Below, in pieces: positions 1-64,000 of a DNA stretch of 64,000 nt. A program made the translations under genes and the position numbers. The stretch comes from Melioribacteraceae bacterium (GTDB taxonomy: Bacteria; Bacteroidota; Ignavibacteria; Ignavibacteriales; Melioribacteraceae). Position 1 is the stretch's first letter. Every line of letters begins with the position of its first letter. The DNA is taken from NCBI GenBank assembly GCA_016927595.1, contig JAFGMI010000007.1, forward strand, positions 62,001-126,000, read 5' to 3'. The notes under the pieces were generated by a model that was not told the origin of the DNA, searched no databases, and saw only the letters and a list, made by a program, of their open reading frames with translations.

Positions 1-1161
1 ATATTCTCGCCTGTTGTTAATCTCAGGAAGTTCCGTGTAGTATGACTGAACAGAATACGCAGTGACCAGGATTAATAAAAAACCTATTGTCAGTTTTCCT
101 GATAATTTGCAGGGTACTCCGAATGACTTGATGAACAGGTAGTAAAAACTTTTAAGGAAAAGTATATAAACCAACGGCAAAACGGGCAACACAAATCTAT
201 GAAACGGCAGAACATCGCCCCCTATAAAAGCCACCAGGGCTAAATAGGTAAAAGATAAATAAAGAACGGGCATTACTAATTTCCGTTGTGATCTGCTCGT
301 TAAAAGCACAAATGGAAGCAGAAGCATCAGCCCGAATAAAAAATAACTGCTGATACTTTTCCATAAGTATTCAAGTCCTCTTATAAAATAATAAGGTTCA
401 TACGAAGTTTTTGCGTAATACGTATTCGGGAACAAGTATCCGTAATAGAATAATCTGAACAGGATATATAAAGTCAGCGGGATAAAGTATAAGAAAAATT
501 CATTTTTCAGATTTGAGGTTATCAATCCCGAAAGCCTGAAAAAGAAATTGCGTTCCTTATTATTAAATAGATAAGAACCTGCCCGGTGAATAAAAATCAG
601 CATAAATACTGCAAGACCCTCTGGTCTTGTAAATGAGGCTACAAGAAGAAGCAGAACATAGGTAATGCTGTTGGAATTATTTTTAATTTTTTTTAAATAA
701 CTAAATACTGATGTCAGAATCAATAAAGAAAATAAACTTGTTTCCATAGCGCTCACCGACCAGTACTGAAACCCGCCCGTGAAGCATAGTAAAATTATAG
801 GGACTATGTTAACCAGTTCATCAAAGAATACGGAGCCGGATTTTATTCGGAATTGCTTTGAAATAAAATAAACGACCGGCAGGATAAGCACGCTTAATAA
901 AACGGATAAAAGTTGGGAAGCAGTTATGATGTCAATATTAAATAACGACAGCAAAGAAATAATCATTACCCATAAAAAATTCGTATAACCTTCTACATAC
1001 TCACCACTGTTAAAAACCAGTCCCTTTCCTTCTATCAGATTTTTTGCATATCGGAAACTTGTAAAAGCATCATCCTGAATAAATTTAATGTTGAGGCACA
1101 TTTGAACAAAGGCGAGGCACAACGCTGCAATTACTAATATTATTAAAGCTTTTTTATTCAA
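1..1161 (-). CDS. Polytopic membrane glycosyltransferase-like protein (AftB/PMT-like), truncated at the window edge
   Basis: Not in the ORF track. My reverse-strand translation gives LNKKALIILVIAALCLAFVQMCLNIKFIQDDAFTSFRYAKNLIEGKGLVFNSGEYVEGYTNFLWVMI, with the DDAFxSxRYAxNLxEGxGLVFNxGExVEGYTNFLW signature. Probable TTG start at 1161; open to base 1. Confidence 0.7.
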   Translation of the reverse strand, partial: MNKKALIILVIAALCLAFVQMCLNIKFIQDDAFTSFRYAKNLIEGKGLVFNSGEYVEGYTNFLWVMIISLLSLFNIDIITASQLLSVLLSVLILPVVYFISKQFRIKSGSVFFDELVNIVPIILLCFTGGFQYWSVSAMETSLFSLLILTSVFSYLKKIKNNSNSITYVLLLLVASFTRPEGLAVFMLIFIHRAGSYLFNNKERNFFFRLSGLITSNLKNEFFLYFIPLTLYILFRLFYYGYLFPNTYYAKTSYEPYYFIRGLEYLWKSISSYFLFGLMLLLPFVLLTSRSQRKLVMPVLYLSFTYLALVAFIGGDVLPFHRFVLPVLPLVYILFLKSFYYLFIKSFGVPCKLSGKLTIGFLLILVTAYSVQSYYTELPEINNRREY

Positions 1162-1558
1162 TCCTATCCGGGAATAAAAATGTTAGAAACCAAATTATAA
1201 TTTAATTAAATATATCAAAGAATTAAGATCAATTCGCTTGTAATAGACTTTAAGTAAATCACTTATAGGAATAATTAAAAAATTATAAACCAATCAGTTC
1301 CGATTTCGTTAAGAAGGATTTAAAACGAAGTCGTGATAAAACATTTGGGGATGCCTTCTGTAACGAAACGTCTATAATTAAAATCCTGAGGCGGATAAAC
1401 GTTTCCAGTTTATTCCCAAGTATTTATCTGATCCTAAAATAGTGTACTATACACTACTTGTCAGAAAAAAAAATATTGTGTGTTAATCTGTGAACATTTT
1501 TGAAATAAGAACCAAACTGACAAACAAATAATAATAATTTCATAGTATGAAAATCATT

Positions 1559-2089
1559 TTATAATTTAAAATAATATCTCGCTCCGAGTGCAGCATCAAA
1601 TTTTAATTTCGTTTCGGGAAAAAGCTGGAAGACAGGGGCTGCTTCTATAAAAAAACCCAGAGGCGTCTCAGACAGGGTGTGTGAAATACCCGCAACCCCG
1701 CGTACGCCAAAACTATCTTCATGTCCGGAATGTGAACGTAATCTTATACCGAATCCATAATAGACGGGAATGATAATCTCGGATTTAATTAAATCCTTAC
1801 TGTGGTATAAATAATCAGCATGCAGAGCAACATAATTACTGGTACCGAAAACGGTATAACCGAATGCAAAATCAAACGCATTGTTTTCATTCAGCCAGTA
1901 TTTACCGCTTAAGCCCGTAGGTTCTCCAAGAATAACACCAAGTCCGAGATTTCTGTTTTGGGCAAAGTAGTTATAGTTAAACATTAAGATAAAAATCAAA
2001 ACGAGTAGTTTGGTATTAGTATTCATAGTTGTTCTCATGTAAATATTTAACAAAAAAAGTAAAATAAATGAGTTCGGAAGTAGAATCAT
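1559..2089 (-). CDS. Secreted/outer-membrane beta-barrel-like protein
   Basis: N-terminal hydrophobic signal ending FAQ, alternating aromatic/hydrophobic strands, terminal ...GARYYFKL. A downstream Met (MNTNTKLL) is the more likely start. Confidence 0.55.
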   Translation of the reverse strand: MILLPNSFILLFLLNIYMRTTMNTNTKLLVLIFILMFNYNYFAQNRNLGLGVILGEPTGLSGKYWLNENNAFDFAFGYTVFGTSNYVALHADYLYHSKDLIKSEIIIPVYYGFGIRLRSHSGHEDSFGVRGVAGISHTLSETPLGFFIEAAPVFQLFPETKLKFDAALGARYYFKL

Positions 2090-2184
2090 ATCCCTTTTAA
2101 GCGTTTAATTTAATTTCTGCAATAATATCAATTATTAGTACGAATATTATTAAATTTTGTTTTAAAATATGCCAGAGGAATCAG

Positions 2185-3690
2185 ATGCAGGATACAAAAA
2201 CTGTAATCAAAAACGAAGTGCAAAAATCTTTAGCGAAATTTGATTACAATAACAGTGAAACTGCTATAATACTTGCCGCCGGTCACGGAAAAAGAATAAA
2301 GTCGCAAACCTCCAAAATGCTTCATCAGATTTGGGGAAAACCAACAGTTGAACGTGTATTTGATGCTTGCAGAGAAGGACTTCAGAAAGCCAACATAATA
2401 GTTGTTGTCGGGATAAAAGCTTTGGACGTGATTCAATCGATTGGTGAGAGACCATTTACCTCTTTCGCTTACCAGGAGGAGCAGAACGGAACCGGACATG
2501 CTGTTCAGGTAGCTTTGGATAATATTGATTCCCAGCGATACGAGGGCGTTATTTATATTCTCCCGGGAGACATGGGGCTGATTGATAAAAAAACTCTGAG
2601 CAAATTTAAAAAGACATTTCTTGAATCTGAAAACGATATGATGGTCCTTACCGGTTTGTACGACGGACCTTCGGAGGGAAATAACTACGGGAGAATTATA
2701 AGAGTAAAGCATGCCGATGTTAATAATAAAAAATCCAGAGATGACGAAGGTAAGGTGATTGAGATACTGGAGCACAAAGATATACTCAAATTGGATGCAG
2801 ATATTCCCTATCAGGTTGAATTTAAAGGAAGACTTTACAGTTATACGAAAGAGGAATTACTCGAGAATAACGAATTTAATTCCGGAGTTTACGCCTTTAA
2901 ATTCAAAGCATTATCCAAATTAATCGGTGAAATAAAAAACGATAATGTTCAGAATGAAATCTATATAACCGATCTTATATCAATTTTCAATAAAAACAAA
3001 CTGTCCGTGGGGGCAGTTCACCCGGATGACCAGCATGTTTTGATGGGCTTCAACAACAAATCGGTCCTCAAAGAAATGGAAAAAATAGCAAGACACAGGA
3101 CCTATGATCTGCTCAAAAATATTATTGATATTGAAGACCCGGACGATTTCTTTATTGACGAACAGGTGGTAAATAAGATTCTTAAAATGGATAATGATAA
3201 TGTACCGCTGGATATTAAAATCGGGAAAGGTGTTTACATCGGCAAGGGTGTGGAATTGAATTATAATCTTACACTCAAGAAAAATGTTTTTATAGAGGGC
3301 AACATTATATTTGGAAGAAATGTTATTATATGGGAGAATGCTTACCTTTCAACGTTTGCAAATCAGAAATTCGTTATAAATGACAATGTAGAAATTCTAT
3401 GGGGTGATATAATTAAGGGGAATATAATTATCGGAAAAAATTCTAGAATAGAATCTAGTGTAAATATGACAGGCAGCGATGAATATCCCTTAAGAGTTGG
3501 TGAAAAGGTTGTGATAAAAGGAACCAGTTATATTTTCGGAAGTTTGATAGACGATGGAATGTACATTGAGCATAGCGTCCTTATAAAGAAGAGAATCAGA
3601 AAAATAAAAGAAAACGGCAAGGAAATTAATACAGTAAAATTTTATCTGCCGATACCCGAAGGAACCGATACTATTTCAACTCTGGAATAA
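2185..3690 (+). CDS. GlmU-like sugar-1-phosphate nucleotidyltransferase with a left-handed beta-helix tail
   Basis: N-terminal AIILAAGHGKRIKSQTSKMLHQIWGKP, QEEQNGTGHAVQ and LPGDMGL motifs; hexapeptide-like C-terminus. Confidence 0.8.
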   Translation: MQDTKTVIKNEVQKSLAKFDYNNSETAIILAAGHGKRIKSQTSKMLHQIWGKPTVERVFDACREGLQKANIIVVVGIKALDVIQSIGERPFTSFAYQEEQNGTGHAVQVALDNIDSQRYEGVIYILPGDMGLIDKKTLSKFKKTFLESENDMMVLTGLYDGPSEGNNYGRIIRVKHADVNNKKSRDDEGKVIEILEHKDILKLDADIPYQVEFKGRLYSYTKEELLENNEFNSGVYAFKFKALSKLIGEIKNDNVQNEIYITDLISIFNKNKLSVGAVHPDDQHVLMGFNNKSVLKEMEKIARHRTYDLLKNIIDIEDPDDFFIDEQVVNKILKMDNDNVPLDIKIGKGVYIGKGVELNYNLTLKKNVFIEGNIIFGRNVIIWENAYLSTFANQKFVINDNVEILWGDIIKGNIIIGKNSRIESSVNMTGSDEYPLRVGEKVVIKGTSYIFGSLIDDGMYIEHSVLIKKRIRKIKENGKEINTVKFYLPIPEGTDTISTLE

Positions 3691-3722
3691 AAAAAGCGAT
3701 GTAAATTACACCGCTTATTAAA
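3688..3722 (-). terminator. Rho-independent terminator for rpsT
   Basis: On the minus strand AAGCGGTGTAA-TTTACATCGCTTTTTTT: GC-containing stem with one G-U pair followed by a U run, just downstream of the rpsT stop. Confidence 0.6.
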
Positions 3723-3741
3723 CTTAGTTGTAAGGAAACTA

Positions 3742-3999
3742 TTAAGCTTCTAATTTATTAACATATTTTGTCAGTGAGGATTTTTTTCTGGCGGCTGTGT
3801 TTTTATGTATTCTTCCATTCCCGGCTGTTTTATCAAGAAAAGCTACTGTTTCTTTCAAGTATTTTTCGGCATCGGTTTTATTTTCTGCGCTGTATACTTT
3901 TTTAATCAATGTCCTTACTTTTGAAAGCGCTGCTTGATTGTTTACACGCTTTCGTTCATTTGATCGAATTCTTTTTTTCGCTGACTTATGATGAGCCAT
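3742..3999 (-). CDS. rpsT: 30S ribosomal protein S20
   Basis: MAHHKSAKKRIRSNERKRVNNQAALSKVRTLIKKV...NGRIHKNTAARKKSSLTKYVN is diagnostic. Confidence 0.97.
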   Translation of the reverse strand: MAHHKSAKKRIRSNERKRVNNQAALSKVRTLIKKVYSAENKTDAEKYLKETVAFLDKTAGNGRIHKNTAARKKSSLTKYVNKLEA

Positions 4000-4141
4000 A
4001 TTATCCCTTTTTTGATTATTTTCAAGATTACAAATATACCTGTAATTGGAAATTATGTCAATTATTTTTGGACAAACATCTCAAATTTGGTTAATATCGC
4101 ATATCTTTGCTATTTTTGCCTGCCAATAAAAGAATTTTTGA

Positions 4142-4780
4142 ATGTTAAAAATAAATGAAATATACTATTCAATTCAGGGAGAAAGTACATTTGCCGGTTT
4201 GCCCTGCGTATTTATAAGACTTACATTTTGTAATCTGAGGTGTTCATATTGTGATACAGAATATGCATTTTATGAAGGAACCGACAGATCAATCGAATCG
4301 ATTTTAAGCGAAGTGAAAAAATATAACTGCGACCTGGTTGAAGTTACAGGCGGGGAACCGCTGGTTCAGGATGAATCACTTCTGCTGATGAAAAAACTTT
4401 GCGATGAAGGATATCAAGTCCTTCTCGAAACAGGAGGTAGTCTTCCAATTACTAAAATAGACAATCGGGTAATTATAATTATGGATTTAAAGTGTCCCTC
4501 GAGTAAGATGGAACAAAAAAATAATTATGCCAACATAGACTATCTAAAGAAAAACGATGAGATTAAGTTTGTTATTGGTACTCGGGCGGATTACGATTGG
4601 AGTGTTAATATAATTGAAAAGTATAAGCTGAATGATAAATGCAATATACTTTTCTCGGTCGTGTTCGGCAAATTAAGTCCGTTAGAATTGGTAAATTGGG
4701 TGCTGGAAGACAAATTAAATGTGAGATTTCAGCTTCAGTTGCACAAGTACATCTGGAAGCCTGATCAAAAGGGAGTTTAA
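4142..4780 (+). CDS. queE: 7-carboxy-7-deazaguanine synthase (radical SAM)
   Basis: IYYSIQGESTFAGLPCVFIRLTFCNLRCSYCDTEYAF radical-SAM cluster motif; adjacent queD. Confidence 0.93.
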   Translation: MLKINEIYYSIQGESTFAGLPCVFIRLTFCNLRCSYCDTEYAFYEGTDRSIESILSEVKKYNCDLVEVTGGEPLVQDESLLLMKKLCDEGYQVLLETGGSLPITKIDNRVIIIMDLKCPSSKMEQKNNYANIDYLKKNDEIKFVIGTRADYDWSVNIIEKYKLNDKCNILFSVVFGKLSPLELVNWVLEDKLNVRFQLQLHKYIWKPDQKGV

Positions 4781-4797
4781 CAATTAAAGAGGATAGA

Positions 4798-5214
4798 ATG
4801 CGCATAGCAAAGGAGTTTCGATGGGAAATGGGACACAGATTACCATTCCATGACGGTAAATGCAGGAATTTACATGGTCATAGTTATAAGATGATGGTAG
4901 AGTTTTCAGGCGATCCGGATCAAAACGGGATGGTACTCGATTACTATTCAGTAAAAGAAATAATTGCCCCACTAGTCGACGAACTCGATCATACCTTTAT
5001 GGTTAAGAACGACGATACAGAGCTGATTGATATGCTGAGAAAATTGAATTCAAATTATGTGGTTGTGGATTTTCACAGCACCGCTGAAAACCTGGTATAT
5101 TACTTTATTGATAAAATTAAATCCTCCCCCCTTCCTTCAAATATTAAAGGGATAAAGGTAAAAATACTGGAGACCGAGAATACATACGCAGAAGAGGAAT
5201 TGATTATCAGATAG
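4798..5214 (+). CDS. queD: 6-carboxytetrahydropterin synthase
   Basis: FRWEMGHRLPFHDGKCRNLHGHSYK and DHTFM/FHSTAENLVYYF motifs; adjacent to queE. Confidence 0.93.
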   Translation: MRIAKEFRWEMGHRLPFHDGKCRNLHGHSYKMMVEFSGDPDQNGMVLDYYSVKEIIAPLVDELDHTFMVKNDDTELIDMLRKLNSNYVVVDFHSTAENLVYYFIDKIKSSPLPSNIKGIKVKILETENTYAEEELIIR

Positions 5215-5959
5215 AGGTCTTAAGTTTCTTTATTTCATCTAAAATCTTCGGCATAATTTTACCTGCAGCCCCGAAATATGAATAATCCGCAATCTGCGAG
5301 AGTTCTGTTTCTTCAATATTAATTTCCACGAGACACGAACCTGCCTGCTTGGCACCGAGCGGAATATAGGCAGCAGGATAAACAACTGCCGAGGTCCCAA
5401 TCACAAAACATATATCGCTTTCCGCTGCAAGGCGTTCACTTTCAGCGAAAACATCCTGAGGCAGAACCTCACCGAACCAAACTACATCCGGACGAATTAG
5501 CCCGCCGCAGTAATCACATTTGGGAACCTGCTTGTTTTCCAATTCCAGACCGGAATCATTATAAGGTCGTTTACATTCAATACAGTAGTTTCTCTCAATA
5601 TTTCCATGGAGCTCATAAACGTTGTTATTCCCGGCTCTCCTGTGGAGGTTGTCAACATTCTGTGTTACAACACTTACTTTATCAAAATACTTTTCCATTT
5701 CTGTTATCGAATAATGGGCAGCGTTAGGGCTTTTTTCGTGTATGATTGATCTTCGGTGCTGGTACCACTCCCAGACCATATCGGGATTTTTAAGAAAGGC
5801 ATTGAAACTAGCCAGTTCCTCCGGTTTTAGTTTGTTCCATATCCCGTCTTTCCCCCGGAATGTGGGAATACCGCTCTCAGCTGATATTCCCGCTCCCGTA
5901 AAGACGACAATTTTTTCCGCATTGGTAATTCTTTTCAGAAAAGAGTCAGTAAAATTCAT
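5207..5959 (-). CDS. cobB: SIR2-family NAD-dependent protein deacylase
   Basis: VVFTGAGISAESGIPTFRG, TQNVDNLHRRAG, zinc-binding Cys pairs, VIGTSAVVYPA. Confidence 0.93.
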   Translation of the reverse strand: MNFTDSFLKRITNAEKIVVFTGAGISAESGIPTFRGKDGIWNKLKPEELASFNAFLKNPDMVWEWYQHRRSIIHEKSPNAAHYSITEMEKYFDKVSVVTQNVDNLHRRAGNNNVYELHGNIERNYCIECKRPYNDSGLELENKQVPKCDYCGGLIRPDVVWFGEVLPQDVFAESERLAAESDICFVIGTSAVVYPAAYIPLGAKQAGSCLVEINIEETELSQIADYSYFGAAGKIMPKILDEIKKLKTSI

Positions 5960-6745
5960 TTATTCATTTTCAATTTCTTTCAATAAAGCTTTTGCTTCTT
6001 CTTTTTTAATCGAATCATCTTCATCCTCAATCGGACTGGAAAGAACCAGATTTAAATTCTCACGTGCCTCTTCGTAAAAATCATCTTTGATTAAAGCCTT
6101 GGCATAATCGAGATGGAACATTACGTAGTTTGGTTTTAAGCTGATAGCCTTTTTGAAATGTACAAAGGCGCTGTCAAGATCAGCCCAGCCCAAACCTAAA
6201 ACAGACCTTGCGGGTGCCCATTTATCACTAATCTTTGAATGCGTTCTTGCAAGCACATAATGCGCAACAGCCTGCTGATCTGTTCCCCCGTTATTTAACT
6301 CAATCGCTTTTTGACAATCGTCCCTTACCGAATTCACCACCCCCGCTACAGAGAAAACTCCTTTAAATAACGCTATACGACCACTGGCAATAGCCCTTCT
6401 GAGATAGGGAATGGACTGATCGGGAGCGAGTTGCACGGCTTTATCTGCGTAATCAAAAGCCAGGTCATATTTTTTAAGTTGTTCCTCCTCCTGTTCACTC
6501 GTACTGGCGGGCATGTGCTCGCCGATATCAACATATGCACGACTAATTCTCCATAACACTTCCCAATTGTCGGGAAATTGTAGATCAGCCTTTTTATATA
6601 CATCTAAAGCAGCCTCGTTATTAAACTCGCTGTAAAGTCTGTCTCCTTCTTCAAGCATTGTTTGGAGATCCTGCGAAACCGTGGAAATGGAAGGCAGTAT
6701 AAAAAATAAAATATTAATTGATAGAAACAACAATGCTCTTTTCAT
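5960..6745 (-). CDS. TPR-containing secreted/periplasmic protein
   Basis: Signal peptide MKRALLFLSINILFFILPSISTVSQ (start chosen at 6745 rather than the 6907 ORF limit) and tetratricopeptide-like repeats. Confidence 0.7.
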   Translation of the reverse strand: MKRALLFLSINILFFILPSISTVSQDLQTMLEEGDRLYSEFNNEAALDVYKKADLQFPDNWEVLWRISRAYVDIGEHMPASTSEQEEEQLKKYDLAFDYADKAVQLAPDQSIPYLRRAIASGRIALFKGVFSVAGVVNSVRDDCQKAIELNNGGTDQQAVAHYVLARTHSKISDKWAPARSVLGLGWADLDSAFVHFKKAISLKPNYVMFHLDYAKALIKDDFYEEARENLNLVLSSPIEDEDDSIKKEEAKALLKEIENE

Positions 6746-6758
6746 TTTATTTTCCTCT

Positions 6759-7748
6759 TTATATGTCGAATAATGTTTCCTTTTCATTATTTCCCGAATC
6801 CGGCGGGATATACAGCGCTGTATTTGCCAAAGGCAAGTATTTAGTCCAATTGCCGGTTCTGAACTCATCCGATTTAATAGCGTTTTTATATGCATTAGCT
6901 TTGGCACTCAACTCGTCGGCATGATATAGTATTATAGCCTCCAGAGTTTTTGGTTCAACGGGGGAGGCAAACTCTAACTTTCCCTGGTGACTAAGTATCA
7001 GATGAATTAATTGGATTTTTAAGTTTTCAGGGAAGCCATCTATCTTTTCAATTTCCTTCTCAACTATATTTGCAGCAATAACAATATGCCCGATAAGTCT
7101 TCCTTTATCAGTGTAGTCGAATGACGAATCTATTTTCAGTTCCTCAGTTTTCCCAAAGTCATGAAGTACGGCGCCCGAAATCAGTAAATCCCTGTTCACT
7201 TCTTTATGAAACTTTGCAATTAAATCACAGATCTGTATAATTTCGAGTGTGTGCTCTAATAATCCATGAATATATGAGTGGTGCCATGATTTGCCTGCGG
7301 GTACAGTGGTAAATTTTTCAAGCTTATCGCCTTTAAGTACATTACGAAGCAAATTTCTTAAATAGGAATTCTCTATTGAGTCGATCTGCTTATTAAGACT
7401 TTTAATCATTGCATCGGGGTCATAATCGGATTTAGGAAGAAAATCGTGCATGCTGACCGAATCCAAACCGGCTGCTTTATTTATGTTATTAATCTTTATC
7501 TGAAGTAGTCCCTGATACTCGTCAATCTTCCCTTCAACCTTTACGATATCACCTTCTGAGATTGTATTCACAACATCGTCAAAATTATCCCACATCTTAG
7601 CCTGCAGACTTAAAGACTGATCTCTCAACTCCATACTAAGATAGTTCTTATTATTCCTTGCCGTCTTCATTTCCATTTTTGAGACCAGCAGGAAATGATT
7701 CACATTCTCTCCAACCCCAAGTTTACCGAGCCCTGTCTGATGAAGCAT
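6759..7748 (-). CDS. YhaM-like 3'-5' exoribonuclease (OB-fold plus HD domain)
   Basis: OB-fold region (YLSMELRDQSLSLQAKMWDNFDDVVNTISEGDIVKVEGKI), then HD domain (HHSYIHGLLEHTLEI...GAVLHDFGKTEEL). Confidence 0.85.
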   Translation of the reverse strand: MLHQTGLGKLGVGENVNHFLLVSKMEMKTARNNKNYLSMELRDQSLSLQAKMWDNFDDVVNTISEGDIVKVEGKIDEYQGLLQIKINNINKAAGLDSVSMHDFLPKSDYDPDAMIKSLNKQIDSIENSYLRNLLRNVLKGDKLEKFTTVPAGKSWHHSYIHGLLEHTLEIIQICDLIAKFHKEVNRDLLISGAVLHDFGKTEELKIDSSFDYTDKGRLIGHIVIAANIVEKEIEKIDGFPENLKIQLIHLILSHQGKLEFASPVEPKTLEAIILYHADELSAKANAYKNAIKSDEFRTGNWTKYLPLANTALYIPPDSGNNEKETLFDI

Positions 7749-7814
7749 ATTTCGCCAACAATTAATATTATTTATATAAAATAAGAAAAATTGACCAGCG
7801 TTACATGAATTTGT

Positions 7815-8315
7815 TTACTTTTTTACGACGCTGCCCGAAGGCAGTTTCACGACTACCGATCTGTTAATAATATCGATATTAACAGCAAGCATAGATTCAT
7901 TCTTGCTTACGTTGTAAACAACACCTTCTGTTCCGCTGAAAGGTCCTTCCACTATTTTAACGATGTTGCCTTTTATAATGTTGTTAAACACCTGAATGTC
8001 GTTTGTATTACTTAGCATTTTCTTCAGACTATCGATTTGCGATTGCGGAACAGCACTGGGTTTACCGTTAAAAAATATTGTTTTAACGATTGCATTTTGT
8101 TCCAGGGCAAGCAGCCGTTCTCTTTCATCGGCTCTTATAAAAATATAACCTCTGAAAAGTGGTTCTGTTACTTTTTTTTTGCGATCGCTCCACTTTTTTA
8201 ACAGCTGTACTTTGGGAAGGTAACTTTCAATATCTATTGAATTCAGCTGAAGTTCAGCTTTGAATTCACTCCTCGGTTTGGTGTATAAAGCATACCATTT
8301 TTTAATTTCTGTCAT
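7815..8315 (-). CDS. NusG-like (UpxY/RfaH-type) transcription antiterminator
   Basis: WYALYTKPRSEFKAELQLNSIDIESYLPKV...LFRGYIFIRAD NGN domain plus KOW-like IVKIVEGPFSGTEGVV. Confidence 0.85.
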   Translation of the reverse strand: MTEIKKWYALYTKPRSEFKAELQLNSIDIESYLPKVQLLKKWSDRKKKVTEPLFRGYIFIRADERERLLALEQNAIVKTIFFNGKPSAVPQSQIDSLKKMLSNTNDIQVFNNIIKGNIVKIVEGPFSGTEGVVYNVSKNESMLAVNIDIINRSVVVKLPSGSVVKK

Positions 8316-8344
8316 TTGTATCGCTGATCATATATAAACTTGTT

Positions 8345-9934
8345 TCATGCAGTTAAAGTAGAATTAACTACATCAATCAATTGTTGCTCTTCAAAAGGTT
8401 TCGGAATTAAATGTTCAACTCCCAGATCCTTGTACTTCTGAATCAACTCATCATCAAACTTGGCAGATATTACCACAATCGGTACGACAAATCTCTTGTC
8501 CCTTTTACGTACGGCTTCAATCAGTTGTATGCCGTTCATCAGAGGCATATCATGATCTGTAATGATCAAAGAGGGCAGCTCTCCCATAATGCTGCTCATC
8601 GCCTGATAACCGTTTCTGGCTTCAACCACACGATAATTTAGACTGCAGGAATCAATAATCTCTTTGTACAAATGCCTTATTTCATGATCATCTTCAATTA
8701 TTAAAATTATATTTTGTGCTTCAGGCAGTGTAAAATGAAATTCGCTTCCCTCTGCAATTTTCGAATAAAACCAAATTTCACCGCCATGTTTTGTTATAAT
8801 CTCTTTTACGAGATTTAATCCCATTCCGCTTCCTTTTTCCTTAGCTGTACCTTTCTCGATAAATTTCTGATCAATCTTGAACAGCTTTTCCTGATTCTCC
8901 TCGCTTATTCCAACGCCTTCATCCTTAATTATCACTTCAATCATACCTTCCTTAAACCTGTTTGCACTTATATATACCTTTTTTCTCCTCTCACTGAAAA
9001 TGATTGCGTTCTTCAGCAGGTTATGAACAGCTTCGCCTACCAACCGTTCATCGGCGCTGACATATAACTCGCTGCCTACCTGAACTACAATTTCAATATC
9101 CTTCTGAACTGCATTGCGTGTTAAAAGCGACACCTGATTGCTGATAATATCCCTTATCGATACCCTTTTTATTTCAAGTCTTGTTTTACCTGTTTTAAGC
9201 CTCGACCAGTCGAGCAAATTATTTATAAACTGAAGCTGCAAACTGCTTGCTGTATGAATATATTCGAGGTACTCCAGACGCTCCTTTTCAACAAGATCTG
9301 GCTCATTCAGAAGTATTTCAGAAAAACCAAGAAGACTCGTAAACGGCGATCTTAAATCATGAGATATTATATTTATAAATTTATCCCTTTCGTCAAGTGA
9401 TGCTTCGATGGATTTATATAATGATTCAAGTTCTACCTGTCTCGACATGAACTCCGTAATATTGGATGTTATACTTTCACATCTTACTACATTGCCGCTT
9501 TCATCGCTCTGTATAAAGAATGATTCGTGGAGGTATACAACTCTCTTTTGTTTTGAGATTACCCTGTAACGTATCTCACATTTTTCGTCTACGGACCCGG
9601 TAAGAAGATGTGTATATTTTTTTTTAACATTTTCAAAATCATCGTGATGAATGATAGATAATAATTTTCCCGGCATTGCTGATAATTCTTCGTTGGAAAA
9701 ACCGGTTATTGATTTTACGGAATCTGAATACTTTATTTTTGAAATATCATCGGGATCAAACGATGTCCTGAAGTATCCCTCAAAACAACACTCCCCGTTC
9801 TTGTTCGCACCAATATTAAAAATGTTTTCCGCATCGTTAGTTAAATCGGCGAACAGGTCCAAAAGTTCATTAAAAGAATTTTCATCCTTCGATAAATCGC
9901 GCAATTTCTCCAGTAAAAAGCTGGTTTTTTTCAT
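8345..9934 (-). CDS. Hybrid PAS sensor histidine kinase with C-terminal receiver domain
   Basis: HDLRSPFTSLLGFSE H-box, DEGVGISEENQEKLF, GSGMGLNLVKEI; receiver ILIIEDDHEIRHLY...ITDHDMPLMNG...VISAK. Confidence 0.9.
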   Translation of the reverse strand: MKKTSFLLEKLRDLSKDENSFNELLDLFADLTNDAENIFNIGANKNGECCFEGYFRTSFDPDDISKIKYSDSVKSITGFSNEELSAMPGKLLSIIHHDDFENVKKKYTHLLTGSVDEKCEIRYRVISKQKRVVYLHESFFIQSDESGNVVRCESITSNITEFMSRQVELESLYKSIEASLDERDKFINIISHDLRSPFTSLLGFSEILLNEPDLVEKERLEYLEYIHTASSLQLQFINNLLDWSRLKTGKTRLEIKRVSIRDIISNQVSLLTRNAVQKDIEIVVQVGSELYVSADERLVGEAVHNLLKNAIIFSERRKKVYISANRFKEGMIEVIIKDEGVGISEENQEKLFKIDQKFIEKGTAKEKGSGMGLNLVKEIITKHGGEIWFYSKIAEGSEFHFTLPEAQNIILIIEDDHEIRHLYKEIIDSCSLNYRVVEARNGYQAMSSIMGELPSLIITDHDMPLMNGIQLIEAVRKRDKRFVVPIVVISAKFDDELIQKYKDLGVEHLIPKPFEEQQLIDVVNSTLTA

Positions 9935-10064
9935 AGAAACAAGTATTTTATTTAGCTAAATATTTAATATAATAAAATAGTACTGAATTCAACACCAGGT
10001 TTTCATGAGCAATTAGAACTAACAACAAAGTCGTTGTGTTTAACTACAAAAATACGAGGAAATA

Positions 10065-12344
10065 TTGAAGTATATAATGGTTTTATTGGTTTTGAGCTGC
10101 ACTACATTATTATATCCGCAATCGAACACAGGGATTATTTCAGGCACAATTATAGATAAAATTTCAAAGCAGCCGCTTCCAGGTGTGAATATTCAAATTC
10201 TGGGAACTCTTCTTGGTGCATCAAGTGATCTTGACGGTAATTATTTAATCCGGGCGGTGCCTGTAGGATTATACCAGGTTCGCGCTTCATTTATTGGCTT
10301 CGATACTGTAACTAAATCTGACGTTACAGTTAATAGCGCAAGACCGGCAGTAATAAATTTCGAACTTGCAGAAACCTCGATTGAGCTTGAGGGAATTACA
10401 GTTACATCCGATTACTTCGATTTTAATCCAACCGAAGTAAACAGTATAAAGAGTTTTAGTTATGAAGAAATTCGGCGTGCCCCCGGTGGATTTGAGGATG
10501 TTGTCCGGGCATTATCGGTTTTACCAGGTGTTGCTCAGGCAAGCGCGGGCAGAAATGATCTTGTAGTAAGGGGCGGCGCTCCGTCTGAGAATCTTTTTAT
10601 TGTAGACGGATTTACAGTGCCGAACATTAATCACTTCGGAACACAGGGAGCAACAGGCGGTCCGTTAAGTTTTATTAACCTTGATTTCGTAGATAAAACA
10701 ACTTTCTCCACCGGCGGATTCTCCGCAATGTACGGAGATAAACTTTCCTCGGTGTTAAAAATAGACCTGCGACAAGGCAGATCCGATCATATAGGTGGTA
10801 AAGCTCTTATTTCCGCTACACAGTTCGGATTCAACAGCGAGGGTCCGATAAGTGATAATGCAAACTTTATATTTTCGGCTAGAAGAAGTTATCTTGATTT
10901 TATATTTAATGCAGCTGGTTTTAATTTTGTGCCTGAATACTATGACGTACTGGCGAAAATCGATTACAATATCGACACAAAAAATAAAATAAGTTACCTT
11001 TTCGTTTCCGCCTTTGACCATGTGAATTTCAATAATAAAGATGAGGAAGACATCTACGATAACGCTAATATACTGGGTAGTAATCAGATTCAGTATGTTA
11101 CAGGTATTTCTTACAGAAGATTAATCGATAATGGATATTATCGTTTAAGCCTGAGCAGAAATTTCGTTGACTACGATTCTTTTCAGAATGATACCCTGCT
11201 TCAGCCTCTTTTCAGAAATAATTCGAGGGAAGGCGAAAATGAACTTAAAGCCGAACTTGTTTACAAACTATCGGGCGTTTCTGAAATAAATCTGGGTGCT
11301 TCAGTAAAAGCAATAAAATTTTCCTCAGATATACTATTCCCTGATAATTTCAGAACATCTTTCGGCGAAGTGCTGCCCGTAACAAGTTTTAGCACTGAAA
11401 AAAGATTTATGAAATATGGTGCGTTTGCACAGTATAGCAATATGATGTTCAGCAGGTTAAGGGTGAATTTAGGATTAAGGGCAGATTATTTTAGTGCAAT
11501 CGAACAACCGCTGACTCTTAATCCCCGTTTTTCTGCGTCTTATATGCTGGATGAAAACACATCGTTAAACTTAAGTACAGGACTATACAGCCAGTTCCCA
11601 TCTTATATATGGCTGGCAGCCGGACAAAACAATAAAAATTTAACGGCTGTTAAGGTGATACAGTACATAGCAGGCATAGAAAGAAGACTCCGGAGTGATA
11701 CAAGAATTAAGCTCGAGGCTTTTTACAAGGATTATTCCGATTACCCGGCTAGTTTAATTCGTCCTTACCTGGTGCTTGCTAATACAGGTGCGGGATACGG
11801 CGGTGCGTCGAAGAATTTCGAATCACTTGGTCTTGAGCCTTTAACAAGTGCTGGCAGCGGAACGGTGCAGGGACTTGAACTTTCGTTACAGAAAAAATCT
11901 TCTGAACTTCCGTATTATGGAATCTTGTCTGCGACTTACAGTGTAAGTCAATTTGAAGGATTAGATAACATTGAGCGGACAGGGGCTTACGATCAAACCT
12001 GGATTCTGAGTATTAGCGGCGGGTATATTTTTGACGCTAACTGGGAGGCTTCATTGAAATTCAGAGCTTCAACGGGTAATCCGTTCACACCTTATAATAA
12101 CGACGGTACCCAAAGTATAAAAAATTACCTTACCGAGCGGTTTGAACCGTCTCATAGTCTCGATCTCAGAGTCGATAGGCGATGGGATTTCAACGGCTGG
12201 TCGATGATAACATATTTGGATATACAAAATATTTACAACAACAAAAACGTAACCAATATAACCTGGAACTACAAGGAAAAGAAAGCCGATACTAATGCCA
12301 GTATAGGTATATTGCCCTCCATAGGAATTAATATAGAATTTTGA
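10065..12344 (+). CDS. TonB-dependent outer-membrane receptor with N-terminal carboxypeptidase-like domain
   Basis: GTIIDKISKQPLPGVNIQILGTLLGASSDLDGNYLI, then plug (DVVRALSVLPGVAQASAGRNDLVVRGGAPSENLFIVDGFTVPN) and barrel. Start may be the ATG at 10077. Confidence 0.88.
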   Translation: MKYIMVLLVLSCTTLLYPQSNTGIISGTIIDKISKQPLPGVNIQILGTLLGASSDLDGNYLIRAVPVGLYQVRASFIGFDTVTKSDVTVNSARPAVINFELAETSIELEGITVTSDYFDFNPTEVNSIKSFSYEEIRRAPGGFEDVVRALSVLPGVAQASAGRNDLVVRGGAPSENLFIVDGFTVPNINHFGTQGATGGPLSFINLDFVDKTTFSTGGFSAMYGDKLSSVLKIDLRQGRSDHIGGKALISATQFGFNSEGPISDNANFIFSARRSYLDFIFNAAGFNFVPEYYDVLAKIDYNIDTKNKISYLFVSAFDHVNFNNKDEEDIYDNANILGSNQIQYVTGISYRRLIDNGYYRLSLSRNFVDYDSFQNDTLLQPLFRNNSREGENELKAELVYKLSGVSEINLGASVKAIKFSSDILFPDNFRTSFGEVLPVTSFSTEKRFMKYGAFAQYSNMMFSRLRVNLGLRADYFSAIEQPLTLNPRFSASYMLDENTSLNLSTGLYSQFPSYIWLAAGQNNKNLTAVKVIQYIAGIERRLRSDTRIKLEAFYKDYSDYPASLIRPYLVLANTGAGYGGASKNFESLGLEPLTSAGSGTVQGLELSLQKKSSELPYYGILSATYSVSQFEGLDNIERTGAYDQTWILSISGGYIFDANWEASLKFRASTGNPFTPYNNDGTQSIKNYLTERFEPSHSLDLRVDRRWDFNGWSMITYLDIQNIYNNKNVTNITWNYKEKKADTNASIGILPSIGINIEF

Positions 12345-12370
12345 TTGCTTTGGCTGTAAGCAATGTCAGA

Positions 12371-13741
12371 CTACTCATTTTCTCTCGGTCCCTTAGTCGG
12401 AATACCAAGTTCTTCCATTTTTCTGTATAACGAAGAAAGCCCGATTGACAACACTTTTGCAGCCTCCTCTTTGTTGTAGTCGAATTTTTTTATTACACGC
12501 AGTATATGATCTTTTTCAAAATTCTTAATTGCTTCCTTTAACGAATCAGGAAAGGCATGTGTGGTTGTGCTCCCCTTTACGTTTTCTGAAAGATCATCTA
12601 AGGTTATATAATCCTCTTTGGCGAATATAACCGCCCTTTCAATAACATTTTCAAGCTCTCTTACACCACCTCTCCAGTTATGACTCATTAATACTTTCAT
12701 TGTTTCATTGTCTACACCTAGTACTCTCTTGCCCATTTCATTACAGTATTTTTCAATAAAATGATTTACCAGCAGAGGAATATCTTCTTTCCTTTCATTT
12801 AAGCTCGGCAGTTTAATCTCAATAACATTCAGCCTGTAGTATAAATCTTCCCGAAACTCACCCGATTTTGTTTTTTCAAAAAGATTCTGATTAGTAGCTG
12901 CTATTATCCGAACGTTGCTGTTAACCGGTTTTGTTCCGCCCACCGGTAAAAACTGTTTGTCCTCAATCGCTCTAAGCAGTTTAACCTGCAGGTTTAACGG
13001 AAGGTCACCTATTTCATCGAGAAACAGCGTACCTCCGTCGGCAACTTTGAAAAGCCCGGCTTTCTCTTCAGTCGCGCCAGTAAACGAACCTTTTTTATGC
13101 CCGAATAATTCACTCTCAATCAGATTTTCCGAAATTGCACCGCAGTTAACCGGAAGAAAGATTTTATCTTTACGCAGACTGTTATAATGGATTGCTTTTG
13201 CAGCCAGTTCTTTTCCGGTTCCGCTCTTACCGTAAATAAGTACATTGCTGTTTGTCGGTGCGACTTGAGTAATTAAACCGAATACTCGTTTCATTGCATC
13301 GCTTTCGCCGATTATATTCTGATAACCTGCTTCCGCCGATACTCTCTGCCGAAGAGATTTATTTTCCATCGAAACCTTCTTAAAGTCGACAAGCCTTTTT
13401 ATTCTTAGAAGAAGATCGTCAAATTCAATGGGTTTAATTAAATAATCGTATGCACCAATACGCATTGCTTCAACAGCTGTTTTAACCGATGCGTATGCTG
13501 TCATTACAATAAAGAAGGAATTAGGGCTAAGTTTTGAAGCCTTGTCTAGCAGTTCCATTCCGTCGAGATTCGGCATTTTAATGTCTGTAAGAACAACATC
13601 ATAATCGTCCTTCTCTATTTTTTCGAGGGCTTCTAGTCCATCCTGTGCAATAGCGGTAATATATCCTTCATCTTCTAGGACAACTTTCAGCGAGTCCCTT
13701 ATTGCCTTTTCATCATCCACAATTAATATTTTCGACGACAT
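12371..13741 (-). CDS. NtrC-family sigma-54-dependent response regulator
   Basis: Receiver domain; AAA+ domain with GKSGTGKELAAKAIH, GAISENLIESELFGHKKGSFTGA and GGTLFLDEIGDLPLNLQVKLLRAIE; Fis-type HTH. Confidence 0.95.
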   Translation of the reverse strand: MSSKILIVDDEKAIRDSLKVVLEDEGYITAIAQDGLEALEKIEKDDYDVVLTDIKMPNLDGMELLDKASKLSPNSFFIVMTAYASVKTAVEAMRIGAYDYLIKPIEFDDLLLRIKRLVDFKKVSMENKSLRQRVSAEAGYQNIIGESDAMKRVFGLITQVAPTNSNVLIYGKSGTGKELAAKAIHYNSLRKDKIFLPVNCGAISENLIESELFGHKKGSFTGATEEKAGLFKVADGGTLFLDEIGDLPLNLQVKLLRAIEDKQFLPVGGTKPVNSNVRIIAATNQNLFEKTKSGEFREDLYYRLNVIEIKLPSLNERKEDIPLLVNHFIEKYCNEMGKRVLGVDNETMKVLMSHNWRGGVRELENVIERAVIFAKEDYITLDDLSENVKGSTTTHAFPDSLKEAIKNFEKDHILRVIKKFDYNKEEAAKVLSIGLSSLYRKMEELGIPTKGPRENE

Positions 13742-13753
13742 TTATACTCCAAA

Positions 13754-15253
13754 TTAATTTTCCAATACAGGCAGCTTTATAACAAACTTGCTGCCCTTGT
13801 TTAATATGCTTTCGGCATTTATCTCGCCATTGAATTTTTTTACAATACTGTAACTTACAGATAAACCCAGTCCGGTTCCCTTACCCACTTCCTTGGTAGT
13901 GAAAAAGGGATTAAATATTTTATCGAGCGTTTCCTTATCCATGCCGCAGCCGTTATCTTCTATTTCAACAAATATATTATTATCATCATGATGAGATTTG
14001 ACCCGAATTGTCCCCTTTCCTTCAATTGCATCAAGCGCATTGATCAGAATGTTAACGAACACCTGCAGTATCTGATCGGGTACGATTCTAACCAGAGGAA
14101 TATCAGGATCTAGTTCCGTTTCAAAATTTACCTTTTTAACACGTTTATCGTATTTTACTATACCGACGGCTGTTTTTACAACATCTGTGATTTGTATAAA
14201 AACCTTCTCGTAACTCGGGGGTCTTGAGAAATCAACAAGCTCACGGACAATTTTTGAGATACGGTCGATGTTTTCCTTGATTAATAGCAGCTGGTCTTTT
14301 AATACATCATTATCATTCTTTCTCTGCATCAACTGTACAAGCGATGAAATAGATGCAAGAGGGTTGCCGATTTCATGGGCGACTCCCGCTGCAAGCTGAC
14401 CTATAACTGCAAGCTTTTCGGACTGGTCAATCTGCAGCTGCAAATTTTTTATATGCGACTGATCGCGTATAATAACGGTTCTGCCCGTATATTCACCGTT
14501 ATCGGTATGAAGTCTCGCAACGCTAAGCTGAACCGGAAGTATTCTGCCGTCTTTTGTTCTTCTTTCAGTATCAAGTATACGCACATCGCTTGATGATTTG
14601 GCAGAATCTATTATCGATTCCAGCTCCGAAAAATATTTATCTTCCTTCGGCAGAAGAAGTGAAGAGGGCTGACCGATTACTTCCGCCTCTTTGTAACCGA
14701 AAATATTTTCCGCTCCTTTATTCCAGGACTGAAACTTTTCACTGTCGTCAATAACCACTATAGCCGATTCTGACGTGTGAAGAATGCTGCTTAAATATTT
14801 CTGATTAAGTTCAAGTTTGTTAGCAAGCCTGTTCCTATCGGATTCCATTTCTTTCAATTCAACATTCTTATGAAGCATAACGTATCTTGCATAAATATGT
14901 TCAACAAGTTCATCAAGAAACCCGAGAAGAATAACAGGATCAAATTCATTTTCACTATTGTTCTGGAGGTTATTCATGAGAGCATTTCTTCCGGCATGAA
15001 ATATCTGGCTGATTTCGAGTAAGTTCAGATCTGCTTTAGAAAATAAATTGTGTGTATCGATAAGATACTGGTCGGCAATCTGATAGTCACTTTGTTCAAT
15101 TATATCTATCAGAGAGTTCACACTGCTTTCAACGAATGTCTGTATCTGCACTCCGGATAATTTACTTCCGTAATCTGCAACTAGTTTCGATTCCCAGGTT
15201 GAAACAATCTGGTCGTAAAATTTTCTTAATAATTTCAATATAAGTTTTTTCAT
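13754..15253 (-). CDS. PAS-containing sensor histidine kinase, NtrB-like
   Basis: PAS domain, AAGVAHEIGNPLASISSLVQLMQ, DNGCGMDKETLDKIFNPFFTTKEVGKGTGLGLSVSYSIV; helical RsbRD-like N-terminus; next to the NtrC-type regulator. Confidence 0.92.
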   Translation of the reverse strand: MKKLILKLLRKFYDQIVSTWESKLVADYGSKLSGVQIQTFVESSVNSLIDIIEQSDYQIADQYLIDTHNLFSKADLNLLEISQIFHAGRNALMNNLQNNSENEFDPVILLGFLDELVEHIYARYVMLHKNVELKEMESDRNRLANKLELNQKYLSSILHTSESAIVVIDDSEKFQSWNKGAENIFGYKEAEVIGQPSSLLLPKEDKYFSELESIIDSAKSSSDVRILDTERRTKDGRILPVQLSVARLHTDNGEYTGRTVIIRDQSHIKNLQLQIDQSEKLAVIGQLAAGVAHEIGNPLASISSLVQLMQRKNDNDVLKDQLLLIKENIDRISKIVRELVDFSRPPSYEKVFIQITDVVKTAVGIVKYDKRVKKVNFETELDPDIPLVRIVPDQILQVFVNILINALDAIEGKGTIRVKSHHDDNNIFVEIEDNGCGMDKETLDKIFNPFFTTKEVGKGTGLGLSVSYSIVKKFNGEINAESILNKGSKFVIKLPVLEN

Positions 15254-16422
15254 TTTACAACAAATACTTTAGCAATATCAATCATTAACGCCGGGTTATT
15301 AAACAAAGCTGTCTTAAATAAATTCCCAAGAGTTCTTTTTTCATATGGTACATTAAGGAATGAAGACGCAATTCCGTTAAATTTTTTGTCGCTGAAATTA
15401 TAAATACCTCTTTTGATTCTGTCGAATATTTCGTGTTTCTTCCCCTGACTACTGTGCCATGCTTCATCATAACTTAATAAATGATCTGGTTTGTTCCGAA
15501 TAACCGATACCCCCGCAATCGTACCGCCAATCCTTCCTCCCCGCATTCCGCTTGTTATACCTCCTCCGGAAAGAGGATTTACCTGTCGTGCAGCATCTCC
15601 AACCAGAATAATTCCCGGCGCTGAAATTTTATCAAGAGTTACAGAAGATGGAACACCGCCGGCTACCTGGGTTAATATTGATGCTTCCGGATAATGTTTC
15701 TGCATGAAATTATTCAGATATGAAAGTGCAGAACGTTTTTTACCGATCATACCGCTTATTCCTAAACCGATGTTAGCTTTGTTTTTCCCTTTAGGGAAAA
15801 TCCAAAAATATCCGTTCGGCGCAAATTCCTCCCCAAAATAAAAATAACATGTTGATTGATCTACAGGTATGTTGGCAGCAGTGATTTGCACACAGCATTC
15901 CATGTCCCTGAAATCTGTATATGTTTTCAATCCCGCCCATCTGCCTACCCTCGACTCCACACCGTCTGCAGCGATAACAATTTTACATTTAACTTCTTTC
16001 TGCTCTCCGTTGTACTCGTATCTTACACCCGAAACTTTATCCCCGTCGAATAACAATCCGTTTACGTAGGCTCGTGTCAGAATCTGAGTACCGCGGTCCG
16101 CAGCCAGATTAGCCAATTCGTAATCAAATATTCTTCTTTCGAGCACATAACCGTTCTGCTCCAGCGGTATTATTACCTCGTTACCATCAGGTGCATTCAT
16201 CGAAAAATTGTTTATGACGGATGCGATAAATTTCTCATCCGGTTCAACAAATTCCTCCAGTCCTTTTCGGCTGACCGCCTCCCCGCATCGCACCGGATAC
16301 CCTACATCCCTGTCCTTCTCCAGCATCAATACAGAAGCACCTTGCTCAGAGGCAAATTTCGCAGCGGTGGAACCTGCCGGTCCGGCACCTACAACTACAA
16401 TGTCGTATTCATTTTTAATCAT
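15250..16422 (-). CDS. FAD-dependent geranylgeranyl reductase family oxidoreductase
   Basis: DIVVVGAGPAGSTAAKFASEQGASVLMLEKDRDVGYPVRCGEAVSRKGLEEF and LVGDAARQVNPLSGGGITSGMRGGRIGG. Confidence 0.9.
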   Translation of the reverse strand: MIKNEYDIVVVGAGPAGSTAAKFASEQGASVLMLEKDRDVGYPVRCGEAVSRKGLEEFVEPDEKFIASVINNFSMNAPDGNEVIIPLEQNGYVLERRIFDYELANLAADRGTQILTRAYVNGLLFDGDKVSGVRYEYNGEQKEVKCKIVIAADGVESRVGRWAGLKTYTDFRDMECCVQITAANIPVDQSTCYFYFGEEFAPNGYFWIFPKGKNKANIGLGISGMIGKKRSALSYLNNFMQKHYPEASILTQVAGGVPSSVTLDKISAPGIILVGDAARQVNPLSGGGITSGMRGGRIGGTIAGVSVIRNKPDHLLSYDEAWHSSQGKKHEIFDRIKRGIYNFSDKKFNGIASSFLNVPYEKRTLGNLFKTALFNNPALMIDIAKVFVVK

Positions 16423-16615
16423 CTTTTTCCAAAAGATCCTTATTAAACTTAAGTGCCTCTACGGGGCAAGACCAAACACATTTTGAACAATTAGTGCAAA
16501 GGCTTTCAATGATGGATATTTCGGCTTCTTTTAGTTCAATGGCATCTTCGGGACAAACTCCCACACAGCATCCGCAAAAATCGCATTTCCCCGGAAGTAT
16601 TTCTATTAAAAGCAA
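16415..16615 (-). CDS. 2[4Fe-4S] ferredoxin-type protein
   Basis: CDFCGCCVGVCPEDAIEL...CTNCSKCVWSCPVEAL: two CxxCxxCxxxCP motifs; overlaps the reductase start by 8 nt. Confidence 0.9.
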   Translation of the reverse strand: MLLIEILPGKCDFCGCCVGVCPEDAIELKEAEISIIESLCTNCSKCVWSCPVEALKFNKDLLEKDD

Positions 16616-16735
16616 AGGTACAACCTTTCTTAAAACTGAGAATTATAAAATAACTATAGATTGTCTTAATTAAAAGAAATTAGTAAACCAATGAAGTTCA
16701 ATCATAGATGTAAGAAGGTGAGAAATATCAATAAT

Positions 16736-18478
16736 TTACTGCGAAACCAAATCCATCCCGGCAAAACAATCGATATACTTACGACGTTTTTCCTGTTTTA
16801 TTTTATCCACATCCACAAGAATCAATCCGTCTATACAGTTTTCAAAATCTTTGTCAACGCCGAAATCAAGAAATCTAACACCGTCCTCGAAACATAATTC
16901 GGTATAGTGCTTGTACAGCACAGGAACAGTTACACCGAATCCCTTCATCATTTTTTTTAGTATCAGATAATCTGACTTATAATTACTTCCGTTGAATATT
17001 TTCTGGTATTCGGATATTGTTTTATCGGGAATCTTAAATCTGTTTTTAGAATTTGCATAATCATTAATTGATCCGAACCATTTATTATAAAAATAAACCA
17101 GCATTTTTTTCGATTCCTCAGGATAACTGTTGCTGATACTGACTGGTCCGAACAGAAATTTGATTTCAGGATTTCCGGAGATGAATGCACCAATACCCAG
17201 CCAAAGATAATTCAGTGCATTGGAATTCCAGTATTTCTTTTGAACAAAACTTCTTCCCAGTTCAATTGAATTGGGTAGAATTGTATCTCTGAAATGTTTC
17301 TTAAAACCAAACAGGGTGGAAGTATAAAAACCTGCTTCACCGTGATCTTCCAGAATACGCTTCCCTATTCCGATCCGGTAAGAGCCGACTATCTCCAAAT
17401 CTTTATCATCCCACACAACAATATGCTTATAGTGTCTGTCGAATTTATCAAGGTCAAGTTTTTTTCCGCTTCCCTCACCGACACTTCTGAAAGTGATTTC
17501 TCTAAGCCTCGCAATTTCCTTCAGTACATTAGGCGCTTCCCAGATATCAAGAAGCAGAATCTTTTTGTTATCTTTTGTAATACCGAGAATTTCTGCTTCA
17601 TCAATTTCCCTGCGCAGTAATTTAACATCAACCGGATGAATTATATTTTTTTCGGTAATATAAATTCCCTCTTCGCGTCTTGTTAATTTGTACAGATGTT
17701 TTCTCAGCAACTTAGTCTGTGTTCTGATATTTATGAAATTTGATGAGAATGCTTTTGCGGGGATGGGATCGCCTATTTTTAAATTAATAAGCTTATTCCT
17801 TTTATTAAAAAGTTCATGCGACAGCATCAGTCTTGAAAATTTTTTGCTAACCGCCGAAGTCAGATAGAATAAAAGTGAATTTTTTGCTTTAATACAGACG
17901 GGTAAAATGGGTGAGTGAAATTTTATCGCAAAGTGTACCGCTCCTTTATTCCACTTACCGTCAACAACTTTGTAAAATCGCAACCTCGATACTTCACCTG
18001 CAGGGAAAAGTATAACCGCTTGTTCTTTCTGAAGTGCATCGCCAATTGCGTTTAAGTTCTCCCTCTGAATTGACTTTGATTCCAGATTAAAGGGCAGCAG
18101 AAATTCGTTTAGATTACTGAAAACACTCAGTATATCATTTGCAACAATTTTAACGTCCTGTCTTACATTGTATATCGCACTTATAAGCGCTAAACTATCA
18201 AGACTGCCGATAGGATGATTAGCCACTATAATCAGTCTGCCTTCAGCCGGTATTTTTTTCACATCCCTGTTCGAAATCCTGTATGAAAAATTAAGGTGTT
18301 CGAAAATCTCATCAATGAATTGTATTCCATAATCGTACTTATGTTCTGTTAAAAAATCGTTGATCTGATTTATATGTAATATTTTTGCAAGACTCTTCAG
18401 AATTATTGATTGAATAAATACCGGTTTGTTGAGTAAACCCGGATATCGGCTGTTAAGTAACTCTTTAAGATCTATCAT
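16736..18478 (-). CDS. OlsF-like bifunctional acyltransferase (PlsC-like N-terminus, OlsB/GNAT-like C-terminus)
   Basis: N-terminal IVANHPIGSLDSLALI...ILFPAGEVSR; C-terminal LREITFRSVGEGSGKKLDLDKFDRHYKHIVVWD...GSYRIGIG...ELGRSFVQKKYWNSNALNYLWLGIGAFI. Confidence 0.8.
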   Translation of the reverse strand: MIDLKELLNSRYPGLLNKPVFIQSIILKSLAKILHINQINDFLTEHKYDYGIQFIDEIFEHLNFSYRISNRDVKKIPAEGRLIIVANHPIGSLDSLALISAIYNVRQDVKIVANDILSVFSNLNEFLLPFNLESKSIQRENLNAIGDALQKEQAVILFPAGEVSRLRFYKVVDGKWNKGAVHFAIKFHSPILPVCIKAKNSLLFYLTSAVSKKFSRLMLSHELFNKRNKLINLKIGDPIPAKAFSSNFINIRTQTKLLRKHLYKLTRREEGIYITEKNIIHPVDVKLLRREIDEAEILGITKDNKKILLLDIWEAPNVLKEIARLREITFRSVGEGSGKKLDLDKFDRHYKHIVVWDDKDLEIVGSYRIGIGKRILEDHGEAGFYTSTLFGFKKHFRDTILPNSIELGRSFVQKKYWNSNALNYLWLGIGAFISGNPEIKFLFGPVSISNSYPEESKKMLVYFYNKWFGSINDYANSKNRFKIPDKTISEYQKIFNGSNYKSDYLILKKMMKGFGVTVPVLYKHYTELCFEDGVRFLDFGVDKDFENCIDGLILVDVDKIKQEKRRKYIDCFAGMDLVSQ

Positions 18479-18502
18479 TTTTTCTCCAACATAAATTTCA
18501 GA

Positions 18503-18829
18503 CTATTCCAGATTTCCTCCGATGAGTTTCAATCCAATGATCCCGATCGCGATTAATGAAAGGAAAAACAGTTTGATCAGATCGTAAGGTTTCTGGTAGA
18601 CAACTGACTCGAAAACGGTTATACCGATAACGGCAATTCCCATCCAGATTGCATAAGCAATCCCCATGGGAATGGATTTTAAAGACTGCGAAAAAAAGAA
18701 TGCACTTGTAAAGCCGAAGAATCCGTAAAAAAGTATCGGAATAAATTTTGTAAATCCTTCGGTATGTTTAAGACTTATAACCCAACCGATTTCCATTATT
18801 CCTGCTACAAGAAGTGCTATCCAGTTCAT
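18503..18829 (-). CDS. Small multidrug resistance (SMR) family transporter
   Basis: MNWIALLVAGIMEIGWVISLKHTEGFT...YAIWMGIAVIGITVFESVV, four TM helices. Confidence 0.9.
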   Translation of the reverse strand: MNWIALLVAGIMEIGWVISLKHTEGFTKFIPILFYGFFGFTSAFFFSQSLKSIPMGIAYAIWMGIAVIGITVFESVVYQKPYDLIKLFFLSLIAIGIIGLKLIGGNLE

Positions 18830-18841
18830 TTTATTGTTCCC

Positions 18842-19612
18842 TTATTTCCTTTTGAAACTTCTGAAAGCATATATCAATTGAGAGAAATAGTCGTTGGGGA
18901 AATCAGTTTTTAATCCGTACTGATCCGGTTTATTTTCCGGCAGATAATCAGTATGAAAAACCCAATCCCAGACGGCAAGTTTTGTTGCAAAATTCCTGTT
19001 CCTTCCCTTACCGATAGAATGGTGCCAGCGGTGCATTTCAGGACCATTTATCAGTAACTGCAACCGCCCTGACTTTACATCGATATTAGAATGAATGTAC
19101 ATCCCCCATACCGCGCTTATTACACCCTTGTAAACTGCAACTTCGGGAGATGCTCCCAGAAGCACAATGGGAAGAAACTCCACGGTTTGATTTATTAATA
19201 TTTCCAGCGCATGCGATCTTACCCCTGACAACCAATCAACTTCTTTGGTTGAATGATGAGCTTCGTGTAATCGCCAAAGGAATTTATTTTTATGCTGCCA
19301 TTTGTGAAAAAAATAAATATACAAATCGTGAGAAACTGTGAAGATGACAAGCTGAACCCAGACGGGTATTCCTTCTAAGATTTTTAGTCTGGAAACGCCT
19401 GTTGAATTGTCGATAAATTCAATAATGTATGAGATAATAATTCCGAGTAAGAAGGTTTGCAGAAAATTGTAGAATATAATATCATTCCAGAAACCTTGTC
19501 TTAAAATTTTTTGGTTTGGTGTGTATGGAAATAACCTCTCCAGGAAAAAAATTATTAAAGCAGCAATTGCTATAATCAAAAAGGATATATATCTAATTTC
19601 AGTAATGCTCAT
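18842..19612 (-). CDS. Sterol desaturase/fatty-acid hydroxylase family protein
   Basis: Histidine clusters HDLYIYFFHKWQH, HEAHHST and MHRWHHS in a multi-TM protein. Confidence 0.92.
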   Translation of the reverse strand: MSITEIRYISFLIIAIAALIIFFLERLFPYTPNQKILRQGFWNDIIFYNFLQTFLLGIIISYIIEFIDNSTGVSRLKILEGIPVWVQLVIFTVSHDLYIYFFHKWQHKNKFLWRLHEAHHSTKEVDWLSGVRSHALEILINQTVEFLPIVLLGASPEVAVYKGVISAVWGMYIHSNIDVKSGRLQLLINGPEMHRWHHSIGKGRNRNFATKLAVWDWVFHTDYLPENKPDQYGLKTDFPNDYFSQLIYAFRSFKRK

Positions 19613-19618
19613 TTCAGA

Positions 19619-20515
19619 TTATTTAACCAGTGAGAGCGATCTTTTTTCTCTTCTTAATTTCTGGATCGATTTCTTTTCGCTTTCATAAACTTTTTTCATG
19701 CCGTCGCCTAAGGCTTTTTCAATGTCGCGTATATCCTTAACTAGTCGGAACATACCGTTAATTTCAACCGAAGCTGCCTGATCGCTTCCCCACATGGCTC
19801 TGTCAAGGGTTATATGTCGCTCGACAAATGTAGCCCCGTTGGCAACCGCCGCATAAGTGGGAGCCAAGCCGGTTTCGTGTCCCGAGTAACCTATGGGAAT
19901 ACCGGGGTATGAGTCCTTAAATGATTTAATAACGTTTATGTTCAGCTCCTCGAGCTTGCATGGATACGATGATGTAGATTGTGCAAGCATAATTTTTTCA
20001 GTTCCCAGAAGATTAATCGCTGCATCAACTTCTTCCAATGATGACATTCCGGTCGACAGCATCATCGGTTTACCCGTTTTCTGTGTATGCAGCAGCAGTA
20101 AATGATCTGTTAATGAGGCAGAAGCCAGTTTATACATCACCGGATCAAACTGCTCTATAAAATCAACGGATTCTTCATCCCAGCATGAAGCAAACCAATC
20201 AATCCCTTTGGACTTGCAGTACCTATCAATTAAATCGTATTCGCCGAAACCAAATTCGACTTTATGTCTGTACTCTAAATAAGTCATGCGTCCCCACGGC
20301 GTGTCTCGTTCGACATTCCATTGATCCTTCGGTACGCATAATTCGGGTGTTCGCTTCTGAAATTTAACGGCGTCACAACCCGCAAAAACAGCACCGTCGA
20401 TCAACTTTTTTGCAATTTCGAGTGAACCATTATGATTTATACCAATTTCAGCAATTATATAAACCGGCTCGCCGTCACCTATATATCGGTTACCAACTTT
20501 AATTTTTGCTCCCAT
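19619..20515 (-). CDS. NeuB/SpsE-family PEP-dependent sugar-acid synthase
   Basis: YIIAEIGINHNGSLEIAKKLIDGAVFAGCDAVKFQKRTPE, KLASASLTDHLLL, MMLSTGMSSLEE, GYSGHETG, VERHITLDRAMWGSDQAASVE. Start chosen at MGAKIKV. Confidence 0.93.
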   Translation of the reverse strand: MGAKIKVGNRYIGDGEPVYIIAEIGINHNGSLEIAKKLIDGAVFAGCDAVKFQKRTPELCVPKDQWNVERDTPWGRMTYLEYRHKVEFGFGEYDLIDRYCKSKGIDWFASCWDEESVDFIEQFDPVMYKLASASLTDHLLLLHTQKTGKPMMLSTGMSSLEEVDAAINLLGTEKIMLAQSTSSYPCKLEELNINVIKSFKDSYPGIPIGYSGHETGLAPTYAAVANGATFVERHITLDRAMWGSDQAASVEINGMFRLVKDIRDIEKALGDGMKKVYESEKKSIQKLRREKRSLSLVK

Positions 20516-20545
20516 CTTAATACTCCTAACCAATTTTATAGTTTA

Positions 20546-21049
20546 CTAATATTTTAATTTTATTATAAGTTCTGCAAAATCCCTGAAAGCTCCGTAACCG
20601 CCGCGATTTTCGACAATAACGTCTGCAGTTTCCCTCGCAAAAATTGTTGCATCTGCCGGACAAGCTGAAAGACCAACCGTATTCATTACCTCGATATCAT
20701 TTGTATCATCACCTATATAAGCTATTTCATCATTATTAAAATTGTATTTCTCCATTATATGATTTAGTACTTTTTTCTTATCCTTCACTCCCATATGAAT
20801 CTCTGTTATTTTTAATTTTTCAGCTCTTCTTTTGACTATTACGGAATCTTCACCCGTAATTATTCCGGTCTCTATCCCGCGAACAGTACGTAATCTTTCA
20901 ACGCCCATTCCATCCCTGTATGAAAACCTCTTCAACTCTTCACCATTCCCGGAGTAATAAATACCCGTGTCAGTTAATACTCCGTCGCAATCGGTTAATA
21001 CAAATTTGATTTTCCGTGCTTTATACTTTAATTCCTCTAGCGTAACCAG
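20546..21049 (-). CDS. KdsC-type HAD-family phosphatase; start codon unclear
   Basis: The track ORF (20935) omits the catalytic motif. The same frame upstream reads LVTLEELKYKARKIKFVLTDCDGVLTDTGIYYSGNGEELKRFSYRDGMGVERLR; downstream GDDTNDIEVMNTVGLSACPADA. No ATG/GTG/TTG lies in frame before the DxD; 21049 is a CTG placeholder start. Confidence 0.75.
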   Translation of the reverse strand: MVTLEELKYKARKIKFVLTDCDGVLTDTGIYYSGNGEELKRFSYRDGMGVERLRTVRGIETGIITGEDSVIVKRRAEKLKITEIHMGVKDKKKVLNHIMEKYNFNNDEIAYIGDDTNDIEVMNTVGLSACPADATIFARETADVIVENRGGYGAFRDFAELIIKLKY

Positions 21050-21076
21050 ATAACTCTCATTTAATTTTTCTCCTTT

Positions 21077-21886
21077 TTACCAAATCGTCCAGCCTCCGTC
21101 AACTACAAGATTAGCTCCAGTCATGTACCTTGATGCGTCACTGGAAAGAAATACCAACGCTCCCTGATAATCTGACGGGGCAGCCATTCTTCCAAGCGGA
21201 GTTCTATCCGAGTATTGCTTTATAAAATAGTCGCCCTGTGAATTTTCCACACCTCCCGGTGATAAAGCATTCACTCGTACATTCCGGTTCCCCCAGTATG
21301 CGGCGAGGTATCTTGTAAAAGCAATCACTCCTCCTTTAGTTGCAGAATAGGCTGGAGGTTTATAAAATTTCTGGTCGCCCTTTTCATCCTTATACAAAGA
21401 TTGCACAGGTGCCACTATTCCGTATGTAGATGCTATGTTAATAATGCTGCCGCTTTCCTGCTTCGCAAAATGTGATCCTATAATCTGCGAGCAAAGAAAA
21501 ACACCTGTCAGATTAACATTTATAGAACGCTGCCAGAGTTCCAGCGAATAATTTTCGAACATAGAGTGTTGCAGGGAAGACTTTGGTTCTTCGACCATAT
21601 CATTTATCGCGGCATTATTAACCAGAATATCAATTCTGCCGAACTCATTAAGCACTTTATCTTTCAGGGCGGCTATCGAATTTCTATCCGTTACATCCAG
21701 GAAAATACCTATTGAATCAGTTGGAAGTACATCTGCAAACTGACTGCAATTATCTTCATCAGTATCTGCGACAACAACCTTGGCGCCTGCATCCGAAAGA
21801 GCTTTACAGTGATATTTGCCGATTAATCCAGTTGCTCCCGTTACAACAGCTACCTTGTTCTCAAGTGAGAATAATTGAACAGTCAT
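21077..21886 (-). CDS. SDR-family NAD(P)-dependent oxidoreductase
   Basis: VAVVTGATGLIGKYHCKALSDAGAKVVVAD, NNAA, YSATKGGVIAFTRYLAAYW, VVDGGWTIW. Confidence 0.93.
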   Translation of the reverse strand: MTVQLFSLENKVAVVTGATGLIGKYHCKALSDAGAKVVVADTDEDNCSQFADVLPTDSIGIFLDVTDRNSIAALKDKVLNEFGRIDILVNNAAINDMVEEPKSSLQHSMFENYSLELWQRSINVNLTGVFLCSQIIGSHFAKQESGSIINIASTYGIVAPVQSLYKDEKGDQKFYKPPAYSATKGGVIAFTRYLAAYWGNRNVRVNALSPGGVENSQGDYFIKQYSDRTPLGRMAAPSDYQGALVFLSSDASRYMTGANLVVDGGWTIW

Positions 21887-21890
21887 TTTT

Positions 21891-23228
21891 CTAAACCTTT
21901 ATAAGAGGTTTCATATTAAAATTCTCTGTTTTTCTGAATACCGGCTGCACCGGTTTCCCCATTAATAATTTTTCAACAGTACCTTTATTAACAGCTTGCT
22001 TCAGTAGCGAAAGAACTTCCTCGTAAACATAAAGCGTGTAGTCAACATCAACATCTGAATGGGAGTATGACATATTATGGAAGCCAGACCATAAAATTCC
22101 GCGTTTAATCATTTCCTGTTGTACGAAGGACTTAAGTATCAGCGGATCACCGGCAGACTGGTCAAAAGTAACTATGGAGCGGAAATTATAACCTTTACAT
22201 CCGGAGTAATTTAAACCGAGATTAGCCGCGATATGATTATAACCGTCTTTTAATTTCTTACCCTGCAACGCCAGATACGATGTAACGCCATTGTCTCTTA
22301 TTATTTCAATCGTTGCTTTGGCAGCGGCTAATGATAGTGCTTCGCCCCCGAAGGTGGTGTAAAAGAAAACATCATCCTCAGCCAGATTCATTATTTCTTT
22401 TTTGCCGCATAAAACTGACACAGGCATACCGTTTGCAACTGCTTTTGAGAAAGTAGCCAGATCAGCTTTAACTCCAAAATATTCCTGTGCACCACCGACT
22501 GACATTCTGAATCCCGTCCACATTTCGTCGAATATTAAAACTATGTTGTTGCTGCTGCAAAATTCTCTTACTTGCTGAAGAAAATTTTCTTTCGGTTCGT
22601 CAAACACAACCGGTTCAAGTATAACCGCTGCAATGTCATTATCAGCTGCATTTACAAGAGAGTTAATGTCATTATAATCGAAAGTATAGGTTAAACCGGC
22701 AGCTGATTCCGGTATACCTTTGTTACGGCTGGTAACCGAGACATACCAGTCGTGCCAGCCATGATAACCGCAGCATAATACTTTATTTTTACCTGTATAT
22801 GCTCTTGCAAGTCTTACAGCCGCACTGGCAACATCTGCGCCGGTTTTACTGTATCTTACCGCTTCGCAGTTAGGTACCAGTTCATTGAGAAGCTCGGCAA
22901 CCTCAACCTCTAGCGGATGCATTAATGAAAACGTTATACCGTCTTCAAGCTGTCGCTTAATAGCTTCATCAACCTTAGAATACGCATAGCCAAGAGAAAG
23001 GGGTCCAACACCCATGTTGTAATCAATGAATTCGTTACCGTCCGCATCCCAGACATGCGATCCTTTGCCTTTTACCAGATATTTGGGAGCCACTCCGTCC
23101 ACGAATTGAGATGGTCCTTTGGCTAATGTCTGTGTTGCTGAGGGAATTAAATCCTTAGCCCTTTTATAAAGGTTATTAGAATTTGTTATACCAGGGTAAT
23201 CCCTGTTAAATATTACTCCATTCGGCAT
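21891..23228 (-). CDS. Class III (glutamate-1-semialdehyde-type) PLP-dependent aminotransferase
   Basis: LYKRAKDLIPSATQTLAKGP, GSHVWDADGNEFIDYNMGVGPLSLGYA, IFDEMWTGFRMSVGGAQEYFGVKADLATFSKAVANGMPVSVLCG. Start chosen at MPNGVIF. Confidence 0.9.
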   Translation of the reverse strand: MPNGVIFNRDYPGITNSNNLYKRAKDLIPSATQTLAKGPSQFVDGVAPKYLVKGKGSHVWDADGNEFIDYNMGVGPLSLGYAYSKVDEAIKRQLEDGITFSLMHPLEVEVAELLNELVPNCEAVRYSKTGADVASAAVRLARAYTGKNKVLCCGYHGWHDWYVSVTSRNKGIPESAAGLTYTFDYNDINSLVNAADNDIAAVILEPVVFDEPKENFLQQVREFCSSNNIVLIFDEMWTGFRMSVGGAQEYFGVKADLATFSKAVANGMPVSVLCGKKEIMNLAEDDVFFYTTFGGEALSLAAAKATIEIIRDNGVTSYLALQGKKLKDGYNHIAANLGLNYSGCKGYNFRSIVTFDQSAGDPLILKSFVQQEMIKRGILWSGFHNMSYSHSDVDVDYTLYVYEEVLSLLKQAVNKGTVEKLLMGKPVQPVFRKTENFNMKPLIKV

Positions 23229-24144
23229 AGTATTCCGTATTTTTATTTGAAAAAAGTTTTTCCTGTATTCTACGGGCAAGCTGCGGACCAGTAAATCCTT
23301 CATGCTCAATTACATTTTCGAGCAAGCCCGGTTTAAACCATCTTTCATTGAGCGCCAGTGGTAATACATTTGCTGTAATTTTATATTTAACAAGAAGTTC
23401 TGAAAGAATAGAGAACAAACCGCCTGTAAGAAAGTGATCTTCTATCGTAACAATCAGTTCACAGTCACGGGCTGCTTCAAGAATTTTTGTTTCATCAATC
23501 GGTTTTAGTGTACGCAGATTCAGCAGACGGACGCTTATTCCATTAGCTTCCAGCAGATCTTTTGCATGCAGTGCATTACCGAAAAGTGTCCCGTAAGTAA
23601 GAATCGCAACGTTATTACCGGAGCCGAAAACTTCGGCACTTCCCATTTCAAAGTTTGAATGTATTACCTGCGACTTAAGATTATTATAGCGTATATAAAA
23701 AGGATCACTACATTGTAAAATTCGGGGCAGACCTTTCATCATATCGGACTCGTCAGCGGGACAGAAAACATTGACATTAGGAATACCTCTCATCAAGGAT
23801 ACGTCTTCAATGGCTTGGTGGGTAGGCCCATTTGCTTCGGAGAGAAAACCGGCAAAACTTCCGACTAATTTGACGGGCAGATTAGAAATGCCGACATCTG
23901 TTCTGATAAACTCAAAAGCTCTCATAGTTAAAAATGATGCAAGTGCATGTACAATCGGGTATCTGCCTCTCAGTGCAAGACCTGCAGAGATGCCTACCAA
24001 CGTCTGTTCCGTAATTCCGGTATCAATAAAATTATTTTTTATTTTATTCGGCAGGTTTCTTATCGCTGCTCTGTTTTCGGCAGTGAGCACAATAAACCGT
24101 TCATTTTTCAGGACGAGCTCGGTTAACATTTCTTCATAATTCAT
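23206..24144 (-). CDS. Transketolase, C-terminal subunit
   Basis: FIDTGITEQTLVGISAGLALRGRYPIVHALASFLTMRAFEFIRTDVGISNLPVKLVG...GPTHQAIEDVSLMRGIPNVNVFCPADE. Confidence 0.92.
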   Translation of the reverse strand: MNYEEMLTELVLKNERFIVLTAENRAAIRNLPNKIKNNFIDTGITEQTLVGISAGLALRGRYPIVHALASFLTMRAFEFIRTDVGISNLPVKLVGSFAGFLSEANGPTHQAIEDVSLMRGIPNVNVFCPADESDMMKGLPRILQCSDPFYIRYNNLKSQVIHSNFEMGSAEVFGSGNNVAILTYGTLFGNALHAKDLLEANGISVRLLNLRTLKPIDETKILEAARDCELIVTIEDHFLTGGLFSILSELLVKYKITANVLPLALNERWFKPGLLENVIEHEGFTGPQLARRIQEKLFSNKNTEYYAEWSNI

Positions 24145-24145
24145 A

Positions 24146-25003
24146 TTATCTAACCATCATTGTATTTGATTTGAGTTCTGCTTTATTGTTTCCATGGAGT
24201 TCTTGAAGTAAACCATCTACTTCTTCATCGGTAAACTTACAGAACCACCTGTCGGCTTTGTTTGTAATACTTGGAAGACCCTTGCCTCTCTCGGTTTCAG
24301 CAATTACAACTGAAACTCGTTTCTTCTCAAACGGGAACTGATCAAAAACGTTTTCCATATCGTTAAAATCATGACCATTTACGGTTTTCACAGCACAGTT
24401 AAAGGATTCAAATTTTCTTTCAAGAGGTTCAAGCGGAATTAATCTTTCGGTAGGCATATTTGCCTGTAACATATTTCTGTCGATTACAATTACAAGGTTG
24501 TCGAGTTTTAATGATGACGTAACTAGAATTGACTCCCATACGGATCCTTCATTTAATTCACCGTCTCCCAGAATTGTCACAACCTTATTTTTTTTCTTTT
24601 TCATTTTGCAGTCTATAGCGACTCCTGCGGAAACTGCCAGCAGATGACCAAGCGATCCGCTGTGGAATTCGACACCTGGAATTTTCCTGTTGGGATGCCA
24701 GTAAATATTGTCATTAACCGAGCAATGGTTTTCGAGTCGTACGGCATCAAGCCAGCCGAGCTCGGCGAAAGTCCCGTAAAGAGCCGGTACATCATGTCCC
24801 TTGGATAAAAAAAGATAATCCCTATCCGGATTATCAAGTTTTGAGTAGCTGATCCGGAGAAACCTTTTGTACAGATAGACTATCAGATCGGTACAGGAAA
24901 GAGATGCACCTATAAAACATCCGCCTCTTGCTGTTAATCTTATTATGTGTTCCCTCACTTTTAGGGAAATATCCGCAAGTTCTGTTAATTCAATTTTATT
25001 CAT
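24146..25003 (-). CDS. Transketolase, N-terminal (TPP-binding) subunit
   Basis: GGCFIGASLSCTDLIVYLY, LFLSKGHDVPALYGTFAELG, VTILGDGELNEGSVWESILVTSSLKLDNLVIVIDRN TPP motif. Confidence 0.93.
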   Translation of the reverse strand: MNKIELTELADISLKVREHIIRLTARGGCFIGASLSCTDLIVYLYKRFLRISYSKLDNPDRDYLFLSKGHDVPALYGTFAELGWLDAVRLENHCSVNDNIYWHPNRKIPGVEFHSGSLGHLLAVSAGVAIDCKMKKKKNKVVTILGDGELNEGSVWESILVTSSLKLDNLVIVIDRNMLQANMPTERLIPLEPLERKFESFNCAVKTVNGHDFNDMENVFDQFPFEKKRVSVVIAETERGKGLPSITNKADRWFCKFTDEEVDGLLQELHGNNKAELKSNTMMVR

Positions 25004-25808
25004 TGCCCGCTTTTTTATATTTGTTCTTAAAGTGATCTATGTGTGAGAGTTCGTCTAGATGATTATCGTACCAGTACTGTCCGGCGTATTTTCTATTAAT
25101 GGATTTCAGGAAAGGCTTCGATTCCAGAAGTTCAAGAATCTCATGAAGTCCGAACCATGGTTTTTCTTCGTATAATTCTTCAAAGACTGTTCTTATAAAA
25201 ATATAGTCCTCTTCATAATCTATCGTCCATCGATAAGTGGATGAATAATCTAACTCCGTTTCCCATTCGATGTTGCCTATCCTGAACAATTCAGGTCTTT
25301 CCCATATATACGGTGTAGTATGCTCGCGCTCAAAATCCTTGTGCGCATGCTGCCATGCTTTTTCAAGTGCTTTAAAACTCATGATTTCCACATCGTTCCC
25401 GTCAGGATAAGTAGCCGGATGAAGATTACTCACATAATCGTACAGATAATGCTGATCTGAATAGTACTTTATAACCCTATCAATAACCTGCGGATCAATA
25501 AGCGGGCAGTCCGACGGTATTTTAACGACAGCATCAGCGTTAAACTTTTTTGCTGCCTTGTAATGTCTGTCCAGCAAATCCGTTAAATGACCGCGGTAAA
25601 TTGAAATGTTTTCTTCCCTGCAAAGCTCAGCTATCTGGTCGTCTTCTTTTCTGCGTGATGTAATCACCACAATTTCCCCTGCATATTCAGACTGTTTAAC
25701 ACGTTCGTACATTCTCAATAAAAGAGGCTTACCCGCTAAAGACAGCATAATTTTTTGCGGGAGTCTTGAAGAAGACATTCGAGCCTGTATAAGAGTTACT
25801 ACCTTCAT
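24996..25808 (-). CDS. SpsF/NeuA-like cytidylyltransferase family protein
   Basis: VVTLIQARMSSSRLPQKIMLSLAGKPLLLRMYERVKQSEYAGEIVVITS and VKIPSDCPLIDPQVIDRVI. Confidence 0.92.
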   Translation of the reverse strand: MKVVTLIQARMSSSRLPQKIMLSLAGKPLLLRMYERVKQSEYAGEIVVITSRRKEDDQIAELCREENISIYRGHLTDLLDRHYKAAKKFNADAVVKIPSDCPLIDPQVIDRVIKYYSDQHYLYDYVSNLHPATYPDGNDVEIMSFKALEKAWQHAHKDFEREHTTPYIWERPELFRIGNIEWETELDYSSTYRWTIDYEEDYIFIRTVFEELYEEKPWFGLHEILELLESKPFLKSINRKYAGQYWYDNHLDELSHIDHFKNKYKKAGNE

Positions 25809-25810
25809 CT

Positions 25811-26821
25811 TTATGCCCCGGATAATTGATAAAACGTGTTCGGACTATAAATAGCTTCTCTGTTCTGTTCAAGAAGATTTCTTCCGACTGCTGCAATATT
25901 AGCTGCAGATCTGCCGCCGTTCTGAATGGGTGTCATTTTCTTAAGGTCTTCCAGATTAAAATAAGAATAGACCTGTTTGCCCAGCGCTAATCCTACATAA
26001 ACAACCGATGAATATTTGGTAACCAAAACATCACAGTTGGCAATCATTTCATTAATGTTGCCGTCAGTGAATACAAGTGCTGCCGGCGCGTATTTCTTGA
26101 TTTCATTGATAGCTCTGTGGGAGTTTTCATTCGGATGAAGTTTAAAGATAAGAGGTTTATTTCCTGCCAGTTCAAGAGCTTCGAAAATAAATTTCTTTCT
26201 GTTCTCGTATTTAAATGTTTCTCTTGCATCGGAAGTTGCGACTAATACATAATTTTTGAAAGGGAATTTATTGTTCAGATATTGTTTACAATCGTCAAAA
26301 TTCGGTATCCCGGTTACTTCAATTTTTGCGGGATTAACACCTTTACTTATAAATAAATCCCTGTAACCTTCTGAGGCAACACAGAATTTGTCGTATGCAT
26401 CGGACAATCCGGTTGTTGATGTGCTGGCCAGGTATCTAGGCAGCCCCAGCCATTTGACCAGATAATACATTAAGTTTTCTGGATCTGTCATCCCTTCCTG
26501 AACTAGAATCAGACTGGATTTTTTAATATTCTCAGGAACAATAAGATCTGAACACGTGAAAATTAAATCGTAATTACGCTCCTTACCCTGATAATCGATT
26601 TCTAATTTTTTTTCTATAAGGAATTTTTCAGTCTTTCTTTTAAATTGTCCTCCTAAAACTGTAAACTCCAAAAGACCCGAATTTCTGAAGAACTCAATAT
26701 AACCGTCGGAATAAAATGGAGAAAAATAACAATTACAACCGTCAAAGTATTTTGAGATCTCGTACATCATTGTTGTCTGGTTTAATGATCCGCCGATGAA
26801 TAGTATGTTATGTTTTCTCAT
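25811..26821 (-). CDS. GT-B-fold glycosyl/polyol-phosphate transferase-like protein
   Basis: C-terminal KPLIFKLHPNENSHRA...LVFTDGNINEMIANCDVLVTKYSSVVYVGLALGKQVYSY resembles CDP-glycerol/CMP-sugar transferases; first gene of the sugar operon. Confidence 0.65.
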   Translation of the reverse strand: MRKHNILFIGGSLNQTTMMYEISKYFDGCNCYFSPFYSDGYIEFFRNSGLLEFTVLGGQFKRKTEKFLIEKKLEIDYQGKERNYDLIFTCSDLIVPENIKKSSLILVQEGMTDPENLMYYLVKWLGLPRYLASTSTTGLSDAYDKFCVASEGYRDLFISKGVNPAKIEVTGIPNFDDCKQYLNNKFPFKNYVLVATSDARETFKYENRKKFIFEALELAGNKPLIFKLHPNENSHRAINEIKKYAPAALVFTDGNINEMIANCDVLVTKYSSVVYVGLALGKQVYSYFNLEDLKKMTPIQNGGRSAANIAAVGRNLLEQNREAIYSPNTFYQLSGA

Positions 26822-27029
26822 ATCTGTTCTACTTAAGAATTATTACCGCCGATAAAATCCTAAATTAGTTGATCAGATGTGTTAAGCGATTGTTACTAGT
26901 GAATTAAATAAATGTTAAGGATAGAAATTTTTTATACAAAGCAGTATTTGTTAATAATTCCTTAACATTTGCTTGACCATCTGTTAATACTGGCTGCCTA
27001 TTTTAGAACAACTAATTTTATTAACGATT

Positions 27030-27968
27030 ATGCGATTAATTCACCTGTCAGACCTTCATCTTAATTCCGTACACAAAAGAAGCAATATTAAAAAGTTTAA
27101 AAGAACACTTAAGCATGCAATTAAAACAGGGTTTGATCATCTGGTCATAACCGGAGATCTTACAGATAATGCTAACGAAAAAGACTTTATCATACTGCGA
27201 AAACTCCTTGCGCAATATGACCTATTGAATTCTAAACTTGTCAGTATTGTTATTGGTAATCATGATATCTTCGGGGGAGTTCAAACGGCACTTGATGTAA
27301 TAGATTTTCCCAGGAAGTGTTCCTCAATCGATTATGATCAAAAGATTAAAGAGTTCTATGAATACTTCAGGGAATTATTTCGGGATGCATATATGCCCGG
27401 TGCCGACAGTTGTTTTCCATATGCAAAAACAATTAAAGATAAAATACTGATCGGTCTAAATTCAATCGACAGGTATAGTAGATTAAAAAATCCATTTGCT
27501 TCCAACGGTAAAGTGTATAAAGATCAGATGGAAAATTTTAATAAAATCATGAATCAGGAAAGTATTAAAATAAAAGAAAAGATTGTTCTTATACACCATC
27601 ATTTTTATAAAAACAAAGCCAAATCAACAGCTAGTGCAAATGAAACCTGGAATAAAATAGAATCATTTACAATGAAGTTGAGAGGGAAAAAAAGGCTTGT
27701 AAGTCATTTTCATAACGCAGGGATTAAATTAGTTCTTCACGGTCATAGTCACGAAATGAGAGATTACAACAGGGGAGGAGTCAGATTCCTTAATGCGGGA
27801 GCGTCTATAGAAAATGGCGGAGATGATTCCAGCATATTTTTAATTGACTATAAAGACGAATCGTTATTCATAAAACAAGATGAAGTTCCACAAAAAACTT
27901 TTAATCCGATACCAGTTAAATTACCTGATTTTTTTGTACCGAAATTATTAACTCAACCATCAAATTAA
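27030..27968 (+). CDS. Calcineurin-like metallophosphoesterase
   Basis: MRLIHLSDLHLNSV, LVITGDLTD, IGNHDIFGG, LIHHHFYKN, LVLHGHSHEMRDY. Confidence 0.92.
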   Translation: MRLIHLSDLHLNSVHKRSNIKKFKRTLKHAIKTGFDHLVITGDLTDNANEKDFIILRKLLAQYDLLNSKLVSIVIGNHDIFGGVQTALDVIDFPRKCSSIDYDQKIKEFYEYFRELFRDAYMPGADSCFPYAKTIKDKILIGLNSIDRYSRLKNPFASNGKVYKDQMENFNKIMNQESIKIKEKIVLIHHHFYKNKAKSTASANETWNKIESFTMKLRGKKRLVSHFHNAGIKLVLHGHSHEMRDYNRGGVRFLNAGASIENGGDDSSIFLIDYKDESLFIKQDEVPQKTFNPIPVKLPDFFVPKLLTQPSN

Positions 27969-28183
27969 AACACCAAATATCTTTTATTTCTCATAATACT
28001 TATTTCATTTCCAAATCTGAAAATGAAAACTGTTTACTCATTCATTTCAATATCTGATAATAAAATAATCCCCGTTTAGAAAGGATAAATGCATTATTCA
28101 TATTAACCGGGAAAGTGAAAAGCTGGCATAGTTTATGAAATTCACACATTTCATGGATAATTTCAATTTACCGGTTAAACATT

Positions 28184-29521
28184 ATGTCGTTTTTTTCAAG
28201 TTTTAAAACTTTTAAAGGAGGAGTTCATCCTTCTGAATTCAAGGAATTTACCCAAAATCTCCCTTTCGAAATAATGCCAGCACCTGCCATTGTTATAATT
28301 CCCTTAACTCAGCATATAGGCAAACCTGCTAATCCTGTAGTTAAGAAAAAAGATGAAGTTAAAGCAGGACAGGTAATTGCCGAATCAAGCGGGTTTATTT
28401 CGTCGGTTATTCACAGTCCCGTGTCAGGTATAGTAAAAGATATACATCTTGAACCGACAATTTCCGGCTTCCCCAACGAATGCATCATAATTCAATCGAA
28501 TGATAACAGTGATATAGATTTAATGCCTCAGCTGGACATTGAAACAGTTTCACCGGATGATATTATTTCACGCGTAAGAGATGCAGGTATAGTAGGACAG
28601 GGGGGTGCAGCATTCCCGACATATGTAAAGTTATCTCCGCCGGCGGATACTAAAATCGATTACGTAATTCTTAACGGATGTGAATGTGAACCTTACCTTA
28701 CCCGGGACGACAGGTATATGATAGAAAGAAGCACCGATGTTCTTAACGGTTTAAAACTGATAATGAAAGCACTTGGTGTAAAAAAAGGTGTCATAGGTAT
28801 CGAGGACAATAAAAACCAGGCAATAAAAGCAATGCGGGAGATTGTTCGCTCCGAACCGGATATAGAGGTTGAGATACTCAAAACAAAATATCCGCAGGGT
28901 GCGGAGAAAATGTTAATAAAGGCTGTGCTGAACCGGGAAGTACCGCCGGGAAAATTACCAATGGACGTTGGATGCGTAATCCAGAATATAGGTACGGCTA
29001 TTGCTGTTAATGATGCCGTTACAAAAGGTGAGCCTCAAATAACCGCTGCGCTGACAGTTTCGGGGAAAGGAATAAATAATCCTAAAAATATTATAGTCCG
29101 TGTAGGCACCCCTTTGAATGAAATACTGAATTATTGCGGCGGTTTGAAAGACGATGCTGCTAAAATTGTTGTTGGTGGACCGATGATGGGTGTGTCACAA
29201 TTCGACGTAAATGCTCCGGTTACTAAAGCCACTTCGGGGATTCTGGTTCTGACAAAAAAAGAAGCAAATGCACATACAGAAACCCCTTGCCTTAATTGCG
29301 GAAAATGTATTGAGGTATGTCCGCTTGGATTAGTACCGACAAAACTTACAAGATTTTCGAAACTCAACATGTATGAGAAGGCGGATGAATTCAGTATAAC
29401 CACTTGCATGGAATGCGGTACATGTACTTATAATTGTCCGGCAAATATTCCTTTAGTTCAATGGATAAGGCTGGGAAAGAAAAAAGTAATAAGAATGCAG
29501 AAAGAAAAAATGTCTGCTTGA
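28184..29521 (+). CDS. rnfC: Rnf/Rsx electron transport complex subunit C
   Basis: GGVHPSEFKEFT, VGQGGAAFPTYVKL, NGCECEPYLTRDDRYM, two 4Fe-4S motifs near the C-terminus. Confidence 0.95.
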   Translation: MSFFSSFKTFKGGVHPSEFKEFTQNLPFEIMPAPAIVIIPLTQHIGKPANPVVKKKDEVKAGQVIAESSGFISSVIHSPVSGIVKDIHLEPTISGFPNECIIIQSNDNSDIDLMPQLDIETVSPDDIISRVRDAGIVGQGGAAFPTYVKLSPPADTKIDYVILNGCECEPYLTRDDRYMIERSTDVLNGLKLIMKALGVKKGVIGIEDNKNQAIKAMREIVRSEPDIEVEILKTKYPQGAEKMLIKAVLNREVPPGKLPMDVGCVIQNIGTAIAVNDAVTKGEPQITAALTVSGKGINNPKNIIVRVGTPLNEILNYCGGLKDDAAKIVVGGPMMGVSQFDVNAPVTKATSGILVLTKKEANAHTETPCLNCGKCIEVCPLGLVPTKLTRFSKLNMYEKADEFSITTCMECGTCTYNCPANIPLVQWIRLGKKKVIRMQKEKMSA

Positions 29522-29604
29522 TATTGAATGATAAGATTAAAATTTCACGGTGGAATAAATTATAAACAATAAAATACATCTGACTAATGCTATAAAATCT
29601 TAGA

Positions 29605-30579
29605 GTGAGAATGAATTCAATTACAGAAAATACTGACTACAAACTTGAACTAGCAAGTTCACCGCATATTCATTCACGATGGAATACCCGACAGGCAATG
29701 TGGATGGTTGTACTGGCATTGCTGCCTGCCGTTATTGCATCAGTTATTTTTTTCGGGATATACCAGATAGTAATAATTATTGTGTCGGTAGCTGCCTGTT
29801 TAGTCACTGAGGTATTGATTAAAAAAATAAGGAAAAGAAAAATAATTATAGACGACGGTAGTGCTGTAATTACAGGCTTGCTTCTGTCGCTAATTCTTCC
29901 GCCAAATTTTTCTCTTTCATCAACGGCTATCGGCGCTGTTATCGCAATCGGAATCGGCAAGGAGGTTTTTGGAGGAATCGGCTACAATATTTTTAATCCC
30001 GCTTTAGTCGGCAGAGCATTTTTGCAGGCTGCATTCCCGGTTCCGATGACCACATGGACACTGCCGGAAAATACAATAGATTCGTTGTCAAGTGCAACAC
30101 CGCTTGCAGCAATGAAGTTTGATAATGTTATTACAAAACCGTTAAATATGTTTCTCGGAAATATAGGCGGCTCCATTGGAGAAACAAGTGCACTGGCTAT
30201 CCTGATAGGAGGCTTATTCCTGATTGCGGCAGGAATTATAAACTGGAGGATTCCGACAGCAATGTTAACCGGTATGATTTTATTCAGCGGCATATTCTGG
30301 CTAATCGATCCGTTGAAGTACCCGGATCCGTTATTCCAGGTATTTGCGGGCGGATTTCTTTTCGGTTCTTTTTTCATGGCAACCGACTGGGTAACTTCTC
30401 CGTTAACTTCAAAAGGTATGTGGATTTACGGCATCTTGATTTCTTTAATGGTTGTGGCGATAAGACTCTTCGGCGGTCTTCCGGAAGGAGTGATGTACGC
30501 TATACTTTTTATGAATGCATTTGTACCAATGATTAATAAATTTACACGCCCCAGAGTTTTCGGTGAGGCAGCAAAATGA
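29605..30579 (+). CDS. rnfD: Rnf complex subunit D
   Basis: Polytopic protein with SSPHIHSRWNTRQAMWMVVLALLPA, YNIFNPALVGRAFL, SSATPLAA flavinylation-site-like motif, FFMATDWVTSPLTSKG. Confidence 0.95.
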   Translation: MRMNSITENTDYKLELASSPHIHSRWNTRQAMWMVVLALLPAVIASVIFFGIYQIVIIIVSVAACLVTEVLIKKIRKRKIIIDDGSAVITGLLLSLILPPNFSLSSTAIGAVIAIGIGKEVFGGIGYNIFNPALVGRAFLQAAFPVPMTTWTLPENTIDSLSSATPLAAMKFDNVITKPLNMFLGNIGGSIGETSALAILIGGLFLIAAGIINWRIPTAMLTGMILFSGIFWLIDPLKYPDPLFQVFAGGFLFGSFFMATDWVTSPLTSKGMWIYGILISLMVVAIRLFGGLPEGVMYAILFMNAFVPMINKFTRPRVFGEAAK

Positions 30580-31148
30580 ATACTGTAATTAAAATGATTG
30601 TAACATTGTCTTTTATAGGAATCGTCTCCGGAAGTATGTTGTCACAAATAGCCGGGTGGGCTGCTCCCAAAATAGAAATGCACCGGAAAGCGGACACGGA
30701 GAAAGCGATTTTTCTTGTCCAGCCAGAAGCAAAATCATACTCGAACATCGGTTCTGTCGATTTTGAATGCTACAAGGTTTTTATCGATTCTGTAAATCAG
30801 AAGTTTATTGGCTATGCTTTGCCGTACGAGGGAAACGGATTCCAGGGCAAGGTAAGATTAATGGTCGGCATCGACAGCAGTCTGAAAATAATTACAGGAC
30901 TGCAGGTGCTTGAGCAGGTTGAAACTCCGGGTCTTGGAACAAAGGTTACGGAGGAAGCTTTTACCGGACAATTTAATGGATTATTGTCCGTCCCTCAGGT
31001 AAACTGGGTTAAGGGTGTGCCGCCTGAGAAGAACAACGAGATTCAGGCAATAACAGGCGCTACTATATCTTCAAAAGCAGTTGTTAATATCATTAACGAC
31101 GGTTTGAAAAAACTCCGCAGATCAGTACAGTCAGGAGGCGGCGAATGA
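30576..31148 (+). CDS. rnfG: Rnf complex subunit G
   Basis: ETPGLGTKVTEEAF and EIQAITGATISSKAVV (FMN-attachment motif); 4-nt overlap with rnfD. Confidence 0.95.
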   Translation: MNTVIKMIVTLSFIGIVSGSMLSQIAGWAAPKIEMHRKADTEKAIFLVQPEAKSYSNIGSVDFECYKVFIDSVNQKFIGYALPYEGNGFQGKVRLMVGIDSSLKIITGLQVLEQVETPGLGTKVTEEAFTGQFNGLLSVPQVNWVKGVPPEKNNEIQAITGATISSKAVVNIINDGLKKLRRSVQSGGGE

Positions 31149-31828
31149 AAAAGGAAGTATCACTAATAAAAGAATTTACAAAAGGGCTTTGGGAAAATAA
31201 TGCCGTATTTAAACAAGTACTGGGAATGTGCCCTACTCTGGCTGTAACCGTCAGCGCTGTTAACGGAATAGCGATGGGTCTTGCAACAACATTCGTACTT
31301 GTTTTTTCAAGTCTTATAATTTCAACCATAAGAAAACTAATACCGGCACAGGTTAGGATTGCATCGTATATTGTTGTAATAGCAACATTTGTAACTATCG
31401 TAGATTTAATAATGAAAGCGCAGTTTCCGGATCTCAGCAAATCACTTGGTCCGTATATTCCGTTGATTGTTGTTAATTGTCTTATCCTGGGAAGACAGGA
31501 AGCGTTTTCTTCAAAAAATAATGTTGGAAGATCGGTATTGGATGCACTGGGAATGGGGACCGGATTTATACTGGCTTTATTTATGTTAGGAGGAATCAGA
31601 GAAATACTGGGGTCGCGTACTTTGCTCGGTATGCAGGTAATGCCGGGTGCTTATGAACCATGGCTTGTAATGATTCTTCCCGCAGGTGCTTTTTTAACAC
31701 TCGGACTTATTATGGGATATTTGAACAACATTACCGCGAGAAGAAAACAAGCTGCAAGAGATATCATCATCGAAAAATATTTACAGGATCGAAGTAGTGC
31801 TGTTTCAACTGAGGGAGGGAACCAATAA
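31145..31828 (+). CDS. rnfE: Rnf complex subunit E
   Basis: EFTKGLWENNAVFKQVLGMCPTLAVT, PLIVVNCLILGRQEAFSSKN. Confidence 0.95.
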   Translation: MKKEVSLIKEFTKGLWENNAVFKQVLGMCPTLAVTVSAVNGIAMGLATTFVLVFSSLIISTIRKLIPAQVRIASYIVVIATFVTIVDLIMKAQFPDLSKSLGPYIPLIVVNCLILGRQEAFSSKNNVGRSVLDALGMGTGFILALFMLGGIREILGSRTLLGMQVMPGAYEPWLVMILPAGAFLTLGLIMGYLNNITARRKQAARDIIIEKYLQDRSSAVSTEGGNQ

Positions 31829-32400
31829 TGGAACTGTTTCTAATTTTCTTCTCATCGGCAATAGTAAACAACTTCGTTCTTTCATACTTTCTTGGGATCT
31901 GTCCGTTTATCGGAGTATCAAATAAAATTTCGTCGGCATTCTCAATGGGGCTTGCAACAACCTTTGTTATGGTCATTACTTCCGTCGTAACTTGGTTGAT
32001 TTATCATTTAATACTTGTTCCGTCAGGACTCGAGTTTTTACAATATGTTTCATTCATTCTTGTTATAGCCTCACTTGTTCAGTTCGTTGAAATGTTTATT
32101 AAAAAAGTAAGCCAGCCTTTATACAGAGCACTTGGAATATTTTTACCGCTGATTACTACTAATTGCGCTATACTGGGATTGGCACTGTTTATTGTTTTAC
32201 GGGAGTACAATCTGATTGAAGGAATAATTTTCGGAGCCGGCGCCGGAGCAGGCTTTACACTGGCTATAACCATTATGGCAGGGATACGCGAGGAGCTTGA
32301 GCTGGCTGAAGTTCCTGAATCACTGCGGGGGGCGCCTATCACATTGATAGTTGCAGGAATACTTGCACTTGCATTTATGGGATTTTCAGGAATGCTTTAA
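31828..32400 (+). CDS. rnfA: Rnf complex subunit A
   Basis: IVNNFVLSYFLGICPFIGVSNK, LITTNCAILGLALF, GIREELELAEVPESLRGAPI. Confidence 0.96.
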   Translation: MELFLIFFSSAIVNNFVLSYFLGICPFIGVSNKISSAFSMGLATTFVMVITSVVTWLIYHLILVPSGLEFLQYVSFILVIASLVQFVEMFIKKVSQPLYRALGIFLPLITTNCAILGLALFIVLREYNLIEGIIFGAGAGAGFTLAITIMAGIREELELAEVPESLRGAPITLIVAGILALAFMGFSGML

Positions 32401-32456
32401 ATATAATATCGATGAAATTATTTTTCATCGCGCGTTTAAAAGGAGATAATAAATAA

Positions 32457-33296
32457 ATGGATACCGCTTTACTAATTGCGATTGCTACCATGGGTGGGCT
32501 TGGATTTATCTTCGCCGGCGGTTTGGCTATTGCTGATAAAAAATTAAGAGTTGAAGAGAATCCTTTGATCGGGAGAATAAATGATGTGCTGCCAGGTGCT
32601 AATTGCGGCGCCTGCGGAAAAGCCGGATGTTATGATTATGCGGTAAACATAGTTGAAGCAGGAGCTCCGGTAAATGGTTGCCCGGTAGGGGGTGAGGAAA
32701 CAGCCAGGCTGATTGCAGAGATAATGGGAGTAGATGTAGGTTCAACAGTTAAAATGGTACCGAGAATTTTATGCCGCGGGGGTAATATAGAAGCGGTAAA
32801 AAAAGCAGCAGGCTATAAAGGACCGATGAGCTGCAGCGTTATGGAAATTGTTTCGGGTGGTGATAAATTATGCTATTATGGCTGCCTTGGCGGCGGTGAT
32901 TGTGTGGAGGCTTGTACTTTCGGAGCAATGTTTATGAATGACGACGGCTTGCCGGAGGTGATAGAAGATTTGTGTACAGGCTGCAAAATGTGCGTGAATG
33001 CCTGCCCGAGAAATATTATTGAAATGCATCCCATCGACAGAAATGTATTCGTATTTTGTAAAAACCAGGACGATCCCAAAACATCAAAAAATGTTTGTTC
33101 CGTAGCCTGCATTGGATGCGGAATATGCGCAAGGAAATCGGAAGGCGGAATTGAAATGAACGGTTTTCTTCCAATAATAAGTTACGATAAACTTAAAGAG
33201 GAATTGATCCCCTTCGATAAATGCAGAACCGGTGCAATAGGATATTTGCGGGAACCCGTCGGGAAAGTATATACAGACAACGCTGAAACAAAATAA
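32457..33296 (+). CDS. rnfB: Rnf complex ferredoxin subunit B
   Basis: VLPGANCGACGKAGCYDYAVNIVEAGAPVNGCPVGG and multiple Fe-S motifs. Confidence 0.96.
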   Translation: MDTALLIAIATMGGLGFIFAGGLAIADKKLRVEENPLIGRINDVLPGANCGACGKAGCYDYAVNIVEAGAPVNGCPVGGEETARLIAEIMGVDVGSTVKMVPRILCRGGNIEAVKKAAGYKGPMSCSVMEIVSGGDKLCYYGCLGGGDCVEACTFGAMFMNDDGLPEVIEDLCTGCKMCVNACPRNIIEMHPIDRNVFVFCKNQDDPKTSKNVCSVACIGCGICARKSEGGIEMNGFLPIISYDKLKEELIPFDKCRTGAIGYLREPVGKVYTDNAETK

Positions 33297-33301
33297 TTGT
33301 A

Positions 33302-33763
33302 TTGCAAATGATAAACGAAGAGATTTCTGAAAGAGGAATTGTTGTAAAGAACGAAAACGGTATAGCCGAGGTCTTAATCAAGCCGGATAAGGAATGCGGG
33401 GAATGTACGGCTAAACTCTTCTGCAAGCCTGCTGAAAATAATAGTAGAATTTTCCGGATTCCCTACAAACATGAATTACTTCCGGGAGACGAGGTAAGCG
33501 TTTCTATTACCGGAAATTTACTGGTGAAAATATCATTGCTGCTCTATGGTATTCCTCTTTTAATTATTGTGTGTGTAGTTTCAGCGGGGATGAATTTAAT
33601 TGGTACGATGACCGAATTATTATCAATACTTTTATCCTTCGGGATAATAACTATATACTATGGTATACTATACACCCGGAACAAAAGAAACGGTTCGATA
33701 ACCAGTAATCTTAAAATTACTAAAATATATTCCGAACGTTCCGAGAATAAACTTACTCGTTAA
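33302..33763 (+). CDS. RseC/MucC-like SoxR-reducing-system protein
   Basis: ERGIVVKNENGIAEVLIKPDKECGECTAKLFCKPAENNS...LLPGDEVSVSI, then two TM helices; directly downstream of rnfB. Confidence 0.85.
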   Translation: MQMINEEISERGIVVKNENGIAEVLIKPDKECGECTAKLFCKPAENNSRIFRIPYKHELLPGDEVSVSITGNLLVKISLLLYGIPLLIIVCVVSAGMNLIGTMTELLSILLSFGIITIYYGILYTRNKRNGSITSNLKITKIYSERSENKLTR

Positions 33764-33797
33764 ACACAAAATGAACAGTTTCGTTGCCAGGCTGTAA

Positions 33798-35162
33798 TTA
33801 AAATTTAAGCCAGCTATTAATATATTTATTTACATCAAATTTTCTTTTACAACCGTTGTAATTCATATATCTGATCTTTCCAAATACAGGACGTTCGGTC
33901 CATGCACGGTCATGAATGCCCCCTATCGACCATGCAGCACCCACATAACCGTTCGGATCCCTACCGTCAAGCTGATACTTATCGTTTAAATAAATAGCAA
34001 CCGCCAGGGCTTCCTCAGGACTATTAGTCCATTCGAGAATTTTTTTTGCCCAGTACATCCTCATATATCCGTGCATCTTTCCCGAAGTAACCATTTGAAT
34101 CTGTGCAGCATTCCACAGATCATCATGCGTAGCAGCGTTCTCGAACTCTTCCCGCGTGTAGAGATACTCACGCTTGTCATTGCGGTGCTTATTCAACGTG
34201 TCTTTTGCCCATTCTTTAAAGCCTTCAAATGAGTCGTAATGCTCGTTGTAATAACAGTAATTATCGGACAATTCTCTTCTTACAATCAGTTCCTCGAGAA
34301 AACTACGCTGCGATTCCGGGTACTCTATAAATGCCTGAGTATCTAACGCTATTCTTTGAGCAGAGATTTGTCCGAAATGCAAATACGGTGACAGGTTCGA
34401 AACCGCATCCTTTGTTGGATCGTTACGTTCTGTATTATATGCATCTAGCTTATCATTTAAAAAAATCTGAAGCATTTCAAGAGCTGCCGCTTCTCCCGGT
34501 TTGATCCAATCGGCTTGTTTAATACTAAAATCTATCCTTAATGAATTTTGGGCTGTATTCCAGTCATTTTCTATTAATCTGTTCTTTTTATAACTTTGCT
34601 TTTCAATCAGAGGATAGTCACAAAGATATTCATCCACCAATCTGTTTATTTTTGGTCTTATTGTGTATGCAGCAAATTCTTCTTTCTCCGAAACCACCCA
34701 TGCCGGTATAATGTTATGCGCATCGACTGTAATAAACGGAATTGATACTTTTGATGATATTTTCTTTTTCCATCCGGTGATTATTTTCAATGGATTAAAA
34801 TCGGAAATAAGCATTCCTGCATTTAACTCTGACACGAAGTTCGGAATTTTCTCCTCCGGATTTCCGATCAGCAGTTTAAAGGGTATATTAAATTGTTCTA
34901 GACTATTTTGAACTTCCCTTAATCCTTTCAGCATGAAATCATAATGACGGAATGCAGCTTCAAGAAATTCGTTTACCAGGCAGAATGCTACTATCACATA
35001 AGTTTTATTTTTAACCGCCTGCTGCTGCGCATATATAAGAGCCCAGTTGTCATTTACCCGCTGGTCGCGTTGCATCCAGTATACGACAGGACCATTTTCA
35101 TAATTGCGATTGTTCTCACTTTTAATTCGTTTTTCGAGCATTATAAAATTCATCTGTGTCAC
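33798..35162 (-). CDS. phr: Class II deoxyribodipyrimidine photolyase
   Basis: VVYWMQRDQRVNDNWAL, LSPYLHFGQISAQRIAL, LEELIVRRELSDNYCYY, YLNDKYQLDGRDPNGYVGAAWSIGGIHDRAW. Confidence 0.93.
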   Translation of the reverse strand: MTQMNFIMLEKRIKSENNRNYENGPVVYWMQRDQRVNDNWALIYAQQQAVKNKTYVIVAFCLVNEFLEAAFRHYDFMLKGLREVQNSLEQFNIPFKLLIGNPEEKIPNFVSELNAGMLISDFNPLKIITGWKKKISSKVSIPFITVDAHNIIPAWVVSEKEEFAAYTIRPKINRLVDEYLCDYPLIEKQSYKKNRLIENDWNTAQNSLRIDFSIKQADWIKPGEAAALEMLQIFLNDKLDAYNTERNDPTKDAVSNLSPYLHFGQISAQRIALDTQAFIEYPESQRSFLEELIVRRELSDNYCYYNEHYDSFEGFKEWAKDTLNKHRNDKREYLYTREEFENAATHDDLWNAAQIQMVTSGKMHGYMRMYWAKKILEWTNSPEEALAVAIYLNDKYQLDGRDPNGYVGAAWSIGGIHDRAWTERPVFGKIRYMNYNGCKRKFDVNKYINSWLKF

Positions 35163-35253
35163 ATTAGGGAAGCAAATATAATTTAAAAAATAATCAGGTA
35201 CATTGATATGCGTTTAGAAATTACTTTGCGGGGGCGGGAAGAATAAGTACCGG

Positions 35254-36672
35254 CTAAGCTGCGCCAAGTTCAATTTTATTCTTTAAGCCATCAATAATAT
35301 CCTTGATATGTAAATCCTGACCCAGCATTTCGTCAACCGTATTATAAGCGTGTATGACCGTAGAATGATCTCTGCCGCCGAAATGCAGTCCTATTGTTTT
35401 AAGAGACGATTTTGTAAGCTTTTTCGAAAGATACATTGCAACCTGTCTTGCCAATACAACTTCTTTCTTTCTGTTCTTCTCGCGAACTTTGTTTTCATCA
35501 ACCCTAAAATGATTGCATACAATCTGTGTAATATACTCTATTGATATGTTAACCTGTCTCGTTGTCGAGATTTCATTTACGGTTTTCTTTGCAAGATTAA
35601 GGTCAATTTCTTTTTCGCTCAGCGATGAACTTGCCAGCAGTTTTATGAGGCAGCCTTCAAGTTCTCTTATATTGCTTGTAATATTCAATGCAATAAACTC
35701 GAGAATTTCGTTGGATATTTCTATTCCGTAGCTGTTTGCTTTATTTTTCAATATCGCTATACGTGTTTCAAAATCAGGCGGCTGAATGTCTGCTGCCAGA
35801 CCCCACTGGAAACGCGATATTAATCTTTCATTCAACCCCTTAAGATCTTTCGGAGGTTTATCGGAGGAAAGTATAATTTGTTTTCCTGACTGATGCAGCG
35901 TGTTAAATATATGGAAAAACAAATCCTGAGTTTTTTCTTTTCCTATCAGAAACTGTATATCATCAATAATAAGGACATCCATATTCTTATAAAAGTTTGA
36001 AAATTCGTTTACAGTATTGTTCTGTATAGCATCAACGAACTCAACCGTAAAATGTTCACTCGAGAGGTAAATAACTTTCTTTGAAGGAAACTTTTCAATT
36101 ATTCTGTTGCCAATAGCCTGAATTAGATGCGTTTTACCCAGCCCTACACCGCCGTATATGAAAAACGGATTGAATGAAGTTTCACCGGGATTTTCACTTA
36201 TTGCATAGGAAGCTGCTCTGGCAAGCTGATTCCCTTCTCCTTTAATAAAATTTTCGAACTTATACCTGGGATTAAGATAATTTTCAAAGTCCTGTTTGTC
36301 CTCAGTAACTGCAGCTTTCAATTCCTCTTTGGGTTGATTAAACAGAGTCGGTTCATCTTCATTAATTTCCGGTTCGCTTTCTTCTACAATTACATAAACC
36401 AGTTCACCTTCGGGTCCAAGAACCTGATTAATTGTCCTATTGATTAATGTATTATAATGTTCATCAATCCATTCAACAAAAAAGTTGTTGGGCACCTGAA
36501 TCTTTAAGGAGTTATCCGTATACTCAACAGGTTTTATCGGTAGAAACCATGTGTTGTATGTTAAGGGAGGTACATTACCTTTAATAAATTCGAGACATTG
36601 CTTCCAAACTTTATTATGCTCTGTTTCAGTTACATCAACAGTAAAGGAATCCTTCATTTTATAGTTATCCAC
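35254..36672 (-). CDS. dnaA: Chromosomal replication initiator DnaA
   Basis: FFIYGGVGLGKTHLIQAIGN, DVLIIDDIQFLIGKEKTQDLFFHIFN, C-terminal FGGRDHSTVIHAYNTV. GTG start at 36672 or ATG at 36657. Confidence 0.98.
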   Translation of the reverse strand: MDNYKMKDSFTVDVTETEHNKVWKQCLEFIKGNVPPLTYNTWFLPIKPVEYTDNSLKIQVPNNFFVEWIDEHYNTLINRTINQVLGPEGELVYVIVEESEPEINEDEPTLFNQPKEELKAAVTEDKQDFENYLNPRYKFENFIKGEGNQLARAASYAISENPGETSFNPFFIYGGVGLGKTHLIQAIGNRIIEKFPSKKVIYLSSEHFTVEFVDAIQNNTVNEFSNFYKNMDVLIIDDIQFLIGKEKTQDLFFHIFNTLHQSGKQIILSSDKPPKDLKGLNERLISRFQWGLAADIQPPDFETRIAILKNKANSYGIEISNEILEFIALNITSNIRELEGCLIKLLASSSLSEKEIDLNLAKKTVNEISTTRQVNISIEYITQIVCNHFRVDENKVREKNRKKEVVLARQVAMYLSKKLTKSSLKTIGLHFGGRDHSTVIHAYNTVDEMLGQDLHIKDIIDGLKNKIELGAA

Positions 36673-37163
36673 AAATTAAGAGTTCTGAAAATGCAGGAGT
36701 TTTAATTAGTTTTTATTTCCATTTAAAAAATCAAGAACAATTTTTCCACAATTTATCAACATTAAGTATTTTTTTTAAGTTGTTATATATAAACGACTTA
36801 GAGAATCTGTTTAAATTCTTGTAAACAGACATGCTGTGTTTATTATATATCCAACAATAATTAAAAGAGCGTGAAACGTTTCACAAAAAAAGTTTATTAA
36901 CAAGTTATCAACATGGCTTTTGCATTTCTGAAGCGGGATGAAAATATGATTATTTCTGCTGTTGCGCAAATTAAATATTACAATTTTTTATAAGTTGTTA
37001 ATAAACATAGAGATAAATTTTTATCCTAATAACTACCTTTATTAGTTGCAGACAGATTTAAAAAATATTTTTATTTATGATGGCTTTACATGTAAATTGA
37101 TCTTTAAATTCGGCTCAGGTACATGTAAATTTATTCAACAAAAACTAAATAATATTCCGGACG
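36665..37163. other. oriC: Candidate oriC (dnaA-adjacent AT-rich region with DnaA-box-like 9-mers)
   Basis: TTATCCACA 36665-36673, TTTTCCACA 36742-36750, TTATCAACA 36753-36761 and 36905-36913, weak TTATTAACA 36894-36902, in a ~490 bp AT-rich gap between divergent dnaA and asparaginase. Confidence 0.7.
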
Positions 37164-38138
37164 ATGAAGAACATACTAATCATTTTTTGCGGTGGTACCT
37201 TTTCAATGAAAATCGATAAAGAAACGGGCGGCGCTGTACCTCATTATCATGGTGATGAATTATTAAAACTGATCCCAGGTATTAATGAAATTGCAAATAT
37301 TTCTATGTACGAGTTCGGCATGTATCCCGGTCCGCATATGACCCCTGAACTTATGATGGAACTATCGAAGAAAGTAAAGGAATTTATAAATCGGGATGAT
37401 GTTGACGGGATAGTAATTACTCACGGCACCGATACTCTTGAGGAAACAGCCTATCTGCTTGATTTAACAATCAAAACTTATAAACCAATTGTTGTAATCG
37501 GTGCGATGAAAACAAGCTCTGAACCCGATTGGGATGGACCGAAAAATCTGACTGATGCTATACATATTATAAATAACAAAAACAGTGAAAACCTTGGTGT
37601 GCTCGTTTGTCTGAACGGTGAGATAAACGCAGCGAGCGAAGTTACAAAAACACATACTGAAGATATCGAGACATTTCATAGTCTTGATTTCGGAGCCTTG
37701 GGATTTGTTGACAGAGATGTAGTATTTTTTAACCGCGCTCCGAGAAAACTCGAGGCTATTGAAACAAATGAGATTAATTCCAATGTGCATCTGATTAAAG
37801 TATATGCGGGGATGGACGAAAAGTATTTTATTTATGCCGCCGATCAGGGAATTGACGGCTTGGTTATAGAAGCTATGGGTGTGGGAAATGTGCCGCCTAA
37901 GGCATTCGAAGGTATTAAGTATGTTGTTTCAAAAAATATACCTGTAGTTCTGGTTTCACGCTGCCCTGCGGGTGAAACCCTCGACATATACGGTTACCCC
38001 GGTGCAGGCAAGTGGCTTAAAAAAGCCGGCGTAATATTTACCGATTATCTGAATGGACAAAAAGCCAGAATAAAATTAATGCTTTGTCTGGGATTGACAA
38101 AAGACATTAAACGACTCAGGGAATTAATAGAAGAATAA
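37164..38138 (+). CDS. Type I-like L-asparaginase
   Basis: IIFCGGTFSMKIDKETGG, DGIVITHGTDTLEETAYLLDL, VIGAMKTSSEPDWDGPKNL, GVGNVPP. Confidence 0.92.
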   Translation: MKNILIIFCGGTFSMKIDKETGGAVPHYHGDELLKLIPGINEIANISMYEFGMYPGPHMTPELMMELSKKVKEFINRDDVDGIVITHGTDTLEETAYLLDLTIKTYKPIVVIGAMKTSSEPDWDGPKNLTDAIHIINNKNSENLGVLVCLNGEINAASEVTKTHTEDIETFHSLDFGALGFVDRDVVFFNRAPRKLEAIETNEINSNVHLIKVYAGMDEKYFIYAADQGIDGLVIEAMGVGNVPPKAFEGIKYVVSKNIPVVLVSRCPAGETLDIYGYPGAGKWLKKAGVIFTDYLNGQKARIKLMLCLGLTKDIKRLRELIEE

Positions 38139-38139
38139 A

Positions 38140-38664
38140 TTGAATATAAGCAATGATTTTAAAAAATGGACCGGTTCAATTCTGCTATTACCTGTTGCTG
38201 CTTTTCTCCTGATAAATAACGGCAGATTTATTCCAATACTAGATCACGTGAATTTGCTTTTTCATGAAGGGGGACACGGAGTATTTAAGTTTTTCGGAAA
38301 GTTTATATATACCCTCGGCGGTTCTTTAATGCAGATCATAATTCCTTCACTCTTTATTTTTTACTTCCTAAAAACCCGCAGATTTTTCGCTCTTCAATTG
38401 TCAATCCTTTATCTCGCAGAAAACCTGCTTAACATAAGCGTTTATGCCGGAGACGCCGTCGCCCGTAAATTACCTCTGCTCGGAGGTAATAAAGTATACC
38501 ACGACTGGAACTATCTGCTTGCGGAACTGGGCATTCTCCAATACGACCAAAGTGTGAAATTATTTTTCTTTATTCTCGCTCTTGTTGCTATAATTGTCGC
38601 ACTTTTAGTGCCTTTTTTTCAAAGAGAATATCAAAAAGCTGAGATTGAATTAGATATTAGGTAA
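38140..38664 (+). CDS. Multi-TM protein with an HExxH motif (HEGGH), function unknown
   Basis: Several TM segments; ILDHVNLLFHEGGHGVFKFFGKFIYTLGGSLMQIIIPSLF. TTG start. Confidence 0.6.
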   Translation: MNISNDFKKWTGSILLLPVAAFLLINNGRFIPILDHVNLLFHEGGHGVFKFFGKFIYTLGGSLMQIIIPSLFIFYFLKTRRFFALQLSILYLAENLLNISVYAGDAVARKLPLLGGNKVYHDWNYLLAELGILQYDQSVKLFFFILALVAIIVALLVPFFQREYQKAEIELDIR

Positions 38665-38742
38665 ACCGCCAAAACCTTTATTCTATTATTTATTTGCTTT
38701 AATTTTGAAAGTATCGATTAAACAAGAATTACCGGGGATGTA

Positions 38743-40083
38743 ATGGCTAAAATTCAATTTGTTGTAAAGAGAAATGGAGCAATTGTTAAGTTTAATCCCG
38801 ACAGAATAAGCAATGCTATTTACAGAGCAGCAGTTGCTGTCGGAGGACGGGATAAGGAAACTGCTGAAAGATTGCGCGATAAAGTAGTCGAAGAAATTGA
38901 AAGAAAATTCAACAAGAACGATAAACCTCATATCGAGGAAATTCAGGATATAGTTGAGAAAGTCCTGATTGAAAACGGACATGCAAAGGTAGCCAAAGAA
39001 TACATTCTTTACAGAGATGAACAAAAGAAACGGCGGGCTCAGAATGCAACTCAGGGAACACGTCCATCGGAAAATATTCCCTGGCCGAAAATATGGCAGA
39101 TACTGGACTGGTCGGTATCCAATAATTTACATACCATCGATCTCCTGAATGAAAGAATAAGAAATAACGGTTTCAGCGAAGTTGTTAATATATCTGAAAA
39201 ATTATACGAGCATGATGTTGATCAGGCTGCAAAATTAATAGCGGAAAAGGCATCCAGTTTAAAAATGGTTATGATTACCGGTCCTTCTTCATCAGGAAAA
39301 ACAACAACAACATTTAAGATGGAAGAAAAACTTAAATCGAAAGGGATGAGTTTCAAACCTCTTGTTGTAGACAACTACTTTTTCGACCTCGAAATACATC
39401 CTAAAGACGAGTTCGGCGATTACGATTTTGAGACGCCACAAGCTCTTGATCTCGATCTGATTAATAAACACCTTCATTTATTGAGCCAGGGTGAAGAAGT
39501 TAAAATTCCATATTACGATTTCAAAGCGGGTAAAAGATATCTTGATAGAACCCCGCTTCAATTGAAGGAAGGAGAAGTTCTTCTGATCGACAGCCTCCAT
39601 GCTCTGTTCCCCAGGTTCAGCGAAGGAATAGATAGTTCCATGACATTCAAGGTTTATCTGGAACCGCTTGTTCAGCTCAAAGGTCCCGATAATAAATATG
39701 TGCAGTGGACTGATTTAAGACTTATCAGGAGAATGCTGCGCGATTCCGTTCACCGTGCGTACAATCCTCAGCAAACGCTTGAACACTGGCACTATGTAAG
39801 GTCGAGCGAATTGAGGCACATAATCCCTTACGGTAATAATGCAGATTACATTATAAGCAGCGGCATGCCTTATGAAATAGCTTTATACAAACCTTTGATG
39901 TACGAAAAATTCAAAGAATGGGAGGCATTGTACAGGGATAACCCGCTTCGTGAAGATGCGTATAAACGAGCCGCAAGAGTTGCTAAAATACTGGAAGCAG
40001 TGGATGGAATTGTAGATAATTCTCCCGTGCCAAAAAGTTCTGTTTTACGTGAATTTATAGGCGGCAGTATTTACGAGCATTAA
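38743..40083 (+). CDS. ATP-cone domain fused to a uridine kinase/PRK-family nucleoside kinase
   Basis: N-terminal ATP-cone IQFVVKRNGAIVKFNPDRISNAIYRAAVAVGG; P-loop MITGPSSSGKTTTTFKMEEKL; DNYFFDLEIHPKDEFGDYDFETPQALDLDL. Confidence 0.88.
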   Translation: MAKIQFVVKRNGAIVKFNPDRISNAIYRAAVAVGGRDKETAERLRDKVVEEIERKFNKNDKPHIEEIQDIVEKVLIENGHAKVAKEYILYRDEQKKRRAQNATQGTRPSENIPWPKIWQILDWSVSNNLHTIDLLNERIRNNGFSEVVNISEKLYEHDVDQAAKLIAEKASSLKMVMITGPSSSGKTTTTFKMEEKLKSKGMSFKPLVVDNYFFDLEIHPKDEFGDYDFETPQALDLDLINKHLHLLSQGEEVKIPYYDFKAGKRYLDRTPLQLKEGEVLLIDSLHALFPRFSEGIDSSMTFKVYLEPLVQLKGPDNKYVQWTDLRLIRRMLRDSVHRAYNPQQTLEHWHYVRSSELRHIIPYGNNADYIISSGMPYEIALYKPLMYEKFKEWEALYRDNPLREDAYKRAARVAKILEAVDGIVDNSPVPKSSVLREFIGGSIYEH

Positions 40084-40107
40084 AAAAAGGACGGCTGATA
40101 ACCGTCC
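40082..40107 (-). terminator. Rho-independent terminator for the hemerythrin gene
   Basis: GGACGG-CTGATAA-CCGTCC hairpin; on the minus strand it is followed by TTTTTTTA. Confidence 0.65.
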
Positions 40108-40113
40108 CTGCAA

Positions 40114-40524
40114 TTATCTCACACCTTGTGAGGTGAGATGATCTGAATACTTTTTATCAACTTTCAATATATGATTCGTAAGCCAATCCTTTAAAAAATT
40201 CATTACTTCCATTGTAATTACAACCTGCTTGTTGGTAATTTTTCTGTATAAATCCTTTACCTGGGCAGTAAGTTTATCATGTTCCATTTTGTGAGTCAGG
40301 TAGCCGGGGAATTTAGTCCTCTGCATTTCTTTTTCCTCATCAGCAAAATGAATCGCAGTGTAATTCATTAATTTTTCGAGTATCAGTTGCAGAGAAGCTT
40401 TCCCGTTTCCCGTACTCATTGCCATATGCAGATCATTTATGAGTTGTACAAGTGTTTTATGCTGATTATCAAATTTTGATACACTGACCGAATATTCCTG
40501 TTTCCAGGGTAATAATTGCGCCAT
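40114..40524 (-). CDS. Bacteriohemerythrin
   Basis: W..EYSVSVSKFDNQHKTLVQLINDLH...HFADEEKEMQRTKFPGYLTHKMEHDKL...WLTNHILKVDKKY. Confidence 0.95.
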   Translation of the reverse strand: MAQLLPWKQEYSVSVSKFDNQHKTLVQLINDLHMAMSTGNGKASLQLILEKLMNYTAIHFADEEKEMQRTKFPGYLTHKMEHDKLTAQVKDLYRKITNKQVVITMEVMNFLKDWLTNHILKVDKKYSDHLTSQGVR

Positions 40525-40591
40525 AAAATCTCCGATTTTTATAATGTATTTGTTACTATTATCGAAGATTTCTGAAGTAAATGAATACTAA

Positions 40592-40786
40592 TTACTTATT
40601 GTGTGTGAATTTTTTTCCGGCAGGCAATTTAGTTTCTTCCCTCTCTTTGATTCTCTCTTCGGCGGGAATTATGAAAGTGAATTTTCCAGAAAGAATACAG
40701 CCCTTTCTCCCCGGAATGCAGTCGGTTTTTATTCTGTTGCAGAAATTCAGTTTTATATCAATATGCGGACATGAAAATGAACTCAT
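40592..40786 (-). CDS. Possible small Cys-motif protein
   Basis: MSSFSCPHIDIKLNFCNRIKTDCIPGRKGCILSGKFTFIIPAEERIKE: regularly spaced Cys; the opposite-strand ORF looks less protein-like. Confidence 0.4.
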   Translation of the reverse strand: MSSFSCPHIDIKLNFCNRIKTDCIPGRKGCILSGKFTFIIPAEERIKEREETKLPAGKKFTHNK

Positions 40787-40880
40787 AAACAATAATAATT
40801 CTTGTGTTAAAAGTAATGCAGAAATTACGTTTAATATCCCACAAATTCCATTCAAAGTTTAATTCAGTAAGAGATCAAGC

Positions 40881-41234
40881 CTATTTAAAGAGTTCATCAA
40901 TTTTATCAATTGGTCTTGCCAGTACGGCTTTATCTCCCAATTCAACGATGGGTCTTTGAATAAGATTATGATCCTTTATCATAATCTCTAAAAGCTGTTC
41001 GTCTGTATAATCTTTTTTCTTCAGGTATAATTTTTTATATGCCGGCTCGCTTTTTCTGAGTAGTTCTCCTGGTTTTATCCCCATTTTTCTTAATAGTGTT
41101 CTTATTTTGGTCTTAGAGAACGGTTTTACGTAATAGTTTATCCTGTTAAAATTGTAACCTTTTTCCTGTAAAAATTTTACGGTTTTTCTGCAGGTAGTAC
41201 ATGTTGGCTTTTCATAAACGGTTATTTTTTCCAT
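40881..41234 (-). CDS. ArsC/Spx-family thioredoxin-fold protein
   Basis: ITVYEKPTCTTCRKTVKFLQEKGYNF...NLIQRPIVELGDKAVLARP. Confidence 0.9.
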   Translation of the reverse strand: MEKITVYEKPTCTTCRKTVKFLQEKGYNFNRINYYVKPFSKTKIRTLLRKMGIKPGELLRKSEPAYKKLYLKKKDYTDEQLLEIMIKDHNLIQRPIVELGDKAVLARPIDKIDELFK

Positions 41235-41345
41235 AAGCTCCTTCGTTGATAAAACAGACTTTTTTCAGTGGATAAATTATAAAGAATAATTATGTTTTGT
41301 AACTTACAAATAATTTTTTAACAACAATTTAAACATGTTTATCCA

Positions 41346-43514
41346 TTGAATATTCCTCTCCATATATCAAAAGAAATTAGCCTGACCGAACAACAGGTTC
41401 TTGCAGCAATAGGGTTGCTGCAGGAAGGAGCAACAATACCGTTTATTGCCCGTTACCGGAAAGAAAGAACAAACGGACTTGATGAAGAACAACTTAGAAC
41501 AATAGATGAAAAACTTAACTACCTTACTATTCTTGAAGAAAGAAAAGAAGCAGTCCTTAAAAGTATTGATGAACAGGGAAAACTTACAGAGCAACTTAAA
41601 CATAAAATAATTAACTCCGTTAAACTTCAGGAGGTCGAGGATCTCTATCTTCCCTTTCGTCCGAAGCGAAAAACAAGAGCAACCATTGCAAAGGCAAAAG
41701 GTCTTGAACCGCTCGCGTTATTTATTATTGAGAATCCCGATTTCGTTGGTGATTTCGAAAAAGTGTTGATGAAATATGTTGACAAAGAAAAAGAAATTTA
41801 TACTGTTGAAGATGCTTTGCAGGGTGCTAAAGATATAATAGCCGAGATGATCAGTGATGATGCGGATGTAAGAAAAATTGTAAGAGAGTACCTTCTGCAC
41901 AACTCCACAATACACTCTCAAAAGACAAGTGCAAAGAAGGTATCGCGGGCAGCAAACGTGAAGGACGTCTACGAAGTTTATCATGACTTCAAAATTGAAA
42001 TAAAGAAGATAAAGCCTTATCAAATTCTGGCTCTTAACAGAGGTGAGCGCGAAAAATTTCTTAAAATAAGTCTGGGATTTGAAAAGGACGGTTTACTGTT
42101 ATCAATAAAAAAACAGTTTTTCAACATGAAAGATTCATTTTTTAATGATTTGCTCAGCAATGTTGTTGATGATTCTTTCACCAGGCTGATATTCCCTTCA
42201 ATCGAACGAGAGGTACGGAACCATTTAACTGAAACCGCCGATATACATGCAATTGATGTCTTTGCATCAAATTTAAGACAGCTCCTTCTTCAACCGCCCA
42301 TTTCAGGTAAAATTATAATGGGTATCGATCCCGGATTTTTTTCAGGTTCAAAGGTTGCGGTAATCGATTCGACCGGGAAATATTTAGAGGGGAAAACAAT
42401 TTATCCTCATCCCCCTCAATCCGATATAACAAATGCAGAAAAAATATTACTGGAATTGATTAAAAAACACAGCGTAAATGTCATTGCAATAGGAAACGGT
42501 ACAGCCAGCCGCGAAACTGAATCGCTTGTAGCCGAAATTATAAAAGAGAATAGTCTTGGATGTCATTATATTATTGTAAACGAGTCCGGAGCATCTGTTT
42601 ACTCTGCCTCCCCGGTCGCAAAAGAAGAATTTCCGGAACTTGAAGCAAGTCAGCGCGGAAATATTTCAATTGCAAGGCGGCTGCTCGATCCTCTCGCCGA
42701 GCTTGTAAAGATTGATCCGAAATCTATTGGTGTGGGATTATATCAGCACGATGTGGATCAAAAATATCTGTCCAAAAAACTGGATGATGTTGTTGAAAGC
42801 TGTGTAAACTATGTAGGTGTAGATGTAAACACCGCTTCTGCCTCTCTTCTGACCTATGTCTCCGGAATGAATAAACGTATTGCAAAGAATTTTATAAAGT
42901 ATAAAGAGAGCAGGGGAAGTTTCAAATCGAGAAAAGAATTTCTTGAAGTAACCGGTGTCGGAGACAAACTATTCGAACAATGCGCGGGATTCCTGAAAAT
43001 AACAAAGGGTGAAAATCCTCTTGATAATACATTTATTCACCCCGAGTCATATGGTGCGGTTGAACAATTACTTAAACATTGCAACATTCCTTTATATGAA
43101 GTGAATAAGTCGGGTGAACCGGTAAGTTTATTCGTTAATCAAAAGGGATTATCTGAAACTGCAAAGATGATAGGCATTGGCGAGCCAACATTGACTGATA
43201 TAATCGTGAATCTCCGGAAACCGGGACGCGACCCGAGAGAAGAAATGCCCAGGCCGATTCTAAGAAGCGATGTGCTTACTATGGAAGATTTACGGATAGG
43301 TATGTCATTGAAAGGTACTGTAAGAAATGTTGTAGACTTCGGAGCCTTTGTAGATATTGGTGTTAAGCAGGACGGTCTGCTTCACATCTCTCAGATTGCA
43401 GACAGGTTCATTAAGAATCCGTTGGAGGTTCTAAGCGTAGGCGACATCATTAATGTAAAAATTACATCGATTGATACTGAGAAAGGAAGAATCGGACTAA
43501 GTATGAAAAATTAG
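41346..43514 (+). CDS. tex: Tex-like RNA-binding transcription accessory protein
   Basis: ATIPFIARYRKERTNGLDEEQLR, IMGIDPGFFSGSKVAVID, HhH region (CVNYVGVDVNTASASLLTYVSGM), C-terminal S1 domain. TTG start. Confidence 0.95.
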   Translation: MNIPLHISKEISLTEQQVLAAIGLLQEGATIPFIARYRKERTNGLDEEQLRTIDEKLNYLTILEERKEAVLKSIDEQGKLTEQLKHKIINSVKLQEVEDLYLPFRPKRKTRATIAKAKGLEPLALFIIENPDFVGDFEKVLMKYVDKEKEIYTVEDALQGAKDIIAEMISDDADVRKIVREYLLHNSTIHSQKTSAKKVSRAANVKDVYEVYHDFKIEIKKIKPYQILALNRGEREKFLKISLGFEKDGLLLSIKKQFFNMKDSFFNDLLSNVVDDSFTRLIFPSIEREVRNHLTETADIHAIDVFASNLRQLLLQPPISGKIIMGIDPGFFSGSKVAVIDSTGKYLEGKTIYPHPPQSDITNAEKILLELIKKHSVNVIAIGNGTASRETESLVAEIIKENSLGCHYIIVNESGASVYSASPVAKEEFPELEASQRGNISIARRLLDPLAELVKIDPKSIGVGLYQHDVDQKYLSKKLDDVVESCVNYVGVDVNTASASLLTYVSGMNKRIAKNFIKYKESRGSFKSRKEFLEVTGVGDKLFEQCAGFLKITKGENPLDNTFIHPESYGAVEQLLKHCNIPLYEVNKSGEPVSLFVNQKGLSETAKMIGIGEPTLTDIIVNLRKPGRDPREEMPRPILRSDVLTMEDLRIGMSLKGTVRNVVDFGAFVDIGVKQDGLLHISQIADRFIKNPLEVLSVGDIINVKITSIDTEKGRIGLSMKN

Positions 43515-43558
43515 TCATTTAAATTGACCCGATTAATTCTCAAAATCTTTTCTTTTTA

Positions 43559-43879
43559 CTACAAATAATTATCACTTACCGGGTAAAATGTTTCCACGAC
43601 AATTGATTCCTCTATAACCTCAGCACTATTTTCAATATTGGAGGGAATATTCCAGGTATCACCTGGTCTGGTATCGAATCTTTCACCGTCGATAATGAAA
43701 ATACAGTGCCCCGATACCATATAGCCTGTCTGTTCATGAGGATGGCTATGCATAGGTATTGTGATGCCTTTCTTCAATCGGAACTCGCTCAATAACGTCT
43801 TTTCACCATAAACAGGTTTCTTTAACGTAACTCCGGGGAAAGGTTCTTTCCAAATTATATCTTCATTTTCAGCAAACAT
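43559..43879 (-). CDS. Cupin-domain protein
   Basis: MHSHPHEQTGYMVSGHCIFIIDGERFDTRPGDTWNIPSNIENSAEV. Confidence 0.88.
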   Translation of the reverse strand: MFAENEDIIWKEPFPGVTLKKPVYGEKTLLSEFRLKKGITIPMHSHPHEQTGYMVSGHCIFIIDGERFDTRPGDTWNIPSNIENSAEVIEESIVVETFYPVSDNYL

Positions 43880-43909
43880 ATTCCTCTCTTGTACTTTTTT
43901 GACAATTAC

Positions 43910-44098
43910 TTATTTATTAAGACCAAGGCACCTGTTATTTTTATTATTATATCTTTTGAAGTGTTTACACCATACAGCTAGGTCTTTTCTGCAGGCGCCA
44001 ATCGACTCGGGATCCGAAAAACCGGCAAACTTACACGAATAATCACAATAGTTCGGGAATGAAAATTTCATGCTACCGGTTTTTTTCTTTTTTGCCAT
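43910..44098 (-). CDS. Small Cys-rich protein of unknown function
   Basis: 62 aa, NYCDYSCKFAGFSDPESIGACRKDLAVWCKHFKRYNNKNNRC: five Cys, basic. Confidence 0.6.
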   Translation of the reverse strand: MAKKKKTGSMKFSFPNYCDYSCKFAGFSDPESIGACRKDLAVWCKHFKRYNNKNNRCLGLNK

Positions 44099-44180
44099 AA
44101 TTTAACCTTTATCATTTTTTTCAGAGAATAATAGCAAACTTTGTTATTTTAGACAACCTTATTCATTCCATAGCAGATGT

Positions 44181-44927
44181 ATGAAAATTTACAAACAAAT
44201 TCTGAGAACTATTACAGATAAAGGCGCTGCTTATCTCGTTCTGATTGACCCTGATAAGATAAATGGTGACAAGCTCTCTCTGTTTGTAAATATATGTGCT
44301 GAATCGGGCGTGGATGGTTTTTTAATCGGTGGGAGTCTTATGCTGGGAACAAATTTAAGAGACGACATCAAATTAATAAAATCAAAAACAAATATTCCGG
44401 TTATTATTTTTCCAGGCAGTGTTACTCAGTTATTTCCGGACGCCGACGCTTTGCTGTTTATATCATTGATAAGCGGTAGAAATGCTGAGCAGATTATCGG
44501 ACATCATGTAACTGCTGCACCGATAATAAAAAAAATGGGAATTGAACCAATATCAACCGGATATATGCTGGTTGAATCGGGGAAAAGTACGACTGCCGAA
44601 TATATGAGTTCGAGCAAGCCTATTCCCAGAGATAAGCCTGAAATCGCTGCGGCTACGGCTCTGGCTGCTGAGTATTTGGGAATGAAATTCGTATACCTTG
44701 AGGCGGGTTCAGGTGCGGAATTATCTGTACCGAATGATATGATAAAGAAGGTATCTGAAATCGTTTCGATTCCCGTGATTGCAGGCGGCGGGATAAAGAC
44801 ACCCGATGATGCCCGGAAAAAGGTGGAACACGGAGCCGGGGTGATTGTAACAGGTAATTACTTTGAGAATGAAAATAACTGGAACAAGTTGAAAGATTTT
44901 GCCGAAGCAGTTCATTTCAAAAATTAA
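44181..44927 (+). CDS. PcrB/GGGP synthase family prenyltransferase
   Basis: AAYLVLIDPDKI, DGFLIGGSLML, PVIIFPGSVTQLFPDADALLFISLISGRNAEQIIGHHV, YLEAGSGAELSVP, VIAGGGIKTPDDARK. Confidence 0.93.
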   Translation: MKIYKQILRTITDKGAAYLVLIDPDKINGDKLSLFVNICAESGVDGFLIGGSLMLGTNLRDDIKLIKSKTNIPVIIFPGSVTQLFPDADALLFISLISGRNAEQIIGHHVTAAPIIKKMGIEPISTGYMLVESGKSTTAEYMSSSKPIPRDKPEIAAATALAAEYLGMKFVYLEAGSGAELSVPNDMIKKVSEIVSIPVIAGGGIKTPDDARKKVEHGAGVIVTGNYFENENNWNKLKDFAEAVHFKN

Positions 44928-44939
44928 AAAAATACTATT

Positions 44940-45521
44940 ATGGAAAAATATGCATTTATAAAAGAATCGCTGGAAGAAAGCTCCAGAGTAAAACTGGATA
45001 TTATTGAAAAATGTTCGGATGACATTTTAAAATCGGTTTTAATCATTGTCAGTTCTATTAAATCGGGCGGTAAAATACTGTTTTGCGGAAACGGTGGAAG
45101 TGCCGCCGATAGCCAGCATCTCGCAACGGAATTTGTTGTAAGATTAAGTCATGATCTTGATCGTCCTGCAATACCCGCAATTTCATTAACTACTGATAGT
45201 TCCTTTTTAACTGCTGGCGGTAATGATATAGGATTCGACAATGTTTTTGCGCGCGGAATTGAAGGACTTGGCAAAAAAGGTGATGTGCTCGTTGCAATAT
45301 CTACAAGCGGCAACTCTGAAAATGTTGTTCGTGCAGTAAATAAAGCAAAAGATATTGATTTAAAGATTATTGGTTTCCTGGGCGGTACCGGAGGAAAACT
45401 TCTTAATATCGTTGATGTTGCAGTACTTATACCCACTGATAATACTCAGAGAATACAGGAAGGACATATTACTGTCGGGCATATTTTATGTGAGCTGGTT
45501 GAACGCGAGCTATACGGTTAA
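44940..45521 (+). CDS. gmhA: SIS-domain phosphoheptose isomerase
   Basis: ILFCGNGGSAADSQHLATEFVVRL, VAISTSGNSENVVRAVNKA, IQEGHITVGHILCELVE. Confidence 0.9.
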   Translation: MEKYAFIKESLEESSRVKLDIIEKCSDDILKSVLIIVSSIKSGGKILFCGNGGSAADSQHLATEFVVRLSHDLDRPAIPAISLTTDSSFLTAGGNDIGFDNVFARGIEGLGKKGDVLVAISTSGNSENVVRAVNKAKDIDLKIIGFLGGTGGKLLNIVDVAVLIPTDNTQRIQEGHITVGHILCELVERELYG

Positions 45522-45555
45522 TTAAAATTCTTTCCATTAAATCAAGTGAAAAACT

Positions 45556-46026
45556 ATGAAGCTGAATGAGATATTTACATTAAAACGGATTTTAATAAGT
45601 CTGATTGTCTTATTTTTAATCGCGCAGTTGTTTCAAACAGACAAAACCAATCCTGAATCAGATCCTGCAGATGATTTTATTACTATCTATAAACCACCGA
45701 CCAAAATCGCTCACATAATTAAGACATCATGTTACGATTGCCATTCTTATCACACGCGTTATCCGTGGTATTCATATATAGCACCTGTATCATGGATAGT
45801 AAAAGGTCATATAGACGAGGGTCGAAAACGCGTAAATTTTTCGACCTGGAATGATTACGATACTCAAAGGCAAAAACGCAAACTCGGAGGTTGCACCGAG
45901 GCTGTAAGCGAGGGTGAAATGCCGCTTCCCCAATATCTGTGGCTACACCATGATGCAAATCTGACGGGTGAAACAAAGGAAAAACTTGTCGGATGGTTCA
46001 AGTCAACTTCAGATTCAATTAAGTAA
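45556..46026 (+). CDS. Membrane-anchored haem-binding-domain protein
   Basis: N-terminal TM, then IIKTSCYDCHSYHTRYPWYSYIAPVSWIVKGHIDEGRKRVNFSTW (CxxCH). Confidence 0.88.
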   Translation: MKLNEIFTLKRILISLIVLFLIAQLFQTDKTNPESDPADDFITIYKPPTKIAHIIKTSCYDCHSYHTRYPWYSYIAPVSWIVKGHIDEGRKRVNFSTWNDYDTQRQKRKLGGCTEAVSEGEMPLPQYLWLHHDANLTGETKEKLVGWFKSTSDSIK

Positions 46027-46077
46027 TAATTACCCGTAAACCATTACTTTATTTTTCGTGTGTATTGAAGTAACTAA

Positions 46078-46539
46078 ATGAAAAATATTTCAACACAAAT
46101 AATAATAAAAACTAACTCATCAAAAGTATATGATGCTTTCACGAAGCCTGAACATTTAAGAAAATGGTGGGATGTATCAAAGGTATTAATCGAAGAAAAA
46201 CCGGGCGGACTCTACACATTAACGTGGCAAAAAGATAATAAAAGCGTGAGCTATGTTTCTTCCGGTATAATTGAAAAAATAATACCTTCAAAACAAATAA
46301 CGATAGTAAACAGCGTTTATATTAATCCATCAAAATCAATTCTGGGACCAATGGAATTGGCGATTAAGTTTAAAGAGCAAAATGGTTCTACAGAATTGAC
46401 AATTGTACAAAGTGGATACCAGAATGGTAATGATTGGGATTGGTATTATGCTGCAGTTAAGGAAGGATGGCCCAAGGCACTTTTGAACTTAAAAGAATAC
46501 CTTGAAAGCATTAATAACAAAGAACAGCTGCGTTTATAA
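46078..46539 (+). CDS. SRPBCC/AHSA1-family protein
   Basis: SSKVYDAFTKPEHLRKWWDVSKVLIEEKPGGLYTLTWQ...GWPKALLNLKEYLE. Confidence 0.85.
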   Translation: MKNISTQIIIKTNSSKVYDAFTKPEHLRKWWDVSKVLIEEKPGGLYTLTWQKDNKSVSYVSSGIIEKIIPSKQITIVNSVYINPSKSILGPMELAIKFKEQNGSTELTIVQSGYQNGNDWDWYYAAVKEGWPKALLNLKEYLESINNKEQLRL

Positions 46540-46616
46540 TTACAAGAAAATAAGAATCTTAAATTAATCATATTATAAAAGTTATTATAACATTACGGAT
46601 TCTATTGGATTTAAGT

Positions 46617-47567
46617 TCAATCCGCTATAAAATCATTCTCAACCAGCCAGTTGCTAAGCAAATAAAGCCATTGTTTATCGAGATATTTGTTGCGCATAGC
46701 AAAACCGTGTCCCCCCTGCTGAAATATATGCAGAGCTGCAATAACGCTGTTTTTTTTCAACGCTTCATAATATAAAAGACTGTTCTGAACAGGCACTGTA
46801 GTATCATCGCTTGCGTGCATAAGAAAAGTAGGAGGAGTTTTATCTGTCACATGTTTCTCATTAGAAAACTGATCAACAAGCAAACCGGAAGGATTATCAC
46901 CAAGCAGATTATTCCTTGAACCGTTGTGAGTAATTCCATTGAGCATTGATATCACAGGGTAAATTAAAATACTGAAATCGGGACGGAAGGAGATATCATT
47001 TGGGTTTGGAATTACAATTTCCCCGAAATGTGTCGAAAGTGTTGAGGCAACATGTCCTCCGGCTGAGAAACCAATTATACCAATTTTATCAGCGTTAATC
47101 CCATACTTCGATGCATTTTCTCTTAAATGCAAAATCGACTGCTGTGCATCAGCGAGAGGAACTAATTCCTTTTGGTCCATGAATAGATCACTTGGAATCC
47201 TGTACTTAAGTATAAAAGCTGAAATACCCATTGATGCAAACCATTGTCCCATCTTATAACCTTCCGTGGTGTAAGCCATTCTGTGATAACCGCCGCCCGG
47301 ACAAATAATAACTGCTGTACCATTTGGCTTTCCGGGTTTTATAAATTCCAGTTCAGGTATTGTAATATCGTAATAACGTGTTATCCCGGCTGAATCTGTT
47401 TCTTCTCTGATTAAATTTTCCGATGTGAAATTATAGGAGGGTTTACCTTCCCAGATCCGTATAATTATACTGTTTTGGGCAAAAAGATTTGGAATAAACA
47501 GAACTAACAGCAAAACCGCAGAAACAAAATTAGTCCTGAGATTAAATCCGTACATTTTATTCTCCAT
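46617..47567 (-). CDS. Secreted alpha/beta-hydrolase (esterase/lipase-like)
   Basis: Signal peptide; GTAVIICPGGGYHRMAYTTEGY, IGIIGFSAGGHVASTLSTHFG, ASDDTTVPVQNSLLYYEAL, QGGHGFAM. Start may be MYGFNLR (47555). Confidence 0.9.
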   Translation of the reverse strand: MENKMYGFNLRTNFVSAVLLLVLFIPNLFAQNSIIIRIWEGKPSYNFTSENLIREETDSAGITRYYDITIPELEFIKPGKPNGTAVIICPGGGYHRMAYTTEGYKMGQWFASMGISAFILKYRIPSDLFMDQKELVPLADAQQSILHLRENASKYGINADKIGIIGFSAGGHVASTLSTHFGEIVIPNPNDISFRPDFSILIYPVISMLNGITHNGSRNNLLGDNPSGLLVDQFSNEKHVTDKTPPTFLMHASDDTTVPVQNSLLYYEALKKNSVIAALHIFQQGGHGFAMRNKYLDKQWLYLLSNWLVENDFIAD

Positions 47568-47934
47568 TATTCATTAAAGCTAAGCTGTTTATATTTCTTT
47601 TCACAATAATCTTGAGCTTATTTTCAACCTGCATCCGGTTTTGTATCCTCTTCAGCAATTCGAATGTAATGCAATTTGCTGCAACTACAAAATCCAAAAT
47701 AACAGATTTATTACCTGACTTAACAATCATTCGCGATATAATTCTTACATTTTGATATTTATTGTCAGGGAGACTACTTTTGTTTTCTCTGTTATTCCCA
47801 TTGACAATTTTGAAATCATTTGGAGTCTCTTTATTTATTTTACACTTTCAATTGAAAGTGAATATACACTCCGGCAAATCTCATCATTTTTAATTAATTT
47901 TATGAACTTAATAATTTAGTTGAAAGGTGAAATT

Positions 47935-50199
47935 ATGGCTGAAAACTTTGATATGATTCAAAAAGTTTACGGGAATTTTGCTTCTAAGGTTGACAAAGCC
48001 CGTAAAATATTGAACAGACCGATGACTTACGCTGAAAAAATTCTCTACTCGCATCTCTGGGAAGAAACAGATAAACCTTTTGTACGAGGAAAAGATTACG
48101 TTGAACTTGCTCCCGACCGTGTAGCGATGCAGGATGCTACTGCTCAGATGGCACTTCTGCAGTTCATGCATTCCGGCAGGGATAAAGTTGCTGTTCCGTC
48201 AACTGCTCATGCAGACCATTTAATTCAGGCTAAAATCGGTGCTAAGGAAGATCTTAATCGTGCATTTGATGAGAACAAGGAAGTTTATGATTTTATATCA
48301 AGCGTTTCCAGGCGTTACGGCGTTGGATTCTGGAAACCGGGGGCGGGAATTATTCATCAGGTAGTTCTTGAGAATTATGCTTTCCCGGGTGGAATGATGA
48401 TTGGAACAGACAGCCACACTCCTAATGCAGGTGGACTGGGAATGATAGCAATCGGCGTTGGCGGTGCTGATGCAGTGGATGTAATGTCGGAAATGGCATG
48501 GGAATTAAAATGGCCAAAACTGATCGGCGTGAAATTGAGCGGGAAATTGAGCGGGTGGACTACACCGAAGGATGTCATATTAAAAGTCGCCGGCATTCTT
48601 ACTGTAAAAGGCGGTACCGGTGCCATCGTTGAATATTTCGGTGAAGGATCAGGCTCAATTTCATGTACAGGTAAAGCGACCATCTGTAATATGGGTGCTG
48701 AAATTGGCGCTACGACTTCTCTTTTCGCATACGATGAAAAGATGGATGTTTATTTACGTAAAACTGCACGAGCTGATGTAGCCGATCTTGCAAAACAAAA
48801 TGCAGATGCACTTAAAGCTGATGACGATGTGCTGGAGAATCCGGAAAAGTACTTCGATCAGTTGATTGAAATAAATCTAGATGTGCTCGAACCTCATTTG
48901 AATGGTCCGTTTACTCCCGACAAATCATGGCCTATCTCAAAAATGAAAGAGGCTGTTAAAGAAAACGACTTCCCCGAAAATGTTAGCGTGGCTTTAATAG
49001 GAAGCTGTACAAATTCCAGTTATGAAGATATAGATAGATCAGCCAGCATTGCTGAGCAGGCGATGGCAATGGGGTTAAAGGCAAAATCACAGTTTACAAT
49101 TACGCCTGGTTCGGAACAGGTTAGAGCTACAATAGAACGAGACGGGCAATTAAAAACATTAACCGATTTCGGCGGTATCGTACTTGCAAATGCATGCGGT
49201 CCCTGTATCGGAATGTGGCAGCGTATGGATAATCCGTCGGGTGAAAGAAATACAATTGTTACATCGTTCAACAGGAATTTTGCAAAGAGAAACGATGGCA
49301 ATCCGAATACACTTGCTTTTGTTGCATCGCCTGAAATTACTACTGCAATCGCGCTTGCAGGAAAGCTCACGTTTAATCCACTTACGGATGAATTGGAAAA
49401 TGACAGCGGCGAAAAAGTTAAACTTGATGCTCCCACCGGTGATGAACTGCCAGAGAACGGATTCGTTCCTGATTTATCGGGCTATCAGGCACCGCTGAAA
49501 GACGGCTCGGGCGTAGAAGTTATAATCAATCCTGAAAGTAAGCGTCTTCAGTTCCTTGACAGATTTAAACCATGGGACGGTAAAGACTTTGTTGATATGC
49601 CGGTACTTATAAAAGCTAAAGGTAAATGTACTACAGACCATATATCGATGGCTGGACCATGGCTGCGATTCAGAGGTCACCTCGATAATATTTCAGATAA
49701 CCTTCTGCTCGGCGCAATTAATGCTTTTACCGATGAAGCAGGCAAAGTTAAAAACCAGTTCACGGGTGAAATAAAAGTTGTGCACGAGGTTGCACGCGAT
49801 TATAAATCAAGAGGTATCGGCTGGGTAGTTATCGGTGATGAAAATTACGGTGAAGGATCAAGCCGCGAGCATGCAGCTATGGAACCACGACATTTGGGAG
49901 GCAAGGCTATAATAGTGAAGAGTTTTGCAAGAATCCATGAAACAAATCTCAAGAAACAAGGTATGCTGCCGCTTACTTTCGACAATCCTTCTGATTATGA
50001 TAAAGTTCAGGAAGATGACAAATTAAGCATAACCGGTTTAACCGAATTCGCTCCGGGGAAACAGTTGAAACTTATTATCAGGCATTCTGATGGATCAACC
50101 GATGAAGCTTTGCTTAATCATACCTTTAATGAAAATCAAATAAAATGGTTTAAAGCAGGCAGCGCTCTTAATCTGATTGCCGCCCAGCAACAAAAATAA
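47935..50199 (+). CDS. acn: Aconitate hydratase
   Basis: [103 protein letters not shown]. Confidence 0.97.
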
Positions 50200-50206
50200 T
50201 CATAAC

Positions 50207-50240
50207 AAACAGTGACAGCTATTCAGCTGTCACTGTTTTA
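50207..50240. terminator. Bidirectional hairpin terminator between convergent genes
   Basis: AACAGTGACAGCT-ATTC-AGCTGTCACTGTT perfect 13-bp stem, T-rich after and A-rich before, just after the acn stop. Confidence 0.75.
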
Positions 50241-50271
50241 TTATCAGCTGCTTCAGATTCAAAACCGGAAA

Positions 50272-50844
50272 TTACATTCTTCGCCAGACTATTTTATCGC
50301 CCACCTTAATTTTATACCTGTCAGTATAACCTGCGTTTACCTCAACAACATATATTGCGGGTGCACCGGAAGCGTATGAGCTCTCATCAAATGGTACAGC
50401 ATTTTTATGGATCTTAACGATCTCGTTTTTTTTATTAACAAATATTATATCTAACGGAATTACAGTGTTTTTCATCCAGAAGGACTGATAAGACTCATTC
50501 GGAAAAATGAAAAACATGCCCTGCGTATCAGTCATCTTGTTTCTGTACATTAGTCCTTGCGAACGTGAATCATCATTATCCGCAATCTCGATGTCTATCT
50601 TTGAATAAAACTTACCGTCGGACGAGACAAATGTTAACTCTCCCTGTTTCTTAAAAATGAATGCTGTATAATCCTTCACAATGTTATTTCCGTTACTGTT
50701 TGCAGTTTCCCGTAAAAAAGTTGAAAACACAAAAAAGAGAATAATTATAACGAACACAAACCCGGCGGCAATCTGAAATATTTTTTGTTTCCTTGTTCGA
50801 AGTGATTTCTTGTTACCATCTTTTTGATTATTCTTTTTCGACAT
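50272..50844 (-). CDS. DUF192-family membrane-anchored protein
   Basis: N-terminal TM; IEIADNDDSRSQGLMYRNKMTDTQGMFFIFPNESYQSFWMKNTVIPLDIIFVNKKNEIVKI. Confidence 0.92.
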   Translation of the reverse strand: MSKKNNQKDGNKKSLRTRKQKIFQIAAGFVFVIIILFFVFSTFLRETANSNGNNIVKDYTAFIFKKQGELTFVSSDGKFYSKIDIEIADNDDSRSQGLMYRNKMTDTQGMFFIFPNESYQSFWMKNTVIPLDIIFVNKKNEIVKIHKNAVPFDESSYASGAPAIYVVEVNAGYTDRYKIKVGDKIVWRRM

Positions 50845-50917
50845 GTTATTTTAAGGCTGATTATATAAATATTTAATTTGCACTCGTTCAAATTTACAAT
50901 AAAATATATAAATCCGG

Positions 50918-51766
50918 ATGTCAGAAATAACAGAGAGAAATATTATAACCTTAAACAGCACTCAGGAAAAAATGATCCGAAGCGGCTGGGGAGCTGAAAC
51001 TGTTGACAACACAACAGTTGAAAAGATAACATATTTATCAGACGGACTGAGAGTAAAAGGTTATATCGCATATCCAAAAGATTACAGTAAGAAGTATCCG
51101 TGTATTATATGGTGCCGGGGAGGTATCGGAAATGCCGGTGCCATAGATAGTTTTACTGCAAGAGGTATATTCGGTCAGCTGGCTGCCTGGGGCTATGTGG
51201 TTTTTTCTACTCAGTACAGAGGCAACGACGGCGGTGAAGGTAATGACGAGTTCGGCGGCAGCGATATTAACGACGTATTGAACCTTGTTAAACTCGCAAA
51301 ACACATTCCTCAGGCAGACGAAAAAATTTGGGGAATTGAAGGTTGGAGCAGAGGCGGAATGATGACATATCTTACTTTAACTAAAAGCAAATTGTTCAAA
51401 GCTGCTGTGGTAACAGGCGGTATAGCTAACCTGAGATGTAATTCGGAGGAAAGCAGGTTCATGCGGAAATTATACGAGCTTACAATGGGTAAATACGGTT
51501 CTGACAATTTCAATCATAATTGCCAGTCCCGCTCAATTATTAATATCACGGAAAAATTACCAGGCTCCACTCCCCTGCTGATAATACACGGTTCAAATGA
51601 TGAAAGGGTTTTACCCCATGATTCATTAGACCTATCATATAAATTGCTCGCGAACAAAATCCCTTTCAGACTTGTTATTCTGGAAGGAGGTGATCACTTT
51701 TTGAAATCACACCGCTCCGAAGTTGATATTCAAAGAAAACAATGGTTTAAGAAATATTTAAAATAA
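50918..51766 (+). CDS. Alpha/beta hydrolase, prolyl-oligopeptidase-like
   Basis: KYPCIIWCRGGIGN, WGIEGWSRGGMMTYLTLTKS, LLIIHGSNDERVLPHDSLDLSYKL, EGGDHFLKSH. Confidence 0.9.
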   Translation: MSEITERNIITLNSTQEKMIRSGWGAETVDNTTVEKITYLSDGLRVKGYIAYPKDYSKKYPCIIWCRGGIGNAGAIDSFTARGIFGQLAAWGYVVFSTQYRGNDGGEGNDEFGGSDINDVLNLVKLAKHIPQADEKIWGIEGWSRGGMMTYLTLTKSKLFKAAVVTGGIANLRCNSEESRFMRKLYELTMGKYGSDNFNHNCQSRSIINITEKLPGSTPLLIIHGSNDERVLPHDSLDLSYKLLANKIPFRLVILEGGDHFLKSHRSEVDIQRKQWFKKYLK

Positions 51767-51785
51767 AATTGGAGGGATTTCATAA

Positions 51786-52244
51786 ATGAAATACTGGTTG
51801 TTCAAATCTGAACCAGAATCTTATTCTATCGATGATCTTAAGAGAGATAAAAAGACATTCTGGGATGGAATCAGAAATTATCAAGCTCGCAATTTCATAC
51901 GGGATAATATAAAAAAAGGTGATTTGGTGCTGTTTTATCACAGTAATGCAGACCCGAATGCAGTTGTTGGTGTTTGTGAAATTATTAAGGAAGCATATCC
52001 CGATAATACGGCATTTGACCCCGAGTCAAAATATTATGATCCTAAAAGCAAAAATGAAGAACCAACCTGGTTCATGGTTGATGTAAAATTCAAGTTCAAA
52101 TTCAAAAAACCTGTTACTTTGCAGGAAATCAAAAATAATTCAAAACTAAAAAACATAAGGCTGGTTCACAGGGGCAACAGATTATCGCTGTTCCCCATCG
52201 ATAAAAATGAGTATGAGATTATAATTGCAATGTCCGAAAAGTAA
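51786..52244 (+). CDS. EVE-domain protein
   Basis: YWLFKSEPESYSIDDLKRDKKTFWDGIRNYQARNFIRDNIKKGDLVLFYHSNADPNAVVGVCEI. Confidence 0.95.
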   Translation: MKYWLFKSEPESYSIDDLKRDKKTFWDGIRNYQARNFIRDNIKKGDLVLFYHSNADPNAVVGVCEIIKEAYPDNTAFDPESKYYDPKSKNEEPTWFMVDVKFKFKFKKPVTLQEIKNNSKLKNIRLVHRGNRLSLFPIDKNEYEIIIAMSEK

Positions 52245-52335
52245 TTTAAATGTTACTTACAACTTTTCGGGATAATAATTCTGTGCATTAATGATACAAT
52301 TATTATATTTTTGGTTGTGCACATCAGAGGGAACT

Positions 52336-52734
52336 ATGAATAAAAAGAATATTGTACTATTCTCGATAATAGGCTTCGCTGTAATAATTATTTTAATCTT
52401 ATTATTTGTTTTTAATCCGTTTGAATCTAAACCTCCGGCAGTGACTGATCAAATCCCTCAGCAACCGCAATCCTCTCAACCGGATAGTATGAATACTACA
52501 GTGGAAACCAAATCTGAAACCCAAAAACCCGTCAAGAAAATGGTTTCTTCTCAGGAATCGAAAGATTATGATATTTACGTAGTTAAGGAGGGGGAGACAC
52601 TTCAGAGCATTGCAGAGAAACTATATGGGGACAAAAGCAAATGGTTCGACATATTTCTGGCTAACGAAGCAAACATTGATTGGTACGACACCATTTATGT
52701 CGGTCAGGAATTAAAATTGCCGGCTAGCGACTAA
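52336..52734 (+). CDS. Membrane-anchored LysM-domain protein
   Basis: N-terminal TM, Pro/Gln/Ser linker, YVVKEGETLQSIAEKLYGDKSKWFDIFLANEANI LysM. Confidence 0.88.
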   Translation: MNKKNIVLFSIIGFAVIIILILLFVFNPFESKPPAVTDQIPQQPQSSQPDSMNTTVETKSETQKPVKKMVSSQESKDYDIYVVKEGETLQSIAEKLYGDKSKWFDIFLANEANIDWYDTIYVGQELKLPASD

Positions 52735-52868
52735 CCGACAGGCAACCTCCAACCCCGGTAATTCCAGAAACAAATTTTTTACCGAGCAAACTTATGGCTT
52801 AATTAAATAATTACCGATAACCTGAAATTGAATTATAATTTTCTTTTAAATCATCTAAGGAATTAACT

Positions 52869-54191
52869 ATGAAATCTTCTATGATTACAGCAGTTTTATT
52901 GCTGTTTATATCGATTATTTACGCCCAATCGAAGACTATTGAATTTATTGAATACGATTTGGAGAATGGGCTGCATGTTATTCTTCATCAGGATAACAGT
53001 ACTCCTATTGTTGCTGTTTCGGTACTTTACCATGTCGGATCGAAAAATGAGGATCCGGAAAGAACCGGATTTGCACATTTCTTTGAACACCTGATGTTTG
53101 AAGGAAGTAAAAATATTCCGCGTGGCAAGTATTCTGAAATTGTTGAAAGCAATGGCGGAGCGTTAAATGCTTTTACAAGTTTCGATCAGACTTTCTATTT
53201 CGATCTGCTTCCTTCAAATCAGCTGGAACTCGGATTATGGCTTGAATCGGAAAGAATGCTGCACCTTATGGTCGACAGCGTTGGAATTGAAACACAGCGA
53301 AAAGTAGTTAAAGAAGAAAAAAAACAAAATTATGAAAACCAGCCTTACGGCTCACTGCTTGAAGAGACTTTCGAGCGAGCCTATTCGGAGCACCCATATC
53401 GATGGATTCCGATTGGTTCTGTACAGTATATCGATATGGCATCTTACGATGAATTCATGGACTTCTATAGGACTTTTTACGTACCCAACAATGCGGTATT
53501 ATCAATAGCAGGTGATCTGAGTATTGATCAGACCAAAGAATTAATTGAAAAATATTTCGGCGATATTCCGCGTGGAACACTTGAAATTCCAAGACCTGAT
53601 ATTATTGAACCTGAAATGACATCAGAAGTAAGAGATACTGTTTTTGATAATATTCAGCTTCCGGCTGTAATACAGGCATATCATATACCGGAAATGACGA
53701 GTAAAGATATGTATGCAATCGATATGCTGACTACATTATTATCGACGGGACAAAGTTCAAGAATTTATAAAGAACTCGTAGATAATCAGCAGAAGGCGGT
53801 TGCTGCAGGTTCGTTTCCGTTAACTCTGGAAGATCCGGGATTATTTTTGAGCTATGCAATTTGTAATGCGGGTGTCGATCCGGCTGATCTTGAAAAATCT
53901 ATGCAGGCTGAACTGGATAAAACCAAAAGTGAATTAATATCTGATGCCGAGTTTCAAAAATTAAGAAACCAAATGGAAAACCGGTTCGTATCAAGCAATT
54001 CAAGGGTTGCAGGCATAGCTCAAAGCCTTGCTGAATACTATGTATATTACGGTAATACAAATCTTATAAATACAGAACTTGATAATTATATGGAAGTATC
54101 AAAGGAAGATATTAAACGCGTTGCTAACGAATACCTGACGGAAGATGCACGGGTTGTACTTTACTATTTGCCAAAATCATCACAAAATTAA
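52869..54191 (+). CDS. M16-family zinc metallopeptidase (catalytic)
   Basis: YHVGSKNEDPERTGFAHFFEHLMFEGSKNIP (HxxEH), distal E in EEKKQNYENQPYG. Confidence 0.94.
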   Translation: MKSSMITAVLLLFISIIYAQSKTIEFIEYDLENGLHVILHQDNSTPIVAVSVLYHVGSKNEDPERTGFAHFFEHLMFEGSKNIPRGKYSEIVESNGGALNAFTSFDQTFYFDLLPSNQLELGLWLESERMLHLMVDSVGIETQRKVVKEEKKQNYENQPYGSLLEETFERAYSEHPYRWIPIGSVQYIDMASYDEFMDFYRTFYVPNNAVLSIAGDLSIDQTKELIEKYFGDIPRGTLEIPRPDIIEPEMTSEVRDTVFDNIQLPAVIQAYHIPEMTSKDMYAIDMLTTLLSTGQSSRIYKELVDNQQKAVAAGSFPLTLEDPGLFLSYAICNAGVDPADLEKSMQAELDKTKSELISDAEFQKLRNQMENRFVSSNSRVAGIAQSLAEYYVYYGNTNLINTELDNYMEVSKEDIKRVANEYLTEDARVVLYYLPKSSQN

Positions 54192-54213
54192 TAGAAAAAT
54201 TTAAGGGAATACA

Positions 54214-56286
54214 ATGATACGAAAACTATCTTTTATCTTAATTATACTGCTTTCTGTTACTGTTTACTCGCAAATCGACAGAAGCAAGGTGCCCGAGCCG
54301 GGTCCGGCTCCAGAAATCCAGATCGGCGATTATGAATCTTTTACGCTTTCTAACGGGCTCCAGGTATTCGTAGTAGAAAATCATAAATTACCGCGCGTTG
54401 CATTTTCACTTGTACTTCACAGAGATCCGGTTCTCGAAAATGAAAATGCAGGCTATATATCAATTACAGGTCAGTTACTACGTACCGCAACCAAGACCCG
54501 GACTAAGGATCAGTTAGATGAAGAAATAGACTTCATTGGTGCAAGCATCAGTACTTCACCTGCCGGCGTGTTCGCATCTTCACTGAGCAAGCATACAGAA
54601 AAACTCCTTGATCTAATGTCTGATGTGGTTCTTAACGCAGTTTTCAAACAGGAAGAACTCGATAAAATTAAAAAACAGACTATCTCCGGAATTAAAGCAT
54701 CGCAGGATGATCCGAATGCAATAGCGAATAATGTAAGAAAGGCATTGCTTTATGGTAAGGATCACCCGTACGGTGAAATTGAAACTGAAGAATCAGTTAA
54801 CTCTATTACAATTGAACTTTGCAAAAAGTATTATGATACTTTCTTCAAACCTAATATTGCTTACCTGGCTGTTGTGGGTGATATAACCAGTGGTGAAGCA
54901 GAGAGCTTAATTGAAAAATATTTCTCCGCCTGGGAGAAAAAAGATGTTCCTTCATTTGAATATAAAAATCCGCGTGCACCTCTGATAAGAAAGGTAGCCC
55001 TCGTTAATCGTCCTAATTCGGTTCAGTCGGTCATTAATGTAACGTACCCGATCAATCTGAAAAACTTCAGTGAAGACGATATTAAAGTAAGCGTGTTGAA
55101 CAGAATACTTGGCGGCGGTATGTCTTCAAGACTTTTCAGGAATCTCCGCGAGGATAAAGCTTTCACATACGGAGCTTATTCGGCATTTGCTTCCGACAGA
55201 TTGGTGGGCAGTTTCAGAGCATATTGCGAGGCTCGTAATTCCGTGACTGACAGTGCCGTAACCGAGTTTCTGAATGAAATGAGAAAAATCCGCGATGAAA
55301 AAGTTGATGCCGATGAACTTGAGGCGGCTAAGAATTATTTGATAGGCAGCTTTGCGCGCTCACTGGAAAGTCCTCAGACTGTTGCGAGTTTTGCATTGAA
55401 TATTGCTCGATATAATCTTCCAAAAGATTATTATAAGAATTATCTTAAAAATGTACAGGCAGTCACCGCCGAAGATTTACAGCAAATGGCGAAAAAATAT
55501 ATTAAGCCGAATAATGCGTATGTACTTGTGGTAGGAAAAGCTGATGAGGTTGCAGATAAACTAAAGCCCTTCAGCATAAGTGGTAAATTAGATTATTATG
55601 ATATGTTCGGAAATGAATATGACCCTACCAAAAAAGCTCTGCCCGAAGGCTTGACTGCCGAATCAGTAATTGAAAAAGCCATTGTTGCATTAGGCGGAAA
55701 AGAAAATCTTGAAAAAGTGATTGATAAGAAAAGTACTTTGAAAGGGGAGATTCAGGGAATGAGTATAATCCTTGAAATATATCAGAAAGCACCTGACAAA
55801 TATTATCAGAAATTTGATATGGGTATGATGAAACAGGAAACCTGGTTCGACGGAGAAAAAGGCAAGACCGTAGCAATGGGTCGTGAGGTCCCTCTCGAGG
55901 GTGATCAACTGAATGAAATGAAAGTCGAAGCGACATTAAATCTGCCGCTGAAGCTGGCTGAACTCGGAATTACTCCCGAATTGACTTCAATGGAACAGGT
56001 AGATGGTAAAGATGCATATGTAATCAATCTGAATCTGCCAAGCGGAAAGTACTGGTCTCAGTATTATGACGTTAATTCGGGGCTGCTGTTAAAACAGGTC
56101 AGAACAATGGATTCTCCTCAGGGCTCCATTACAGTTACTTCTCAATTCTCGGACTATAAAGAAGTCGAGGGGGTAATGTATCCGCATGTTATAACGAATT
56201 CATTCGGTCCTCAAAGCATAACACTGACTCTCGAAAAGATTGAAATTAACATAGGACTTGATAACAGTGTTTTTTCAGTTCAATAA
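54214..56286 (+). CDS. M16-family non-catalytic partner with an extra C-terminal domain
   Basis: M16 fold sequence but HRDPVLENENAGYISITGQLL lacks HxxEH; ~220-residue C-terminal extension after GLTAESVIEKAIVALGG. Confidence 0.88.
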   Translation: MIRKLSFILIILLSVTVYSQIDRSKVPEPGPAPEIQIGDYESFTLSNGLQVFVVENHKLPRVAFSLVLHRDPVLENENAGYISITGQLLRTATKTRTKDQLDEEIDFIGASISTSPAGVFASSLSKHTEKLLDLMSDVVLNAVFKQEELDKIKKQTISGIKASQDDPNAIANNVRKALLYGKDHPYGEIETEESVNSITIELCKKYYDTFFKPNIAYLAVVGDITSGEAESLIEKYFSAWEKKDVPSFEYKNPRAPLIRKVALVNRPNSVQSVINVTYPINLKNFSEDDIKVSVLNRILGGGMSSRLFRNLREDKAFTYGAYSAFASDRLVGSFRAYCEARNSVTDSAVTEFLNEMRKIRDEKVDADELEAAKNYLIGSFARSLESPQTVASFALNIARYNLPKDYYKNYLKNVQAVTAEDLQQMAKKYIKPNNAYVLVVGKADEVADKLKPFSISGKLDYYDMFGNEYDPTKKALPEGLTAESVIEKAIVALGGKENLEKVIDKKSTLKGEIQGMSIILEIYQKAPDKYYQKFDMGMMKQETWFDGEKGKTVAMGREVPLEGDQLNEMKVEATLNLPLKLAELGITPELTSMEQVDGKDAYVINLNLPSGKYWSQYYDVNSGLLLKQVRTMDSPQGSITVTSQFSDYKEVEGVMYPHVITNSFGPQSITLTLEKIEINIGLDNSVFSVQ

Positions 56287-56293
56287 TATTTAC

Positions 56294-56313
56294 TGCCCGG
56301 CTTTTGCCGGGCA
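56294..56313. terminator. Intergenic hairpin after the M16 gene
   Basis: TGCCCGGC-TTTT-GCCGGGCA perfect 8-bp stem, 5 bp after the stop; only a weak T-run follows. Confidence 0.5.
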
Positions 56314-56333
56314 CTTCTTCACATGGAAACATA

Positions 56334-56951
56334 ATGAAAAATAAAGAGACAAGGGTAATTGTATTTGACCTCGGAAATGTATTAATACCCTTCGATTATT
56401 CTATAATAATTAAGAAGTTGAATTTAATACGCGAAGGTCTCGGAGACCATTTTGTAAAAAAATATAATGATAATTATCATCTGCACCGCAGCTTTGAAAA
56501 GTGGGAATTATCAACCGATAATTTTATTTCAATCATGCTCGGTTGGCTTGATCACTTAATAAGCTCCGAGGAATTCTGCAGTTTATATTCCGATATTTTT
56601 ACACTTAATGAAGAAACAATATCTTTACTCCCGAAATTAAAATTAAATTACAAACTGGTGCTTCTATCCAATACAAACTATATTCATCAAAAATACGGAT
56701 GGGAAAAATACGGTTTCTTCTACAATTTCGATAAACTGATATTATCTCATGAAGTTGGTGCGGTAAAACCCGAAGCAAAAATTTATAAAGCTGTGGAAGA
56801 GTTCTCGAACGAACTTCCCGGAGCTCATTTATTCATTGATGATATTCAGGATTATGTGAATGGGGCGAAAAGGATGGGATGGGACGCTGTACAGTTTACA
56901 GGATATGCAGATTTGGTAAACGAATTTAAATCGAGAAATATTATTTTCTGA
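56334..56951 (+). CDS. HAD-superfamily hydrolase
   Basis: VIVFDLGNVLIPFDYSIIIKKL, LVLLSNTNYIHQ, VGAVKPEAKIYKAV, LFIDDIQDYVNGAKRMGWDAVQF. Confidence 0.92.
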   Translation: MKNKETRVIVFDLGNVLIPFDYSIIIKKLNLIREGLGDHFVKKYNDNYHLHRSFEKWELSTDNFISIMLGWLDHLISSEEFCSLYSDIFTLNEETISLLPKLKLNYKLVLLSNTNYIHQKYGWEKYGFFYNFDKLILSHEVGAVKPEAKIYKAVEEFSNELPGAHLFIDDIQDYVNGAKRMGWDAVQFTGYADLVNEFKSRNIIF

Positions 56952-58155
56952 AAGCAAAGTATATTGATACGACAGATCCTAAAAATGCAATAACCCAGAA
57001 CTCTCCTCCCAAATTATATTTTATTGCCAGATCAACGAGCACTCCGATAACCGGAGCTATAATCATCGTTGCAAATGACTTTGCCTGACTTTCGATAGAC
57101 AGAATAGTCGCTCCCTCCTGTTCTGTGGCGAATTCATCGAACCTGCTGATTTGTACTGGTCTCCATAAATTCTGCATCAGAAATAGAATTGCAAACAACA
57201 GTATTGCCGCAAGATATATTTCAAAATAAAACAGAGGTATAAGAAACAAATAGCAAAGAGATGTCACTTTCCAGATAAATTTAATTCCCTTTCTTTCACT
57301 TCCAAGTTTCAACGAAATTAAATGTGATTTTCTACTCGCATAAGCTGACAAGATGTATAATATCAGATAGACAATGCCCACCATAACCGCTGTTCGATTG
57401 TCTTTTTCCAATGTAATAAATATGGGTACAGATACTGCAAAGCTCTGGATAACGGGCTGTATATAGTCCTTCCCCGCTGTGAATACGCCTTCGTAGCCCA
57501 TCGTTTCAGATATCAATCTTCTAAGTGGTTTCAATGTAAATGATTTTTTCAGAAGGTTCTTAAAATGCTTATAGACCTTGATAAATGTTACCGGACTTTT
57601 ATTATCTGCATCAAGAGATTTTGGATATGTTGCGAAGTTTATAAGACCAACGGCATATGGTATCAAAGCAAAATAAAACAGGTTGCTGTAGTTTTCGGCT
57701 GTCAGCATAATTACAGTTGCAATTATAATCGAAACAGCGGAGCCAGTTTTCGACCATGACCTTGTAATTCCATATATCTTGGTTTTTTCATTTATTCTGT
57801 TCTGTGTCCTCAGCCAGCTGAAAATAATAGCTTTGTGTGTGCCTGTCCTGAAACCATCCCCAATAGCGAAGAAAAACATTGCTATAAAAAAGTGGAAGTA
57901 TTTAACTCCTGCTGCAAAAATCAGAAACGAAAGAATGTATGAAGAAAATGAAAGGATCATTGAGTATCTTCTTCCGTACAAATCTGCAAACGCACCGCTG
58001 GGAACCTCAATTAAATTTATGAAGAGTTCCCGGGAGGAAATGAGAAATCCAATTTGTGAAAAAGAGAGTCCCTTTTCTAACAGAAAAAGTATAAAGAACG
58101 GTTCAAAATATCTCTGGTTCTTTAGAAATCCGTAAAGTGAAAATCTAAATAACAT
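56941..58155 (-). CDS. MFS transporter
   Basis: 12-TM-like; FFILFLLEKGLSFSQIGFLISSRELFINLIEVPSGAFADLYGRRYSMILSF. Confidence 0.9.
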   Translation of the reverse strand: MLFRFSLYGFLKNQRYFEPFFILFLLEKGLSFSQIGFLISSRELFINLIEVPSGAFADLYGRRYSMILSFSSYILSFLIFAAGVKYFHFFIAMFFFAIGDGFRTGTHKAIIFSWLRTQNRINEKTKIYGITRSWSKTGSAVSIIIATVIMLTAENYSNLFYFALIPYAVGLINFATYPKSLDADNKSPVTFIKVYKHFKNLLKKSFTLKPLRRLISETMGYEGVFTAGKDYIQPVIQSFAVSVPIFITLEKDNRTAVMVGIVYLILYILSAYASRKSHLISLKLGSERKGIKFIWKVTSLCYLFLIPLFYFEIYLAAILLFAILFLMQNLWRPVQISRFDEFATEQEGATILSIESQAKSFATMIIAPVIGVLVDLAIKYNLGGEFWVIAFLGSVVSIYFAFRK

Positions 58156-58170
58156 TACGGCACACCGTTA

Positions 58171-58503
58171 TTATATCCAGGACTTCCATACGTCCGGGTC
58201 AAAACCCACCGTTACGTTGCTGCCATTGCGCACTATCGGAGTCTTAAACAGCAGAGGATCTTCCAGCAGTTCCTCTTCAATATCATGTAATAAATACTGC
58301 AGATTTCTTTTCCTGTATTGTTTACCTTCTTTATCTATTAAAGACTCAACATCAAACACTCTTTTTATATTTTCAAGTTCGCCTTTACTTATTCCTTTCT
58401 CGGCAAGCTCCCGGTAATGATATTGAATATTTCTTTCTTTAAAAAAACGTTCGGCTTTCTTAGTGTCCTGACATTTTTTACTGCCGAATATCTGAATATT
58501 CAT
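58171..58503 (-). CDS. ArsC/Spx-family protein
   Basis: MNIQIFGSKKCQDTKKAERFFKERNIQYHYRELAEKGISKGEL...PLLFKTPIVRNGSNVTVGFDPDVWKSW. Confidence 0.9.
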   Translation of the reverse strand: MNIQIFGSKKCQDTKKAERFFKERNIQYHYRELAEKGISKGELENIKRVFDVESLIDKEGKQYRKRNLQYLLHDIEEELLEDPLLFKTPIVRNGSNVTVGFDPDVWKSWI

Positions 58504-58532
58504 ACTATTCCCGGATTATAATGATTATAAAT

Positions 58533-59237
58533 TTACTTAATTGATTCTTCGACTGAAAGCTTGAATCCTTTTCCGTGAATATTTATAACCACCAGATTTT
58601 TATCTCCCTTAAGATGATTCCTTAACCTGGAGATATAAACATCCATACTTCTCGAATTGAAATAATTATCCGCACCCCATATTTTATTTAATGCAACTGA
58701 TCTGTCAACAATGCGGTTTTTGTTTAAAGCCAATAAATGAAGGAGATCATTTTCCTTTGTCGTAAGTCTAATTTTCTTATTATTAATTGTTAATAACTGC
58801 TTTAAAGGCTCGAATACTGAATTGCCTATTTTAAATATCTGAATATCTTCGTTCACATTTGATAAATATTCGGTCCTTCTCAGAACAGCATTAATTCTTA
58901 GCAATAGTTCTTCGGTGCTAAAGGGCTTGGTAATATAATCATCGGCACCGATATTAAAACCTTCTGCTTTATCAGTCTGCAACGATTTTGCAGTTAAAAA
59001 TATGATTGGAATCTTTTCGTCTTTTTCCCGTATTTTTCTGGCAAGTGTAAAGCCATCCATTTTAGGCATCATAATGTCAATCAGACACAGGTTATAGTGA
59101 CTGTTCATAAAACTATTAAGTGCTTCTGCACCGTCAGGTTTATGATCAATCAGATAATTCTTGGCTTCCAGATACTCCTTTAAAATAGTACCCAGATTTA
59201 CATCATCTTCCGCCAGAAGTATTTTGCTTTTTTTCAT
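58533..59237 (-). CDS. OmpR-family response regulator
   Basis: ILLAEDDVNLGTILKEYLEAKNY, IDIMMPKMDGFTLARKIRE, winged-helix LTTKENDLLHLLALNKNRIVDRSVALNKIWG. Confidence 0.95.
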   Translation of the reverse strand: MKKSKILLAEDDVNLGTILKEYLEAKNYLIDHKPDGAEALNSFMNSHYNLCLIDIMMPKMDGFTLARKIREKDEKIPIIFLTAKSLQTDKAEGFNIGADDYITKPFSTEELLLRINAVLRRTEYLSNVNEDIQIFKIGNSVFEPLKQLLTINNKKIRLTTKENDLLHLLALNKNRIVDRSVALNKIWGADNYFNSRSMDVYISRLRNHLKGDKNLVVINIHGKGFKLSVEESIK

Positions 59238-60801
59238 AAGGTATATTTATTATAAACTTGCTGCCTTCGTTTAATTTACTTTCAACTCTGATAGTCCCGC
59301 CGTGCAACCCGATAATTTTTTTTGCATAACTTAAACCTATTCCATTGCCCTTGACGTCATGAATATTGCCCGTGGGCACCCTGAAAAAAGTTTCAAATAT
59401 TTTTTCATGATTATTTTTTTTAATACCTATTCCCTTGTCTGCAATTTCAATATTAAAATAGTCCTTATCCGAAAATGTGTTTACAATAATCGTCGGTTTT
59501 TCTTTCGAATATTTGAAGGCATTGTCAAGAATATTATTAATGCAGTTTGAGATATGAAATTCATCGGCAAAAATATCCGGGTCAGAAGAACTGAATCCGG
59601 TTATTATCGCTCCTCCCTTCTGTTCGACTTTCAGACGATATTTATCAATACAGCGTTCTATAGTTTCATGAATGTTAAATATTTCTTTTGCGAGGACAAT
59701 CTCTCCCCGTTCCATTACAGCAGCGTCCAGTAAATTCTCCACTAAGTGCGATAGCCGTAAATTCTCCTCGTTGATCATTCTCGTATACTTGCTTAATGAA
59801 TCGGGATTACCGATCAGAACCGGTTCGTTTAAAGCTTCGCATGCAAGTGAAATTGTCGAAATCGGAGTTTTGAACTCATGCGTAATATTATTTATCAAAT
59901 CGTTTTTAACACTCGTTATTTTTTTCTGCCTAATCAGCATGCGCACAGTATTGTAGAATACGAGTGAAATAATAATGATTAAAATAACCGATAAAATCAG
60001 CACTAACGATATTGACTTGATCAGATATGATTTTTCACCCGGGAAATAAAGCGATATAAAACTCTCCGTTGCGAAAATGCTGGAGGGGTTCAACCGGACA
60101 GTATGATAGGACGCCAGCAATTTATCCGCATCCGACGGATTACCGGATGTGATTAACTTTGTGTCGTTTTCAAATAGCGCAAATGAATATTCAGCAGTTA
60201 TCCCCTTTTCGGCAAGTTCAATAGAAATTAATGAATCCAATGCGGATGAATCAATACTCTCTCCAACAAAACGAAGAGTTTCATTTAGAATTAACTCATC
60301 TACCACTTCTTCTACGAGAGCGGTTTTCTTAAATTTAACAGTGTCAGCACGTAAATTGAAATTTTCGTTTAAAACTTCAATGCTTAGACTATCATCATCT
60401 AACAATACCACTTCCACCGAAGTTTTTGCTGTGTCTGTGTTATTCTCCCGTTTATACTTCCATGACATCTTATGAGCATCTTTCACTGCCGGTGTTATAA
60501 TGGTCCGGATTCTTTTATCCCTTTGCCTCTCAATTATATAATCAATATTACCACTGCTGTTTGAATCCTGTAAAAATACTATATCTCCCCCCTTATTAAT
60601 AACCTTATTCAGCACCAGAGATGCTGTTTTATTTTTTTCAATCGCCTTTACCACATTGGACATAGCGGTTTTAACATTCGAATCGAATCTGATTTTTTCA
60701 ATTGCGTATGCATGATTAATCCAGTACAGCTGAATTGCAATTAAGCCGATTACCGCCGCCGTCATAATTATTATTACTAATCTTACTTTCGTTTCTTTCA
60801 T
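59203..60801 (-). CDS. Membrane sensor histidine kinase
   Basis: Two TM segments; NNITHEFKTPISTISLACEAL, DKGIGIKKNNHEKIFETFFRVPTGNIHDVKGNGIGLSYAKKIIGLHGG; overlaps the response regulator gene. Confidence 0.95.
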   Translation of the reverse strand: MKETKVRLVIIIMTAAVIGLIAIQLYWINHAYAIEKIRFDSNVKTAMSNVVKAIEKNKTASLVLNKVINKGGDIVFLQDSNSSGNIDYIIERQRDKRIRTIITPAVKDAHKMSWKYKRENNTDTAKTSVEVVLLDDDSLSIEVLNENFNLRADTVKFKKTALVEEVVDELILNETLRFVGESIDSSALDSLISIELAEKGITAEYSFALFENDTKLITSGNPSDADKLLASYHTVRLNPSSIFATESFISLYFPGEKSYLIKSISLVLILSVILIIIISLVFYNTVRMLIRQKKITSVKNDLINNITHEFKTPISTISLACEALNEPVLIGNPDSLSKYTRMINEENLRLSHLVENLLDAAVMERGEIVLAKEIFNIHETIERCIDKYRLKVEQKGGAIITGFSSSDPDIFADEFHISNCINNILDNAFKYSKEKPTIIVNTFSDKDYFNIEIADKGIGIKKNNHEKIFETFFRVPTGNIHDVKGNGIGLSYAKKIIGLHGGTIRVESKLNEGSKFIINIPYEKKQNTSGGR

Positions 60802-60938
60802 CGGTGTAAAAATAATCCTAAAGAGTATAAATAAATTAATTTTAACAATTTTTAACAGTTTTTAACAGCTGTTTAACAAAATGATTATAATCAATGTATT
60901 AGTTTTGTTTCAAATAATCAGCAATAATAGGAGAACTC

Positions 60939-61919
60939 ATGAAAGAATCAAAAAAAATATTTCCGGCAGTATTATTTCTGCTTTACTTTACAGCGTTAAT
61001 TTCCGCTCAAACGTCTTCTGAAAAGTACACATCAAATAAACTTAAAAATCTGAAGGGCACGGTGCAGGAAATAACGATTAAAACAGACCAGGACGAAGTA
61101 ACCGTTACAGGCAGCGAAGCCGAGCAGCTGTTTAACAGACTTAAAGGAAGTAAGATGTTCTTCATTTCTTCTGAGGGTAAGGGAAAGGAAGTTGTTATTA
61201 TTAGTGAGTCTGGTGATTCAACAAAACTTTGCGATGTAAACGAATGGGAGGATATACAAGGTAAAACTATTAAGAAAATAAAACGTTCCTCATCTGATAA
61301 GAAAAAAGCGATGGAATTTCTGCAAGATAAAGATTCATTGTCCGAAAGTAAAAGGATAGAGATCGAAGATAATAACGGTAATAAAAAAGTAACGATTACA
61401 ACCAGGGATGAAAGCGGAAATGAAACGACTGAAATTCTTGAGGGTAAAGAAGCAGAAGATAAAATAAAGGAGTTGAAGGCTTTAGAGAGATTTAATGCCG
61501 AGATTGATGACGGTAATATCTTTATAATTAAAATGGATGGTAATAAAAAACTTAACTGGATAGATGACGATGATGTAATGCTCTTTGAAGGTTCGGACTC
61601 GGATTCGGCTTCAAAAATTATCAGGGTAATCATTGATGATGAAGACAGCGATATGAATATATTCATGAATAAGACTGGTAATGATGATTTTGAATGGGTT
61701 CTCGAGGATGAGTTGAAAAGCGGAAAGAAAATAAAGGTTGAGATTGAGAACGGAGTAAAGAAGGTATGGGTTACCAAAATAGAAGACGGTAAAGAAACAA
61801 CGGAGATGTATGAAGGGAAAGAAGCAGAAAACTATTTGGAGAACCTAAAACATTCTGAAGATATAAATGTTGAAGTTAAGGAAAAACAAAAACAAATAAT
61901 TATCAAGAAAATGAAATAG
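60939..61919 (+). CDS. Secreted highly charged protein with three degenerate ~50-aa repeats
   Basis: Signal peptide ending ISAQ; repeat units near aa 40-90, 147-200 and 272-324; divergent from a two-component system. Confidence 0.75.
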   Translation: MKESKKIFPAVLFLLYFTALISAQTSSEKYTSNKLKNLKGTVQEITIKTDQDEVTVTGSEAEQLFNRLKGSKMFFISSEGKGKEVVIISESGDSTKLCDVNEWEDIQGKTIKKIKRSSSDKKKAMEFLQDKDSLSESKRIEIEDNNGNKKVTITTRDESGNETTEILEGKEAEDKIKELKALERFNAEIDDGNIFIIKMDGNKKLNWIDDDDVMLFEGSDSDSASKIIRVIIDDEDSDMNIFMNKTGNDDFEWVLEDELKSGKKIKVEIENGVKKVWVTKIEDGKETTEMYEGKEAENYLENLKHSEDINVEVKEKQKQIIIKKMK

Positions 61920-61922
61920 AAT

Positions 61923-62840
61923 TTACTTCCTGATATTTTCGAGAGTGGTTCGTAATTCAGCCGGGGTATTGACCAAAAATGCTCCGGCTTCAGTAAACTT
62001 ATCCGAATAAAAATTTATTCCTTTGCCAGTTAGTATAACACCCGCATTAACTGAATCGCACTTTATAATTTTCCTAACTTCTTCAATTAACCTGGGATCG
62101 TCTTCCGGATAGACAACATTAAGCATAATCGCTTTCGCATTTAATTTTTGTGCTGCAAATGCAATTTCCTCTGCCGGCAGGTCCGGACCAAGATATACCG
62201 GTTTCCAGCCTTCCGATGCACCAACAACTGCTCCCAGCAAAGCACCGATTTCATGTTTTTGACCATTCGGTGTACTAACTACCAGAACAGGTGCATTCTC
62301 AATTTGACGATAACTGTTTACAACATTCATCAAATAATTCTTCACGACCTGTGTTGCAAGATGTTCATGCGTAACACGGAACCTCCCGGATTTCCAGTAG
62401 TCACCAATTTTAATCATCAGGGGAATAATTAATTTATCGAGAACAACCTGCTGAGGTGCTGAAACCGAAGCAGAAAGCAGTTCCGATTCTAATTTCTGAT
62501 TATCCAAATTTTCAACAGCTTCGAGACACCCATTCAGAAATTCTGTAAGAGAACTCATATCCTGAAAACCTGCTTCAGCCGAAACAGAATTAATTTGCAA
62601 AAGTTCCTGTAACTGAACCGTAGTTAAACCGGCAATACTGCTGATGGTGTGCCCCTGTTTGATCGCTTCATGAAGGTATTGCAAACGCTGTATATCTTTC
62701 TCACAATAAAGACGTCTGTTGGAATCAGTTCTGGACGGTGATATTGCTTTATATCTGTTCTCCCATGCACGAATTATAAAAGTACTTAATCCTGTTTTTT
62801 CTGAAACCGTTTTAATGGGGTATAAACTTCTGTTTTTCAT
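61923..62840 (-). CDS. MerR-family regulator with cobalamin-binding domain (CarH/LitR-like)
   Basis: MerR HTH (LYPIKTVSEKTGLSTFIIRAWENRYKAISPSRTDSNRRLYCEKDIQRL), WKSGRFRVTHEHLAT (Wx9EH), NGQKHEIGALLGAVVGASEGWKPVYLGPDLP. Confidence 0.92.
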   Translation of the reverse strand: MKNRSLYPIKTVSEKTGLSTFIIRAWENRYKAISPSRTDSNRRLYCEKDIQRLQYLHEAIKQGHTISSIAGLTTVQLQELLQINSVSAEAGFQDMSSLTEFLNGCLEAVENLDNQKLESELLSASVSAPQQVVLDKLIIPLMIKIGDYWKSGRFRVTHEHLATQVVKNYLMNVVNSYRQIENAPVLVVSTPNGQKHEIGALLGAVVGASEGWKPVYLGPDLPAEEIAFAAQKLNAKAIMLNVVYPEDDPRLIEEVRKIIKCDSVNAGVILTGKGINFYSDKFTEAGAFLVNTPAELRTTLENIRK

Positions 62841-63051
62841 AATTTTAAATTTTAATGATGTTAATATAACAATAAATATTAATTATTGTCTAGCTTTTAT
62901 CTAAACACAAAACATTTGTTCAAAATTCCAAAATATTTTCTTTGTTTTTAGAAGATTTTTAGGATATATATTAAAAAATCTGAATTTGGGGAACTTTCGT
63001 TCTTATACATAAGTTATACAACTATTAAACACATTCTGAAAGGGTAACTTT

Positions 63052-63642
63052 ATGATAGCGGCAATGAACACACAAATTTACAGAGATTTTGAAGAATTGG
63101 TTATTCCTCACAAAGAAGCACTGCATAACTTTGCATTTAAAATGACAAAAAACCAGCTTGATGCCGAAGATCTCGTTCAGGATACATTATTGAAGGCATT
63201 CAGATTTTTTGAAAAATTTGAAAAAGGCACCAATATTAAAGCGTGGCTGTTTATGATTATGAAAAATACTTTTATTAATCTTTACAGAAAGGTAAGCAAG
63301 CAGCCGGCTCAGGTAGATTATGAGGATATTCAGAATTTTTATGATGATGTTGCTCCCGAGGATGTAAAATATGAGCATACAACCGATGACGCATTTTCAA
63401 GAATGATGCCCGATGAAATTTCGGATGCTATTTCAAATCTGCAGGAAGATTATAGAACAGTTATTATTCTCAGCGATATTGAAGGATACACATACGAGGA
63501 AATTGCAGAGTTTATTGACCGTCCTGTAGGTACTGTACGATCCCGTTTACACAGAGCAAGAAAAATGCTATATGCAAAACTTCACGATTATGCAGCTGAT
63601 AAAGGTTTTGTAAATCCACCATTGGAACAAGTTGCTGCCTGA
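63052..63642 (+). CDS. ECF-type RNA polymerase sigma factor
   Basis: FAFKMTKNQLDAEDLVQDTLLKAFRFFEKFEKGTNIKAWLFMIMKNTFINLYRK and LQEDYRTVIILSDIEGYTYEEIAEFIDRPVGTVRSRLHRARKML. Confidence 0.95.
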   Translation: MIAAMNTQIYRDFEELVIPHKEALHNFAFKMTKNQLDAEDLVQDTLLKAFRFFEKFEKGTNIKAWLFMIMKNTFINLYRKVSKQPAQVDYEDIQNFYDDVAPEDVKYEHTTDDAFSRMMPDEISDAISNLQEDYRTVIILSDIEGYTYEEIAEFIDRPVGTVRSRLHRARKMLYAKLHDYAADKGFVNPPLEQVAA

Positions 63643-63645
63643 TAT

Positions 63646-63672
63646 AAGGGGGCTTAGTGCCCCCCTTTTTTT
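63646..63672 (+). terminator. Rho-independent terminator after the ECF sigma factor gene
   Basis: AAGGGGGC-TTAGT-GCCCCCCTTTTTTT. Confidence 0.85.
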
Positions 63673-63726
63673 ATAAATTAAATCCACCCCCAAGAAACTA
63701 TCCTAATTATTATTTAATTTTGTTTT

Positions 63727-64000
63727 ATGATTGAGATAAATAAGCTGTATAAAAACTTCGGATCAAAAGAGGTTCTGAAAGGCGTAGATCTAAGGATAAA
63801 TAACGGTGAATCGCATGCGATTATAGGACCCAGCGGGTGCGGTAAGAGTGTACTTCTTAAGCATATTGTCGGATTATTAAAGCCTGATTCCGGTGAAGTG
63901 TACGTTGAAAATAAGAATATAAATACATTAAGCCGAAAAGCATTGTATGAAGTGAGAAAGAAATTCGGTTTTTTGTTTCAGGGGGCCGCTCTTTTTGATT
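63727..64000 (+). CDS. ABC transporter ATP-binding protein, MlaF-like, truncated at the window end
   Basis: My translation: MIEINKLYKNFGSKEVLKGVDLRINNGESHAIIGPSGCGKSVLLKHIVGLLKPDSGEVYVENKNINTLSRKALYEVRKKFGFLFQGAALFD; Walker A, Q-loop and GAALFD are typical of MlaF. Confidence 0.88.
   Translation, partial: MIEINKLYKNFGSKEVLKGVDLRINNGESHAIIGPSGCGKSVLLKHIVGLLKPDSGEVYVENKNINTLSRKALYEVRKKFGFLFQGAALFD

Follow-up and report, generated by a model that had tools for sequence, protein, structure and literature searches.

A NeuB-type cassette with a split transketolase and a class III aminotransferase in Melioribacteraceae and relatives, predicted to make and transfer a KDN-9-phosphate-type nonulosonic acid

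Which sugar is made, and onto what is it mounted, by a NeuB-type ulosonate operon that carries its own split transketolase, class III aminotransferase, and SDR oxidoreductase? Such an operon lies in the window analyzed here, i.e., the whole 64,000-nucleotide stretch of a Melioribacteraceae bacterium contig (JAFGMI010000007.1, positions 62,001 to 126,000). An initial annotation had described eight same-strand, tightly spaced or overlapping genes in this operon; their coordinates, strand, order, and spacing were all confirmed, and profile searches of each protein returned the Pfam family expected from its label in all eight cases (19619-26821). The operon had been drawn one gene short, however, as a ninth member of the FA_hydroxylase family and nearby lipid-modification genes had been missed. 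The resulting nine-gene cassette runs on the minus strand in the order GT-CMP-TKN-TKC-AT-SDR-KdsC-NeuB-FAH, followed 3' on the same strand by an SMR transporter and then OlsF:

25811..26821, minus strand: GT-B-fold putative glycosyltransferase, 336 aa, first operon gene (weak PF04464 and PF02350)
24996..25808, minus strand: SpsF/KdsB-like cytidylyltransferase, inferred CMP-sugar synthetase (PF02348, 1.9e-29)
24146..25003, minus strand: split transketolase N-terminal (ThDP-binding) subunit (PF00456; PDB 6yak, 4.9e-61)
23206..24144, minus strand: split transketolase C-terminal subunit (PF02779, PF02780; PDB 6yaj, 1.2e-61)
21891..23309, minus strand: GSA-type class III PLP aminotransferase (PF00202, 2.5e-47)
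21077..21886, minus strand: SDR oxidoreductase (PF13561, 4.7e-51)
20546..21052, minus strand: KdsC/KDN-9-P-phosphatase-like HAD phosphatase (NF058599 below cut-off; PDB 3e81, 4.5e-45)
19619..20533, minus strand: short NeuB-type synthase (PF03102, 3.1e-72)
18842..19612, minus strand: FA_hydroxylase-family (OlsE-like) di-iron membrane hydroxylase (PF04116, 6.9e-27)
18503..18829, minus strand: SMR-family transporter, accessory (PF00893, 2.6e-21)
16736..18478, minus strand: OlsF bifunctional ornithine-lipid synthase, accessory neighbor (NF052615, 725 bits)

The cassette recurs well beyond this genome. Among 296 genomes sampled from the phylum, 43 carried an aminotransferase orthologue, and all 43 also carried a NeuB orthologue (adjoining the aminotransferase in 36 and elsewhere in the other 7), which was found in none of seven tested aminotransferase-negative relatives. 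A complete core of glycosyltransferase, cytidylyltransferase (a conserved family), aminotransferase, SDR, and NeuB was recovered at 32 unbiased and 49 named loci, and in this survey the aminotransferase and SDR almost always accompanied NeuB. The cassette occurs in Ignavibacteria, Kapabacteria, Chlorobi relatives, and Bacteroidales, and its core also on a plasmid of the methanotroph Methylomagnum. Gene order was kept across dozens of genomes at roughly 45-79% protein identity (45-65% for the glycosyltransferase), which argues that the clustering is not due to chance. One genome has the cassette split between aminotransferase and SDR, with SDR, KdsC, NeuB, and hydroxylase genes staying together. 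The genome-neighborhood check proposed with the initial annotation thus found the transketolase and aminotransferase genes to be conserved with NeuB.

The synthase and phosphatase bear on the sugar class. In the NeuB tree, the synthase fell on the phosphorylated-aldose branch, grouping with phosphatase-linked KDN-9-P-type synthases (support 100/99) and apart from NeuB/Leg and PseI. The same clade includes a NeuA-HAD-NeuB fusion from Nonomuraea (55% identity) as well as synthases whose genes adjoin those of KDN-9-P phosphatases (34-43% identity), and identity to KDN-locus synthases of the same phylum was at most 43%. The protein has no C-terminal SAF domain, probably starts at an internal ATG (MGAKIKVG..., from comparison with relatives), and scored below cut-off against both the legionaminic/neuraminic profile TIGR03569 (245 versus 399.65 bits) and the PseI profile (196 versus 340 bits). 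For the KdsC-like phosphatase, the closest PDB entry is the KDN-9-P phosphatase 3e81 (4.5e-45), while the curated NF058599 profile scored 162.9 bits (cut-off 180). E68 and K79 were invariant in 10 sequences aligned to 3e81 and the variants 4hgq/4hgr, and equivalents of the Glu56/Lys67 pair, the KDN-9-P specificity residues, are kept in the operon family, whereas this genome's Kdo phosphatase lacks them. The operon phosphatase is absent from 8 of the 32 unbiased and 8 of the 49 named complete-core loci; relatives of the window's protein are full-length, at about 160-190 aa. In the window, the ORF called from a TTG (20546-20935) begins past the catalytic DxD motif. Upstream, the reading frame stays open to about 21052 but offers no ATG, GTG, or TTG ahead of that motif, and the ATG in a suitable position (about 21060) lies in another frame. 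Either the frame is broken near the start, the assembly is in error, or the start codon is unusual.

The transketolase pair keeps its catalytic residues and has replacements at substrate positions. In the N-subunit, the ThDP-binding GDG..N motif (GDGELNEG) is invariant and H70 and H103 are kept, and in the C-subunit the catalytic Glu (E46) and H109 are invariant. Profile alignments placed C/F, W/F, V/P, and N at H30, H263, H469, and D477, respectively, the canonical substrate residues in yeast numbering. The closest solved structures come from the likewise two-gene transketolase of Carboxydothermus hydrogenoformans (6yaj/6yak), which keeps the canonical His that the operon enzyme has replaced. 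Some Bacteroidales and Kapabacteria loci hold a one-piece, non-orthologous transketolase in the same slot, so the transketolase step looks real; this replacement and the conserved order led us to reject the pair as a bystander, yet it is not universal. Nine of the 43 aminotransferase-positive genomes have no dedicated transketolase copy and retain the rest of the operon genes, so the enzyme may act in a tailoring step or be coverable by a housekeeping transketolase. Hence, the earlier proposal that transketolase, aminotransferase, and SDR build the NeuB acceptor is not established. As for the literature, the open-access papers searched contained no pathway combining transketolase with NulO genes and, in line with the initial annotation, no characterized pathway with this enzyme set. 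The transketolases given in a Clostridium butyricum paper are pentose-phosphate enzymes only.

The aminotransferase, which within its called ORF probably begins at MPNGV..., is of the GSA 2,1-aminomutase-like class III type, with an invariant PLP lysine (K289), the PF00202 fold, and GSAM structures as best PDB matches, and it scored 391.6 bits against NF004856 (cut-off 486). In viral and bacterial ulosonate clusters that have no transketolase, more distant relatives are encoded next to NeuB and CMP-transferase genes, a pattern that fits the sugar itself being aminated. The SDR had PRK09186 as its best NCBIfam match and FlagModPtmA among others, all below cut-off. The glycosyltransferase had weak profile matches only (PF04464, PF02350, TIGR04396, and a BFO_1060 glycosyltransferase). 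Its AF2 model (pLDDT 85.6; one row from a plasmid record was left out of the alignment) best matched the folds of CMP-bound Bcs3, UDP-GlcNAc 2-epimerases, TagF, and TarL (TM 0.42-0.59); the top match is a CMP-bound capsule enzyme, at a low TM (< 0.6), and UDP-GlcNAc 2-epimerases match no worse than transferases. A disguised NeuC is nevertheless less likely than a transferase because the TagF-type C-terminal features and weak glycosyltransferase family matches fit the latter.

How, then, does the operon relate to known ulosonate routes? With the legionaminic/sialic (NeuC-NeuB-NeuA) and pseudaminic (PseB-PseI) pathways it shares NeuB-family condensation and CMP activation, but it differs in its separate, SAF-less NeuB clade, its phosphatase, and its lack of a GNAT, as the initial annotation had observed. 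That annotation's absence of NeuC and PseB extends to the whole window genome, where the best matches to a NeuC/LegG-type hydrolyzing epimerase (79 bits, cut-off 235.9) and PseB (55 bits, cut-off 407.75) were below cut-off, so we rejected canonical enzymes elsewhere feeding this NeuB for this genome; NeuC and PseB were present in 2 and 3 of 15 relatives, respectively. In Shewanella, KdnA and KdnB make Kdo8N, an oxidoreductase and an aminotransferase together replacing an ulosonate hydroxyl with an amine; these are a DegT-type aminotransferase and an Fe-ADH, with no transketolase or NeuB involved. The same hydroxyl-to-amine logic is proposed for the operon, although the enzyme families differ. 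With the KDN-9-P pathway (Bacteroides thetaiotaomicron BT1713-1715; Prymnesium parvum, PMC6200933), the operon has in common the NeuB-type synthase, HAD phosphatase, and CMP-transferase, and the two agree in NeuB branch and phosphatase specificity residues. That pathway needs only Man-6-P, whereas the operon adds a transketolase, class III aminotransferase, SDR, FA_hydroxylase, and its own glycosyltransferase.

Regarding the acceptor, the hydroxylase gene abuts NeuB, occurs in 30 of 32 unbiased and 35 of 49 named complete-core loci, and stays beside NeuB where the operon is split; it is missing from Methylomagnum and several Bacteroidales loci. Its sole NCBIfam match is OlsE (NF052566), at 110 bits far below the cut-off of 475, and it is present where no OlsF/OlsB exists. 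The SMR transporter was found in only 3 of 32 unbiased and 6 of 49 named loci. OlsF passes its curated profile (cut-off 620 bits) and is adjacent in a subset of relatives, and OlsF or OlsB/OlsA lay within about 5 kb of the operon in 6 of 10 tested operon genomes having such genes, plus Methylomagnum. Of 32 operon genomes tested, 22 lacked OlsF/OlsB, and 5 of 31 other genomes had them; ornithine lipid was therefore rejected as an obligatory acceptor. Flagellin was likewise rejected as a general acceptor since 8 of 18 tested operon-bearing genomes had no flagellin match.

Taken from sequence, the probable product of the cassette is a 3-deoxy-nonulosonic acid of the KDN-9-phosphate type, activated with CMP and then transferred, and likely with a free or later-modified amino group; the NeuB-type operon with dedicated phosphatase, CMP-transferase, and glycosyltransferase that had been proposed is supported. 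We infer every substrate, the step order, the sugar amination, and the acceptor. The transketolase would move a two-carbon unit, and the SDR and aminotransferase would replace a hydroxyl with an amine, each acting on an aldose phosphate or, alternatively, on the ulosonate itself. The short NeuB would condense PEP with the phosphorylated aldose, the HAD enzyme would take off the phosphate, the SpsF-like enzyme would form the CMP sugar, and the GT-B enzyme would transfer it to an envelope acceptor, which may be a membrane lipid modified by the OlsE-like hydroxylase.

Alternatively, NeuB, phosphatase, and CMP-transferase might make plain CMP-KDN from mannose-6-phosphate, with the transketolase, aminotransferase, and SDR making another part, e.g., an aminated polyol or lipid head group that receives KDN. 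The KDN-9-P branching of synthase and phosphatase, the nine genomes lacking only the transketolase, aminolipid genes nearby in several lineages, and a Kdn-linked sphingolipid reported in a haptophyte (PMC6200933) are all consistent with this, but the near-constant pairing of aminotransferase and SDR with NeuB speaks against it, the distant aminotransferases beside NeuB and CMP-transferase genes without transketolase suit sugar amination, and we consider plain KDN unlikely. We are similarly doubtful that the operon places an unusual nonulosonate on flagellin, on some other surface protein, or on polysaccharide, with the lipid genes as mere neighbors. Flagella and capsules are common targets of NulO operons, PtmA is among the proteins that the SDR resembles, and the window genome has flagellin; against this stand the genomes without a flagellin match, the hydroxylase as part of the cassette, and the fact that no flagellar genes were recognized beside the operon. 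A polysaccharide may nonetheless be the acceptor.

The KdsC-like and KdsB-like proteins could suggest a dedicated Kdo replacement in lipopolysaccharide, which we regard as highly improbable, as all 30 genomes tested, with or without the operon, carried KdtA (PF04413) and 29 of them had a KdsB match above cut-off, and the window genome has normal Kdo genes including a separate KdsC outside the operon. Because of these separate genes, together with the NeuB tree and phosphatase residues indicating the KDN-9-P branch, "KDN-like" is more apt than the "Kdo-like" of the original description.

A bolder and rather unlikely reading is that the product is a previously undescribed amino-nonulosonic acid, for which ThDP-dependent two-carbon transfer and exchange of a hydroxyl for an amine would take place on a phosphorylated sugar, and whose carrier would be a membrane aminolipid that is itself hydroxylated; if true, a mobile cassette would encode a bacterial glycolipid, acidic or zwitterionic, of a new class. 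Sialic-type sugars are generally held to begin along one of a handful of routes, and a transketolase and class III aminotransferase replacing the usual early enzymes predicts both a new sugar and new activities, which purified proteins would allow one to test in vitro. Given the recurrent ornithine-lipid gene neighborhood, lipidomics of Melioribacter or Stygiobacter cultures could address the acceptor question directly.

The initial annotation had proposed a transketolase-based ulosonate operon of eight genes, and all eight were found where it placed them on the minus strand, each matching the family it named. A ninth gene of the FA_hydroxylase family (FAH) follows NeuB. The features in the window are as follows:

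26821-19619, minus strand: GT, CMP (SpsF-like cytidylyltransferase), TKN and TKC (split transketolase pair), AT (GSA-type aminotransferase), SDR, KdsC (HAD phosphatase) and NeuB
20546-21060, minus strand: the KdsC-like gene, a frame without a standard start codon before its DxD motif
Directly after FAH: an SMR transporter, then OlsF (an ornithine-lipid gene), above its curated cut-off
27030-27968: a divergent calcineurin-like phosphoesterase adjoining GT, a neighbour seen at many operon loci

Near the start of the KdsC-like gene, an ATG preceded by a good ribosome-binding site falls just out of frame. The gene is intact in relatives, and its start in this genome reflects either a frame break, an assembly error, or an unusual start. 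In another lineage (L060, L070, L072-L074, L077), FAH is followed by a phosphoesterase of a second family.

A phylum-wide sample of 296 genomes yielded AT orthologues (54-72% identity; next-best group, 33-39%) in 43, a count that includes the window genome. The NeuB orthologue is adjacent to AT in 36 of these and elsewhere, at 66-72% identity, in the other seven, while none was found in the seven AT-negative relatives tested. Where enough DNA flanked the locus, a complete GT/CMP/AT/SDR/NeuB core was present in 32 unbiased loci and in 49 named ones, and FAH lies within the cassette after NeuB in 30/32 and 35/49, respectively. These loci are labelled Melioribacteraceae, Ignavibacteria, Kapabacteria, Chlorobi relatives, and Bacteroidales, and a few other labels may be misbinned; cassettes or parts under Myxococcota, Desulfobulbaceae, and KSB1 labels (L145, L162, L094) represent horizontal transfer or misbinning. 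The methanotroph Methylomagnum ishizawai carries the core cassette on a plasmid. One genome (G005) has two pieces, GT-CMP-TKN-TKC-AT and SDR-KdsC-NeuB-FAH, and FAH keeps its place by NeuB where the cassette is split. Within the window's genus, the one further genome examined (G059) has lost AT and NeuB; all that is left of its cassette is a relic (L240, about 9015-10420) of the TKN 3' end and TKC with in-frame stop codons, next to a truncated metallophosphoesterase. Separately, on putative viral contigs (L167-L184), distant AT relatives (33-43%) neighbour genes for NeuB, a cytidylyltransferase, and proteins of PseB-like and GNAT-like type.

The cassette NeuB is short, lacks the C-terminal SAF domain, and is the only strong NeuB match in the window genome. 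In a 28-sequence tree it falls (support 100/99) with HAD-phosphatase-linked synthases and outside the NeuB/Leg and PseI clusters. Its companions there include synthases encoded next to curated KDN-9-P phosphatases, as well as a Nonomuraea cytidylyltransferase-phosphatase-NeuB fusion. This 730-aa NeuA-HAD-NeuB fusion of Nonomuraea gerenzanensis (L201, 10678-12870), followed by a glycosyltransferase-like gene, is likely a one-protein CMP-KDN pathway. The nearest solved structure to the cassette phosphatase family is a KDN-9-P phosphatase, and the invariant E68 and K79 are equivalent to E56 and K67, the specificity-setting pair altered in the 4hgq and 4hgr variants; the separate Kdo-type phosphatase of the window genome instead has D and R there. 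NeuC and PseB, claimed missing from the locus, are indeed absent above cut-off from the whole window genome. Provision of a Kdo substitute is very unlikely, since KdtA (30/30 genomes tested) and KdsB (above cut-off in 29/30) are kept with or without the operon. Given the NeuB branch, the phosphatase residues, the lack of NeuC and PseB, and the retained Kdo genes, the operon most likely encodes an ulosonate pathway additional to that for Kdo, of the KDN-9-P type, which would run through a phosphorylated aldose and a phosphatase step.

TKN and TKC are similar to the two-gene transketolase from C. hydrogenoformans, and their ThDP motifs and catalytic glutamate are invariant. Profile alignments place changed residues at the equivalents of H30, H263, H469, and D477 (presumed yeast numbering), which suggests that the pair may act on unusual substrates. 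A one-piece transketolase (~660 aa) fills the same slot in Bacteroidales and one Kapabacteria locus (L131, L136, L146, L150, L163); only 26-35% identical, with the histidines kept, it is a non-orthologous replacement, which argues that the transketolase step is genuine. That the step is essential is put in doubt by nine genomes within the window's order, which lack a dedicated pair and encode just housekeeping-like enzymes of about 30% identity.

As for the acceptor, the sole curated relative of FAH is OlsE, well below cut-off. OlsF adjoins the operon at several loci from Melioribacteraceae and Ignavibacteria, two genomes (G089 and G116) have OlsB/OlsA next to the operon, and LplT-OlsB-OlsA accompany the Methylomagnum cassette. 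Lipid genes lie within about 5 kb of the operon in six of ten tested operon genomes having such genes, these six being not independent events but spanning at least three lineages. However, OlsF/OlsB are absent from 22/32 operon genomes and present in 5/31 without it, so ornithine lipid is one acceptor at most. In some lineages an LPG_synthase_TM-type membrane protein lies directly upstream of GT (L046, 4151-5206; also L050, L053, L063), another hint of a lipid link. The predicted GT model (pLDDT 85.6) has a GT-B fold, best matching, all at low TM-score, a CMP-bound capsule enzyme, UDP-GlcNAc 2-epimerases, and TagF. Flagellin was not found in 8 of 18 tested operon genomes.

A search of open-access papers turned up no publication on this gene set, and the initial annotation likewise knew of no characterised pathway with this enzyme set. 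There is good support for the core (NeuB, phosphatase, CMP transferase, and GT) as a nonulosonate pathway of the KDN-9-P type; around it, SDR and AT would aminate the sugar, the transketolase would transfer a two-carbon unit, and a lipid may serve as the acceptor, with certainty falling in that order.
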